Source: a virus. Taken from it: 35,556 nucleotides of DNA. Below are positions 1 to 35,556 of this stretch, in pieces. The notes beneath the pieces were generated by a model that worked only from the letters and a program-made list of their open reading frames with translations, searched no databases and had not been told where the DNA came from. The position numbers and the translations under genes were made by a program. How positions within the stretch are numbered: the first letter of the stretch is position 1; each line of letters begins with the position of its first letter. The stretch is from positions 1 to 35,556 of IMG/VR virus record IMGVR_UViG_3300031972_001313; one strand, written 5' to 3'.

Positions 1-12
1 TTCAAAGCACTC

Positions 13-999
13 ATGTCAAACGGTGAAGATGAACAGGTCAGTGCTAATAAGGTCTTGGAGTTGATTCAACAATACATTCCTTTCACTATGAAACGAAACA
101 GCGATTGGTGTACACGAGGTGATGATGGTGAGGATTACTGTGAGCGTCATAGACCGAACAACGATAGGTATGAGCGACACTGGGTGTTTGTTGAAGGGCT
201 ACCCGTATTGAATGAGAATTATCCGGTATCAACTTATGAAAGAGGTAAGGTGCATTTACAAAAGTACAATTACCACGAAAACACTTTCAAGTTTGAACCA
301 CACAAGCGCAGACTCATTGATGAAGTGAACGACAAAGAAGTTCTCAAGTTAATCAACAAGTCGTTGACTCGTATGGAAAAACGAGATACAGTTGAGCAGG
401 TATCACATGGTCGAGGGCGTATGTTCCGATGGAAAGCATGGGGTTGGCTTCAAGACATTCGTACACGCATTCTCGCATCCAACGCCAAGCAACGCAAGTT
501 GGGTGATGTAGTGAACGGTTGGATATACACGAAGGGTGAAACCACCATGTCATACGGTATGGAGATTAACGACCACGACTGGAAACCTATTGAGCCGGTG
601 TCTTGGTGGAGTGTGACTGTAAAAGTTCCTTATACAAATGATTACAATATAAATCGTGTGTACACTGATTCTACATCATTACCGTATATGTTTTTCACCG
701 AAGAAGCGGCGCAAGCGTATGCGGATTCACTCAACCAAATTGACTTTGTTACCTTCGATGGTACATCAAGACACCGCACCGTGACAAAGGATTACGATAT
801 TACCGTACCGTCTATGTCTTTTACTGTGACAAAACACGATGTAAAAATGTCAGTAGATGGTGTCGCTACGATTGAGAATTACATGACACCTCAAGAGATG
901 TTTAAGCAGATGCAGACGGGTAACGATGAGCAATACAATGCTGTTGCCCGACAACTTCGTAGAAGACCTTCTCAACTCACAGCAATGGTGAGAGCATGA
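13..999 (+). CDS. Unrecognised protein, possibly cut by the left window edge
   Basis: Encodes 328 residues from the first ATG, but the frame is open to base 1 (codons for F-K-A-L precede the Met), so the true start may lie upstream. No ribosome-binding site can be judged in 12 bases. The protein is charged and soluble-looking, with no signal peptide or membrane segment. It has a Trp-rich middle (RWKAWGWL near residue 140) and a basic C-terminus (RQLRRRPS) that could touch nucleic acid. I do not recognise a family. Its stop overlaps the start of the phosphatase gene by 4 nt, and the GGTGAGAG site for that gene lies in its last codons, so the two are probably co-transcribed. Confidence 0.75.
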   Translation: MSNGEDEQVSANKVLELIQQYIPFTMKRNSDWCTRGDDGEDYCERHRPNNDRYERHWVFVEGLPVLNENYPVSTYERGKVHLQKYNYHENTFKFEPHKRRLIDEVNDKEVLKLINKSLTRMEKRDTVEQVSHGRGRMFRWKAWGWLQDIRTRILASNAKQRKLGDVVNGWIYTKGETTMSYGMEINDHDWKPIEPVSWWSVTVKVPYTNDYNINRVYTDSTSLPYMFFTEEAAQAYADSLNQIDFVTFDGTSRHRTVTKDYDITVPSMSFTVTKHDVKMSVDGVATIENYMTPQEMFKQMQTGNDEQYNAVARQLRRRPSQLTAMVRA

Positions 1000-1460
1000 A
1001 GAAAATTAAAATGGTATCACACGGAACAAACATGCCTCTACCTATCGGTGGTGGGACACTTACACTGTGTGGGCTTGATGACTTTAGGGACACACTGCGA
1101 GGGTATCACGAGGTAGTAACATTGTGTAGGTATGAGCCACAGTACCCCGAAGGGAGTGTAAATAAATCCTATCACAGTTACTTTCGTGCATTCCATGACA
1201 GTGAATTAAAGTGGCGGAACGCAATTGACTTGGTGGAGATATTACTTTCACAGGGAAAGGATGTGTTGCTTCATTGTATTCATGGGCGTGACCGGACTGG
1301 TGGTGTAGCGTATGTTATCCTTCGTAATACTGGTAAGAGCCATCGTGAAGCGTGTACACTACTCAACAAAATCCGACCACGCATGGCGTTGGAATGGAAA
1401 ACGATAATGAAAGACCGGCGAGTGTTTCACGAGAGTTTGATGTGGGGTGAAGAAGAATGA
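996..1460 (+). CDS. Dual-specificity/tyrosine phosphatase-like protein
   Basis: A 154-residue protein with the cysteine phosphatase signature HCxxGxxR(T): H93-C94-IHGRD-R100-T101. The nucleophile would be Cys94 and the phosphate-binding residue Arg100. Asp68 in the upstream FHDSE stretch is a candidate general acid. The length fits a minimal dual-specificity phosphatase. Members of the fold remove phosphate from protein Tyr/Ser/Thr, RNA 5' ends or phosphoinositides; the substrate here cannot be told. It sits among tiny accessory genes and overlaps both neighbours by 4 nt. A role in changing host phospho-signalling or RNA 5' ends is inference. Start ATG at 996 follows a GGTGAGAG site. Confidence 0.75.
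   Translation: MKKIKMVSHGTNMPLPIGGGTLTLCGLDDFRDTLRGYHEVVTLCRYEPQYPEGSVNKSYHSYFRAFHDSELKWRNAIDLVEILLSQGKDVLLHCIHGRDRTGGVAYVILRNTGKSHREACTLLNKIRPRMALEWKTIMKDRRVFHESLMWGEEE
1446..1460 (+). promoter_or_regulatory. Repeated gene-junction/ribosome-binding element GGTGAAGAAGAATGA
   Basis: This 15-nt string occurs identically at 1446-1460, 1658-1672 and 2253-2267, and with two changes at 4601-4615. In each it encodes the C-terminal -(G/S)EEE and stop of one protein, serves as the Shine-Dalgarno sequence, and contains the start codon of the next gene. Confidence 0.75.
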
Positions 1461-1672
1461 AGTTTACACTTAGTGATGAACATACACCATCGCCGTTAAT
1501 ATGCCCTACCTGTATTGGAATGGGTGAACAAGGTGAAGACATAGAAAGGTACGAGATTGGTGAGGGTCATGGTGTATTGAAACTGCGTTACAGATGTTTC
1601 CCTTACGGACACGAGTGGCAAGAAGTGTGGAGATTTGAAAGTTATAAAATTACGAAAGGTGAAGAAGAATGA
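1457..1672 (+). CDS. Small zinc-ribbon-like protein
   Basis: A 71-residue protein with one clear CxxC knuckle (C16, C19) and a second half CFPYGHEW (C47, H52), giving a plausible CCCH zinc site. Between them lies a beta-like stretch, as in zinc ribbons. It ends in -GEEE. The codons for that tail plus the stop form the 15-nt junction GGTGAAGAAGAATGA that is also the ribosome-binding site and start of the next gene. Specific function unknown; DNA, RNA or protein binding are all possible. One of a run of such small Cys-rich genes between 1.4 and 4.6 kb. Confidence 0.65.
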   Translation: MKFTLSDEHTPSPLICPTCIGMGEQGEDIERYEIGEGHGVLKLRYRCFPYGHEWQEVWRFESYKITKGEEE

Positions 1673-1926
1673 ATACGAAATCAACAACACTAAAACAAAC
1701 TACGCAACGACGCATGAGTGAGATAGCCCAAAGGACAGTGTACCATACAGGCAACCCTATGTTTACTGCGAGACAGATGACAGGATTACTTGTTGGTGCA
1801 GGTCATTCAAGGACACCGCATACAGCAAGAGTATGTATGTGGATGAAGGTTCACCCACAGTTCTCAACTATTAGAACAGGTAAACAATTACAGTTCAAAT
1901 ACATAGGCGGGCGACAGCCTAAATGA
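1669..1926 (+). CDS. Small basic protein, possible winged-helix DNA binder
   Basis: An 85-residue, strongly basic protein (many Arg/Lys/His, few acids). The order of elements (helix with TARQMTGLL, a GHSRTPHTARVCMWM recognition-helix-like stretch, then FSTIRTGKQLQFKYIG as a possible beta wing) resembles a small winged helix-turn-helix. The protein at 18501-18803 has a similar layout. The call rests on pattern only. The start is fixed by the GGTGAAGAAG ribosome-binding site and 4-nt overlap with the upstream gene. Its stop codon overlaps the TATA promoter module of the next unit, so it ends the first transcription unit. Confidence 0.6.
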   Translation: MNTKSTTLKQTTQRRMSEIAQRTVYHTGNPMFTARQMTGLLVGAGHSRTPHTARVCMWMKVHPQFSTIRTGKQLQFKYIGGRQPK

Positions 1927-1961
1927 TATATAAATACTAAAAGAATAGGAGATTGAAAACA
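1921..1961 (+). promoter_or_regulatory. TATA promoter module, copy 1
   Basis: TATA box atatataaat at 1926-1935, followed by actaaaagaa and a GATTGAAAACA leader. The distance from the first TATA base to the ATG at 1962 is 36 nt, exactly as in three other places. Bases 1921-1945 are identical to the corresponding part of the modules at 6.85 and 7.67 kb. An archaeal start site about 25 nt past the TATA would leave a leader of about 10 nt or less, so the transcript may be nearly leaderless (inference). Confidence 0.75.
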
Positions 1962-2267
1962 ATGAAAGAAAAACAAATAGAACAAAACATACGAGAGCAA
2001 ATGCTTGCTCTTGAATTACAGATGAAGCGACTACAAGAGTGGCGTGACACAGGTTACTCCGAAACAATATGTAATGATGATATGCACAACTGGGTTGAGA
2101 AAGATAGACACAGGCACTATGATACAATAAATGGGAATATGGAAGTAGAACTTATTGTAGATACATGTCAAATATGCGGTATAGAAAGGTTCTCAAGGTT
2201 CGTAATAGAACATGAACAACTTACTGATGAGTGGTTGGAGTTTAGAGAAGGCGGTGAAGAAGAATGA
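1962..2267 (+). CDS. Coiled-coil plus CxxC small protein, first gene of a promoter unit
   Basis: A 101-residue protein. The first 30 residues form an amphipathic, probably coiled-coil helix rich in Glu, Gln and Lys. C37, H42 and the CQIC pair (C69, C72) may form a zinc site. The rest is acidic and ends in -GGEEE. ATG at 1962 is preferred over an in-frame TTG at 1953 because all four TATA modules place an ATG exactly 36 nt from the TATA box. No family recognised. The tail codons supply the ribosome-binding site for the next gene through the repeated 15-nt junction. Confidence 0.65.
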   Translation: MKEKQIEQNIREQMLALELQMKRLQEWRDTGYSETICNDDMHNWVEKDRHRHYDTINGNMEVELIVDTCQICGIERFSRFVIEHEQLTDEWLEFREGGEEE

Positions 2268-2398
2268 AGTGCGACATGTGCTTAGAGGAACAGGCAGAAG
2301 CGAAAGGGCTTCGATGCGGTAAGTACAATGTGTGCGACCCATGCATCACGAAGTCCATTGAAGCGAGAATGTTTTTGATAGGGAGAGATAAACAATGA
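2264..2398 (+). CDS. 44-residue zinc-finger-like microprotein
   Basis: A very short frame with a dense cysteine pattern: C3, C6, C18, C24 and C27 (CDMC ... LRCGKYNVCDPC), compatible with one zinc-binding site. It is supported by a 4-nt start overlap with the upstream stop, a GGTGAAGAAGA ribosome-binding site ending just before its ATG, and an ATGA overlap with the downstream gene at 2395. Function unknown. The context of several equally small Cys-pair genes makes a chance frame unlikely. Confidence 0.6.
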   Translation: MKCDMCLEEQAEAKGLRCGKYNVCDPCITKSIEARMFLIGRDKQ

Positions 2399-2901
2399 AC
2401 ATATTCATACTTGACACTGACCCTGCTACTGCGGCTCGTATGCACTGTGACAAGCATGTGCCTAAGATGTGCGTCGAAGCGGCACAGATGATGGCATCAG
2501 CCCTGCGCCGACATGGTGCGACTGATGAGTACATGCCACTCACCAAAGCAGGTAAGCCCTACAAGGGTGGCTACAAGCATCACCCATGCACAGTATGGGC
2601 TGGCGACAGCCAAGAGAATTGGATGTGGCTTGCTCACCATGCCATGCAACTGTGTGAAGAATACTACAAACGATTCAATAAAATACACGCTTGCACTGAC
2701 CCTATCTATCACATGATAGGTATGCAGAAAATAATTCCCGAAGGTGGGCTGACACCATTCGCACAGGCCATGCCCGACGAGTATCGTAATAACGATGCGG
2801 TCAAGGCATACCAAGCCTACTACCATTCCAAACAGTTCGCCAAGTGGGAGAAGGGTACACCTGCTCCCGACTGGTGGCGAGGCGTGGAGGTGAAGGCGTG
2901 A
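2395..2901 (+). CDS. Conserved phage protein resembling pyrimidine-dimer DNA glycosylase/lyase relatives
   Basis: A 168-residue protein opening with MNIFILDTDP and CDKHVPKM (C18-D19-K20-H21), then HHPC (62-65), NWMWLA and an AMPDEYR block. This order (MNIF-LD-DP, DKHV-KM, HP, AMPDEY, FAKW near the end) is the pattern I associate with a family common in phage genomes, often listed as hypothetical and sometimes linked to endonuclease V-type glycosylases. Enzyme activity is therefore tentative. If right, it would act on UV-damaged DNA, sensible for a virus of sunlit water. It overlaps neighbours by 4 nt on both sides. The GGAGGTGA site for the next gene lies inside its -EVKA tail codons. Confidence 0.6.
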   Translation: MNIFILDTDPATAARMHCDKHVPKMCVEAAQMMASALRRHGATDEYMPLTKAGKPYKGGYKHHPCTVWAGDSQENWMWLAHHAMQLCEEYYKRFNKIHACTDPIYHMIGMQKIIPEGGLTPFAQAMPDEYRNNDAVKAYQAYYHSKQFAKWEKGTPAPDWWRGVEVKA

Positions 2902-3071
2902 GTGAAGACCAGTGTTATTGTGTAAACCCAGTATTGGTATTATCCATGAACATGTGTGGTAATTGTTCCTGTCGAATAGATTCAAGTCAGCCAAGAGGTA
3001 AGGACTTATGGGAAGGCTATGTTTATAGAAATGGTAAATGGGTATGGCAAGGCATGGGGGTGAAGGCGTGA
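2898..3071 (+). CDS. 57-residue Cys-rich microprotein (GTG start)
   Basis: Cysteines C6, C8, C20, C23 and C25 (CYC and CGNCSC) suggest a compact metal site, followed by an aromatic tail (WEGYVYRNGKWVWQG). Start GTG at 2898 is chosen because a strong GGAGGTGA site ends 4 nt upstream. An in-frame ATG at 2844 has no such site and would overlap its neighbour by 58 nt. The end of the gene repeats the same junction (GGGGGTGAAGGCGTGA), giving a GTG start to the next gene. Function unknown. Confidence 0.6.
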   Translation: MSEDQCYCVNPVLVLSMNMCGNCSCRIDSSQPRGKDLWEGYVYRNGKWVWQGMGVKA

Positions 3072-3298
3072 AGAAAGAATACAAATGGAAAAAAATGAAG
3101 CGGGGATATTTAGGAGAACCGTGTAATGACTGTGATGTAAAACTTAGTAGAGAAAACTTTAGTAATCGTAATTGCAGTTGGCATTGGGCGAGAATAAAAG
3201 GTGGTAAGACTATCAAAATATGCACTTCATGTTCATCTAAGAGAGGTTTACCTGTTCCGTTTATGGCTGATATATTTTATACGGAGGTGGCGGCGTGA
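3068..3298 (+). CDS. 76-residue zinc-ribbon-like protein (GTG start)
   Basis: Contains two CxxC knuckles (C19/C22 and C52/C55) about 30 residues apart, plus C36, which is a classic zinc-ribbon or HNH-like zinc scaffold. I see no HNH catalytic triad, so a nuclease call is not justified. The N-terminus is very basic (KKEYKWKKMKRG). GTG at 3068 follows a GGGGGTGA site and overlaps the upstream stop by 4 nt. Its own last codons contain GGAGGTGG for the next gene. Nucleic-acid binding is plausible but not shown. Confidence 0.6.
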   Translation: MKKEYKWKKMKRGYLGEPCNDCDVKLSRENFSNRNCSWHWARIKGGKTIKICTSCSSKRGLPVPFMADIFYTEVAA

Positions 3299-3495
3299 AC
3301 GACGAGATGAGTGAATACTTAGAAGCAAACGGTTTATCGTTGATACAGTATTTGAATCATAACTTGACACGGCAACAGGCTATCGAATGGCTTGCTGAAT
3401 ACATGCAGAAGTGGGATAAGAGTTTCATCATTGAACTACTCGCAGAAGAAGTGTATGAGAAAGGAACCTTAGAAGAATTGGAGGGGATAAAATGA
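3295..3495 (+). CDS. Small acidic helical protein (GTG start)
   Basis: A 66-residue, acidic, almost wholly helix-forming protein with no cysteines, unlike its neighbours. GTG at 3295 is preferred over ATG at 3307 because the GGAGGTGG site at 3283-3290 has the same 4-nt spacing to GTG as at the two preceding junctions. It overlaps both neighbours by 4 nt. No family recognised; small acidic viral proteins sometimes mimic DNA, but that is only speculation here. Confidence 0.55.
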   Translation: MNDEMSEYLEANGLSLIQYLNHNLTRQQAIEWLAEYMQKWDKSFIIELLAEEVYEKGTLEELEGIK

Positions 3496-3671
3496 AAAGT
3501 GCAAGAGAATGGGATATGAATAATCCGTATAAGGGTTGGATATACAAGTCTTGTATGAATAGAGCCTGTGATAATGAAGTGTCTGTCTATCATTCGATGG
3601 ATGCAAAACGATGTGGTAAATGTTACAATGAACTAATGGAGGATTTAGAGGTGTACAAAAATGAACGATGA
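3492..3671 (+). CDS. 59-residue zinc-finger-like microprotein
   Basis: Four cysteines in two pairs (C21, C26, C41, C44) in an otherwise basic N-terminal and acidic C-terminal chain. ATG at 3492 overlaps the upstream stop by 4 nt and follows GAGGGGATAAA. The 3' end overlaps the next gene by 11 nt in another frame. Function unknown; part of the small Cys-pair gene run. Confidence 0.55.
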   Translation: MKSAREWDMNNPYKGWIYKSCMNRACDNEVSVYHSMDAKRCGKCYNELMEDLEVYKNER

Positions 3672-3924
3672 ACATACAGTAGTACCGGAGACAGCGGAAG
3701 ACATGTCGAACTACGAGATAGAACTCGATGGTGAATGGGTATGCGTTGTAGGTGAAATGATGGCAAAGGATATTCCTTTGGCTTGCCCGACTTGTAAAAA
3801 GGTTCACAGTGAGAGTATTGTTTACTTTTTAGAAAACGAACAGTACCTTTACAAAGGGTTGTGCTGTGGAATGTTTGGCCTACTGGTGGCTAATGGTGAG
3901 GACAATGACTTGGAAACCGAATGA
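3661..3924 (+). CDS. 87-residue Cys-pair protein
   Basis: Contains ACPTC (C42, C45) and LCC (C68, C69), giving a possible four-cysteine zinc-ribbon site, plus C28. The N-terminus is acidic. ATG at 3661 follows a GAGGTGT site. The C-terminal -NGEDNDLETE overlaps the start of the next gene by 20 nt, and the codons for -GED- provide the GGTGAGGACA ribosome-binding site. No specific function can be assigned. Confidence 0.6.
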   Translation: MNDEHTVVPETAEDMSNYEIELDGEWVCVVGEMMAKDIPLACPTCKKVHSESIVYFLENEQYLYKGLCCGMFGLLVANGEDNDLETE

Positions 3925-4615
3925 AGAATTGATAGCGTGGGCGAAAGAACATTTGGGTGCTATACCCATTGAAGGTATATGGTCGCCCGATGGTAGCGGT
4001 GTACAATACAAAAAGACTGGTGATAACGAATGGTCTTTGATGTTCATGTACAACCACCCCGAATCGAAAGAGATGCACACTCAACTGAAACAACTCATGG
4101 AGGCATGTGATTACACAGTGCTTGAGGGTGATGGTGTACAGGAACTTGTACCACCTCTTCAACCCGAAAGGCAAATGCAAGAAGAGTATGAGCGTAAGCA
4201 ATCAATAGCACAGGGATGGAAGTGTCCCGAATGCGAATACCCTCTTGCGAACAATGACTTAGGTATGCGGCACGATGAGTATGTAGAGACTATTGATGCT
4301 GAAATATCGGATGGTAATTTCACACCAATAGAACTATGGAGATGTAACATCAAGTGTAACGGATGCGGTACGGTCATACCTATGGAACCGGATGACTACC
4401 ACATACTTGCGGGTGATGAGAACTTCATGCGTTGGAACAACAAGGGCTACAGATATTCAGCACTCACACGAGGTGAGATGAAAGACTTGGCTGATGCCGG
4501 TATTCAAACTGGTGTTGTTCTTGGCGGTGAAGTTGATGGTGAAAAAGTACCTCCTTGGATGTGGGGTATATACTCTATCAAGACGAAACTGTTTGAGAGT
4601 AGTGAAGAAGAGTGA
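3905..4615 (+). CDS. 236-residue protein with central zinc ribbon
   Basis: Start ATG at 3905 is chosen because GGTGAGGACA precedes it; an upstream in-frame ATG at 3866 lies deep in the preceding gene without such a site. Residues 1-80 look like a small alpha/beta domain. Residues 105-160 hold two knuckles, CPEC (C107, C110) and CNGC (C151, C154), with C147 nearby, a zinc-ribbon layout as in transcription or RNA-processing proteins. The tail is -SSEEE. No family recognised; nucleic-acid binding is an inference from the ribbon. It is the largest of the zinc-finger-like genes in this cluster. Confidence 0.65.
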   Translation: MTWKPNEELIAWAKEHLGAIPIEGIWSPDGSGVQYKKTGDNEWSLMFMYNHPESKEMHTQLKQLMEACDYTVLEGDGVQELVPPLQPERQMQEEYERKQSIAQGWKCPECEYPLANNDLGMRHDEYVETIDAEISDGNFTPIELWRCNIKCNGCGTVIPMEPDDYHILAGDENFMRWNNKGYRYSALTRGEMKDLADAGIQTGVVLGGEVDGEKVPPWMWGIYSIKTKLFESSEEE

Positions 4616-4899
4616 AGCGAAATACCGAGCGAGATTACTGGGTGGATGATTCTAAAGTCCAAAAGTGGTCGGCAGGTAAAGGAAAGGTTCGTCTTGCTTG
4701 GACTAAATGGTTGGGTCGAAACTGGATTGACCTTCGTGTAATGCGGAGAGAAGACGATGGTTATGTCCACACTCGACACGGAGTGAGAATTACTCCCGAC
4801 CAACTACGAGAGATGTTACCGGCATTGATTGAGATGCTTGAACACATTGACAATACAGAAGAAGAAGAGAAAAGAAAATCCTCCGACAATGAAAATTAG
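4612..4899 (+). CDS. PC4-like ssDNA-binding/transcription coactivator protein (GTG start)
   Basis: A 95-residue protein whose middle (KVRLAWTKWLGRNWIDLRVMRRE, then VHTRHGVRITPDQLREMLPALIEML; residues 23-82) matches the PC4/p15 layout: beta strands with basic and aromatic residues, an ID(L/I)R strand, a (K/R)xG(V/I) turn, 'ITPDQ' and a final helix. PC4 proteins bind single-stranded DNA as dimers and act in transcription and repair. A short acidic C-terminal tail follows. GTG at 4612 sits in a variant of the repeated GGTGAAGAAGAATGA junction. Role here inferred: regulation of viral transcription or protection of melted DNA. Confidence 0.6.
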   Translation: MKRNTERDYWVDDSKVQKWSAGKGKVRLAWTKWLGRNWIDLRVMRREDDGYVHTRHGVRITPDQLREMLPALIEMLEHIDNTEEEEKRKSSDNEN

Positions 4900-4910
4900 G
4901 AGTGAAAGTA

Positions 4911-5246
4911 ATGCAAGCATACCGCTTGGAGTGGCAACATCGAAACAGGGTTTGGTTATTCAAAGACGGGCCACTGAAAGGTGAACCCCTCTTCTATGGA
5001 TTCGATGCAGTGATAACAAAAATGCTCACCAACTTAGGTGCAGTGATGTACCGCAAGGCATTGAACAGTGGGTGTCATTTACTTATCAGTGAAAGAACTA
5101 TACCGGACTCCTACCCTATGACCTTACTGTTCAAGGAGGGTACTGGTGGTAGGTATGAACATGATGAACTGGGTAGCGGTTGGCTTGAATGTCACTTCTT
5201 AATTGGTTGCCATGATGAGATATATGTCGCTGTAGAGGTGAAGTAA
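4911..5246 (+). CDS. Unrecognised 111-residue protein
   Basis: ATG at 4911 follows AGGAGTGA with good spacing; a GTG at 4902 lies inside that site and is less likely. The protein has an alternating strand pattern (YRLEWQHRNRVWLFKDGP, then LLISERTIPDSYPMTLLFKEG) and ends -EVK. It loosely resembles a small phage family with a W-F-D-D start and a PFPG-like turn (DUF6717-type), but I would not rely on this. Its stop overlaps the next ATG by one base (taATG), and a GAGGTGA site for that gene lies in its last codons. Confidence 0.6.
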   Translation: MQAYRLEWQHRNRVWLFKDGPLKGEPLFYGFDAVITKMLTNLGAVMYRKALNSGCHLLISERTIPDSYPMTLLFKEGTGGRYEHDELGSGWLECHFLIGCHDEIYVAVEVK

Positions 5247-6460
5247 TGCTGTTATCACGAGCGACTATCATCATGTCAAGAATGCCTTACCGCTTGACTA
5301 CGGAGGATTTGACAAGAGAAGAAGCCCATGAACTGTGGGCTTTCCTATCAAGCGAGGACAGACTCTCGATGACACGCCAAGCAGTGAAGGTACAACTCGC
5401 TAAGGAATGTGGTGTATTCATCGAACAGATGGATGCAGTAGCCAACGGTGCTACACTCACCGAGTTGTTGGTATGGGAATCATCCGACACTGATGGTGGC
5501 ACTCTTACCTTAGATAATATCACTGCTATGTTTCGTAATACTATTCCTAATGATGAATGGATAATTGAATTAGCCCATTTAATGAATAGTCAAGAAGCCG
5601 AATTAGCGTGGAGGTGGGCGTTGGATGAACGACTCACTATGCTACGCAATAGAATGAGGCGTTGGAGTAATATTTTATCTGTTAATTCTAAAACTAATCT
5701 ACCTACTGAAACACTAATTGACATCGCTTTTGGGAAAATTAACAGTGAAGTTATTCAAGACACTACTACCTTCAAGCGGCTACAACGGTGGATGGGTGAT
5801 GAACCGGAGGCGTGGTGGTTCGTACCGAACTGTGCTACGCTGATACACCTAAGCGATGGTGTTGCTCGCAACAGACGGGGCGAGGTTGACATAGAGTTCA
5901 CTCCGCTTACTGGTGACATCGAACCGTGTTGGTCTTGGGTCAATGCAGTGGGAACGATAAGACACCATACCGTCAATCAATTACTTTCATACTCAAAGTA
6001 TGAAGAACCAATGAACATTACATGGAACGAGTCAATGGCTCTCCTACAAAAATACCCTAAGAGTGGGTATGTCATACTCCATGAGGGTGAATACTACCTG
6101 CTGACAAGCGGCTCTATCACTCTCTATGCTCAAGCCCTCACCGTGAGGCGCATCAAAAACATAGGCTACGAGTTTACCATAGGTTTCAAAGACGGGTCGG
6201 ACATCATAGATACCGATACTTTTAGGATGAAACAAATGGTTTACGAACTTGAGGGTGCGTTGAAAATGCGAGGCATCACGACGCATAACTCTCACACTAC
6301 ATTCGACATACCCGATGGCTTGGTGCTGTCGTTGGTGTACACTTGGAGTCCAAGCGAGGACTGGCACTTACAATATGCTGGTACGCATTCCGATATGGGA
6401 GTGGGCGATATTGATGAGATAGTAGATTACTACATGTTGGTAGGTGAAGACAATGAGTGA
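5246..6460 (+). CDS. Unrecognised 404-residue protein
   Basis: Start ATG at 5246 follows GAGGTGAAGTA. The N-terminal 150 residues are helical and charged, and the remainder is mixed alpha/beta with several Trp-rich stretches. No catalytic motif, signal peptide or membrane helix seen. Roughly bases 5,505-5,760 (residues about 88-172) are visibly richer in A/T, with AAT, TTA and ATT codons unlike the flanks, so the middle may have a different history. It ends in -VGEDNE, and the codons for that tail form GGTGAAGACA, the ribosome-binding site of the next gene (8-nt overlap). Function unknown. Confidence 0.7.
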   Translation: MLLSRATIIMSRMPYRLTTEDLTREEAHELWAFLSSEDRLSMTRQAVKVQLAKECGVFIEQMDAVANGATLTELLVWESSDTDGGTLTLDNITAMFRNTIPNDEWIIELAHLMNSQEAELAWRWALDERLTMLRNRMRRWSNILSVNSKTNLPTETLIDIAFGKINSEVIQDTTTFKRLQRWMGDEPEAWWFVPNCATLIHLSDGVARNRRGEVDIEFTPLTGDIEPCWSWVNAVGTIRHHTVNQLLSYSKYEEPMNITWNESMALLQKYPKSGYVILHEGEYYLLTSGSITLYAQALTVRRIKNIGYEFTIGFKDGSDIIDTDTFRMKQMVYELEGALKMRGITTHNSHTTFDIPDGLVLSLVYTWSPSEDWHLQYAGTHSDMGVGDIDEIVDYYMLVGEDNE

Positions 6461-6845
6461 AACAATGCGGAACATCGGATTAGGTATTATCATTATGAAA
6501 GTAAGGTTCTCGGTATCAGTAGCCGAGGTCAAGTGGGGCTTCGGGTTCAAGACAGCACTGTATGTAGAGTTGAAGAACATGAACGACCATCAACGACTCG
6601 CCATACAATTATGGTGCGATGAGAATGACCTGCCGGTGAAGTATCGTGCAAAACGCAAGGATGAGGTGAAAGCGTGGGTGGAGGCACTTGCCCCCTACGA
6701 GTCTCTCCTGTCCGACAGACGGGGCTACGAGCGCACTAAATGGGTACTTGCCAACCCAATGCCTCCTGCGAGGGGTGATGCTTCATGGAATGACTTCTAT
6801 GATTGGGCAGAACGGTGGGATGAGTTCAACGATTCGATAGACTGA
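6453..6845 (+). CDS. Unrecognised 130-residue protein
   Basis: ATG at 6453 follows GGTGAAGACA and overlaps the upstream stop by 8 nt. A first part with beta character (MKVRFSVSVAEVKWGFGF) is followed by a helical, Trp-rich acidic part ending -EFNDSID. Family not recognised. The codons for its last residues and its stop lie within a 56-bp sequence that occurs again, now non-coding, 820 bp further on, so this gene was probably once directly followed by the clamp-loader promoter. Confidence 0.6.
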   Translation: MSETMRNIGLGIIIMKVRFSVSVAEVKWGFGFKTALYVELKNMNDHQRLAIQLWCDENDLPVKYRAKRKDEVKAWVEALAPYESLLSDRRGYERTKWVLANPMPPARGDASWNDFYDWAERWDEFNDSID

Positions 6846-6887
6846 ATCAAATGATATATAAATACTAAAAGAAATGGGGATTGAGAA
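6832..6887 (+). repeat. 56-bp perfect direct repeat, left copy
   Basis: Identical over 56 bases to 7652-7707. It contains the last codons of the upstream gene, the TATA module and the start of the leader. The two copies bound the ParB-domain gene. Confidence 0.9.
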
Positions 6888-6889
6888 TT
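6847..6889 (+). promoter_or_regulatory. TATA promoter module, copy 2
   Basis: TATA box atatataaat at 6854-6863, actaaaagaa, then GGGGATTGAGAATT before the ATG at 6890; TATA to ATG is 36 nt. Sequence and spacing are shared with the modules before 1962, 7710 and 19518. The run GGGGATT could act as ribosome-binding site only if transcription starts before about 6876; otherwise the leader is very short. Confidence 0.8.
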
Positions 6890-7645
6890 ATGAATAAAAC
6901 AAAAGCGAAAGTAATACACTTGAGTAATAAGACGAAGAAGCCTGTAATCATGTTGGACTACAACCGGCCCTTGAATGGTAGTTTAGTAAATAAATTAAAA
7001 GCAAGTATGGAACAATATGGCGTATTGTCATCCATGACTGTATATGAGGGAGATAAAGAATACATGGTTGTAGATGGACAGCACCGATGGACAGCGGTAA
7101 AATCTCTTGATTTAAGCATACCCGCCATTGTTATAGGATGGGATGCTATGAATGCAATAGTAGAAATGAATACAATACAAGTAAATTGGACAATGGCTAA
7201 TTTTGTAGATTTCTTTGCATCGCATAATGACCCTGCTATCAAAGCGTCATACAAGAAACTTCAATCTAAAATGTCTCAACATGATAAAAAATTAACATAT
7301 TCATCATTAGCAAAAATGTACGGAAAACCATTTGGAGGTACGGCTTTCAAAGAAGGTAAATGGCGTATGACTGACGAGGACAGGGGCGACTTGTTCGTTA
7401 CTTATCTCACTGATTTGGTAGAGTTTTTACCCTATGCTTTTAGTGCGAGATTTATATATGCATACACTGATGTTGCTTTTCATGAAGACTACAACCACAC
7501 AAGAATGATGAATAAACTCAAACAGAACCACGGTGTATCTCTTATTACATCAAGTAATCCTACAAACTACGGTATAATGCTTACAAAAATATACAATTTT
7601 TATCAATCAAAGAACTTAGTTATGTTCAAAGCGGCGTGGATATGA
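6890..7645 (+). CDS. ParB/sulfiredoxin-fold domain protein
   Basis: A 251-residue protein whose first ~90 residues carry the ParB N-terminal domain pattern: a strand, a helix (VNKLKASMEQYGVL), then VVDGQHRWTAVKSL, the variant GxHRxxA box that binds nucleotide in ParB/Srx-fold proteins. The rest is helical and unassigned, with no clear HTH. Such proteins act as CTPase partition clamps, nucleases or ATPases; which applies is unclear. ATG at 6890 is used rather than TTG at 6881 because of the constant 36-nt promoter spacing. The gene is more A/T-rich than its neighbours and is bounded by a 56-bp direct repeat, suggesting that it arrived as a cassette. Confidence 0.7.
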   Translation: MNKTKAKVIHLSNKTKKPVIMLDYNRPLNGSLVNKLKASMEQYGVLSSMTVYEGDKEYMVVDGQHRWTAVKSLDLSIPAIVIGWDAMNAIVEMNTIQVNWTMANFVDFFASHNDPAIKASYKKLQSKMSQHDKKLTYSSLAKMYGKPFGGTAFKEGKWRMTDEDRGDLFVTYLTDLVEFLPYAFSARFIYAYTDVAFHEDYNHTRMMNKLKQNHGVSLITSSNPTNYGIMLTKIYNFYQSKNLVMFKAAWI

Positions 7646-7651
7646 GTAATT

Positions 7652-7707
7652 ATTCGATAGACTGAATCAAATGATATATAAATACTAAAAGAAATGGGGA
7701 TTGAGAA
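7652..7707 (+). repeat. 56-bp perfect direct repeat, right copy
   Basis: Same sequence as 6832-6887. Here the part that encodes the end of a protein in the left copy is non-coding, lying after the ParB stop. This points to the left copy as the original arrangement. Confidence 0.9.
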
Positions 7708-7709
7708 CA
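7667..7709 (+). promoter_or_regulatory. TATA promoter module, copy 3
   Basis: TATA box atatataaat at 7674-7683 and the same leader as copy 2, 36 nt before the ATG at 7710. Expected to drive the clamp loader and the long co-directional replication block after it. Confidence 0.8.
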
Positions 7710-8648
7710 ATGGTAAATTGGAATGAGCAAATCCGCCCTACATCATGGCAAGAGATTGCCGGTAATGTAGAGTTTGTTACAGATTTCAAGGCTTGGGCTG
7801 AAACGGACTCATACCCGTCAGCACTCCTACTGGTCGGCCCATCGGGAACTGGTAAAACAAGTGCGGCTAATGCGATTACACATACCATGCTCGGTCAGTG
7901 GAACAACGACATGAATGTTCTGTGGATGAATGCAAGTGACGATAGAGGCATTGATTTCATCCGTAAGGAGATTAAGCACTTCGCCCGCCTTAGCGGTGTA
8001 GGAGTGCAAAGAAAGGTCGTTGTTTGCGATGAGGCTTGCGGGCTGACCCCTGCTTCACAGGATGCTCTACGGGGTATCATGGAGAAGTACGCTGACCGAG
8101 TACTGTTCGTTCTCACCGCTAATTATCCCGACAAAATAAGACCGGCTATCAAGAGCCGTTGTCAAATGTACACCTTCAAGCCGGTGACTCCTAAGCAGGG
8201 TGCGAAGCACCTCGCTCGCCTTGAGTCATGTGGCGCACCCCCCGAATGGAGTGAATACTATGAGCGAGTTGTCGAAGTAAAGAACGGCGACCTTCGTTCA
8301 GCAGTGAACTACTTAGAGAGCCTACCCAAAACACCGGATGCTCTTACCCATCTCGATGCAATAGATGATGACGATGATTGGATGAATGACTTCATCGCTA
8401 ATGATTGGCTCGTACTACGAGAGAAACTTTTAGATTCCTTAAATACACTTGGCAGTAGATTTGCCATGATGAATCAATTCCACCGGACTGTCAAAGGACA
8501 CTTCGATACTAAGCCCGATACGGTCTTTGCCATACTCTATGTATGGGGAGACATGATGGAGAAGGTAAACGAGTGGCCCGGAAACGACAACACCTATGTT
8601 GATGTACTGGTGGCGAGATTGAAAAAACAAAATGAGTTGATAGAATGA
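7710..8648 (+). CDS. RFC small-subunit-like clamp loader ATPase
   Basis: A 312-residue AAA+ protein matching archaeal replication factor C small subunit: N-terminal W-x-E-x-x-RP-x-x-x-x-EIAG, Walker A GPSGTGKT (43-50), Walker B VVVCDEA with D107/E108 (Cys where most have another small residue), sensor-1 TAN (136-138) and the SRC motif (149-151) with arginine finger R150. A C-terminal helical collar follows, with an acidic insert DDDDD near residue 221. It loads the sliding clamp onto primed DNA; the PCNA-like gene lies 2.4 kb downstream. Only one RFC gene is seen, so it may form a homo-oligomer or work with host RFC. ATG at 7710 is set by the promoter spacing. Confidence 0.88.
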   Translation: MVNWNEQIRPTSWQEIAGNVEFVTDFKAWAETDSYPSALLLVGPSGTGKTSAANAITHTMLGQWNNDMNVLWMNASDDRGIDFIRKEIKHFARLSGVGVQRKVVVCDEACGLTPASQDALRGIMEKYADRVLFVLTANYPDKIRPAIKSRCQMYTFKPVTPKQGAKHLARLESCGAPPEWSEYYERVVEVKNGDLRSAVNYLESLPKTPDALTHLDAIDDDDDWMNDFIANDWLVLREKLLDSLNTLGSRFAMMNQFHRTVKGHFDTKPDTVFAILYVWGDMMEKVNEWPGNDNTYVDVLVARLKKQNELIE

Positions 8649-9934
8649 GTTGGACAGAACAAGACGAATATACAGAAACAAGCGAAGCACCTGCTACACT
8701 TGCATTACCTCAAGGGGTGGCACAGCGTATCGTTGCTTACGCAGAAAGAACGAACAAGAAGGCTGATGAGGTCAAGCAAGACTATCTCAACTACATCAAA
8801 GAAGAGTGGGGTTGCGACAACCCTGCCGAAGAAGACGATGACCTGTTGATAGACTGGGCTGAACAAGCCTTCGTACAGACTCGTAAGCAGACTGGTGGCG
8901 GTAGTAATACAAACACATGGGTCGGCTGTTTCCTTGGCGTTGCAGACAGAAAGAAAGACAGGTTGCAGAACATCGTTAAGTCGAATGTCGCACTCTTCAA
9001 CAAAGACCCTGCCGAAGCAATTGGTTTGGGCCGTGTTGGTGTCTTTGAGAAAGACGGTGATGTGTGGGCTATTCGTAACAAGGATGGGCTTACTCCACTC
9101 ACCAACAGTTCAAGCGAAGACCCACCATTCGGTATCAAGACTGGTGATGATTGGGTATGTCTCCTTACTCGTAAGGGACTACCATCATCCCCTGTTCGCA
9201 TGGGTCGCTACGCATACTTCCTTGGTGGTGAAGAAGGTGACTTCGTGAACAACAACGCTGTTTCACTGTGGAAAGTTGACTTGACAAACGAGAACGCTGA
9301 CATGAATCTCGACATTGGGCGACCGTGTAAAATCTCGGTCGTGCCACCTCGTGACACAGCGAATGAATACTTCAAGACTGTTCTTAGTACATACGATGAC
9401 TTCTCACCGAACTACACTGATGAGTTCCTACCCGAACAGTTCCGGTCACTCTTGAAGCCGACCAATTATTGGACAATGGCCGACCATGAACTCTTCACTC
9501 CTATAGACAACTTAGAAGAAGCGTTTGAGTCAAGAAAAGAACGCACCGAGATTGGTGGCCGACAAGTTACATACGGCCCACTCATCATTACGAAGGGTAC
9601 AATCAACAGCATGAACACTGAACCTCGTGATAGCGAGTACGACCCCGAAGGATTCAACTATAACATGACACTTTCAAGCACCATTACTGGTGACATTGAC
9701 TGTTGGATTGCTGGTGCTGTCGGCGTGATGTGTGACCCGTTCACGAGTGGTTGGGGCGAAGAAGCCTTTGACTACGCTGAAAAGTCCACTGTATTCGTCT
9801 TTGGCCGTGTCGGTATGAAAGACCGTGATGGACTCATCTCTCCTAAAATTAGCGTCATGGGTATCTATGGCGACCCACGCCGTTGCCGAAAGCGAGCAAC
9901 TGGTGGTAATACAGGAGTAAATCAATTTGAATGA
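8645..9934 (+). CDS. Probable single-stranded DNA-binding (RPA/OB-fold-like) protein
   Basis: A 429-residue protein: an acidic helical N-terminus (about 1-85), a glycine linker (QTGGGSNTN), then long beta-rich stretches with OB-fold-like strand patterns (WVGCFLGVADRKKDR, AIGLGRVGVFEKDGDVWAI; later VFVFGRVGMKDRDG, KISVMGIYGD). The order clamp loader - this gene - RecA-fold ATPase - clamp suggests an RPA-like replication role. I see no zinc finger and no catalytic motif. The call rests on fold-like patterns and context, so another DNA-binding role is possible. It overlaps the clamp loader by 4 nt; the basic tail RRCRKRATGG may add DNA affinity. Confidence 0.5.
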   Translation: MSWTEQDEYTETSEAPATLALPQGVAQRIVAYAERTNKKADEVKQDYLNYIKEEWGCDNPAEEDDDLLIDWAEQAFVQTRKQTGGGSNTNTWVGCFLGVADRKKDRLQNIVKSNVALFNKDPAEAIGLGRVGVFEKDGDVWAIRNKDGLTPLTNSSSEDPPFGIKTGDDWVCLLTRKGLPSSPVRMGRYAYFLGGEEGDFVNNNAVSLWKVDLTNENADMNLDIGRPCKISVVPPRDTANEYFKTVLSTYDDFSPNYTDEFLPEQFRSLLKPTNYWTMADHELFTPIDNLEEAFESRKERTEIGGRQVTYGPLIITKGTINSMNTEPRDSEYDPEGFNYNMTLSSTITGDIDCWIAGAVGVMCDPFTSGWGEEAFDYAEKSTVFVFGRVGMKDRDGLISPKISVMGIYGDPRRCRKRATGGNTGVNQFE

Positions 9935-9945
9935 GGTGATTATGT

Positions 9946-10902
9946 ATGGCGGGATTTGGACAGACAGCAGAAGCACAGAAGAAAATTAAGGCTGAAGTAA
10001 GCGAGCCGGTAGAGGTTAAGAAGCCTCTTTCCGGCGACCCCTTCGCTGAAATGCGAGCCGAAGACAACGCTCGTACATACATGATGAAGACACATCAGTT
10101 CATCGGTATCATGGGACATGACGGTACATGTAAGTCGGCTATCGTTCTCGATGCCTTTGAGAAAGACGAATCGAAACCCGAAGACTCAACACTTCAAGTG
10201 ATTGACTTTGACGGTGGCGGTGGTATGCTTAACTCATCTATTTACAAGAATGAAAACATTCGCTCATGGAATCCGTGGCAAATGGGGCATGACCGTACAG
10301 CACACGATTACCCTGCTACACACGACCGTATCATGAAAATCATGCGATACCTCATCAATGAAGCCGAAGCCGGTAAGCCGGTGTGGGGCGTACTGTTGAG
10401 TGGTATTGATTCATGGCTTGAGATATGCAACCATAACATGCGTATCGTTGACTTGGGTATGGCGAAAGACGCTATCCAATCAGCGGATTACAGCGGTGGT
10501 GGCATGGAGAAAATCAAGTCGCAGACAGCGTGGGGTATGCGTAACGCTCGCTTTCACCAACTCACTCGATTGAGCCGTGACCTTGTTCGACTCGGTGTGC
10601 GTGTCTTTTGGGAAACACACATGACTATCGCCAACTTCTCTTACAAGAGTGGGCCGGTTGATGAGTGGAAACCTGCGTGGGAAAAGAAAATGAACGGCTA
10701 CTTACCAACCATTATCCACATGCAAGAGACACAGGAACATAACGATGAAGGTGAATTAGAAAAGACAGTCTTTACAGCGTCGTACACTAAGTGTAAGACC
10801 AATCCAAACCTCGTGAATCAGTCTCGGTCTGTCTTCGTGACACGACCCGATGGCGATTACACATGGAATGGACTACCGGACTTGTATGACGGTACACTAT
10901 GA
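9946..10902 (+). CDS. RecA-fold ATPase (Sak4/RadA-like) with altered P-loop
   Basis: A 318-residue protein. Residues 52-68 (FIGIMGHDGTCKSAIVL) form the P-loop with G-H-D-G-T-C-K-S where GxxGxGKS is usual, so Cys replaces the last glycine. A hydrophobic strand ending in Asp (WGVLLSGIDSWLE) is the Walker B candidate. Size and layout match phage Sak4-type single-strand annealing or recombinase ATPases, which are reduced RadA relatives. It would assist recombination or replication-fork repair together with the upstream SSB-like protein. ATG at 9946 follows a perfect GAGGTGAT site. After the stop comes the only intergenic gap over 100 nt in the replication block. Confidence 0.65.
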   Translation: MAGFGQTAEAQKKIKAEVSEPVEVKKPLSGDPFAEMRAEDNARTYMMKTHQFIGIMGHDGTCKSAIVLDAFEKDESKPEDSTLQVIDFDGGGGMLNSSIYKNENIRSWNPWQMGHDRTAHDYPATHDRIMKIMRYLINEAEAGKPVWGVLLSGIDSWLEICNHNMRIVDLGMAKDAIQSADYSGGGMEKIKSQTAWGMRNARFHQLTRLSRDLVRLGVRVFWETHMTIANFSYKSGPVDEWKPAWEKKMNGYLPTIIHMQETQEHNDEGELEKTVFTASYTKCKTNPNLVNQSRSVFVTRPDGDYTWNGLPDLYDGTL

Positions 10903-10903
10903 G

Positions 10904-11028
10904 ACTCCAAGTGAGGTAGGTTTGTCAAGTAATAAGGAGTAAGGTTTTCACAATCGAATGGGCTTCGGTTGCCACTGATAGGGGGTTTGGTTTTGTTGCC
11001 CCTTCTCCTTTCCTACTTACACTATGAG
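10904..11028 (+). ncRNA. Structured intergenic element between RecA-fold ATPase and clamp genes
   Basis: Base pairs read from sequence: 10910-10913 with 11020-11023; 10914-10920 (AGGTAGG) with 11012-11018 (CCTACTT); 10934-10939 (AAGGAG) with 11005-11010 (CTCCTT); 10941-10944 with 11001-11004. That is about 21 pairs closing an apical region of about 56 nt with further small hairpin options (GGC-TTCGGTT-GCC). The 11-bp sequence TACACTATGAG occurs at both ends (10893-10903 and 11018-11028). Removing one copy plus the middle would restore a normal tight gene junction. It could be a separate small RNA, a 5' leader structure of the clamp gene, or an inserted element. Expression is not shown. Confidence 0.5.
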
Positions 11029-11036
11029 GTGATATT

Positions 11037-11789
11037 ATGACTAAAATTACAGTGAATAAAAGCGAGTTCCTCTCGTTCCTTTCTGTCTTCACGAAAGGTG
11101 TACCCGACCTACGGTTGGATTGCGCTGGTTCTCGTGTAACGGTTGAGGTTGCTTACGCATCGTTTTACTTGCGAAAGTATTTCCTTTCCGTACAGGTGAT
11201 AGAAGAAGGGGCTATCCACATCGCTGACCTTGAGAAAGCACTCAAGTTCATGAAAGCGACAAAGGAGGATAATGTAACACTGCGGCAAGTGGACACGCAC
11301 AAGCCACTCCACATTGAAGCAGGTGGTAACAAGTTGCAACTACCGAGTACGAATGATATTGAGTCAGCAATCAAGGCCGTTGTAATTCGTTCACTGTTAA
11401 AGAAGTGTCAAGAAGGTGGGTGGGCTAAGTTTGGTAACTCCAACTTGTCCACCCACTCATCACTGATGACAAAGGATTTGATTTCATTTGCCAACATGCG
11501 TGGCATACTGGCGAAGGACACGGACTTCAAGTTGCGTATTCACTGCGGTGAAGAAGAGGTAGGTATTGTAGCAGGTAAGGCGGCGAGTGGTCGTTTGTTT
11601 ACCACACTCCCTGTATGGGACACTGATGGCCCTGCTACTACTGTTGACTCTATGTTCTCCGATGCCCTACCTACCTGCCTCAACTATCTCGATGACGGTG
11701 AGGCTCGTATGCACATGGGTAGAGGAACGATAGTAATTTTTGAACAAGTAACCACGCTTCTCATGGTCGTAGATGTAGGTGATGACTGA
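11037..11789 (+). CDS. PCNA-like sliding clamp
   Basis: A 250-residue protein of the right length for a PCNA monomer (about 245-260). It has a repeated beta-alpha-beta layout: residues 1-110 and about 125-250 form two similar halves. The C-terminal part (GRLFTTLPV, then MFSDALPTCLNYLDDGEARMHMG and IVIFEQVTTLLMVV) fits the end of a clamp domain. Overall similarity is weak, so the call leans on size, pattern and position between a clamp loader and PolB. As a trimeric ring it would tether the polymerase. ATG at 11037 follows GAGGTGAT. The structured element at 10904-11028 lies immediately upstream and could affect its expression. Confidence 0.6.
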   Translation: MTKITVNKSEFLSFLSVFTKGVPDLRLDCAGSRVTVEVAYASFYLRKYFLSVQVIEEGAIHIADLEKALKFMKATKEDNVTLRQVDTHKPLHIEAGGNKLQLPSTNDIESAIKAVVIRSLLKKCQEGGWAKFGNSNLSTHSSLMTKDLISFANMRGILAKDTDFKLRIHCGEEEVGIVAGKAASGRLFTTLPVWDTDGPATTVDSMFSDALPTCLNYLDDGEARMHMGRGTIVIFEQVTTLLMVVDVGDD

Positions 11790-12040
11790 TGAATAAACCT
11801 ACATTAAACGACAGCGTTATTGGAGGCGATTTTCATAACGGAGATGTCATCAATAATTATTACATCAATAAGGATAAACTAATACCAAACAAAGTAAAGA
11901 AGAAGCGACCCAAAAGAAAAGGGACATGGGGGAAGTTGTATCTCTTAGGAGTATTAGATTTTGTGAAAGTATTACTTCTTTCCTTTGTAGTTTTAAGTGG
12001 AACTTTTCTTTTACTATTATTAGTGGGTGTGAGTATATGA
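11789..12040 (+). CDS. Small C-terminally anchored membrane protein with DSVIGGD motif
   Basis: An 83-residue protein in three parts: a polar N-terminus with DSVIGGDFHNGDVINNYYIN (residues 8-27), a pattern resembling one turn of a bactofilin or beta-helix-like repeat; a strongly basic linker (KVKKKRPKRKGTWGK); and one hydrophobic helix (about residues 51-81) ending at the C-terminus. The positive residues before the helix predict a cytoplasmic N-terminus. It overlaps PCNA-like and PolB genes (TGATG and ATGA), an odd place for a membrane protein. It might tether replication complexes to the membrane or act in lysis or exclusion; none is shown. Confidence 0.6.
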   Translation: MNKPTLNDSVIGGDFHNGDVINNYYINKDKLIPNKVKKKRPKRKGTWGKLYLLGVLDFVKVLLLSFVVLSGTFLLLLLVGVSI

Positions 12041-14430
12041 TTATTGATTGGTTCACTGATGACCCGTATGACCCACCTACCATCTACGAGCGTACTCGTG
12101 GGGCTGATGGAGTATTGCATGAGCGATACATCATGAAGGGTGATGACGATTATGTTGAGCCTTTCTTTTGGGTAGCCGAAGAAGCACCTCAATATGTAAT
12201 GAATCGCATTAGAGGACACAGGGGAACTATTCATCCGAACATCAAGGCGACCGGACTCGACGGTAAAACAATAGTGAAAGTAACTGTACAGCACCCCAAT
12301 ACTCTATGGGAACTCAAAGAGAAGTGTGGTGTATGGACATATGAGGCTGACCTCAATTACCTCGACCAAATACTACTCACCAACTATCCCGATAAGTTGC
12401 CGGAGTTCAAACCTCGGATATGGTACTTTGACCTTGAGTGGGACACCGAAGACCAAACGACAACGGTGATGGCTGTGTCCGATACATTCAGCGACCACCC
12501 TGTAGTGTTCGCTTGGAGTGAGGATTCAGTAAGAGATACTATACGCAAGACAGAATGGATAGACCGCTACGAAGGTTATGAGTTGCGTACCTATCCGAAT
12601 GCACATGAGATGCATGATGGTTTCCTGTCTTACCTTGAAGAGTGTAACCCCGATATGTTGGTGGCTCACGCTATTGCTTGGGCTGACTTACCACATCTCT
12701 ACAGTCAATTGGGTGTAGAGCGTGAGCGTTTGTCTCCTGTCCGTAGAGTGATTGCACCAAACAAAAAGACTGGTTCATACCGCACCACTGCTCAACCTAT
12801 CAAGGGGCGACTGATATTCGATACTGCGGCGCAGTGGACTGATGGGAGTGGCTTTGAAGGTATATGGCAGAAGTCCGGTAAAGGTCAAGCACAGTCTCGC
12901 AAGTTGGATTGGTTCGCTACTGAACTTGGTTTCAGTGGTAAATTAACAAACGACATTGAAGGTATGACCGTCTTCAATGGATGGAGAGAATACTATGACG
13001 ATTTCGTTGACTATTGTTTAGTTGACACTACATTACTGCGTGACTGTGATGAGAAGTTGAATTGTATATCCTATCACATAGCCATGCAACAATTGGCGGG
13101 TGTCTCATTCGGTAGCACACATAAGGTCACTCGATACTTCCGAGGGTTGATTGGTCGGCGCACTGACCTCAAAGCACCCTCTTCTTACATTCAAGAACGC
13201 CCCGAACTACAGGCGGCGTGGGTTATGCCTCCGGTAGCAGGGCGACATGAAAATGTAGCACTGGTTGACTTCGCATCACTCTATCCAAACATCATACTCT
13301 CCGCCAACCTATGTTGGACTACGATTGCAGACGGGCCGGGGGAGAATATTCTCACACTGAAAGTTCCTCCTAAGTATGATGACAAGGGTAACATGATACC
13401 CCTCACAGGTGGTACATTCCACTGGCATCAAGACAAAGAGGGCATACTACCTTCTGTCGTCAAACAAATGCTCGCTCTCCGTAAGGAGTACAAACGCCTC
13501 ATGCGTGAGGCTGATGACGCTGACATACGCCTTGGTTACAACATGTTACAGATGGCGGTCAAGGTTGCTGTCAATGCCATATATGGTATGACTGGTACTA
13601 AGAAAATTGGTGGACAATGGAGTAGTTACCCAATTGCACAGTGTATCACTTACCTCGGTAGAGAGTCTATCAGTATGCTTGTTAAGAAGAGTGAAGAGAT
13701 GGGCTACCGAGGACTTGCAGGACACACCGATTCGTGTTACATTCAAGTTCCATTCGATGAAGCCGAAGAAGTTGCAGGTGAGTTGACTCGCATTGCTCAA
13801 GAAGAAATGGATTTGAAGTATCTCGATGTAGAACTTGAAGCCTTTTTCCCTTACTGGTTCACTGCCGGTATCAAGAATCGAAACTTCGGTATCAAGTCAT
13901 ACCCTCCCGAAGACAAGGGTGAGATGAAGGTGACAGGCTTTGCTATGAAGGCGGCTAATGCACCACCTTTGAGTAAGCGTGTACAGCGTGAGGCATTCAC
14001 ACTCATATGCAATGGGGCTGATGAAGGTGATTTGTTTGATAACATCCGACCAATGGTGAAGGCTGTCTATGGTGGTGGCGCACTGGATGATGTATCAGCA
14101 TACGGGCGCATTCAAAAGCACTTAGATGACTACAACCCATCACACACACCGAACACAGCGAAGGCGGCGCAATACTCAAACAAATACAATAACACTGATT
14201 TTAATAAAGGTGATAGCGTTAAGTGGGTATTCATAAACGGTGTACCGGAGGGTCAACCTCAAACCAATGTGATAGCATACGATGAGGTAAGTGAACTGGA
14301 TGAGTATGATATAGACTGGACTACATGCGTTGACAAATGGATAGCAAAAAAACTCAAGGTCGTGTATGAAACACTCGACTGGGACTTAGAACGACTCACT
14401 GCGAAGCGGGTCTTAAAACAATACTGGTGA
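12037..14430 (+). CDS. Family B DNA polymerase
   Basis: A 797-residue polymerase. Exonuclease part: Exo I FDLEWD (D132, E134), Exo II AHAIAWADLP (D217, but the usual Asn five residues before is Ala), Exo III YCLVD (Y326, D330). Polymerase part: motif A DFASLYPNI (D411), motif B KVAVNAIYG (K509, N513, Y516, G517), motif C AGHTDS (H563-T564-D565), where the usual first Asp of DTD is His. The key metal Asp (D565) is kept, so activity is expected. The last eight residues (KRVLKQYW) resemble a PCNA-interacting motif. ATG at 12037 overlaps the membrane-protein stop by 4 nt and follows GGGTGTGAG; an in-frame upstream ATG at 11926 lies inside that gene and is rejected. No intein. Confidence 0.95.
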   Translation: MIIDWFTDDPYDPPTIYERTRGADGVLHERYIMKGDDDYVEPFFWVAEEAPQYVMNRIRGHRGTIHPNIKATGLDGKTIVKVTVQHPNTLWELKEKCGVWTYEADLNYLDQILLTNYPDKLPEFKPRIWYFDLEWDTEDQTTTVMAVSDTFSDHPVVFAWSEDSVRDTIRKTEWIDRYEGYELRTYPNAHEMHDGFLSYLEECNPDMLVAHAIAWADLPHLYSQLGVERERLSPVRRVIAPNKKTGSYRTTAQPIKGRLIFDTAAQWTDGSGFEGIWQKSGKGQAQSRKLDWFATELGFSGKLTNDIEGMTVFNGWREYYDDFVDYCLVDTTLLRDCDEKLNCISYHIAMQQLAGVSFGSTHKVTRYFRGLIGRRTDLKAPSSYIQERPELQAAWVMPPVAGRHENVALVDFASLYPNIILSANLCWTTIADGPGENILTLKVPPKYDDKGNMIPLTGGTFHWHQDKEGILPSVVKQMLALRKEYKRLMREADDADIRLGYNMLQMAVKVAVNAIYGMTGTKKIGGQWSSYPIAQCITYLGRESISMLVKKSEEMGYRGLAGHTDSCYIQVPFDEAEEVAGELTRIAQEEMDLKYLDVELEAFFPYWFTAGIKNRNFGIKSYPPEDKGEMKVTGFAMKAANAPPLSKRVQREAFTLICNGADEGDLFDNIRPMVKAVYGGGALDDVSAYGRIQKHLDDYNPSHTPNTAKAAQYSNKYNNTDFNKGDSVKWVFINGVPEGQPQTNVIAYDEVSELDEYDIDWTTCVDKWIAKKLKVVYETLDWDLERLTAKRVLKQYW

Positions 14431-14434
14431 TAAT

Positions 14435-15886
14435 ATGGTAAGAAAAATAATACAAATGGAAAGCAATAACGAACTGATGGCTAATACTATGTCTAAGAGT
14501 GGATTTACATTCACTTCGGCGTTACATGAATTAGTGGACAACGCTATAGTGACAGCGAATAATATTTCAATCAATTTATTGGTTGAGAATCATGGACAAA
14601 GAAGCATCAAAAAAATATCAGTTGTGGATGATGGTGACGGTATTTCACTCTCCGAAGCGGCTGTTGCTTTGAGTGTCGGTGCGAGAACCAATCAAGGTAT
14701 TCATGAGCATGGAGTAGGTATGAAAAGTGCTATCGCTTACTTTGGTGATACAGATATTTCACAAGGACTTGACATTATACGCTCATATGACGGAGTGGAC
14801 TCTTATGCAATAACCGGGTATCAAGGTAACAACCTTCACATTGATGATAGTTTACCTATCCCTACCACTACCGGAACGAAAATAGTAATGAATGTATTAC
14901 TAAATGTATTTGCGGCGAAGCGGGTCAATAACCTAAGAGATTCTTTGGGTATTCGTTATGCTAATTTTATTAACGATGGTGGAGTTATAGTGATTAACGA
15001 GGTAAACTTGGAAAACAATGAAATCATTCAAGACGCAAAAGGAAAGCCCACTACAGTAACAGTAAAAGCGATATTCCCACCATACTTTCATCCTACTACG
15101 CTGACTAATGTACACTTACTCAAAACTGATATAACAACTCAAAACATAGTTGCTGAACTCACCATAGGTATGAGTCCCGAAGAACATGAGGGTGTATGGG
15201 CGAGGCAAAGTTATGGCGGTGGTATTGATGTTGTACAAAATAGCCGAGTGATAATGCATCGTGTATATGAACCAATGACAGTTTGGAGAGCAAAGAATCA
15301 CACCTCTCTCAATGGTCTTGTAGGACAATTGGTAATAAAAGAAGGGCATTTGGCTACGACACCAAAGAAAGACAACATACAACAAACTGATGAATGGTAT
15401 GAATTAAAAAAGAGTATATCCGAGGCAATTAAAGAAGCAAAAATTACATCATTCTTTAATCCACCCGAAAATGATGATGATTACGATAGTCTTAGCGAGT
15501 CGCTTATTCGTGACGGACTCGCTGACTACCTCAAAGCGCAGGTATTACCAAACGGTGATGCCATTTGGTGTGATGTTAAGACAGAAGAATCAACAGATAC
15601 CAACCTTAGTATGGATGTCACCGCTAATAGTGGTGATTCTTTTTATGTTTTTGAAGTTAAGAAAGGAAACTTCAATGCTCAAGACATGAATCAACTCGTA
15701 GGGTACATGGTTACAGTAGGTGCTACTCATGGTGTAGTCTTTGCCAAGAATGTGCTGGCTAATGCTAAGAAACAATTCGATGAACATTGGCAACCTTTAC
15801 TTGGTGACTTTAATATCCAATACTGGGAGGAATCAAGCGCACAACACAAAACTGTATTGACAACTTATGTTGATGTGGGGAATTGA
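14435..15886 (+). CDS. MORC-like GHKL ATPase fused to a PD-(D/E)XK nuclease-like domain
   Basis: A 483-residue protein. GHKL ATPase motifs: N-box HELVDNA (E32, N36), G1 DDGDGI (D66, G67, G69), G2 HEHGVGMKSA (91-100), G3 TTTGTKI (144-150). The next section with YGGGIDVVQNSRVIMHR (260-276) and a Lys (K301 or K311) fits a MORC/MutL-type S5 transducer. The C-terminal ~130 residues carry SMDVT (D394) and VFEVKKG (E407, K409), a PD-(D/E)XK core. GHKL proteins dimerise on ATP and clamp DNA, so an ATP-gated nuclease is the simplest reading. Codon use is more A/T-rich than in PolB next door. ATG follows GGTGATAAT 4 nt after the PolB stop. Role unknown: host-genome attack, counter-defence or DNA processing are options. 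Confidence 0.75.
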   Translation: MVRKIIQMESNNELMANTMSKSGFTFTSALHELVDNAIVTANNISINLLVENHGQRSIKKISVVDDGDGISLSEAAVALSVGARTNQGIHEHGVGMKSAIAYFGDTDISQGLDIIRSYDGVDSYAITGYQGNNLHIDDSLPIPTTTGTKIVMNVLLNVFAAKRVNNLRDSLGIRYANFINDGGVIVINEVNLENNEIIQDAKGKPTTVTVKAIFPPYFHPTTLTNVHLLKTDITTQNIVAELTIGMSPEEHEGVWARQSYGGGIDVVQNSRVIMHRVYEPMTVWRAKNHTSLNGLVGQLVIKEGHLATTPKKDNIQQTDEWYELKKSISEAIKEAKITSFFNPPENDDDYDSLSESLIRDGLADYLKAQVLPNGDAIWCDVKTEESTDTNLSMDVTANSGDSFYVFEVKKGNFNAQDMNQLVGYMVTVGATHGVVFAKNVLANAKKQFDEHWQPLLGDFNIQYWEESSAQHKTVLTTYVDVGN

Positions 15887-15887
15887 A

Positions 15888-16076
15888 ATGAGTAGAATCG
15901 AAGACGAAGTATGCAAGAAAATTGCACAGCGAGCAGAAGTAGGAAAGAGTAAGTACGGGGTTACAATGGAAACCGCACCACTCTCTCGTCTTGAATGGCT
16001 TGTTCATGCTCAAGAAGAAGCGATGGACTTGGCCGTGTACCTACAGAAACTAATTGAAATGGAGATGAAAGAATGA
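15888..16076 (+). CDS. Short MazG-like protein
   Basis: A 62-residue helical protein with RAEVGKSKYGVT and LEWLVHAQEEAMDLAVYLQKL. The E..EEAMDL.VYL segment matches the metal-binding helix pattern (ExxE/ExxD) of all-alpha NTP pyrophosphatases (MazG type), and the 'KYGVT...LEW..HA.EE.MDLA.YL' string is common in small phage proteins. It could hydrolyse a nucleoside triphosphate (dNTP or ppGpp-like pools), or be a non-catalytic short relative. ATG at 15888 starts 1 nt after the upstream stop. The -EMEMKE tail codons give a GGAGATGAAAGA site for the next gene. Confidence 0.6.
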   Translation: MSRIEDEVCKKIAQRAEVGKSKYGVTMETAPLSRLEWLVHAQEEAMDLAVYLQKLIEMEMKE

Positions 16077-17095
16077 GATGGAATCCTACTGGTGATGATA
16101 GTCGCCCACGCATTGACGATTACCTTGAGGCTACCGGCAACCAATTGGAGGCTGACTCGTACAAGAGTAGCACCTACGCTTGGAATCCGAATGAGGATGA
16201 AAGTAAAATCCTACGAGTTACCAAGTCAAGTTACGGCACATTCGGCTGGTGTCCACAGCAATACTACATTGAGAAGTTCTTAGGTATGCGTGGAGAGACA
16301 GTGGACCACCACATACGGGGGCTAAATGTTCACGACATGATGGAGTGGTTTTGGGAAAACTTCACCGACGAACAAGAAAAATCAGTGTTAAAGTTAATTG
16401 ATGAAGGTGATTTACTTGAGGCTGAAAAGTTGTTCAACAGTGCTATACCATCCCCTCCCGAACCATATGAGTTCGGTGAGGATGAACAAATAGCACAGTG
16501 GATGAAATGGCAATTCAACCGCTTGGTTATCACCAACGGCAATCAGTGGCGACCTGTCGCTATTGAAGCAAACATACAGGCCACACGCTTCGTTGAAGTA
16601 GATGGTGTACACATTCCTATTCACATGAACGGTTTTATTGACGGACTGTTCGCTGACGATGATGGCTTCGCTCTCATGGAGTTGAAGACTGGTAAGTACA
16701 ATAAGAGCAAACCCGGCTCTATGCGTAAAGAAATGCAGTTTTACAAAATGATGCTTGAACACAGCCCCCATCACGAGTTCCTCCCTATCACCCATTGGGG
16801 ATGGGAGTTCCCCGGCGGTGGTATTAACGGTGGCGACGGGCCTACAGTATTCTATGAAGACACCAAGAAAGGTGGTAAGTACTCATCCAAGAGTATAGAG
16901 AAAGGATTAGTGCGCCTACTTGAAGCACACATAAACATGGAGTTTCCACCCACACCGTATTTGGGTAGGCTGGTAGAAGGTTTACCTTTAGAGGAACAAA
17001 AACTGAAATGCAACTGGTGTAGTTACAAAGCCCATTGCGAGTTTTGGGATATGGACACATATTTGGATAATACGAATGAAGAAAAAAATAAATGA
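16073..17095 (+). CDS. Cas4-like PD-(D/E)XK nuclease with Fe-S cysteines
   Basis: A 340-residue protein. Cys60 (FGWCPQQYYIEKFLG) with C313, C316 and C322 near the C-terminus (CNWCSYKAHC) gives the four-cysteine Fe-S arrangement of Cas4/AddB-type nucleases. The catalytic core has H87 (GLNVHD), D190 (GFIDG), E203 and K205 (MELKTG) and Q222 with Y224 in the following helix. The family cuts or resects DNA ends with 5'-3' or 3'-5' exonuclease action. No Cas1/Cas2 or CRISPR array is nearby, so a replication, recombination or end-processing role fits better than adaptation. It overlaps both neighbours by 4 nt. Confidence 0.82.
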   Translation: MRWNPTGDDSRPRIDDYLEATGNQLEADSYKSSTYAWNPNEDESKILRVTKSSYGTFGWCPQQYYIEKFLGMRGETVDHHIRGLNVHDMMEWFWENFTDEQEKSVLKLIDEGDLLEAEKLFNSAIPSPPEPYEFGEDEQIAQWMKWQFNRLVITNGNQWRPVAIEANIQATRFVEVDGVHIPIHMNGFIDGLFADDDGFALMELKTGKYNKSKPGSMRKEMQFYKMMLEHSPHHEFLPITHWGWEFPGGGINGGDGPTVFYEDTKKGGKYSSKSIEKGLVRLLEAHINMEFPPTPYLGRLVEGLPLEEQKLKCNWCSYKAHCEFWDMDTYLDNTNEEKNK

Positions 17096-17400
17096 GGATG
17101 AAAAGAATGATTGAAATAATTATGTTAATAGAAAGAATGATGAATGAAAAAGTAGGTAGTTTCAACTATGTAGTGAAAGTACAGAAGTCAACTGGTGCAG
17201 GTCGTAAGAAATACTTGCGTGATGTTGTACGACAGACAACTCTTGATGAGTTTACTGATATAGACGGTGAGGCTCAATACAGACACCCTAAGACGATTAC
17301 TTACACTGTACACCCGTCACACATGCGAGCCAATAATCTCAACGCTTTGATAGACGATTTGATGAAAGACCTCGACATTTACCTACACGAGCATCGGTGA
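17092..17400 (+). CDS. Unrecognised 102-residue protein
   Basis: The ATG at 17092 overlaps the nuclease stop by 4 nt. The ribosome-binding site there is weak, and in-frame ATGs at 17098, 17107 and 17122 are alternatives. The first ~20 residues are Met- and Ile-rich (MIEIIMLIERMM), helical. The rest is basic with some strand character (FNYVVKVQKSTGAGRKKY), ending in an acidic helix. No family or motif recognised. Its end supplies GGTGATAGT as the primase ribosome-binding site. Confidence 0.55.
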   Translation: MRMKRMIEIIMLIERMMNEKVGSFNYVVKVQKSTGAGRKKYLRDVVRQTTLDEFTDIDGEAQYRHPKTITYTVHPSHMRANNLNALIDDLMKDLDIYLHEHR

Positions 17401-17404
17401 TAGT

Positions 17405-18496
17405 ATGGGATTTATACCCATAGACTTCCCTCGTGAAGTCCTTGAATTACCGAGTAGCGGTGAGCGTGGTTGGCGAAGACTCGTCAAGAACGAATCCGAG
17501 TTGGAACGCTACTGGTCGGGTAAGAACGGGAGTGGTAATGTTTACTTTACTGCTTATGGTTACAATGAAACCCAAGCACCCAAGCACCACAGGGTGGATT
17601 ACAACACACCTAAAATACACCACTTCGTATTGGACTTTGACTGTAAGGATTTCAAGGATAAAGGAAGAGACTTACCGTTTAAAATACCACACAGTGAGGT
17701 AAAGAAACTACATCGCTTATTGATGGATAAAGAGACACTTCATTACATATGGTTCAGCGGTGGTGGTTTTCATGTTTGGATTCCGCTTGATGAAACATTA
17801 GAACCAAAGAACGGTGCAGAACTTTCACGCATAAAGCACTCCGGTAAACTACTCATCAATGAATGGGAAAAGAAACTGGGAGGGTTAAGGTGCAACGACC
17901 CTGCTGTTGCTTTCGACACGAGTGGTATGATTCGCATACCTAATTCGTACAATGCCAAGCGAGAAGTTTGGTCGTTTCCTTTGAACAGTGAAGACATACT
18001 CAATCTATCGTATGATGATTTGATGGATAAAGGTCAAGAACCACACAACGGTTACATCCCTTTAGGTAAGTTACCTGTTAAATTAAATGTTATACAAAGT
18101 AAAATTATGACAATGGGTCATATCAAGACGGTGGATATACCGACCGTATCATTGGATGACCTACACATACTACCCTGCTTATCTCAAGCGGCTATGGGTG
18201 GCGGCAATCCCACTCACAGGGCGAGGTTTCACCTTGCCTCTTACTTAGCCGACAGGCTTCGCATGTTTTTTCCCGCTTGGCGCATAGCAAACGAAGAGAA
18301 AGAAAAGCATGTAGGTATGATTTCAAAAATCATATCGGGCCAAGGATGGGTTGACTACCGACAAGAGAAGACAGAAGAACAAGTACGCAGTATAGTGATG
18401 GCTGGTTATCCACATGCTACCTGTGCTACACTTTACCAAGAGGGTTTCTGTGTGGGTAAGTGTAAATACTACGATGAAACCGGCGATATGGAGTGA
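17405..18496 (+). CDS. Archaeal-type primase, PriS-like catalytic domain with PriL-like C-terminal Fe-S domain
   Basis: A 363-residue protein. The AEP catalytic core shows motif I FVLDFDC (D77, D79), motif II WFSGGGFHVW (S118, H123) and motif III FDTSGMIRIPNSYN (D171). From about residue 250 the sequence changes to ILPCLSQAAMGGGNPTHRARFHLASYL and then ATCATLYQEGFCVGKC. The four cysteines C258, C340, C349 and C353 match the one-far, three-near pattern of the PriL C-terminal 4Fe-4S domain. It would make primers for PolB, possibly alone because both subunit functions are on one chain. ATG at 17405 follows GGTGATAGT. Confidence 0.85.
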   Translation: MGFIPIDFPREVLELPSSGERGWRRLVKNESELERYWSGKNGSGNVYFTAYGYNETQAPKHHRVDYNTPKIHHFVLDFDCKDFKDKGRDLPFKIPHSEVKKLHRLLMDKETLHYIWFSGGGFHVWIPLDETLEPKNGAELSRIKHSGKLLINEWEKKLGGLRCNDPAVAFDTSGMIRIPNSYNAKREVWSFPLNSEDILNLSYDDLMDKGQEPHNGYIPLGKLPVKLNVIQSKIMTMGHIKTVDIPTVSLDDLHILPCLSQAAMGGGNPTHRARFHLASYLADRLRMFFPAWRIANEEKEKHVGMISKIISGQGWVDYRQEKTEEQVRSIVMAGYPHATCATLYQEGFCVGKCKYYDETGDME

Positions 18497-18500
18497 TATT

Positions 18501-18803
18501 ATGAGCAACATATTCGACGCACATGACGATAAAATTAAGCCTAAAAAAAGACGCAATATTAACACGATTAAAAGAGTTGTTAAATTACTTCAAGACGAAT
18601 ATGAAATGAATACTATTGAGATTCATCAAGCATTACATCGAACATGGCCTCGATGGTGTCCGGGTATGACTCGTTTAGGTAACATTCTAAGTCGTAACAA
18701 AGAGTTTGTAAAAATAGGTAGTGAAAAGGTATCAAGTGGTGTATCGGGTCACTACGACATCATGGTATGGGGGTTGGCAAATGAAGCCGGACTTGATAAT
18801 TGA
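18501..18803 (+). CDS. Small winged-helix-like DNA-binding protein
   Basis: A 100-residue protein. A basic start (KIKPKKRRNINTIKR) is followed by a helix pair (TIEIHQALHRTWPRW and MTRLGNILSRNKEF) and a wing-like hairpin (FVKIGSEKVSSGVSGHYDIMVW), the typical order of a winged helix. ATG at 18501 is chosen for the GGAGTGAT site just upstream; an in-frame ATG at 18414 lies inside the primase gene. It overlaps the ERCC4 nuclease gene by 23 nt. It may regulate transcription or assist the nuclease; unproven. Confidence 0.6.
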   Translation: MSNIFDAHDDKIKPKKRRNINTIKRVVKLLQDEYEMNTIEIHQALHRTWPRWCPGMTRLGNILSRNKEFVKIGSEKVSSGVSGHYDIMVWGLANEAGLDN

Positions 18804-19476
18804 TAGCAACGAAAGAGGCTCACTGTGTGAATCCATTGAGCGTAAAGCAAAGAAGGCCGGTCTTACTGTCGTAAGACAAACACTGGTGGTAGGCGATTAT
18901 CAATTAGGTGGTGCTTTAGTTGAGGCTAAAAGTATTCCCGACCTGTTTCAGTCGTCACACTCCGGCCACCTATGGAGACAACTCGACAACATGGATGCGA
19001 ACTTTGAACGGTTCTTTCTTGTCATTCACGGTTCAATTGAAAAGTATGTCACTATGGCTAAACGCAACGGTAAGAAGGTAAGTTACTCTAAGGTGCAAAG
19101 TGAACTGACTGGTACTATCGCTCGGATAATGAGTGATTTTGAATGTCAAGTTTTCTTCACACCCGATGTAAGTAGTGCGGCTCTTTTCGTAGTAAAATTA
19201 CATGACAAGTTACACAAGCCAGCGAGTAAGCATGGGGCGCAATCAATCCGTAGGGTAGCGAGTAACGACCTACGCTTGGACATGATAATGACTGTTCCGG
19301 GTGTAGGGCGTGAAGTAGCGGAACGCCTCTTAGAGTCATGCGGTAGCATAGAAGAAATGTGCTTTCCCGAATCACTTAAGCAAATCAAAGGCTTAGGCGA
19401 GGTAAGAAGAAAATTACTTATTAAAATACTTACAAGTGAAGACCCTGTAAAACAAGAAAGAAAGGTCAAACGGTAA
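18781..19476 (+). CDS. ERCC4 (XPF/Mus81/Hef)-type nuclease with helix-hairpin-helix
   Basis: A 231-residue protein. The ERCC4 nuclease core reads LIIDSNERGS, then VGDYQLGGALVEAKSIPDL: Asp6, E9-R10, GDY and the VExK motif, where VERK is usual and Ala replaces Arg. The last ~70 residues hold a tandem helix-hairpin-helix (VPGVGREVAERLLE and IKGLGEVRRKLL). This is the size of archaeal XPF without a helicase domain. Such enzymes cut branched DNA such as flaps and fork structures. ATG at 18781 is preferred by gene layout, with GGGGGTTGG upstream. It ends this transcription unit; a TATA module follows. Confidence 0.85.
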   Translation: MKPDLIIDSNERGSLCESIERKAKKAGLTVVRQTLVVGDYQLGGALVEAKSIPDLFQSSHSGHLWRQLDNMDANFERFFLVIHGSIEKYVTMAKRNGKKVSYSKVQSELTGTIARIMSDFECQVFFTPDVSSAALFVVKLHDKLHKPASKHGAQSIRRVASNDLRLDMIMTVPGVGREVAERLLESCGSIEEMCFPESLKQIKGLGEVRRKLLIKILTSEDPVKQERKVKR

Positions 19477-19517
19477 AAATCATATATAAACACTAAAAGA
19501 AAAGAGAGATGAAAACC
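19475..19517 (+). promoter_or_regulatory. TATA promoter module, copy 4
   Basis: TATA box atatataaac at 19482-19491, actaaaagaa, then GAGATGAAAACC before the ATG at 19518. TATA to ATG is 36 nt as in the other three modules. It is the most diverged copy. Drives the helicase-exonuclease-chaperonin unit. Confidence 0.75.
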
Positions 19518-20918
19518 ATGACACAATTATCAAATTACAAGGCCGTACAAAAGTTTCCTGTTCTTGAAGGGTATTTACACCACTTTTCACGAACTTCGAT
19601 GATGAATGAGATTCCCGGCTTACTGTCTTTCTTTTTCATTCAAGGGCAAGTGGCTCTACCTTACATTCGTATTCCTACTGGTGATTCTCACCTTGACCCT
19701 CGTGTGCATGTATTTTGGATTCAACCTTCTCGTACTGGTAAGTCTATAGCATGGAACTTTATTAGCGACATCATGGAACAAATCGAAGTACCTTATGATT
19801 CATTTGCTTCGGGTACAGATGCAGGTTTGATTGGCTCTACCAATGCAGTGCTTGATGAAAACATGAAACCTACGGGTGAGTTTGAAACTGTTCCGGGTTT
19901 ACTTGCAGGTCGCAAGGCTATCAATTTCGATGAAGGTTCAATCCTTCTCACCCCCAATAAACACAGCCAAGAAACAGTATTGTATCTACAGACAGCGTGT
20001 AACGCAGTAGGTAGCAACAGCAATGTACTGGTGAAACACATGAAGGGAAACAAAATTGAGTGTGATTCTTTAGTGTCGCTTTGGATTACCACCTACCCGC
20101 CGAAGGGTGTTAAGGACTATGTATTAACAAAAGGTATTTTTCAGCGTGTCCTGCTTTACTGGGCGCACTGGGACATGGGTATGCGACAAGAAGTGAGTAC
20201 CACCCGTCTTGGAACTTTTTGGCAGAAGCCCGAAGAAAACGATTTATCTAAGGATGATATTTGCGATTACTTCAAAAATACAGAAAAGCGTATTCGTGAC
20301 CGCTTACTCAACATGAGCGAAGTAACATTCACACAGTGGGGTGAAATGACTGATGATGAGCGAGAAGAAATTGTACAGCGTCATATGTGGGATATGTTCA
20401 AACCAAGTTTGAATTATACCACCGCATTGTATCAAGCATCCGAAGACATCTACGGTTTACTGATGGACATGAACCCATCTATGTCGGAGATTGTAGCATC
20501 ATTCACGCCCGGTATTGAGAACTACCTCGGCATCATCTCACTCCACATGGCACTACTTGATGAGTCATGGGAAATCAACGACGAGCATGTTGATATGGCT
20601 CACGAGATATTGATTGACTTGTTTCAAAACCTTATCTCTTGGCTTGAGGATTCTGTTGAAATCGGTGGTAACAAAGCCAAAGAAGGTAAAATCCTTGGTG
20701 ACATGCAGAAAGCATACGAGCAATGTGCAGGTTACGAACTTGAAGGTCACGGCGATGGTTGGTGCAGACAGTCAGCCGTATGGAATACATACATGGCTGA
20801 TACAGGTGTAAGTAAAAGCACAGCCCAAAGACACTTTAAGGACTACAGTAGTAAGGTATTTGTAAACCGTAAACAGGGTAAGCGAGTTTACTACAGACAC
20901 AAGGTGGCTAAGAAATGA
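19518..20918 (+). CDS. AAA-type ATPase, probable replicative helicase (DUF3987-like)
   Basis: A 466-residue protein. The P-loop WIQPSRTGKS (67-76) keeps GKS but has Gln at the place of the first Gly. Walker B is AINFDEG (D138, E139), followed by a sensor-like LWITTYP (T191/T192) and a candidate arginine finger FQR210. The block from the P-loop to 'DEGS' resembles DUF3987-type helicase domains seen next to primases. The last ~60 residues (CRQSAVWNTYMADTGVSKSTAQRHF) look like a winged helix. It would unwind DNA ahead of PolB; no MCM gene is seen. ATG at 19518 is preferred to the in-frame ATG at 19509 because of the constant promoter spacing. Confidence 0.62.
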   Translation: MTQLSNYKAVQKFPVLEGYLHHFSRTSMMNEIPGLLSFFFIQGQVALPYIRIPTGDSHLDPRVHVFWIQPSRTGKSIAWNFISDIMEQIEVPYDSFASGTDAGLIGSTNAVLDENMKPTGEFETVPGLLAGRKAINFDEGSILLTPNKHSQETVLYLQTACNAVGSNSNVLVKHMKGNKIECDSLVSLWITTYPPKGVKDYVLTKGIFQRVLLYWAHWDMGMRQEVSTTRLGTFWQKPEENDLSKDDICDYFKNTEKRIRDRLLNMSEVTFTQWGEMTDDEREEIVQRHMWDMFKPSLNYTTALYQASEDIYGLLMDMNPSMSEIVASFTPGIENYLGIISLHMALLDESWEINDEHVDMAHEILIDLFQNLISWLEDSVEIGGNKAKEGKILGDMQKAYEQCAGYELEGHGDGWCRQSAVWNTYMADTGVSKSTAQRHFKDYSSKVFVNRKQGKRVYYRHKVAKK

Positions 20919-21520
20919 GTGACATAATGGCATTAGATATTGAAACAGGTAACTACTCGTGGGAGATTGGAGGGTGGGATAAGACCGCCTCCTTTGAGCC
21001 TACAGTAGTCGCTACATGGAATGGCAACGATGGTACGGTGTATTGTAACAAATCACTCGACATTGATGCTACAGTGAAAGAACTTCACCCTCGTACATTG
21101 GGTGAGGACTTAGCAAAGCATGTTGCTGGCGGTGGCGTTGTCATCGGCCATAACATCAAAGGATTCGATTTACCTGTACTGCGTGATGCACTTGATTGCT
21201 GGACAGCCGGTGATATACTCGGTAAAGCCGATGCGGTCATTGACACGAAGCACTTGGTACAGAAGGCGGCAACTGCCGTTGGTAAGGTATCAACGACACT
21301 GGGGATGCTGACAAAGACCACTTTAGAGGACAATAAACTTATGAACAGTGAGGATGCCCCCTTAGCATGGAGAGCAGGTAAGTTCGATGAGGTAGCCAAA
21401 TACTGCCTTAGCGATGCTCAATTAACATTCGACTTGTATCAATTTGGAAAGAGTGAAGGTTATATTAAATCAAGACAATTAGATACAGGCGAAATAGTAA
21501 AAATAGAAGTGGAATGGTAG
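20915..21520 (+). CDS. DEDDy 3'-5' exonuclease (PolB-exonuclease/DnaQ-like)
   Basis: A 201-residue ribonuclease-H-fold exonuclease with all motifs: Exo I ALDIETG (D8, E10), Exo [12 protein letters not shown] (N80, D85), Exo III YCLSD (Y163, D167). It matches a free-standing version of the polymerase proofreading domain. This is notable because the virus's own PolB lacks the Exo II Asn; this protein might supply or back up proofreading, or trim DNA ends. It overlaps the helicase stop (ATGA) and the chaperonin start by a few nt. Confidence 0.8.
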
Positions 21521-23025
21521 ATATGACGGAGATTGAAAGTACGAAAAGTAAAGCACAGATACACAACATACGGGCGGCGAAGACGGTAGCAGATACCGTC
21601 AAATCAACGCTTGGCCCTATGGGAATGGACAAACTGATGGTTGACGGTGGAGGTGGTGTTATCGTTACAAACGATGGTGCTACTATCCTGCGTGAACTTG
21701 ATGTATCACACCCCGGTGGTAAAATGATTGTTGAAGTAGCGAAGACTCAAGAAAACCTGTGCTATGACGGTACAACGAGTACTGTCATTCTTGCAGGTCA
21801 ACTGCTCGGTAACAGTGAAACGCTGTTTGAGAAAGGATTGCACCCTAATGTAATTTGCCGTGGTTATCATGAGGCATCTCAAATGGCTATTGAATACCTT
21901 CGTACCAATATATCACTGACAAGTGATAAGCGTGATGTACTGGTATCGGTGGCTAAAACTGCTATCACTGGTAAAGCACTTGAGAACTCACTTAACGCTG
22001 TTGCTGAACTTTGCGTAGCCGCTGTCGAAAAAGCCGGTGATGCTGAAAGCGTCAAGGTTGTATCATTCCCCGGTGGTTCGCTTGATGACTCCTACCTTTA
22101 CGAAGGTTCGATTGTAAACAAGGACTATGTGCTTGAAGGTGACGATGCTTACTCTAATGTAGTGTTGTTGAATACTGGACTTGAGAATGAAAAGAGTGAA
22201 GACAATGTACAGGTACAACTTGATGCTCAATCATTCCAATCATACAAATCGTCGGGTAAAGCAAACCTCATCTCAACGGCTAAATTACTTGTGAAAGTAT
22301 TACCGAAAGGTGGTATTGTTTTTGTTCGTGATGCGGTCAACGACCATGTATGCGCTCACCTCAAGAAGCATAATATCATGGTCGCTCGTAGAGTACCCGA
22401 ATCCACACTTCGCTCATTGAGTAGAGTTACAGGTGCTACTATCTATCAAACACCCGAAGAGGTAGAAAGACACACAGAATGTATCGTAGAGCGACAGAAG
22501 CACAACGATGTTTGGTATCTCTTTGTTCAAGGTGATGTCAAGAGCGATGAGGCAACACTCGTGCTAAGGGGTGCAACATCTCACACGCTTGAAGAAGTTG
22601 AGCGTGGGTTTGATGATGCCCTTGGAGTAGTTTCTTTAGTATTAAAGAACGGTAACTTTGTTGTTGGTGGTGGAAACGCATACGCTCGTATGTCGGCTCA
22701 CCTACGCCAACATGCGGCACAGATAGGTGGTAGAGCGCAGATGGCGATAGAAGCCTTTGCAGACGCATTAGAGTGTATTCCTGCCACTATTGCCGAGAAT
22801 GCAGGGCATGACCCACTCGACACCGTACTTGCTATTCGCCACGAAATCCTACAGGGCAACCGTGAAATCGGGCCGGATGTACACAACGGCGGTGTATGTA
22901 ACATGATGGAACTTGGTGTTTACGAGCCTACAGAACTGGTTCGTCAAGCAGTACTAAGTGCCAGCGAAGTCACTAATTCAATACTCCGTATTGACGATAT
23001 AATAGCACGAAGGCCACCTCAATGA
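21514..23025 (+). CDS. Group II chaperonin (thermosome/CCT-type) subunit
   Basis: A 503-residue subunit against about 545 usual in archaea. Nucleotide-site motifs are present: [10 protein letters not shown] (32-41), NDGATIL (53-59), DGTTST (85-90, with Tyr before Asp where Gly is usual), [11 protein letters not shown] with the conserved Asp of the family, [12 protein letters not shown] and NAGHDPLD. The apical region has [19 protein letters not shown], as in thermosomes. It is shorter at the N-terminus and in the protrusion region. It would assemble into a ring that folds proteins, possibly the very large virion protein, as homomer or with host subunits. Start is 21514 or ATG 21523; neither has a clear advantage. 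Confidence 0.93.
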
Positions 23026-23138
23026 CGACTTACATATGCGTATTCTGTGATGAACCTTGTAAGGTTCTTGTTGATGGAGATTTTTGCGAGGCTTGTTACG
23101 ATGGGGCGGTTAATAGAGAAGTTGAAAGTAAAGTGTAG
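23022..23138 (+). CDS. 38-residue zinc-finger-like microprotein
   Basis: A tiny frame with C6, C9, C13, C22 and C25 (CVFC ... CEAC), enough for one zinc site. ATG at 23022 overlaps the chaperonin stop by 4 nt, as at real junctions elsewhere in the window. It also overlaps the next small gene by 38 nt. It resembles the 44-residue protein at 2264-2398 in size and cysteine layout. Function unknown. Confidence 0.5.
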   Translation: MTTYICVFCDEPCKVLVDGDFCEACYDGAVNREVESKV

Positions 23139-23286
23139 GGCTTGCGCCCATTGGCACATAGCCCGACGCATATCGGCTCGATTCCTTGATGATGAGCGTG
23201 AGCGTTTCCTGTTACTACAATGTAGGCGATGCGGTCATTATTGGCAAGATACCGCAATTAAGAAAAACAACAGTGAAAGTAGTTGA
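23101..23286 (+). CDS. 61-residue zinc-ribbon protein, last gene of the + strand block
   Basis: Two CxxC knuckles (CRAC at C12/C15; CRRCGHYW at C41/C44) separated by a basic stretch, a textbook zinc-ribbon spacing. ATG at 23101 is the best start; an ATG at 23047 would overlap the preceding microprotein almost fully. A T-rich stretch follows the stop. Binding to nucleic acid or to a polymerase is plausible but unproven. Confidence 0.55.
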   Translation: MGRLIEKLKVKCRACAHWHIARRISARFLDDERERFLLLQCRRCGHYWQDTAIKKNNSESS

Positions 23287-23311
23287 GAATAATTTTTCTT
23301 CTTCTATATTT
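23287..23311 (+). terminator. T-rich transcription stop region between convergent blocks
   Basis: After the last + strand gene comes aatttttcttcttctatatt (23291-23310), a T-rich run suited to archaeal termination of + strand transcripts. The 37-nt gap separates the two convergent gene blocks. For - strand transcripts the nearest run is TTTTT complementary to 23263-23267, inside the small zinc-ribbon gene; weak. Confidence 0.45.
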
Positions 23312-23323
23312 GAATCGCCCTAT

Positions 23324-24496
23324 TCACACTAAGCGAACAAAGGTTGGATTGGTCGCATGGCTTACTGTGCAGACGAACTTAGCGTAGCCACCATCGCTGT
23401 CGGCGGTGTCACCGATGGCAGAAGTCGTTGAGTTGGTAAGAGCGAATGTTCCGGTGTTCGACCCGTGAGTATTCTTTATCTCAATGACATAACCCGCAGG
23501 GAACGCCCCACTGGTCGTTACAGCGAATGTACCGCCCGGTGTAAGCACGAGGATGTTGGCATCGGTTGATGTGAGGTCAATGCTGGTAGCAGTGCTTGTA
23601 AGCACACGGTCGAACACTGAACGAGTATAACGGGCGGCGTGAGTGCCACTGTAATACAATACATCCTTATCGTTGTCTCCGGCAGTAGTGCTGGCTACCT
23701 GCGCCCCGAATGATTGCCACATTGCACCGAAGCGTGATGCACCTAAAGCACCATTACCTATCCCACTGTGAAAAGCGTCAAGGTCAAGCAGTTCATCGGT
23801 TGATGCTACATCACCACTTGTTACTGGTGAAAAATACATAGGTGATGGTCGGATGAATACACGCTTGTCATTTACTTCTGTGATTACCAACTTAAGGTCA
23901 TCACCTCCGCTTGCAAATGCAACACGCAATACAGCGAGAACAACTGTTTGAGTGTTTGCTAATGCACTACTACCTGTTGCAGTAGGTGTGTTAAGGAATG
24001 AAGTAGGAGTGGCAGGGTAACTGTTTGTACCGGCAGTAGTAGCAGTTCCCAATTCCCAATAAATATTTTTAACAGTAGAAGTATTATCAGCGGAAACATA
24101 CACTACAACTAATGCTTCTTTACCACTGGTAAGAGCAGTAGGCGAGCCAGCCGCACTTGCACTACTCGTGTTGAGGGTGTATGTTGTCGTTGCACCTACA
24201 CCACCTGCGAATTGATACATGATACCATCAAGTACAGCATAACCCCCTTTAACAGTAAAAGTAGTTCCACTTGCGTAATTGACAGCACCGGGTATATTTG
24301 CAGGAATGTTTCTATCACCTTCTCCACCCGATGTATCATCGTACATGATAACACCATTACCGTGAATACCCTCTACCATGTTGGTGAGTGTGGGTGACAG
24401 GATATGGTCGCCGTCACCTAATCCGTCAACATTCGTTGCTGTCGCCACTGTCAAGTTATGATTTGTATGCCCCGATACTGGATTACCGTTTCCCAT
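23324..24496 (-). CDS. Probable virion fibre/adhesin-type structural protein
   Basis: A 390-residue protein rich in Thr, Ser, Gly, Ala and Asn, with no catalytic motif, membrane helix or cysteine pair typical of the left block. The N-terminus (HTNHNLTVATATNVDGLGDGDHILSP) and a beta-strand rich body with VKGGYAVLDGIMYQF (seen in tail or baseplate fibre proteins) suggest an extended virion component. The C-terminal part (ILVLTPGGTFAVTTSGAF... YVIEIKNTHGSNTGTF) resembles a fibre tip or capsid-decoration domain. ATG at 24496 follows GAGGTGG. Last gene of the - strand block. Structural role inferred. Confidence 0.6.
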   Translation of the reverse strand: MGNGNPVSGHTNHNLTVATATNVDGLGDGDHILSPTLTNMVEGIHGNGVIMYDDTSGGEGDRNIPANIPGAVNYASGTTFTVKGGYAVLDGIMYQFAGGVGATTTYTLNTSSASAAGSPTALTSGKEALVVVYVSADNTSTVKNIYWELGTATTAGTNSYPATPTSFLNTPTATGSSALANTQTVVLAVLRVAFASGGDDLKLVITEVNDKRVFIRPSPMYFSPVTSGDVASTDELLDLDAFHSGIGNGALGASRFGAMWQSFGAQVASTTAGDNDKDVLYYSGTHAARYTRSVFDRVLTSTATSIDLTSTDANILVLTPGGTFAVTTSGAFPAGYVIEIKNTHGSNTGTFALTNSTTSAIGDTADSDGGYAKFVCTVSHATNPTFVRLV

Positions 24497-24497
24497 T

Positions 24498-24842
24498 CTA
24501 TGCCACCTCTATAAGTATTTCAATGTTAATTTCATTTGCCGATGTTTTGATAATTGGTTTTGTCGTATAACGAGCGACAGGTGTGAAGTCGGAGGTGGTA
24601 CGATTTTGTATGTACACCTCACGGATGCTATCAGTGAATGTGTTATCAATACTCATTGATGCCTCGATGAGTAGAGCAGTGTCGTCAATAATCGTCACTG
24701 TTGGCGTGAGAACGATAGCAGGGCGACCCGCCGCACCATCCTCCGCAGTAGCCGGTGTTCCGTCGAAACCTACCACTACTTCGTTGATAGTATCAGCGAT
24801 AGTCTGTAAGAGCAAACGGCGTATGTGATTCGATACAGGCAT
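24498..24842 (-). CDS. Small virion-associated protein candidate
   Basis: A 114-residue protein. An N-terminal helix (VSNHIRRLLLQTIADTINEVVVGFDGTPA) leads into beta strands (AIVLTPTVTIIDDTALLIEASMSI, then REVYIQNRTTSDFTPVARYTT). This helix-then-'DTAL' strand order is reminiscent of small head or tail proteins of archaeal tailed viruses, but I cannot name one. ATG at 24842 is preferred for the AGGAGAT site upstream; a further in-frame ATG at 24875 lies in the upstream gene. It starts 1 nt after the hub-like gene's stop. Confidence 0.55.
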   Translation of the reverse strand: MPVSNHIRRLLLQTIADTINEVVVGFDGTPATAEDGAAGRPAIVLTPTVTIIDDTALLIEASMSIDNTFTDSIREVYIQNRTTSDFTPVARYTTKPIIKTSANEINIEILIEVA

Positions 24843-24843
24843 G

Positions 24844-26262
24844 TCAATATCTCCTAATCTCGGTCTTATTCGCACCTATCGGCAACCCTTCGCCACCAAT
24901 TTTGCCTCTTGTCTTCGTGCCTTTAACCCCTCCGATTAAGAAGGCGGTGGTATGAACACCTCGCTCGGTTACTTGAGAAGTGATACGCAATTCAATTTTA
25001 CCAAACATGGATAAGTTTTCTTCGACAATTTGAACATAAGTAAGAGGTGCTTCTCCACTGGAAACAGCGGTTGCCCCTTCACTAATGCCTTGCAGTACAC
25101 CTTCTATACCCGACTCGATGTTAAGCATAGTAAGGTCGGTAATACCTACTATCGGCATATGTCTTGCTTCTGTGATGACACGAGTTTGACCGTCATACTC
25201 AATCGTCATACCCGGTCGCATGTCAGTGATGCCGGGATGACCGCTACTGCTGATTGCACCCGCTGTAAGTGTATGACCTCGTAGGATTTGACGAGCGACT
25301 CTTCTTGCCCCGTTGGTTGAGCGTACCGTCATATCTACGACTGGTGCTGGTTCTTCTCGTATCTCACCGTTGTTACCGCTTTGTCTTTCAGTGTCATCAA
25401 CAGTAACGATAACCAAGTCATTCAATGCCATTGGCTGACCTTGTACAGTGACACGGTTTGGTGTATTATCTACAGGGTCAGTTCGCTTAGAACCAAAACG
25501 GATATTGGCGTTTACACTACGAGTGGCTTCACTGAATGTGATAGGAACATACAACATATTACCGAATCTGTCTATGAGTATCATGCGGCTGTCATGCCGA
25601 CCGATAAACCGTAGTGCGGTCATCAAGTTGACATTTGTAAAGTCTTGACCGAGGAAGCGAGTAGAGTGAAGTCTTCGACCGTTGTTGTTGTTTGCGGAAC
25701 TCATACTGCGACCAATGTTGAAACTATTCATACTGGTAGTTGCTTGCTGACCTAAACGGATAGCCATGTCTGTTGTACGCAACCCAACATCAATCGGCTG
25801 ACCCAACTTAACTTCACGCTCAAGGAAACCAAGGTCGTTAAGTGTTTTACCTTTCATGTTTTGTAGATTCATAAGAATACCTACAGTGCTGGATTCAAGC
25901 GTGGAGATAGATAGCCGTTGGGCGGGTTTGTCAGCGTTGTAAACAAGCATAGGTTTGTTGGTTGAACTCAATATATTGTCACCCAAAAAGGGTACTGCGG
26001 TGCTACTATGCCCCGGTGTTTCTTTATGTGTGATTTGAATTGACGACTCACCCTCAACAATTTGATAACGGGTTTCGGGCATGACTTGGAAAGTAGATGC
26101 GTTACTATTTTCAATGGTAACTTTCGCTTGTACACCTGTACTCGTGTCCACCTTTGCATGATGAACGGCGTTGTCAACGAACACCGGCTTACGCACATGG
26201 TCCATCACTGCGGGCATATCGGTACTAAACCGACCAACAACTGTGTTTTTTATAACAACCAT
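24844..26262 (-). CDS. Possible tail baseplate-hub-like protein
   Basis: A 472-residue protein without membrane segments. Residues about 290-400 (RVTVQGQPMALNDLVIVTVDD, then ARRVARQILRGHTLTAGAISSSGHPGITDMRPGMTIEYDG) follow the pattern of late-control-D/gp27-type hub proteins: a beta barrel, 'ARxxAxxxL', 'G.P.hRPGhxh'. That would place it at the tip of the tail. The match is pattern level only. The ATG overlaps the upstream stop as TGATG, after GGTGGAAC. It lies between the basic DUF6321-like gene and the small virion candidate. Confidence 0.5.
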   Translation of the reverse strand: MVVIKNTVVGRFSTDMPAVMDHVRKPVFVDNAVHHAKVDTSTGVQAKVTIENSNASTFQVMPETRYQIVEGESSIQITHKETPGHSSTAVPFLGDNILSSTNKPMLVYNADKPAQRLSISTLESSTVGILMNLQNMKGKTLNDLGFLEREVKLGQPIDVGLRTTDMAIRLGQQATTSMNSFNIGRSMSSANNNNGRRLHSTRFLGQDFTNVNLMTALRFIGRHDSRMILIDRFGNMLYVPITFSEATRSVNANIRFGSKRTDPVDNTPNRVTVQGQPMALNDLVIVTVDDTERQSGNNGEIREEPAPVVDMTVRSTNGARRVARQILRGHTLTAGAISSSGHPGITDMRPGMTIEYDGQTRVITEARHMPIVGITDLTMLNIESGIEGVLQGISEGATAVSSGEAPLTYVQIVEENLSMFGKIELRITSQVTERGVHTTAFLIGGVKGTKTRGKIGGEGLPIGANKTEIRRY

Positions 26263-26597
26263 CAGCAGTTCCACCGTTTAAGAGAAGCCCCTTTCGGTGT
26301 TAATTTACCTTTCTTACTCGTTGCGCCTTTCATACCACTCATACGAGCGCAGAATGATTTACGACGCTTGGCCTTCTTTGAGCCGGGCTTGAGTTTACTT
26401 GGCTTAGTTGTCACCGGGGGTTTGAGATTTGCGCCACTCTTACGCTTGGCGGCGGCACGACCCTTAGCGTTCAGTCCACCCTTTGGACTGTGCTTGTTTG
26501 GATTGTAACCGTGAAATGGTTTTTCCTTCTTAGCCTTCATTAAGGCGAATGCATTTTCCATTGGTGTACAACAATTACAAAAGTCGTATTCAATCAT
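26262..26597 (-). CDS. Basic DUF6321-like protein
   Basis: A 111-residue, very basic protein. Residues 38-111 run HSPKGGLNAKGRAAAKRKSG, NLKPP, then RRKSFCARMSGMKG, KGKLTPKG and SLKRWNC. This is the signature of the DUF6321 family known from marine phages (GGLNAKGR, SFCARM-GM, KRWNC at the C-terminus). Function is unknown to me; charge and context suggest DNA binding inside the virion or packaging. The N-terminus adds CNCC (residues 7-10). ATG at 26597 follows GGTGATGG and overlaps the giant gene's stop (ATGA). Confidence 0.75.
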   Translation of the reverse strand: MIEYDFCNCCTPMENAFALMKAKKEKPFHGYNPNKHSPKGGLNAKGRAAAKRKSGANLKPPVTTKPSKLKPGSKKAKRRKSFCARMSGMKGATSKKGKLTPKGASLKRWNC

Positions 26598-29500
26598 GCG
26601 CCATCACCACTGTGGTCTGTTGAGTTGTAGGAGACATCCCCTTTATGTCCTTTTGGATGTAAGGCTTGACTGAACCGTGGTTGTACACTGTAATCCTTAC
26701 GAACAACTGTCTCATCGTTTTCTACAGATGTACGGCGGCGTGATGCGTCGGAACGGTAATGTTCCAAAGTATTTTCACTGATAATTACACGAGTAACTTC
26801 ATTGTCAATTTTACTGCTGTCAAAGCCGCTGTCAGCCGTTCCGATAATTTTTGGACCTTTACTTATCGGTCGGGTATCACTGTTTACAATTGACATAGAA
26901 TACGCAGGTGCGTAAGGAGGGTTTGTATTCGGGCCACTACGCATGTAAGTAGTTTCACCGTCTGTTGCTCTATGGTTTTCTACATTGTAAATATACAAAC
27001 CATACTTGCCACCAGCGGTAGCACCGAAGTAATTACTACCGTTTTGCGGGCTTGATGCGTGTAAGTTGAGATTTGAGCGGAACATCTCTATGTGTTGTTT
27101 GTCCATCAATCGAACTGGCCGCATCATGTATGTAATGGATTTATCAATAACATTTGTTCTTTTACCAGCAGGAGAGAATGTAACTGTAGTGTATGGGTTA
27201 CTACTGAAACCGGCAGGTGCAGTGAAACTTAGTGTGACTCCATCACCGGGACTGTCGGCTGTTGCATTTGTTTCAATTGCTATAGTTGTTGCGTTTGTTA
27301 TTTCACTGATAGCGACATCATCGGGAATACCTGTACCAACTACTTTCATACCCACTACCAATTTAGCAGTAGATTCCATAGTGATATTAGAAGAACCATT
27401 TGCTGTTACGCATATAGCGGTAAATCCACCCCAATTGGTATCATCAATAGGTGAAAGGAAGTTGCGGGTTTCAGCGAGGTAAGTACCACCAAGTGGGTTG
27501 AAGTTTGATGTATGACTCATACGCACCGCACCACCTTGAGGTTGCCCTCCAAAGTCGAGTGCAGTAAGGTCGTAGTTACCTATTGTTTGAGAGCCAGTTT
27601 GCATACCACCTTGTAATATAACACGCTGTCCTACATTACGGTCAGTGTGTAGGCTGTGTGCTTCGGTGTTGATGATGATTTGATTGGTGTCAACACCTTG
27701 TAGGTTTTCGGTGTCAAGACCGATACGAGGGCTACTGCGGCTTACTGCATCCTTATGCGGCGAGTCACCAATTATGTTCTCCATGCGGTCACTTACTACT
27801 GCTTCGGGCTTGAGTAGTCCGTCTTCTGCAATTTCTAAGCGTGAACTGATACCACGAGGCACTTCTGTGTTTTGTAGTACATCGTTTCTTGCACGAATGA
27901 AACCATCGTTGAGTATAGGCTCGGCGGTGTGATGAGAGAGGACAAGCCCTGTTGTATGAATAGGCTCACTCAATGCGGTGAGTACATCCTCGTTGAACTG
28001 TGTTGGGTATCGAATACCCCGACCGTTACCCATGTCACCTACACGCTGTGCGTTTGATGGCATGAATACATCAACCAAAGTGTTCGTATCATTATTATTA
28101 GTGTTGTTTAAGCGACCGCCGAATCTCGGTAGTGTTGCCGAAATACTCAATGCTGTATCAGCCGCATTAGTAAGTCCCTTCAAATTGACAAGGTGGTTGC
28201 CATTGTTGTGTATTCGTTGATACGGTGTGCGGTTGTTTCGTCGGTCGTATTCGTATGCGTCACCTGCATCCCATGATGGGCGAATACCGAATGAACGGAC
28301 AGGGAAGCGGCGAACATCCTCACCACGAGTATTACCCCACCAATCAACAATGTAATACTTAGCGGCATCCTCAATCGAATCTAAGCCTTTACCGTTACCG
28401 TCACCCCACCAGTCACGCAATACAGTAGAACTGTTGCGTAGGGTGCGAATAGGGCAACCGAATGGGCGGGTAAAGCGAACACCGTCACTGTATCGAACCT
28501 GCCACTCCGGTTTGTCAACACCAAGCATACCGGAGAAGTTGGTTTGGCGTTCCATAATACCAGTGTAGGTGTTCGGGAAAGTGGAGGTTGAACTACCGTC
28601 ACCACCAGCGTATGTCGAAGTTTGAGTTTCTGTTTGTACCAATGGACCGTGGGTGTAACCTACACTGGCGTTGGTGGCTGTTACTGCTGTCTCTCGCAAT
28701 GCTCGCAATCCATACATAGACCACTGCGGCTTGTTGTATGGTTGGCGTAGGCCAAAGCGATAACCGAATGGTCGTGGGCGTGTTGGGTTACTGATACCAT
28801 CGTATGATGATTTACTGATACCACTACTTACAGCATAAGAACCATCATCGTCAGCATCCGACCAAATAGGACCATCAAAGCCGTAGTCTCGTGGATAGTC
28901 CCATGTAGATGAGACATAAGCGTAACCATCAAGGCGGCTCACCAGTGGTCCACCACGGCTACCACTCGGCCAAAAGTGGTTGAGCATACTCTTTGTGGCT
29001 GTATCACTGCTGTCCGACTGTCCACCTTGCATAAGCCCTGTGCCAATGGTGGTATCAATGGTTTGAGCAGTTTGAGGTGTTCCATCAGCACCAGTATAAA
29101 TGACCGAGCCTGTTGTTATCTCCGAAGCCAATGTATCATACACTACAATAGAAGTACCTCCTTCGGCAACCCCACTTGCATTTACTTGATACATACGACC
29201 CTCAACAATAATGTATGAGTCAGCGGCTATTGCTTCACCGCCGTTTGTTGTAATGGTTGTACTATTGGTTCGCTCTACAACTTGACGAGTATGTGAACCA
29301 TCAGCGGCAAGGTCAGCGGTCTTGTAATAGCGCAGTGAATGATTACCACTCGCCATAGTTGTCAATGGTGTACCCTTGACATTAACACACCCTGTCAATG
29401 TAGTACCACCAGCACCACCACCGGTATAGGTGAATATTTCTTCTTCACTACCACTGTTGACATATACTGTATTTGTACCACTTGTAGGCCATCCAGCCAT

Positions 29501-32500
29501 GATAGTACCTGTAGCAGTAACAGTTGTACTACTCACACTCGCTGATGTAGCGGTGTAGTATGTTGATTGCGCTTCGGTAGGCGGCATGGCTGTCTTCATT
29601 CGCAAAGCAAACGGCCCCATACTGGCATAGTAGGTAGCATCATGGTAGTGAACAGTTTCAAAGTGTTCCGGCATACTGTTGAGTGGTTTTTGGTTGATGG
29701 CTCGGTCAGTCAATGGATTCAACCATGTTCGACTTGCATCACTGTAGAAAGTATGTGGGCGACCAAGGTTTGGATGCCACAGACAAAGGAAAGCATCAGC
29801 CATGTGTAGGCTGTTGGTATCACGACTACCTGCTAAAGTTTGAGATAAGGTTTGATTGATAATACTTGTTTCACTGTCACTTAAAATTGTATTCGCTGGT
29901 CGGAAATCATACGCTCGACTTAAGCGAATCTTTGTTCCAGCGGTTAAATTATCTGTGAAAGTAGAATTGGCTACTATAGTAAATTGCTTAGGCTTATTCA
30001 TCAATGATGAATCATAACCACTGCGTTCAGTGTAAGTATGTGTTCTTCGTGTGCCTGTGGTATCGGTGTATTCAAGCACCATACCATAGTAAGGTTGCTT
30101 AGGGAATCCTCGTGCATCATCTACTGTAATAACTGTGGATGCTACACTCACTACAGTACATACAGGTGTGAGACTGATGTTCTCAAGTATCTCGGAGTAT
30201 AAGTCGGGATAGAAACTTGGGTAGCCAGCAAGCGTGATTTGAGAAGCAATCGAGCCGCTACTTGCTCTCAAGAACTCATAGTAGTTGTCAAGACGATGCC
30301 AAGACAAATGATTGAAACGGTCAGCATCAGCGTTATCCGGGCCAACCTTGTGAACAATAGACCACCACGGTATATTGGTAGTAAATCCGGGCGTAGCATC
30401 TACGAACATACTTGGGTAATACGGTAGAGAGCGACGAACAAAGGCTGGTGATTCTGTGGCTTGAACACCAAGCGGGTTGTATAACATCAGTGGCGGGATA
30501 TTGGTAAAGTGGCTACCGTGGTCGGGGTCATGGTCTATCATCAATTCATTGACAAATATTTCACAGCCTCTTACATCAGCCATAGTAGCATTAGCCAGTA
30601 CAAGTGCATAAGCACCATACCTGCTGTCGGGTTCACGAATACCTACAACCAGTGCGACTTGTTGGCTTGTTAATTCACTTACACTACCATTAGGAACATC
30701 ATTAGCAGGACCATTTGCATGATAACCGATAAATTGCGAACTATGCATATTTGGTTGTATAATGATTTGATACGCACCAACCTCGGCAGGGTCGGGGAAA
30801 TGTTCTTTCAGTGTGTAAGTACCTGCGGCTTCAAGAACAATAGTGTGTCCACCCTTTGAGTTTGTTACACCTGCATCACCTTCGGATGCCAGTACACCGT
30901 AACCGTCGTTACGCAACTTAGTTTCAAACATCAGTGAGAATCCACCACCGTGTATGTCACTTGGGCCGCTTGGTGTAGCGGTTAATGAACCAAAGACCAA
31001 CAACGGGTCATAGGTAGGGAATGAAGTAGGTACACTTGTAATTAAATCATCCATACCGTAAGAGTCACCGATGATAGTAAACTCATCCGATTGTAAAGTA
31101 GCCGAGCGACAGGCTCGGTGTTTGTCGTATAATCCTTGGTAGGCAGGGTGCGCCCAGTGTCCGGGTAGCATAGCCATTGTAGCGTTGACAAAGTGATGAC
31201 CCATACGGGGAATAGGTGCAGGTGTCAATTGCGGCTTTTTGTATATTGAATAACCAGTCATGGCTTCTTCGGTTGTTACCGAGTAATTGACATAATGAGT
31301 ATGTGCCATGTCGGGGCTGTTACCGCTTACTTCGGCATGGTCCCGAATACGGCGTGAACCATAGAATCGAGTACTACCGGCAGGAATGTAATACGATGGG
31401 ACTACTTTCAGTGTTGTAATACTACTAAGAACGAGTTTGTTAAATGTTTCATCGCCTACGCAACCAGTGAATGTAGAACCGCTAATACCAGTAAAGGATG
31501 CCACGCCACCTTCATCGGTGGTAGGATTGTACAAGCGAAGGAATCTACGCTCTCCGACTCGTTCTTTACTACCAAATGTAGAATCATAGACAGCGGAGTT
31601 TACACTCGTATTCACTGTTAAAGTAGTACCGACAAAAGACACACCTGTAAGTTCGTGATTAACAACACCACCGCTGTGTGAATAAATGACAGGATGCTTG
31701 TGAGTGTTGGTATTACCCATTTTTGTTACATGGAAAAACAAGGTACGGTCGTGTAATTCGTATGCTGTTTCAAGGGGTGCGTTTCCAGTGGAACTTTGCC
31801 AGCCCGACATTGTACTTTCGGGGTTATCAGTGCCTTGTTTGAGGTGTTCCCAATTATGGTCGCTGTAAGTAGGGCCAAGGTTTGGACTCACCAAACTGTT
31901 ATCGAACATATGTTCTACAGTAGATTTAGTCATCATACCACCTGTACCCATTGTTTCAGTTTGATAGGCTTGGAGTCTATCGAAGCCGGAGCGAACAATC
32001 AAGTTACCCGGTATAGAATCGGGGTCGGGTAAGCGTATTTTCATGTTCGGTTCAACACCGCTACCGGAGATTGCAGGGGCTAATCCTTGCGCTGAACGGT
32101 TGGATAGTTGAGTAAACGCTCGTATGATTGTCCCAAACGGTGAGCCACCCTCTACTGTATGTTCTTGCCCTGTATCATCTACTACTGTAATACTTTCAAA
32201 CTGAATCTCTTCATTTGGTATTTCAAGAATGTTACGCAACAAATCGGGGTGGCGAGATGCCATCTGTGGGTGCGATAACTCTTGGGCTTGGATTATAGGG
32301 AACATCGCACTGTTGGTTGATTCAAAGGTAAATCGGTTGTTGCCATACAATTTTTCACCAGTGGTGTAAGCGTTACCACCTGCTACACGAGTAACAAACG
32401 GTACAGCACCCAATCCTCGTGCGTTTGGTGCAGGGAGGCTAAGGTTGCCACCATCCATTCGCTTCCAAACTACATGTTCAATGCTAAAGTTTTGAGCAGG

Positions 32501-35500
32501 GGTACGCTGTGATAACTTGTAACCGTTGGTGTCACCAAGCCAAAAGTCCGGTGAGGCATCGCCGCTACCATCTCTTTCGATGTAATCATAATTATCAATT
32601 TCAGTATCAGTGCTATCCAATGTTAATTCTTTTGTAATATTACGAGTAACATCAGTAGTAACTTCAAGTAAAATTGAGCCGGGGCTAATATCAGTGTCAA
32701 AGAATAAATCACCTGTAACAGCAAAACAAGGTTCTGCGTTGTAGAGATTTGCGTCTTGGTCGCCAGTTAATGCGGTGTGTAATACATAAGCCGCAGACGG
32801 AACATCAGCAGTAGGTGTTGCTGTTCCTGTAGCAATCAAGGCTTCTACATTCGGACCAGCATTAGCAGGTGCTATGTATCGTTCAGCATTATGGAATCGT
32901 TCATCCCATCGTGTTGTGCCAGCAAAAGTGATAGCAGTAGCGGCGGCTACACCGGCACGAGTTTTTGATACTACGGAAAGCCAATCACCGGTTGCTGTTA
33001 TACCGTCACGGTCGGTCTTGGCTACAAGTGCCAACTCACTTTCATTACTGATAACAAGCATTGCTCGACTGAATACACCCTGTTGATGGTGAAGTTTAGG
33101 GTTTAGAATAAACGATGTATCGGTTTCTGTTTCCCGAATATGTAATGGTTTTTCGATAATTTGCTGATTATCACCTCCATCTTCTGTTCCCGCCATGATA
33201 AACTTGTCATACCAAGTATCTCCACCAACTAAACCTATATTCCATGTGTAAGGCGTAGTAAGCCCGCCATCATATTGAGGTTTTACATTACTGGTTGAAG
33301 TCATTTGAGCGTTTATTCTTGAACTACCTTCGGGGCTGTTATACATAGGGTTCACACTTGGTAGATGACCTAATACACTCATACACGAGGCTGATGAACC
33401 ATATGGGGTAAAACCCATTTTAGGATGCCAAGCACCCCTTCCGGCGGCGTAAAGGTTGGTGGTAAAGGTGAGTGTACCATTTGTTACCGAACCTCCGGTA
33501 GTAGAAACTGACAACTCAAACTCAACGCTACTGGTTATACTACGAACATAAGCACTCGTAGGAATACCTGTTCCACTTACCAACATACCAATTTTTAGTT
33601 TTGCAGTAGAATCTATTCCAATTGTAGGGTCATTATTATAATCACAGGTGGCATCAGTAAATGAGGTGGTATCTACCTTAAGGGAGTTAAGGTAGGAATA
33701 ACGCTCTCCCGCCCATCCTACAGCCCCTACAGGGCGTGTACGGTCAATAGCATCCACCAACCCACCAAAGTGCGCTTGAGTCATGTGGTTACGAGGTGTT
33801 TCATTTTCGTTGTTAAAACGGTGAACACCGGCTTTGGACCAAACATATATTTTGGTTGGAGAGGTATGTACGGTAGCACCAAGTCCGGGGTCGAAACCCG
33901 GAGTGGGGAATGTAAGAGTAGCACTTTCACATTTATTATGCCAAGTAGTGTGGTCTTCTAAAAGCGGTAATCCGCTTATTTTATTTGGTGCAAGGTAAAA
34001 CTTGATTTTGTATGTACCACTATCATTCCATATTTCTCGGCTATGATAGCATCCAAAAATACCGTAAATACTTTTTAGAGTATTAGTTGATTGTGTGTAA
34101 CTTCGACCACCCTTTTCACCTCTTATCCAACCACACGCTGGTATCTGTTCTAATTCTTCTTGCGTAGCACCTGTAATAGTTGCTACAACATGCACTTCGG
34201 AATTATCAACATCTCCGGTTGTATCATCAAATGCTTCACCACTGAATACTTTACCAAGTAAATCATCAGCGAGGTTATTGTATGATACAAAATTAGTTTC
34301 AATCCAACCGTATCGGTCTTGACGCATGGCGTTACCCATAGACGGTAGGAATGTCCCACCCATTGCTTTAAGCGCACCTTTACCGGGATTTTCGTTAATT
34401 GCTTGGCCGATGATAGTCGCTAATTCTTCACCGTTTTGACAGCGTGTGCCATCTACAATAATATAATCACTGTCAAAGTTAAGTGTTGTTTCGTTGTTTG
34501 CACCTTCAAGAATTGTTTTAGCCATAGCACCCGAAACACGGAATGCTGTGGCATTAACTTGATTCCATGATTCCAAAGCATAACGATAGTTACTGTTGGG
34601 GTTTGGTGCGTTAAAGGATATTTGATTATCGAGCCATGAACCACCGGGATGATAACCACCATCCATGTGAAATGTCATGTCTGCACTCATAGCAATACCG
34701 TAGTATGCAACAGCACTATGTTTGTACGGGTGGGCTTTTCTGTAATCCACTTTATTACTACTGGTAAGTTTACTCGCTACAGGATTAACAAACATTTCAC
34801 CAAAATGAGAACCATGTTCCGGTCGTTGTTGTAAGTAACCTACATTGGGAATACCTTGCGGTGGCGACCAGTTAAGAGTGGTGCGCCAATGGAAACGCTG
34901 TCTTGCGGCTTGATATGTACTATTTTGTGGGCCGTACAAATTATCACTGTTGGTAATTTCGTTTGGTAGATACATACTGTGAGGAACTTTACTCCAAGTG
35001 TTACCAGCAGTGACAACATATCCGGGGTGTGGTTCGACAGCCGCATTAGAGTTGTCGTCTTCGGTGAATGGGAATGCTTGACCCGGCCCATAGACAAGGT
35101 AAGTGGTTTTATTTTCAATGTAATTAAATGTTAAAGTAGTGTTGGTATTACTTGCTGTTGCGGCGGCACTTAATACAAATGTAGTAGCGTTGGTAATGGA
35201 TGCTACAGTAGCCCCATCGAGAATACCTGTACCGGTGACTGTCATTCCTACAACAAGTTGCGCTGTCGAATCCATAGTGACAGTGGTGTTGCTGTTTGTG
35301 TCACAGGTTGCATCAACAATAGGTTGGCTGTCGTGGTAGCGGGCAGTAGGATGAGCAAAGCGAAGCACCAACGGTACAGGCTGTTGGCGAACAATACCTG
35401 CGGCGTATCTCGCTCGTAAATCACCAGTAGCACCACCAGCACCGTCACCATCAGCCGCCGCATTCAGTAAAGCGAAGTCGGCATCCAAGTTACCGCCCCG

Positions 35501-35556
35501 TAGGTCGGGTGATAGAATGCTGTCTTTGTTCGACACTGGGCTGTTGATTGACCCTC
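26594..35556 (-). CDS. Giant virion structural/adhesin-like protein, 5' end outside the window
   Basis: An open frame of at least 2,986 codons. A GTG at 35536 could start it (2,980 residues), but the frame stays open to the window edge with sensible residues (INSP) and there is no ribosome-binding site, so the gene probably continues. Composition is Thr/Ser/Asn/Gly/Tyr-rich with many short beta strands and few long helices, unlike a tape measure. It contains at least three copies of a ~65-residue module with a VGMxVxGTGI core, and strand-turn units ending in TGC (for example 'TLTGC'). I read it as a large tail-fibre or surface protein used for host binding. One third of the window; no frameshift seen. 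Confidence 0.75.
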   Translation of the reverse strand, partial: GSINSPVSNKDSILSPDLRGGNLDADFALLNAAADGDGAGGATGDLRARYAAGIVRQQPVPLVLRFAHPTARYHDSQPIVDATCDTNSNTTVTMDSTAQLVVGMTVTGTGILDGATVASITNATTFVLSAAATASNTNTTLTFNYIENKTTYLVYGPGQAFPFTEDDNSNAAVEPHPGYVVTAGNTWSKVPHSMYLPNEITNSDNLYGPQNSTYQAARQRFHWRTTLNWSPPQGIPNVGYLQQRPEHGSHFGEMFVNPVASKLTSSNKVDYRKAHPYKHSAVAYYGIAMSADMTFHMDGGYHPGGSWLDNQISFNAPNPNSNYRYALESWNQVNATAFRVSGAMAKTILEGANNETTLNFDSDYIIVDGTRCQNGEELATIIGQAINENPGKGALKAMGGTFLPSMGNAMRQDRYGWIETNFVSYNNLADDLLGKVFSGEAFDDTTGDVDNSEVHVVATITGATQEELEQIPACGWIRGEKGGRSYTQSTNTLKSIYGIFGCYHSREIWNDSGTYKIKFYLAPNKISGLPLLEDHTTWHNKCESATLTFPTPGFDPGLGATVHTSPTKIYVWSKAGVHRFNNENETPRNHMTQAHFGGLVDAIDRTRPVGAVGWAGERYSYLNSLKVDTTSFTDATCDYNNDPTIGIDSTAKLKIGMLVSGTGIPTSAYVRSITSSVEFELSVSTTGGSVTNGTLTFTTNLYAAGRGAWHPKMGFTPYGSSASCMSVLGHLPSVNPMYNSPEGSSRINAQMTSTSNVKPQYDGGLTTPYTWNIGLVGGDTWYDKFIMAGTEDGGDNQQIIEKPLHIRETETDTSFILNPKLHHQQGVFSRAMLVISNESELALVAKTDRDGITATGDWLSVVSKTRAGVAAATAITFAGTTRWDERFHNAERYIAPANAGPNVEALIATGTATPTADVPSAAYVLHTALTGDQDANLYNAEPCFAVTGDLFFDTDISPGSILLEVTTDVTRNITKELTLDSTDTEIDNYDYIERDGSGDASPDFWLGDTNGYKLSQRTPAQNFSIEHVVWKRMDGGNLSLPAPNARGLGAVPFVTRVAGGNAYTTGEKLYGNNRFTFESTNSAMFPIIQAQELSHPQMASRHPDLLRNILEIPNEEIQFESITVVDDTGQEHTVEGGSPFGTIIRAFTQLSNRSAQGLAPAISGSGVEPNMKIRLPDPDSIPGNLIVRSGFDRLQAYQTETMGTGGMMTKSTVEHMFDNSLVSPNLGPTYSDHNWEHLKQGTDNPESTMSGWQSSTGNAPLETAYELHDRTLFFHVTKMGNTNTHKHPVIYSHSGGVVNHELTGVSFVGTTLTVNTSVNSAVYDSTFGSKERVGERRFLRLYNPTTDEGGVASFTGISGSTFTGCVGDETFNKLVLSSITTLKVVPSYYIPAGSTRFYGSRRIRDHAEVSGNSPDMAHTHYVNYSVTTEEAMTGYSIYKKPQLTPAPIPRMGHHFVNATMAMLPGHWAHPAYQGLYDKHRACRSATLQSDEFTIIGDSYGMDDLITSVPTSFPTYDPLLVFGSLTATPSGPSDIHGGGFSLMFETKLRNDGYGVLASEGDAGVTNSKGGHTIVLEAAGTYTLKEHFPDPAEVGAYQIIIQPNMHSSQFIGYHANGPANDVPNGSVSELTSQQVALVVGIREPDSRYGAYALVLANATMADVRGCEIFVNELMIDHDPDHGSHFTNIPPLMLYNPLGVQATESPAFVRRSLPYYPSMFVDATPGFTTNIPWWSIVHKVGPDNADADRFNHLSWHRLDNYYEFLRASSGSIASQITLAGYPSFYPDLYSEILENISLTPVCTVVSVASTVITVDDARGFPKQPYYGMVLEYTDTTGTRRTHTYTERSGYDSSLMNKPKQFTIVANSTFTDNLTAGTKIRLSRAYDFRPANTILSDSETSIINQTLSQTLAGSRDTNSLHMADAFLCLWHPNLGRPHTFYSDASRTWLNPLTDRAINQKPLNSMPEHFETVHYHDATYYASMGPFALRMKTAMPPTEAQSTYYTATSASVSSTTVTATGTIMAGWPTSGTNTVYVNSGSEEEIFTYTGGGAGGTTLTGCVNVKGTPLTTMASGNHSLRYYKTADLAADGSHTRQVVERTNSTTITTNGGEAIAADSYIIVEGRMYQVNASGVAEGGTSIVVYDTLASEITTGSVIYTGADGTPQTAQTIDTTIGTGLMQGGQSDSSDTATKSMLNHFWPSGSRGGPLVSRLDGYAYVSSTWDYPRDYGFDGPIWSDADDDGSYAVSSGISKSSYDGISNPTRPRPFGYRFGLRQPYNKPQWSMYGLRALRETAVTATNASVGYTHGPLVQTETQTSTYAGGDGSSTSTFPNTYTGIMERQTNFSGMLGVDKPEWQVRYSDGVRFTRPFGCPIRTLRNSSTVLRDWWGDGNGKGLDSIEDAAKYYIVDWWGNTRGEDVRRFPVRSFGIRPSWDAGDAYEYDRRNNRTPYQRIHNNGNHLVNLKGLTNAADTALSISATLPRFGGRLNNTNNNDTNTLVDVFMPSNAQRVGDMGNGRGIRYPTQFNEDVLTALSEPIHTTGLVLSHHTAEPILNDGFIRARNDVLQNTEVPRGISSRLEIAEDGLLKPEAVVSDRMENIIGDSPHKDAVSRSSPRIGLDTENLQGVDTNQIIINTEAHSLHTDRNVGQRVILQGGMQTGSQTIGNYDLTALDFGGQPQGGAVRMSHTSNFNPLGGTYLAETRNFLSPIDDTNWGGFTAICVTANGSSNITMESTAKLVVGMKVVGTGIPDDVAISEITNATTIAIETNATADSPGDGVTLSFTAPAGFSSNPYTTVTFSPAGKRTNVIDKSITYMMRPVRLMDKQHIEMFRSNLNLHASSPQNGSNYFGATAGGKYGLYIYNVENHRATDGETTYMRSGPNTNPPYAPAYSMSIVNSDTRPISKGPKIIGTADSGFDSSKIDNEVTRVIISENTLEHYRSDASRRRTSVENDETVVRKDYSVQPRFSQALHPKGHKGDVSYNSTDHSGDGA
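27216..27420 (-). repeat. VGMxVxGTGIP protein module, copy C
   Basis: Encodes ITMESTAKLVVGMKVVGTGI followed by P, then SEITNATTIAIE and LSFTAP. Same layout as the copies near 33.5 and 35.2 kb. Immunoglobulin-like or small beta-sandwich modules of this type are common in phage structural proteins. Confidence 0.65.
33460..33656 (-). repeat. VGMxVxGTGIP protein module, copy B
   Basis: Encodes DATCDYNNDPTIGIDSTAKL, then KIGMLVSGTGIP, RSITSSVEFELS and GTLTFTT. Shares the DATCD start with copy A. Confidence 0.7.
35123..35314 (-). repeat. VGMxVxGTGIP protein module, copy A
   Basis: Encodes DATCDTNSNTTVTMDSTAQL, then VVGMTVTGTGI, ASITNATTFVLS and TTLTF. Closest to copy B at both protein and DNA level. 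Confidence 0.7.

Follow-up and report, generated by a model that had tools for sequence, protein, structure and literature searches.

A covarying, pseudoknotted RNA precedes the putative sliding clamp gene of viruses resembling magroviruses and is a candidate leader of that gene

The DNA analysed, here called the window, comprises positions 1-35,556 of the IMG/VR virus record IMGVR_UViG_3300031972_001313 and has a length of 35,556 nucleotides. It harbors PolB, clamp loader, primase-like and thermosome-like genes, and no tRNA was detected in it. These genes fit the magroviruses of marine archaea, a placement that comes from gene content and not from a tree; the Magrovirales/Poseidoniales viruses (e.g. 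Aoguangviridae) likewise possess PolB, clamp, clamp loader and primase together with a thermosome-like chaperonin (PMC10768690). On the + strand, a gene encoding a Sak4/RecA-like ATPase of 318 amino acids (9946-10902, stop codon 10900-10902) is followed by a gene for a putative sliding clamp (PCNA) of 250 amino acids (11037-11789, ATG at 11037). According to the list of open reading frames, the gap between them measures 134 nt (10903-11036). The initial annotation described it as the only large gap in the replication block, and indeed no other gap near its size is found from about 7.7 kb to 23 kb, the runner-up being only 55 nt long (7646-7700).

The 250 amino acid product is called a putative sliding clamp on the basis of its context, with PolB, clamp loader and Sak4-like genes adjoining, and of the syntenic protein of a related virus, L128, which matches the processivity-factor family phrog_947 (E 7.5e-8); the clamp protein of the window itself gave no match in Pfam, PHROG or NCBIfam. 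The homolog of the Sak4-like protein in L131 matches the Sak4-like family phrog_124 (E 2e-5), and a Sak4-like gene is located 5' of the clamp gene in 36 of 36 loci tested. The clamps of the viruses compared here form two groups which occupy a syntenic position (11037-11789 in the window, 8676-9440 in L131) and show no detectable sequence similarity to each other. The replication proteins that neighbor the clamp are 22-38% identical between the two virus groups.

The RNA that the gap would encode on the + strand is composed of a helix P1, a 5' junction J1, a helix P2, a variable arm, a hairpin P3 and a one-base return J2, with a pseudoknot between J1 and the bases preceding P3. The 5' strand of P1 (AGTGAGGTAGG, 10910-10920) pairs with a 3' strand (11012-11023) that reads CCTACTT, a bulged A11019 and CACT, as indicated by both covariation and folding. 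J1 (TTTGTCAAGTAAT, 10921-10933) conforms in most members to the consensus UUUUG..(A/G)GUAAU and includes the 5' strand of the pseudoknot (UGUCA, 10923-10927), whereas the 3' strand (UGAUA, 10976-10980) is situated just 5' of P3. P2 is formed by AAGGAG (10934-10939) and CTCCTT (11005-11010) and is linked to P1 by J2 (11011), a single pyrimidine in nearly all members and mostly C. Folding of the apex gave the variable arm (10951-10971, a hairpin of 10951-10958 with 10964-10971), which is unconserved and missing from compact members, and P3 (10981-11003, 10981-10986 paired with 10998-11003). The Shine-Dalgarno sequence of the clamp gene (GAGGTGAT, 11026-11033) lies shortly 3' of P1. Conserved unpaired bases comprise the U run, the (A/G)GUAAU motif and a CCUCC motif near P3. 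The latter occurs on the 3' side or in the loop of P3 in 20 of 30 members as compared to 1.4 in shuffled sequences, and its exact form is absent from P3 of the window itself. A fold of about 21 base pairs had been proposed earlier for this gap; its outer helix (10910-10920 with 11012-11023, bulge A11019) proved right, but only six of its ten inner pairs, those of P2, are conserved, and the remaining AAGG/CCTT pairs compete with the conserved P3 hairpin. Most lineages outside the clade of the window (L133, L131, L157, L042, L140, L138) carry an extra hairpin, P0, between the Sak4-like stop codon and P1; its sequence differs each time and to the eye it has a covarying look.

A search with the clamp protein led to 17 relatives in IMG/VR, and these, like others added later, have a gap of comparable size at the same place. 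The distance from the end of the Sak4-like gene to the clamp ATG is 91-173 nt, and almost every relative shares a gap of this length, even where the clamps have no detectable similarity. A covariance model (R1) built from ten relatives, with the window left out, recovered the window (E 6e-11) as well as further clades that had not entered the model (E 3e-5 or better). Scanning with a sequence pattern yielded five records outside the clamp search (L125 and L128-L131; R1 E 1e-6 to 2e-9), whose downstream protein shows neither BLAST nor profile similarity to the clamp of the window. When the clamps of these five records were used as queries, 28 loci were obtained; R1 matches 26 of these, three of them more weakly than E 0.04, and every match is located directly upstream of the clamp gene. 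A second model (R2), built on 31 sequences, found the element at 5e-8 in L152, a record included in neither training set. By inspection L011 and L046 also fit the architecture; both models miss L011, and R2 reports L046 at the right place at E 0.57 only. According to R1 and R2 the element is apparently missing in L043 and L158, in L043 throughout the 61.7-kb record. In L043 an extra open reading frame (ca. 2410-3004) lies between the Sak4-like gene and the clamp gene and overlaps the clamp start.

Every record that carries the element has it once, between the Sak4-like and clamp genes. The initial annotation had suggested looking for other copies, but none turned up that was convincing, either in the window or in the viral records searched (up to 107 kb), the sole second match having an E-value of 0.11. 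A pattern scan that omitted the 3' arm gave 63 stretches, of which only the one in L084, a contig already known, has the element. In cellular genomes 25 pattern matches were obtained, about the number estimated to arise by chance; none of six that were inspected resembles the element, and the four best by model lie within long open frames. The clamp protein gave no match in cellular genomes, the element was not found in the cultured haloarchaeal tailed viruses HVTV-1, HSTV-4 and HRTV-27, which are distant relatives by PolB, and named phage records contained no match to either clamp type.

Folding of the single sequence is unremarkable in energy (z = +0.31; 123 of 200 shuffles fold equally well), so the structure is established by comparison and not by stability. 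Among the 31 sequences fitted to the model, 12 of the 14 pairs of P1 and P2 changed on both sides (7 of 8 in P1 and 5 of 6 in P2), with 133 such cells. Overall, 94.8% of the cells are paired, versus 68% after shuffling and at most 55% with the partners slid. P2 is paired in 100% of the cells, and its fourth pair is seen as UA, GC, CG, AU and GU. An alignment blind to structure was made with MAFFT from the helix arms and junction only, with no structural information; the arm boundaries were picked by eye, which favours pairing, and in this alignment 94.2% of cells are paired against 75.4% in shuffles and at most 63.4% when slid. In the same alignment 12 of 14 pairs changed on both sides, as compared to 7.2 in shuffles, and the covariation score was 0.674 versus 0.296. 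The tests against the model, and a test in which matched arms of P1 and P2 were compared with arms swapped between sequences (0 of 20000 permutations reached the observed pairing), do not depend on the eye-chosen boundaries alone.

For the pseudoknot, the corresponding comparison in 28 sequences gave a pairing of 329 within sequences and 243 ± 11.5 between them (maximum 287, 0 of 3000), while the 3' half of J1, used as a control, gave no signal. Other members pair here as GUUAG/CUAAC, UUGUAC/GUACAA, UUAGC/GCUAA, GUCAG/CUGAC, AUCAG/CUGAU and CACCAAAAA with UUUUUGGUG. These permutation counts overstate independence because the sequences are related, and the stronger argument is that the pair types vary among clades whose clamps are 55-60% identical and also between the two clamp groups. 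Among wobble-type cells outside Watson-Crick pairing in 28 sequences, 15 are G.U and one is A.C, and this 15:1 ratio implies that selection acts on the + strand RNA. Covariation and conservation of the paired bases had been chosen beforehand as the decisive test of the structure; covariation is present and the paired bases do not drift freely. On this comparative evidence the gap holds a conserved structured RNA.

The position of the RNA relative to its neighbors is informative as well. From the end of P1 to the clamp ATG there are 11-18 nt in 26 of 28 members, whereas the distance from the upstream stop codon to P1 varies from 4 to 69 nt. The tight spacing on one side and the loose spacing on the other indicate that the element is anchored to the clamp gene; as the Sak4-like gene is always upstream, synteny alone could not make this assignment, but the spacing does. 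Throughout the members the Shine-Dalgarno sequence is found between P1 and the clamp ATG, and in 26 of 28 it starts 0-8 nt past the 8-nt core of P1. The element is thus consistently located 5' of one gene, on the same strand and close to its ribosome binding site, a placement characteristic of cis-regulatory leaders. In the clade of L042, L044, L045 and L049 the distance from P1 to the ATG is 35 nt and includes a TATA-like sequence, CTTTATAAATC (ca. 2967-2977), which possibly is a separate clamp promoter in the L042/L044 clade.

Starting from the fold, its conservation, its strand, its unique place and its fixed distance to the start codon, we infer co-transcription with the clamp gene, an action on translation and control by a ligand. 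The element is best explained as a cis-acting leader for translational control of the viral clamp cistron, a function read from sequence to which we assign a probability of about 0.68. A leader that tunes PCNA synthesis was among the options listed in the initial annotation, and covariation, the single location and the constant distance from the start codon now make it the best supported of them. Co-transcription of the Sak4-like and clamp genes would yield an RNA whose intergenic 120 nt fold as P1-J1-P2-(arm)-P3, with the pseudoknot pinning J1 to the bases that precede P3. P1 would close the fold a few bases 5' of the Shine-Dalgarno sequence, within the space required by an initiating 30S subunit. 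The stability of P1 and the pseudoknot would then set, and probably switch, initiation at the clamp gene without regard to readthrough from the cistron before it. The fold could either repress initiation until it is bound or keep the Shine-Dalgarno sequence accessible. Some observations count against a leader. In the L042/L044 clade the TATA-like sequence follows the element, so the clamp gene could be transcribed there without it, and L043 and L158 apparently dispense with the element although their clamp is presumably still expressed. A helix in which CCUCC of P3 would mask the Shine-Dalgarno sequence directly is not supported, since the complementarity of the P3 region to the Shine-Dalgarno sequence of the same genome (344 versus 323 in shuffles) does not exceed that of shuffles or what composition predicts.

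Because the RNA is recognisable where the clamp proteins are not, its ligand is expected to be more constant than the clamp surface. It might be the ribosome or an RNA-binding protein of the host, a conserved protein of the replisome, or else a metabolite. By the same token, retention of the RNA where clamp similarity is undetectable argues mildly against autogenous binding by the clamp.

Alternatively, the element may be an independent viral small RNA that is processed from the gap or transcribed in it and acts in trans on targets of the host or the virus, its place reflecting a frozen gene order. A compact, pseudoknotted, highly conserved RNA present in a single copy would suit such a role, and the TATA-like box 3' of the element in the L042 clade would permit separate transcription of the clamp gene. 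A small RNA accounts poorly for the spacing, which is tight to the clamp start codon and loose to the upstream gene, and no copy is found elsewhere in records of up to 107 kb, for which reasons we consider it rather unlikely. An element for mRNA stability or processing is likewise unlikely. Its pseudoknot could bring a 5'-3' exonuclease to a halt, or a ribozyme or cleavage site could split the Sak4-like message from the clamp message and thereby raise the clamp yield. An exonuclease could plausibly be blocked by a pseudoknot that encloses a 5' strand, the element sits between two cistrons, and extra hairpins follow the upstream stop codon in many relatives; however, there is no credible match to Rfam ribozyme or exonuclease-resistant families, and the spacing is locked to the Shine-Dalgarno sequence, not to the upstream stop.

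A DNA element such as a replication origin or a protein-bound cruciform is very improbable. The gap does lie within the replication gene block and its inverted repeats could extrude, and an origin-like structure was among the options of the initial annotation, but the asymmetry between G.U and A.C, the conserved unpaired bases, the constant orientation directly before the Shine-Dalgarno sequence and a GC skew that remains positive and does not turn at 11 kb all speak against it.

The gap in the window is bounded by an 11-base direct repeat, TACACTATGAG at 10893-10903 and 11018-11028, exactly as first annotated. The initial annotation saw in this the look of an insertion that had duplicated its target, or of an RNA gene that had been copied, neither of which is supported. 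The exact 11-mer is shared only by near-identical records and shrinks to 9 nt in L004 and L005 and to 3-8 nt in more distant relatives; repeats of this kind are expected by chance, the window containing four pairs of 11-mer repeats at a spacing of 12-150 nt as compared to 1.65 in shuffles. No empty site was found in close relatives, and L043 and L158, which are without the element, are distant and rearranged or shortened there. As nearly all relatives, including those with dissimilar clamps, possess the long gap while the repeat is limited to one small clade, the gap must be ancestral, and the idea that the element was inserted recently, with duplication of its target site, can be dismissed in spite of the exact repeat in the window and its near-identical records.

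A cis-acting clamp leader can be compared with known regulatory RNAs. No Rfam 15 family reached its gathering threshold for the window; in E-value mode only chance-level matches were obtained for the window, L017 and L128, and none for L138 and L155. The ICTV profile of the Aoguangviridae (PMC10768690) makes no mention of a leader or other structured RNA ahead of the clamp gene, and a search by terms found none in the magrovirus paper PMC10160649; an earlier description may exist elsewhere. Like riboswitches and the leader operators of ribosomal proteins, the element combines conserved unpaired junction bases within covarying helices, a pseudoknot, a single copy and a location directly 5' of the Shine-Dalgarno sequence; unlike them, it has no credible Rfam match in the five members searched. 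It is tempting to go further and propose a new class of ligand-sensing RNA (an aptamer, a riboswitch, or an operator bound by a conserved protein of the ribosome or replisome) that is specific to marine archaeal viruses. Such an RNA would link production of the clamp to the infection state, and its fold would have persisted longer than the sequence similarity of the controlled protein; we regard this as possible but tentative.

The closest system in terms of working appears to be the gene 32 operator of phages T4, T2 and RB69, in which a viral gene for a replication protein likewise has a pseudoknotted leader 5' of its ribosome binding site (PMC3014915, PMC535899), with the proviso that the clamp identity is indirect in our case. 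The gene 32 pseudoknot is bound by gp32 and was in a 2010 review considered perhaps the sole viral pseudoknot in translational autoregulation; it is positioned 67 nt 5' of the start, where it nucleates binding that proceeds cooperatively along an A+U stretch lacking structure (PMC3014915, PMC535899). In contrast, the pseudoknot of the clamp leader lies inside a long helix, P1/P2, whose end is beside the Shine-Dalgarno sequence, the gene encodes a clamp and the host is archaeal. As spacing and topology differ, membership in the gene 32 type is not claimed. What was found is a strongly covarying pseudoknotted RNA, one per genome, before the clamp gene of two or more virus groups that are deeply separated. 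If it is a true operator, the T4 gene 32 pseudoknot would have an equivalent in archaea, which would offer a test of whether viral replisomes across domains meter their parts by translational feedback. To our knowledge, archaeal viruses have so far offered few examples of structured regulatory leaders, and gene regulation of these uncultured viruses is a blank.

Two further features of the locus deserve mention. L009 and L011 (5884-6000 and 5864-6000, respectively) are 95.8% identical in the DNA of the Sak4-like gene and 94.5% in that of the clamp gene and differ in the gap sequence, where 57 of 93 aligned bases match in an alignment of 161 columns. The divergence begins soon after the upstream stop codon and stops at the clamp start codon. 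By inspection, the L011 gap retains P1, P2, a pseudoknot of 5-6 bp and a P3 whose sequence is unrelated. It looks like a functional module swapped for a distant homolog; a second example of the L011 form was not found. Finally, the last codons of the Sak4-like gene in L009-L018 and L028-L049, GGG AGT TTG, are nearly always identical in DNA; the proteins of these lineages are only about half identical to those of the window. All three codons have synonyms, which suggests a second constraint acting on this stretch.

What the first reader, a model, noticed from the sequence alone, without database searches (positions are those of the whole stretch)
14435..15886. Virus-encoded MORC-like GHKL ATPase joined to a PD-(D/E)XK nuclease-like domain
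All four GHKL motifs are readable (HELVDNA, DDGDGI, HEHGVGMKSA, TTTGTKI), followed by an S5-like section and, at the C-terminus, D394...E407-V-K409 in a PD-(D/E)XK layout. Bacterial MORC/MutL-like ATPases are known next to restriction and other conflict genes. Finding one fused to a nuclease core inside the replication block of an archaeal virus suggests an ATP-clamped DNA cutter used against the host or rival genomes, or for processing viral concatemers. Codon use is more A/T-rich than in PolB next to it, consistent with later gain. This is my best candidate for an undescribed system in the window.
Basis: partly seen in the sequence, partly recalled or inferred. Interest (0 to 1): 0.75.

Follow-up and report, generated by a model that had tools for sequence, protein, structure and literature searches.

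The report
Virus-borne ATPase–nuclease swapped between viruses
A virus of marine archaea (by its gene content) carries a one-protein DNA cutter, an ATP-driven clamp of the MORC type joined to a nuclease, that near-identical sister viruses lack and that was taken from another virus, so it looks like a portable weapon resembling a known bacterial anti-phage protein rather than part of the copying machinery.

Summary
The ORF at 14435-15886 is real. It has all four GHKL motifs, an S5/transducer section and a C-terminal PD-(D/E)XK domain. D394, E407, K409 and Q420 are identical in all 29 aligned homologues, down to about 20% identity, and Y424 in 28 of them. With a 29-sequence alignment the model is usable (pLDDT 79.5): residues 9-345 match MORC2/3/4 best. 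The C-terminal profile matches archaeal NucS/EndoMS (E = 3e-8). So the fusion is confirmed, but the architecture is not undescribed: Iyer et al. 2008 reported it as paraMORC3, and VcSduA (GHKL Shedu type I-D) is a tested anti-phage protein of the same layout. The viral domain does not match the Shedu profile SduA_C, so I do not file it as Shedu.

New here is the evolution. Sister viruses with 99% identical PolB lack the gene, with a clean PolB-to-ORF69 junction. The window's copy is sister to that of a virus whose core genes are only 60-77% identical, and the core-gene tree rejects that pairing (p-AU 6e-6). Relatives carry methyltransferases, HNH or CoiA-like genes nearby. Best explanation: an ATP-gated DNA nuclease used in conflict with rival DNA, dispensable for replication. 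Target and self-protection are unknown. Interest 0.5.

The parts
14435..15883 (+). GHKL(MORC-type) ATPase - S5/transducer - PD-(D/E)XK nuclease fusion protein, 483 aa (stop 15884-15886)
14459..15469 (+). ATPase part, residues 9-345: GHKL motifs E32/D35/N36, D65-G67-G69, E91-H92-G93-G95-K97, TGT 146-148; S5 motif GIDVVQNSRVI 263-273; T308, K312 (candidate catalytic lysine of the transducer)
15470..15883 (+). PD-(D/E)XK nuclease domain, residues 346-483: E355, D394, E407-x-K409, Q420-xxx-Y424; NucS/EndoMS-like
14428..14434 (+). 5' junction: PolB stop codon and short spacer; in L131/L132 PolB runs straight into ORF69 here (empty site)
15867..16076 (+). ORF69, small conserved ORF on the 3' side; start overlaps the end of the nuclease gene; its divergence pattern suggests it travelled with the cassette
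12040..14430 (+). PolB, upstream flank of the insertion site (context, not part of the system)
16073..17095 (+). PDDEXK_1 (Cas4/RecB-like) core nuclease, downstream flank (context)

Best explanation
The protein is an ATP-gated DNA endonuclease: a MORC-type GHKL-S5 module that by analogy dimerises on ATP binding and clamps DNA, with a C-terminal NucS/EndoMS-like PD-(D/E)XK domain that cuts it. In this virus it is an accessory conflict gene. It was gained by horizontal exchange from another, related virus at a fixed site behind PolB, and most likely serves to cut rival or foreign DNA (a competing virus or plasmid, less likely the host chromosome) in the infected cell, in the manner of the bacterial anti-phage protein VcSduA. 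Shown here: domains, invariant catalytic residues, common ancestry of the nuclease-bearing family, presence/absence in near-identical viruses, horizontal transfer. Inferred: dimerisation, ATP gating, DNA cutting, the target, and how the virus spares its own DNA.
For: Catalytic residues of both domains are invariant in 29 sequences. Best solved matches for residues 9-345 are MORC2/3/4 and SMCHD1, Z 21-22. C-terminal profile hits NucS 3.3e-8, EndoMS 6.2e-6, Cas4 0.002. A tree from the ATPase part alone separates nuclease-bearing proteins plus the viral clade from plain MORCs (98/99). Sister viruses L131/L132 (PolB 99%) and five other relatives lack the gene. The GHKL tree pairs window with L002 (100/98), and the core-gene tree rejects that pair (p-AU 5.8e-6). 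GC3 is low. The nearby variable slots hold N6_N4 and C5 methyltransferases, HNH and CoiA-like genes in relatives. A bacterial relative sits beside dcm, SNF2-related and restriction genes. A same-layout protein, VcSduA, protects against phages, and ATPase (E27A) and nuclease (K557A) mutants lose protection (PMC12137116).
Against: No activity has been shown for this family. Most bacterial and archaeal relatives are standalone genes without a defence-like neighbourhood. VcSduA-like proteins are only distantly related: a GHKL-Shedu protein matched the family profile only in the GHKL core, so transfer of function is by analogy. The other carrier viruses all keep the gene at the same place, which could also fit a maintained replication or repair role in that clade.
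Confidence: 0.55

Rival explanations
1. It is a DNA repair/recombination factor of the virus: a MutL-like ATPase clamp driving an EndoMS-like cut at mismatches or replication intermediates, working with the neighbouring PolB and PCNA.
For: The nuclease domain is closest to the archaeal mismatch endonuclease NucS/EndoMS. The gene lies between PolB and other replication/repair genes, and a whole clade of these viruses keeps it.
Against: Near-identical viruses lack it with no visible replacement gene at the site. Bacterial relatives are patchy and lie beside unrelated genes, unlike repair genes. Its C-terminal tail (HKTVLTTYVDVGN) shows no PCNA-binding motif on inspection.
Confidence: 0.2
2. It degrades the host chromosome (host takeover or nucleotide supply), with viral DNA spared by modification or replication compartment.
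For: Lytic viruses often carry host-degrading nucleases (general knowledge); the gene lies in the same-strand gene block that holds the replication genes.
Against: Accessory and recently swapped. No N6_N4 or C5 methyltransferase was found in the window virus or the 51-kb near-identical record that would mark its own DNA. An ATP-gated MORC clamp is not typical of such nucleases.
Confidence: 0.12
3. It is a selfish, homing-like gene: at co-infection it cuts gene-less genomes near the PolB-ORF69 junction and is copied in by repair.
For: Occupied and empty versions of one site in otherwise 92-100% identical gene blocks; exchange between distant viruses at the same site. Sites beside phage polymerase genes are classic homing spots (general knowledge).
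Against: No homing enzyme with a GHKL ATPase is known to me. Against L131, raised divergence at the flanks is confined to ORF69 (0.35 synonymous against about 0.12 in the adjoining genes); no broad co-conversion tract is visible in PolB. Ordinary recombination at a hot spot explains the same pattern.
Confidence: 0.08

Closest known systems
paraMORC3 (Iyer, Abhiman, Aravind 2008, PMC2292703)
   Same: Single protein with GHKL + S5 + C-terminal RecB-family RE-fold nuclease carrying E-D-ExK; often standalone. The viral protein has E355-D394-E407xK409.
   Different: The 2008 paper gives paraMORCs as lacking the MORC S5 motif, which this protein has (GIDVVQNSRVI). No archaeal virus was described in the parts read. 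Identity of its sequence family with ours could not be checked.
VcSduA, GHKL Shedu type I-D (Nat Microbiol 2025, PMC12137116)
   Same: Same layout: N-terminal GHKL ATPase with motifs I-IV, C-terminal PD-(D/E)XK; single gene. Anti-phage activity needs both active sites.
   Different: Its nuclease is DUF4263/SduA_C, which the viral protein does not match. The GHKL-SduA_C protein L160 aligns with our family only in the GHKL core. VcSduA is longer (K557 against K409) and bacterial.
Prokaryotic and eukaryotic MORC ATPases
   Same: GHKL-S5 fold (Z about 22 to MORC2/3/4) and the MORC S5 motif GhXhhpXXRhl.
   Different: MORCs found here lack the nuclease signature, and the ATPase tree separates them from the nuclease-bearing family.
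NucS/EndoMS (2vld, 5gke)
   Same: Nuclease domain with D, ExK and QxxxY in the same order.
   Different: EndoMS has its own N-terminal domain, not a GHKL ATPase.
T4-type RIIA and other phage GHKL proteins
   Same: Viral GHKL-type proteins found by fold search.
   Different: Fold-level similarity only (about 11-15% identity). A nuclease domain is not a feature these hits are known for (general knowledge, not checked).

Membership tests
GHKL-S5-PD-(D/E)XK family (the 'group b' of this report) | GHKL motifs, S5 G...R, T308/K312, and E-D-ExK-QxxxY at the C-terminus | tested here: met
   All present; 15 columns invariant in 29 rows; near full-length match to the Priestia plasmid protein, 393 columns, hhalign E 8.6e-18
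MORC (Iyer 2008) | S5 motif GhXhhpXXRhl | tested here: met
   G263-IDVVQNS-R271-VI fits every position
MORC (Iyer 2008) | Groups with other MORCs by phylogeny of the ATPase part | tested here: not met
   32 MORC rows form one side of a 98/99 branch; viral clade lies with the nuclease-bearing proteins
MORC (Iyer 2008) | Operon with SFII helicase, methylase or restriction nuclease | tested here: not met
   Window neighbours are PolB, ORF69, Cas4-like nuclease, primase-like ORF, ERCC4 nuclease; a C5 methyltransferase and HNH lie nearby only in L004-L006
paraMORC3 | GHKL + S5 + C-terminal RecB-like nuclease with E-D-ExK | tested here: met
paraMORC3 | Lacks the MORC-specific S5 motif | tested here: not met
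   Motif present in the viral protein
paraMORC3 | Sequence relationship to the proteins named paraMORC3 in 2008 | not testable with these tools
   Accessions are not in the text read
Shedu type I-D (VcSduA) | C-terminal SduA_C / DUF4263 (PF14082) | tested here: not met
   No match at E <= 10 in the window or relatives; not among the families matched by 25 C-terminal domains at E <= 0.1
Shedu type I-D (VcSduA) | N-terminal GHKL ATPase domain | tested here: met
   only the GHKL core aligns with L160
Shedu type I-D (VcSduA) | Anti-phage activity needing both active sites | not testable with these tools
   Needs an experiment
NucS/EndoMS | C-terminal PD-(D/E)XK of the NucS type | tested here: met
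   2vld 3.3e-8, 5gke 6.2e-6
NucS/EndoMS | NucS N-terminal domain | tested here: not met
   N-terminus is GHKL
MutL | MutL model over its curated cut-off | tested here: not met
   22 bits against a cut-off of 180, residues 27-79 only
MZA system MzaB | MzaB model over its curated cut-off | tested here: not met
   18 bits against a cut-off of 850

The most novel reading that the evidence does not exclude
The gene is a virus-against-virus weapon that spreads between archaeal viruses at one fixed site: an ATP-clamped nuclease that attacks genomes lacking it at co-infection, either excluding rivals or copying itself into them. It would be a GHKL-driven kind of interviral exclusion or homing not yet described.
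Probability: 0.2. Interest if true: 0.8.

Novelty: new variant of a known kind. Interest (0 to 1): 0.5.

Why it matters
A defence-type ATPase-nuclease carried and traded by archaeal viruses would show that such cutters also serve viruses competing with each other. The occupied and empty sites in near-identical genomes make the idea directly testable. It also adds a MORC-type family with a NucS-like nuclease next to the known GHKL-Shedu type, useful for working out how ATP clamping controls cutting.

Tried and rejected
(1) AlphaFold2 with 11 close homologues gave a poor model (pLDDT 45) and was not used. (2) Homologues were not found in phage records or by the first genome scan; a mixed alignment (A4) then found 71 genome loci and further viral contigs. 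(3) Direct comparison of the nuclease domain with the window's own Cas4-like nuclease gave no useful match. (4) I expected bacterial relatives in defence islands; a tally of 77 neighbours plus ten read singly shows mostly unrelated genes, so context supports conflict only in some cases. (5) Shedu membership tested and not met; the one GHKL-SduA_C protein found is a distant relative. (7) Whether hosts (Poseidoniales) carry the gene was not tested; a search of 295 genomes in the phylum of the one archaeal hit found only that hit. (8) Philosof et al. 2017 and Gu et al. 2025 are not in the held library.

Full report
The ORF and its motifs are as described. Window 14435-15886 (+) is a complete 483-aa ORF. 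HATPase_c_3 matches residues 25-103 (E 1.8e-8, above its cut-off). Sequence searches with the single protein gave only weak hints for the C-terminus (Cas_Cas4, E 0.3).

Close relatives. Thirteen viral contigs encode it at 64-100% identity, always directly behind PolB. The window is itself a virus record of 35,556 bases. Its gene set (PCNA-like ORF, clamp loader, PolB, PDDEXK_1 nuclease, primase-like ORF, ERCC4 nuclease, Cpn60 on one strand; the PCNA and primase names rest on my reading and position, no Pfam hit) resembles that given for magroviruses of Poseidoniales; this assignment is inference.

Distant relatives. A plasmid protein of Priestia megaterium aligns over 393 columns (hhalign E 8.6e-18), and a mixed alignment found 71 genome loci and several more viral contigs. 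They fall into two main kinds: proteins with the MORC S5 motif (such as GFALFRRGRVI) and no nuclease signature, and about 500-aa proteins with a C-terminal ExK...QxxxY. The viral protein belongs to the second kind. In 29 aligned rows E32, D35, D65, G69, E91, H92, G93, G95, K97, T308, K312, D394, E407, K409 and Q420 are invariant; N36, T148, G263, R271, W284, E355 and Y424 nearly so. A tree of the ATPase part only puts all 32 MORC rows on one side of a 98/99 branch and all nuclease-bearing rows with the viral clade on the other, so the nuclease fusion follows the ATPase phylogeny.

Structure. With the 29-row alignment AlphaFold2 gives pLDDT 79.5, pTM 0.67. Among chains re-aligned by VIA, residues 9-345 match MORC2, MORC3, MORC4 and SMCHD1 best (Z 21-22), just above Hsp90 and GyrB (Z 19-20). 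The C-terminal elements H355-368, E377-382, E392-399, E402-408, H415-428, E432-436, H442-456, E460-464 follow the PD-(D/E)XK order, with D394 and E407 on successive strands, K409 just after the second, and Q420/Y424 on the following helix. The C-terminal profile finds NucS (3.3e-8), EndoMS (6.2e-6) and Cas4 (0.002) among solved structures. The full-length fold search did not test this domain by itself.

Gain by exchange. Viruses L131 and L132 share 99% of PolB and 92-100% of other neighbours with the window but lack the gene; PolB runs into ORF69 with ...TGGTGATAAAATGAGC.... L133-L137 also lack it; profile searches of the whole records found nothing, though the records may be fragments. The distant L135 and L137 have the same direct junction, so absence is probably ancestral. 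Against L002 the window's copy is 94% identical while PolB, Cas4-like, primase, ERCC4, ORF469 and Cpn60 are 60-77%; synonymous differences are also lower (0.56 against 0.72-0.89 for these genes; 0.68 for ORF201), and ORF69 shares the pattern (93.5%, 0.46). The GHKL tree pairs window and L002 at 100/98; a tree of PolB, ORF469 and primase rejects that pair (p-AU 5.8e-6) and puts the window with the gene-less viruses. GC3 is 0.317 against 0.37-0.52 in the neighbours. The gene is thus an accessory, horizontally acquired insert.

The variable slots around it. In L131 the PCNA-PolB slot holds an N6_N4 methyltransferase (5.8e-37). L004-L006 carry a C5 methyltransferase (1.4e-44) just downstream of the GHKL gene, and L004 an HNH endonuclease there as well; L003 a CoiA_N protein (8.8e-11); L134 a 179-aa ORF with a TNPPYS motif. 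This is the company expected of conflict genes. No methyltransferase of those two families was found in the window or the near-identical 51-kb record.

What is known. Iyer et al. 2008 described paraMORC3: GHKL and S5 with a RecB-like E-D-ExK nuclease, partly standalone, and proposed roles in restriction systems. In 2025 VcSduA, a GHKL protein with a C-terminal PD-(D/E)XK domain, was shown to restrict phages, with E27A and K557A inactive; the authors link it to paraMORC3 and Shedu type I-D (PMC12137116). The viral protein works, in all likelihood, like these, but it fails the Shedu domain test, and a GHKL-SduA_C protein matches our family only in the GHKL core. It also carries the MORC S5 motif that paraMORCs are said to lack. 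I therefore call it a GHKL-S5-NucS-like nuclease, a new variant of the known kind.

Mechanism. Shown: domains, invariant active sites, purifying selection, exchange. Inferred from the families: ATP binding closes a dimer of GHKL domains around DNA, the S5 part with K312 and R271 signals the state, and paired nuclease domains cut. Inferred from distribution and neighbours: the target is foreign DNA. Unknown: the trigger and how own DNA is spared; sensing of DNA ends or structure is one possibility, since no modification gene was found. A repair role is the main rival because the nuclease is NucS-like and the gene sits among replication genes, but absence in near-identical viruses speaks against an essential part.

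Noticed in passing
window 11789-12040; L131:4074-4790: The slot between PCNA and PolB holds an 83-aa ORF (MNKPTLNDSV...NNYYIN..., C-terminal hydrophobic stretch) in the window and an N6_N4 methyltransferase beginning MNKPTLN in the 99% identical sister virus: another recent swap next to PolB.
   Followed up: partly
L004:10430-12014: HNH endonuclease and C5 cytosine methyltransferase inserted between ORF69 and the Cas4-like gene, just downstream of the GHKL-nuclease gene.
   Followed up: partly
L008:10739-11698; L009:12358-13296: Proteins with repeated Cys-rich motifs (NinG-like in L008, HNH-like by eye) between the primase-like ORF and ERCC4 in some relatives: a further variable slot.
   Followed up: no
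window 26594-35554 (-): A single ORF of about 2,980 aa running off the window end; no Pfam match at E <= 0.01.
   Followed up: no
window 15867-16076: ORF69 is conserved at this spot in all relatives but has no Pfam match; by eye it resembles MazG-type phage nucleotide hydrolase fragments. In L133 it is fused in frame to an HTH-containing extension.
   Followed up: no
L104:5992-6390 and following: Copy of the GHKL-nuclease split into two frames in a 195-kb viral contig, a decayed gene or a sequencing error.
   Followed up: no
L121:3654-5243: A true MORC (GFALFRRKRLI, no nuclease signature) on a viral contig, a virus-borne plain MORC.
   Followed up: no
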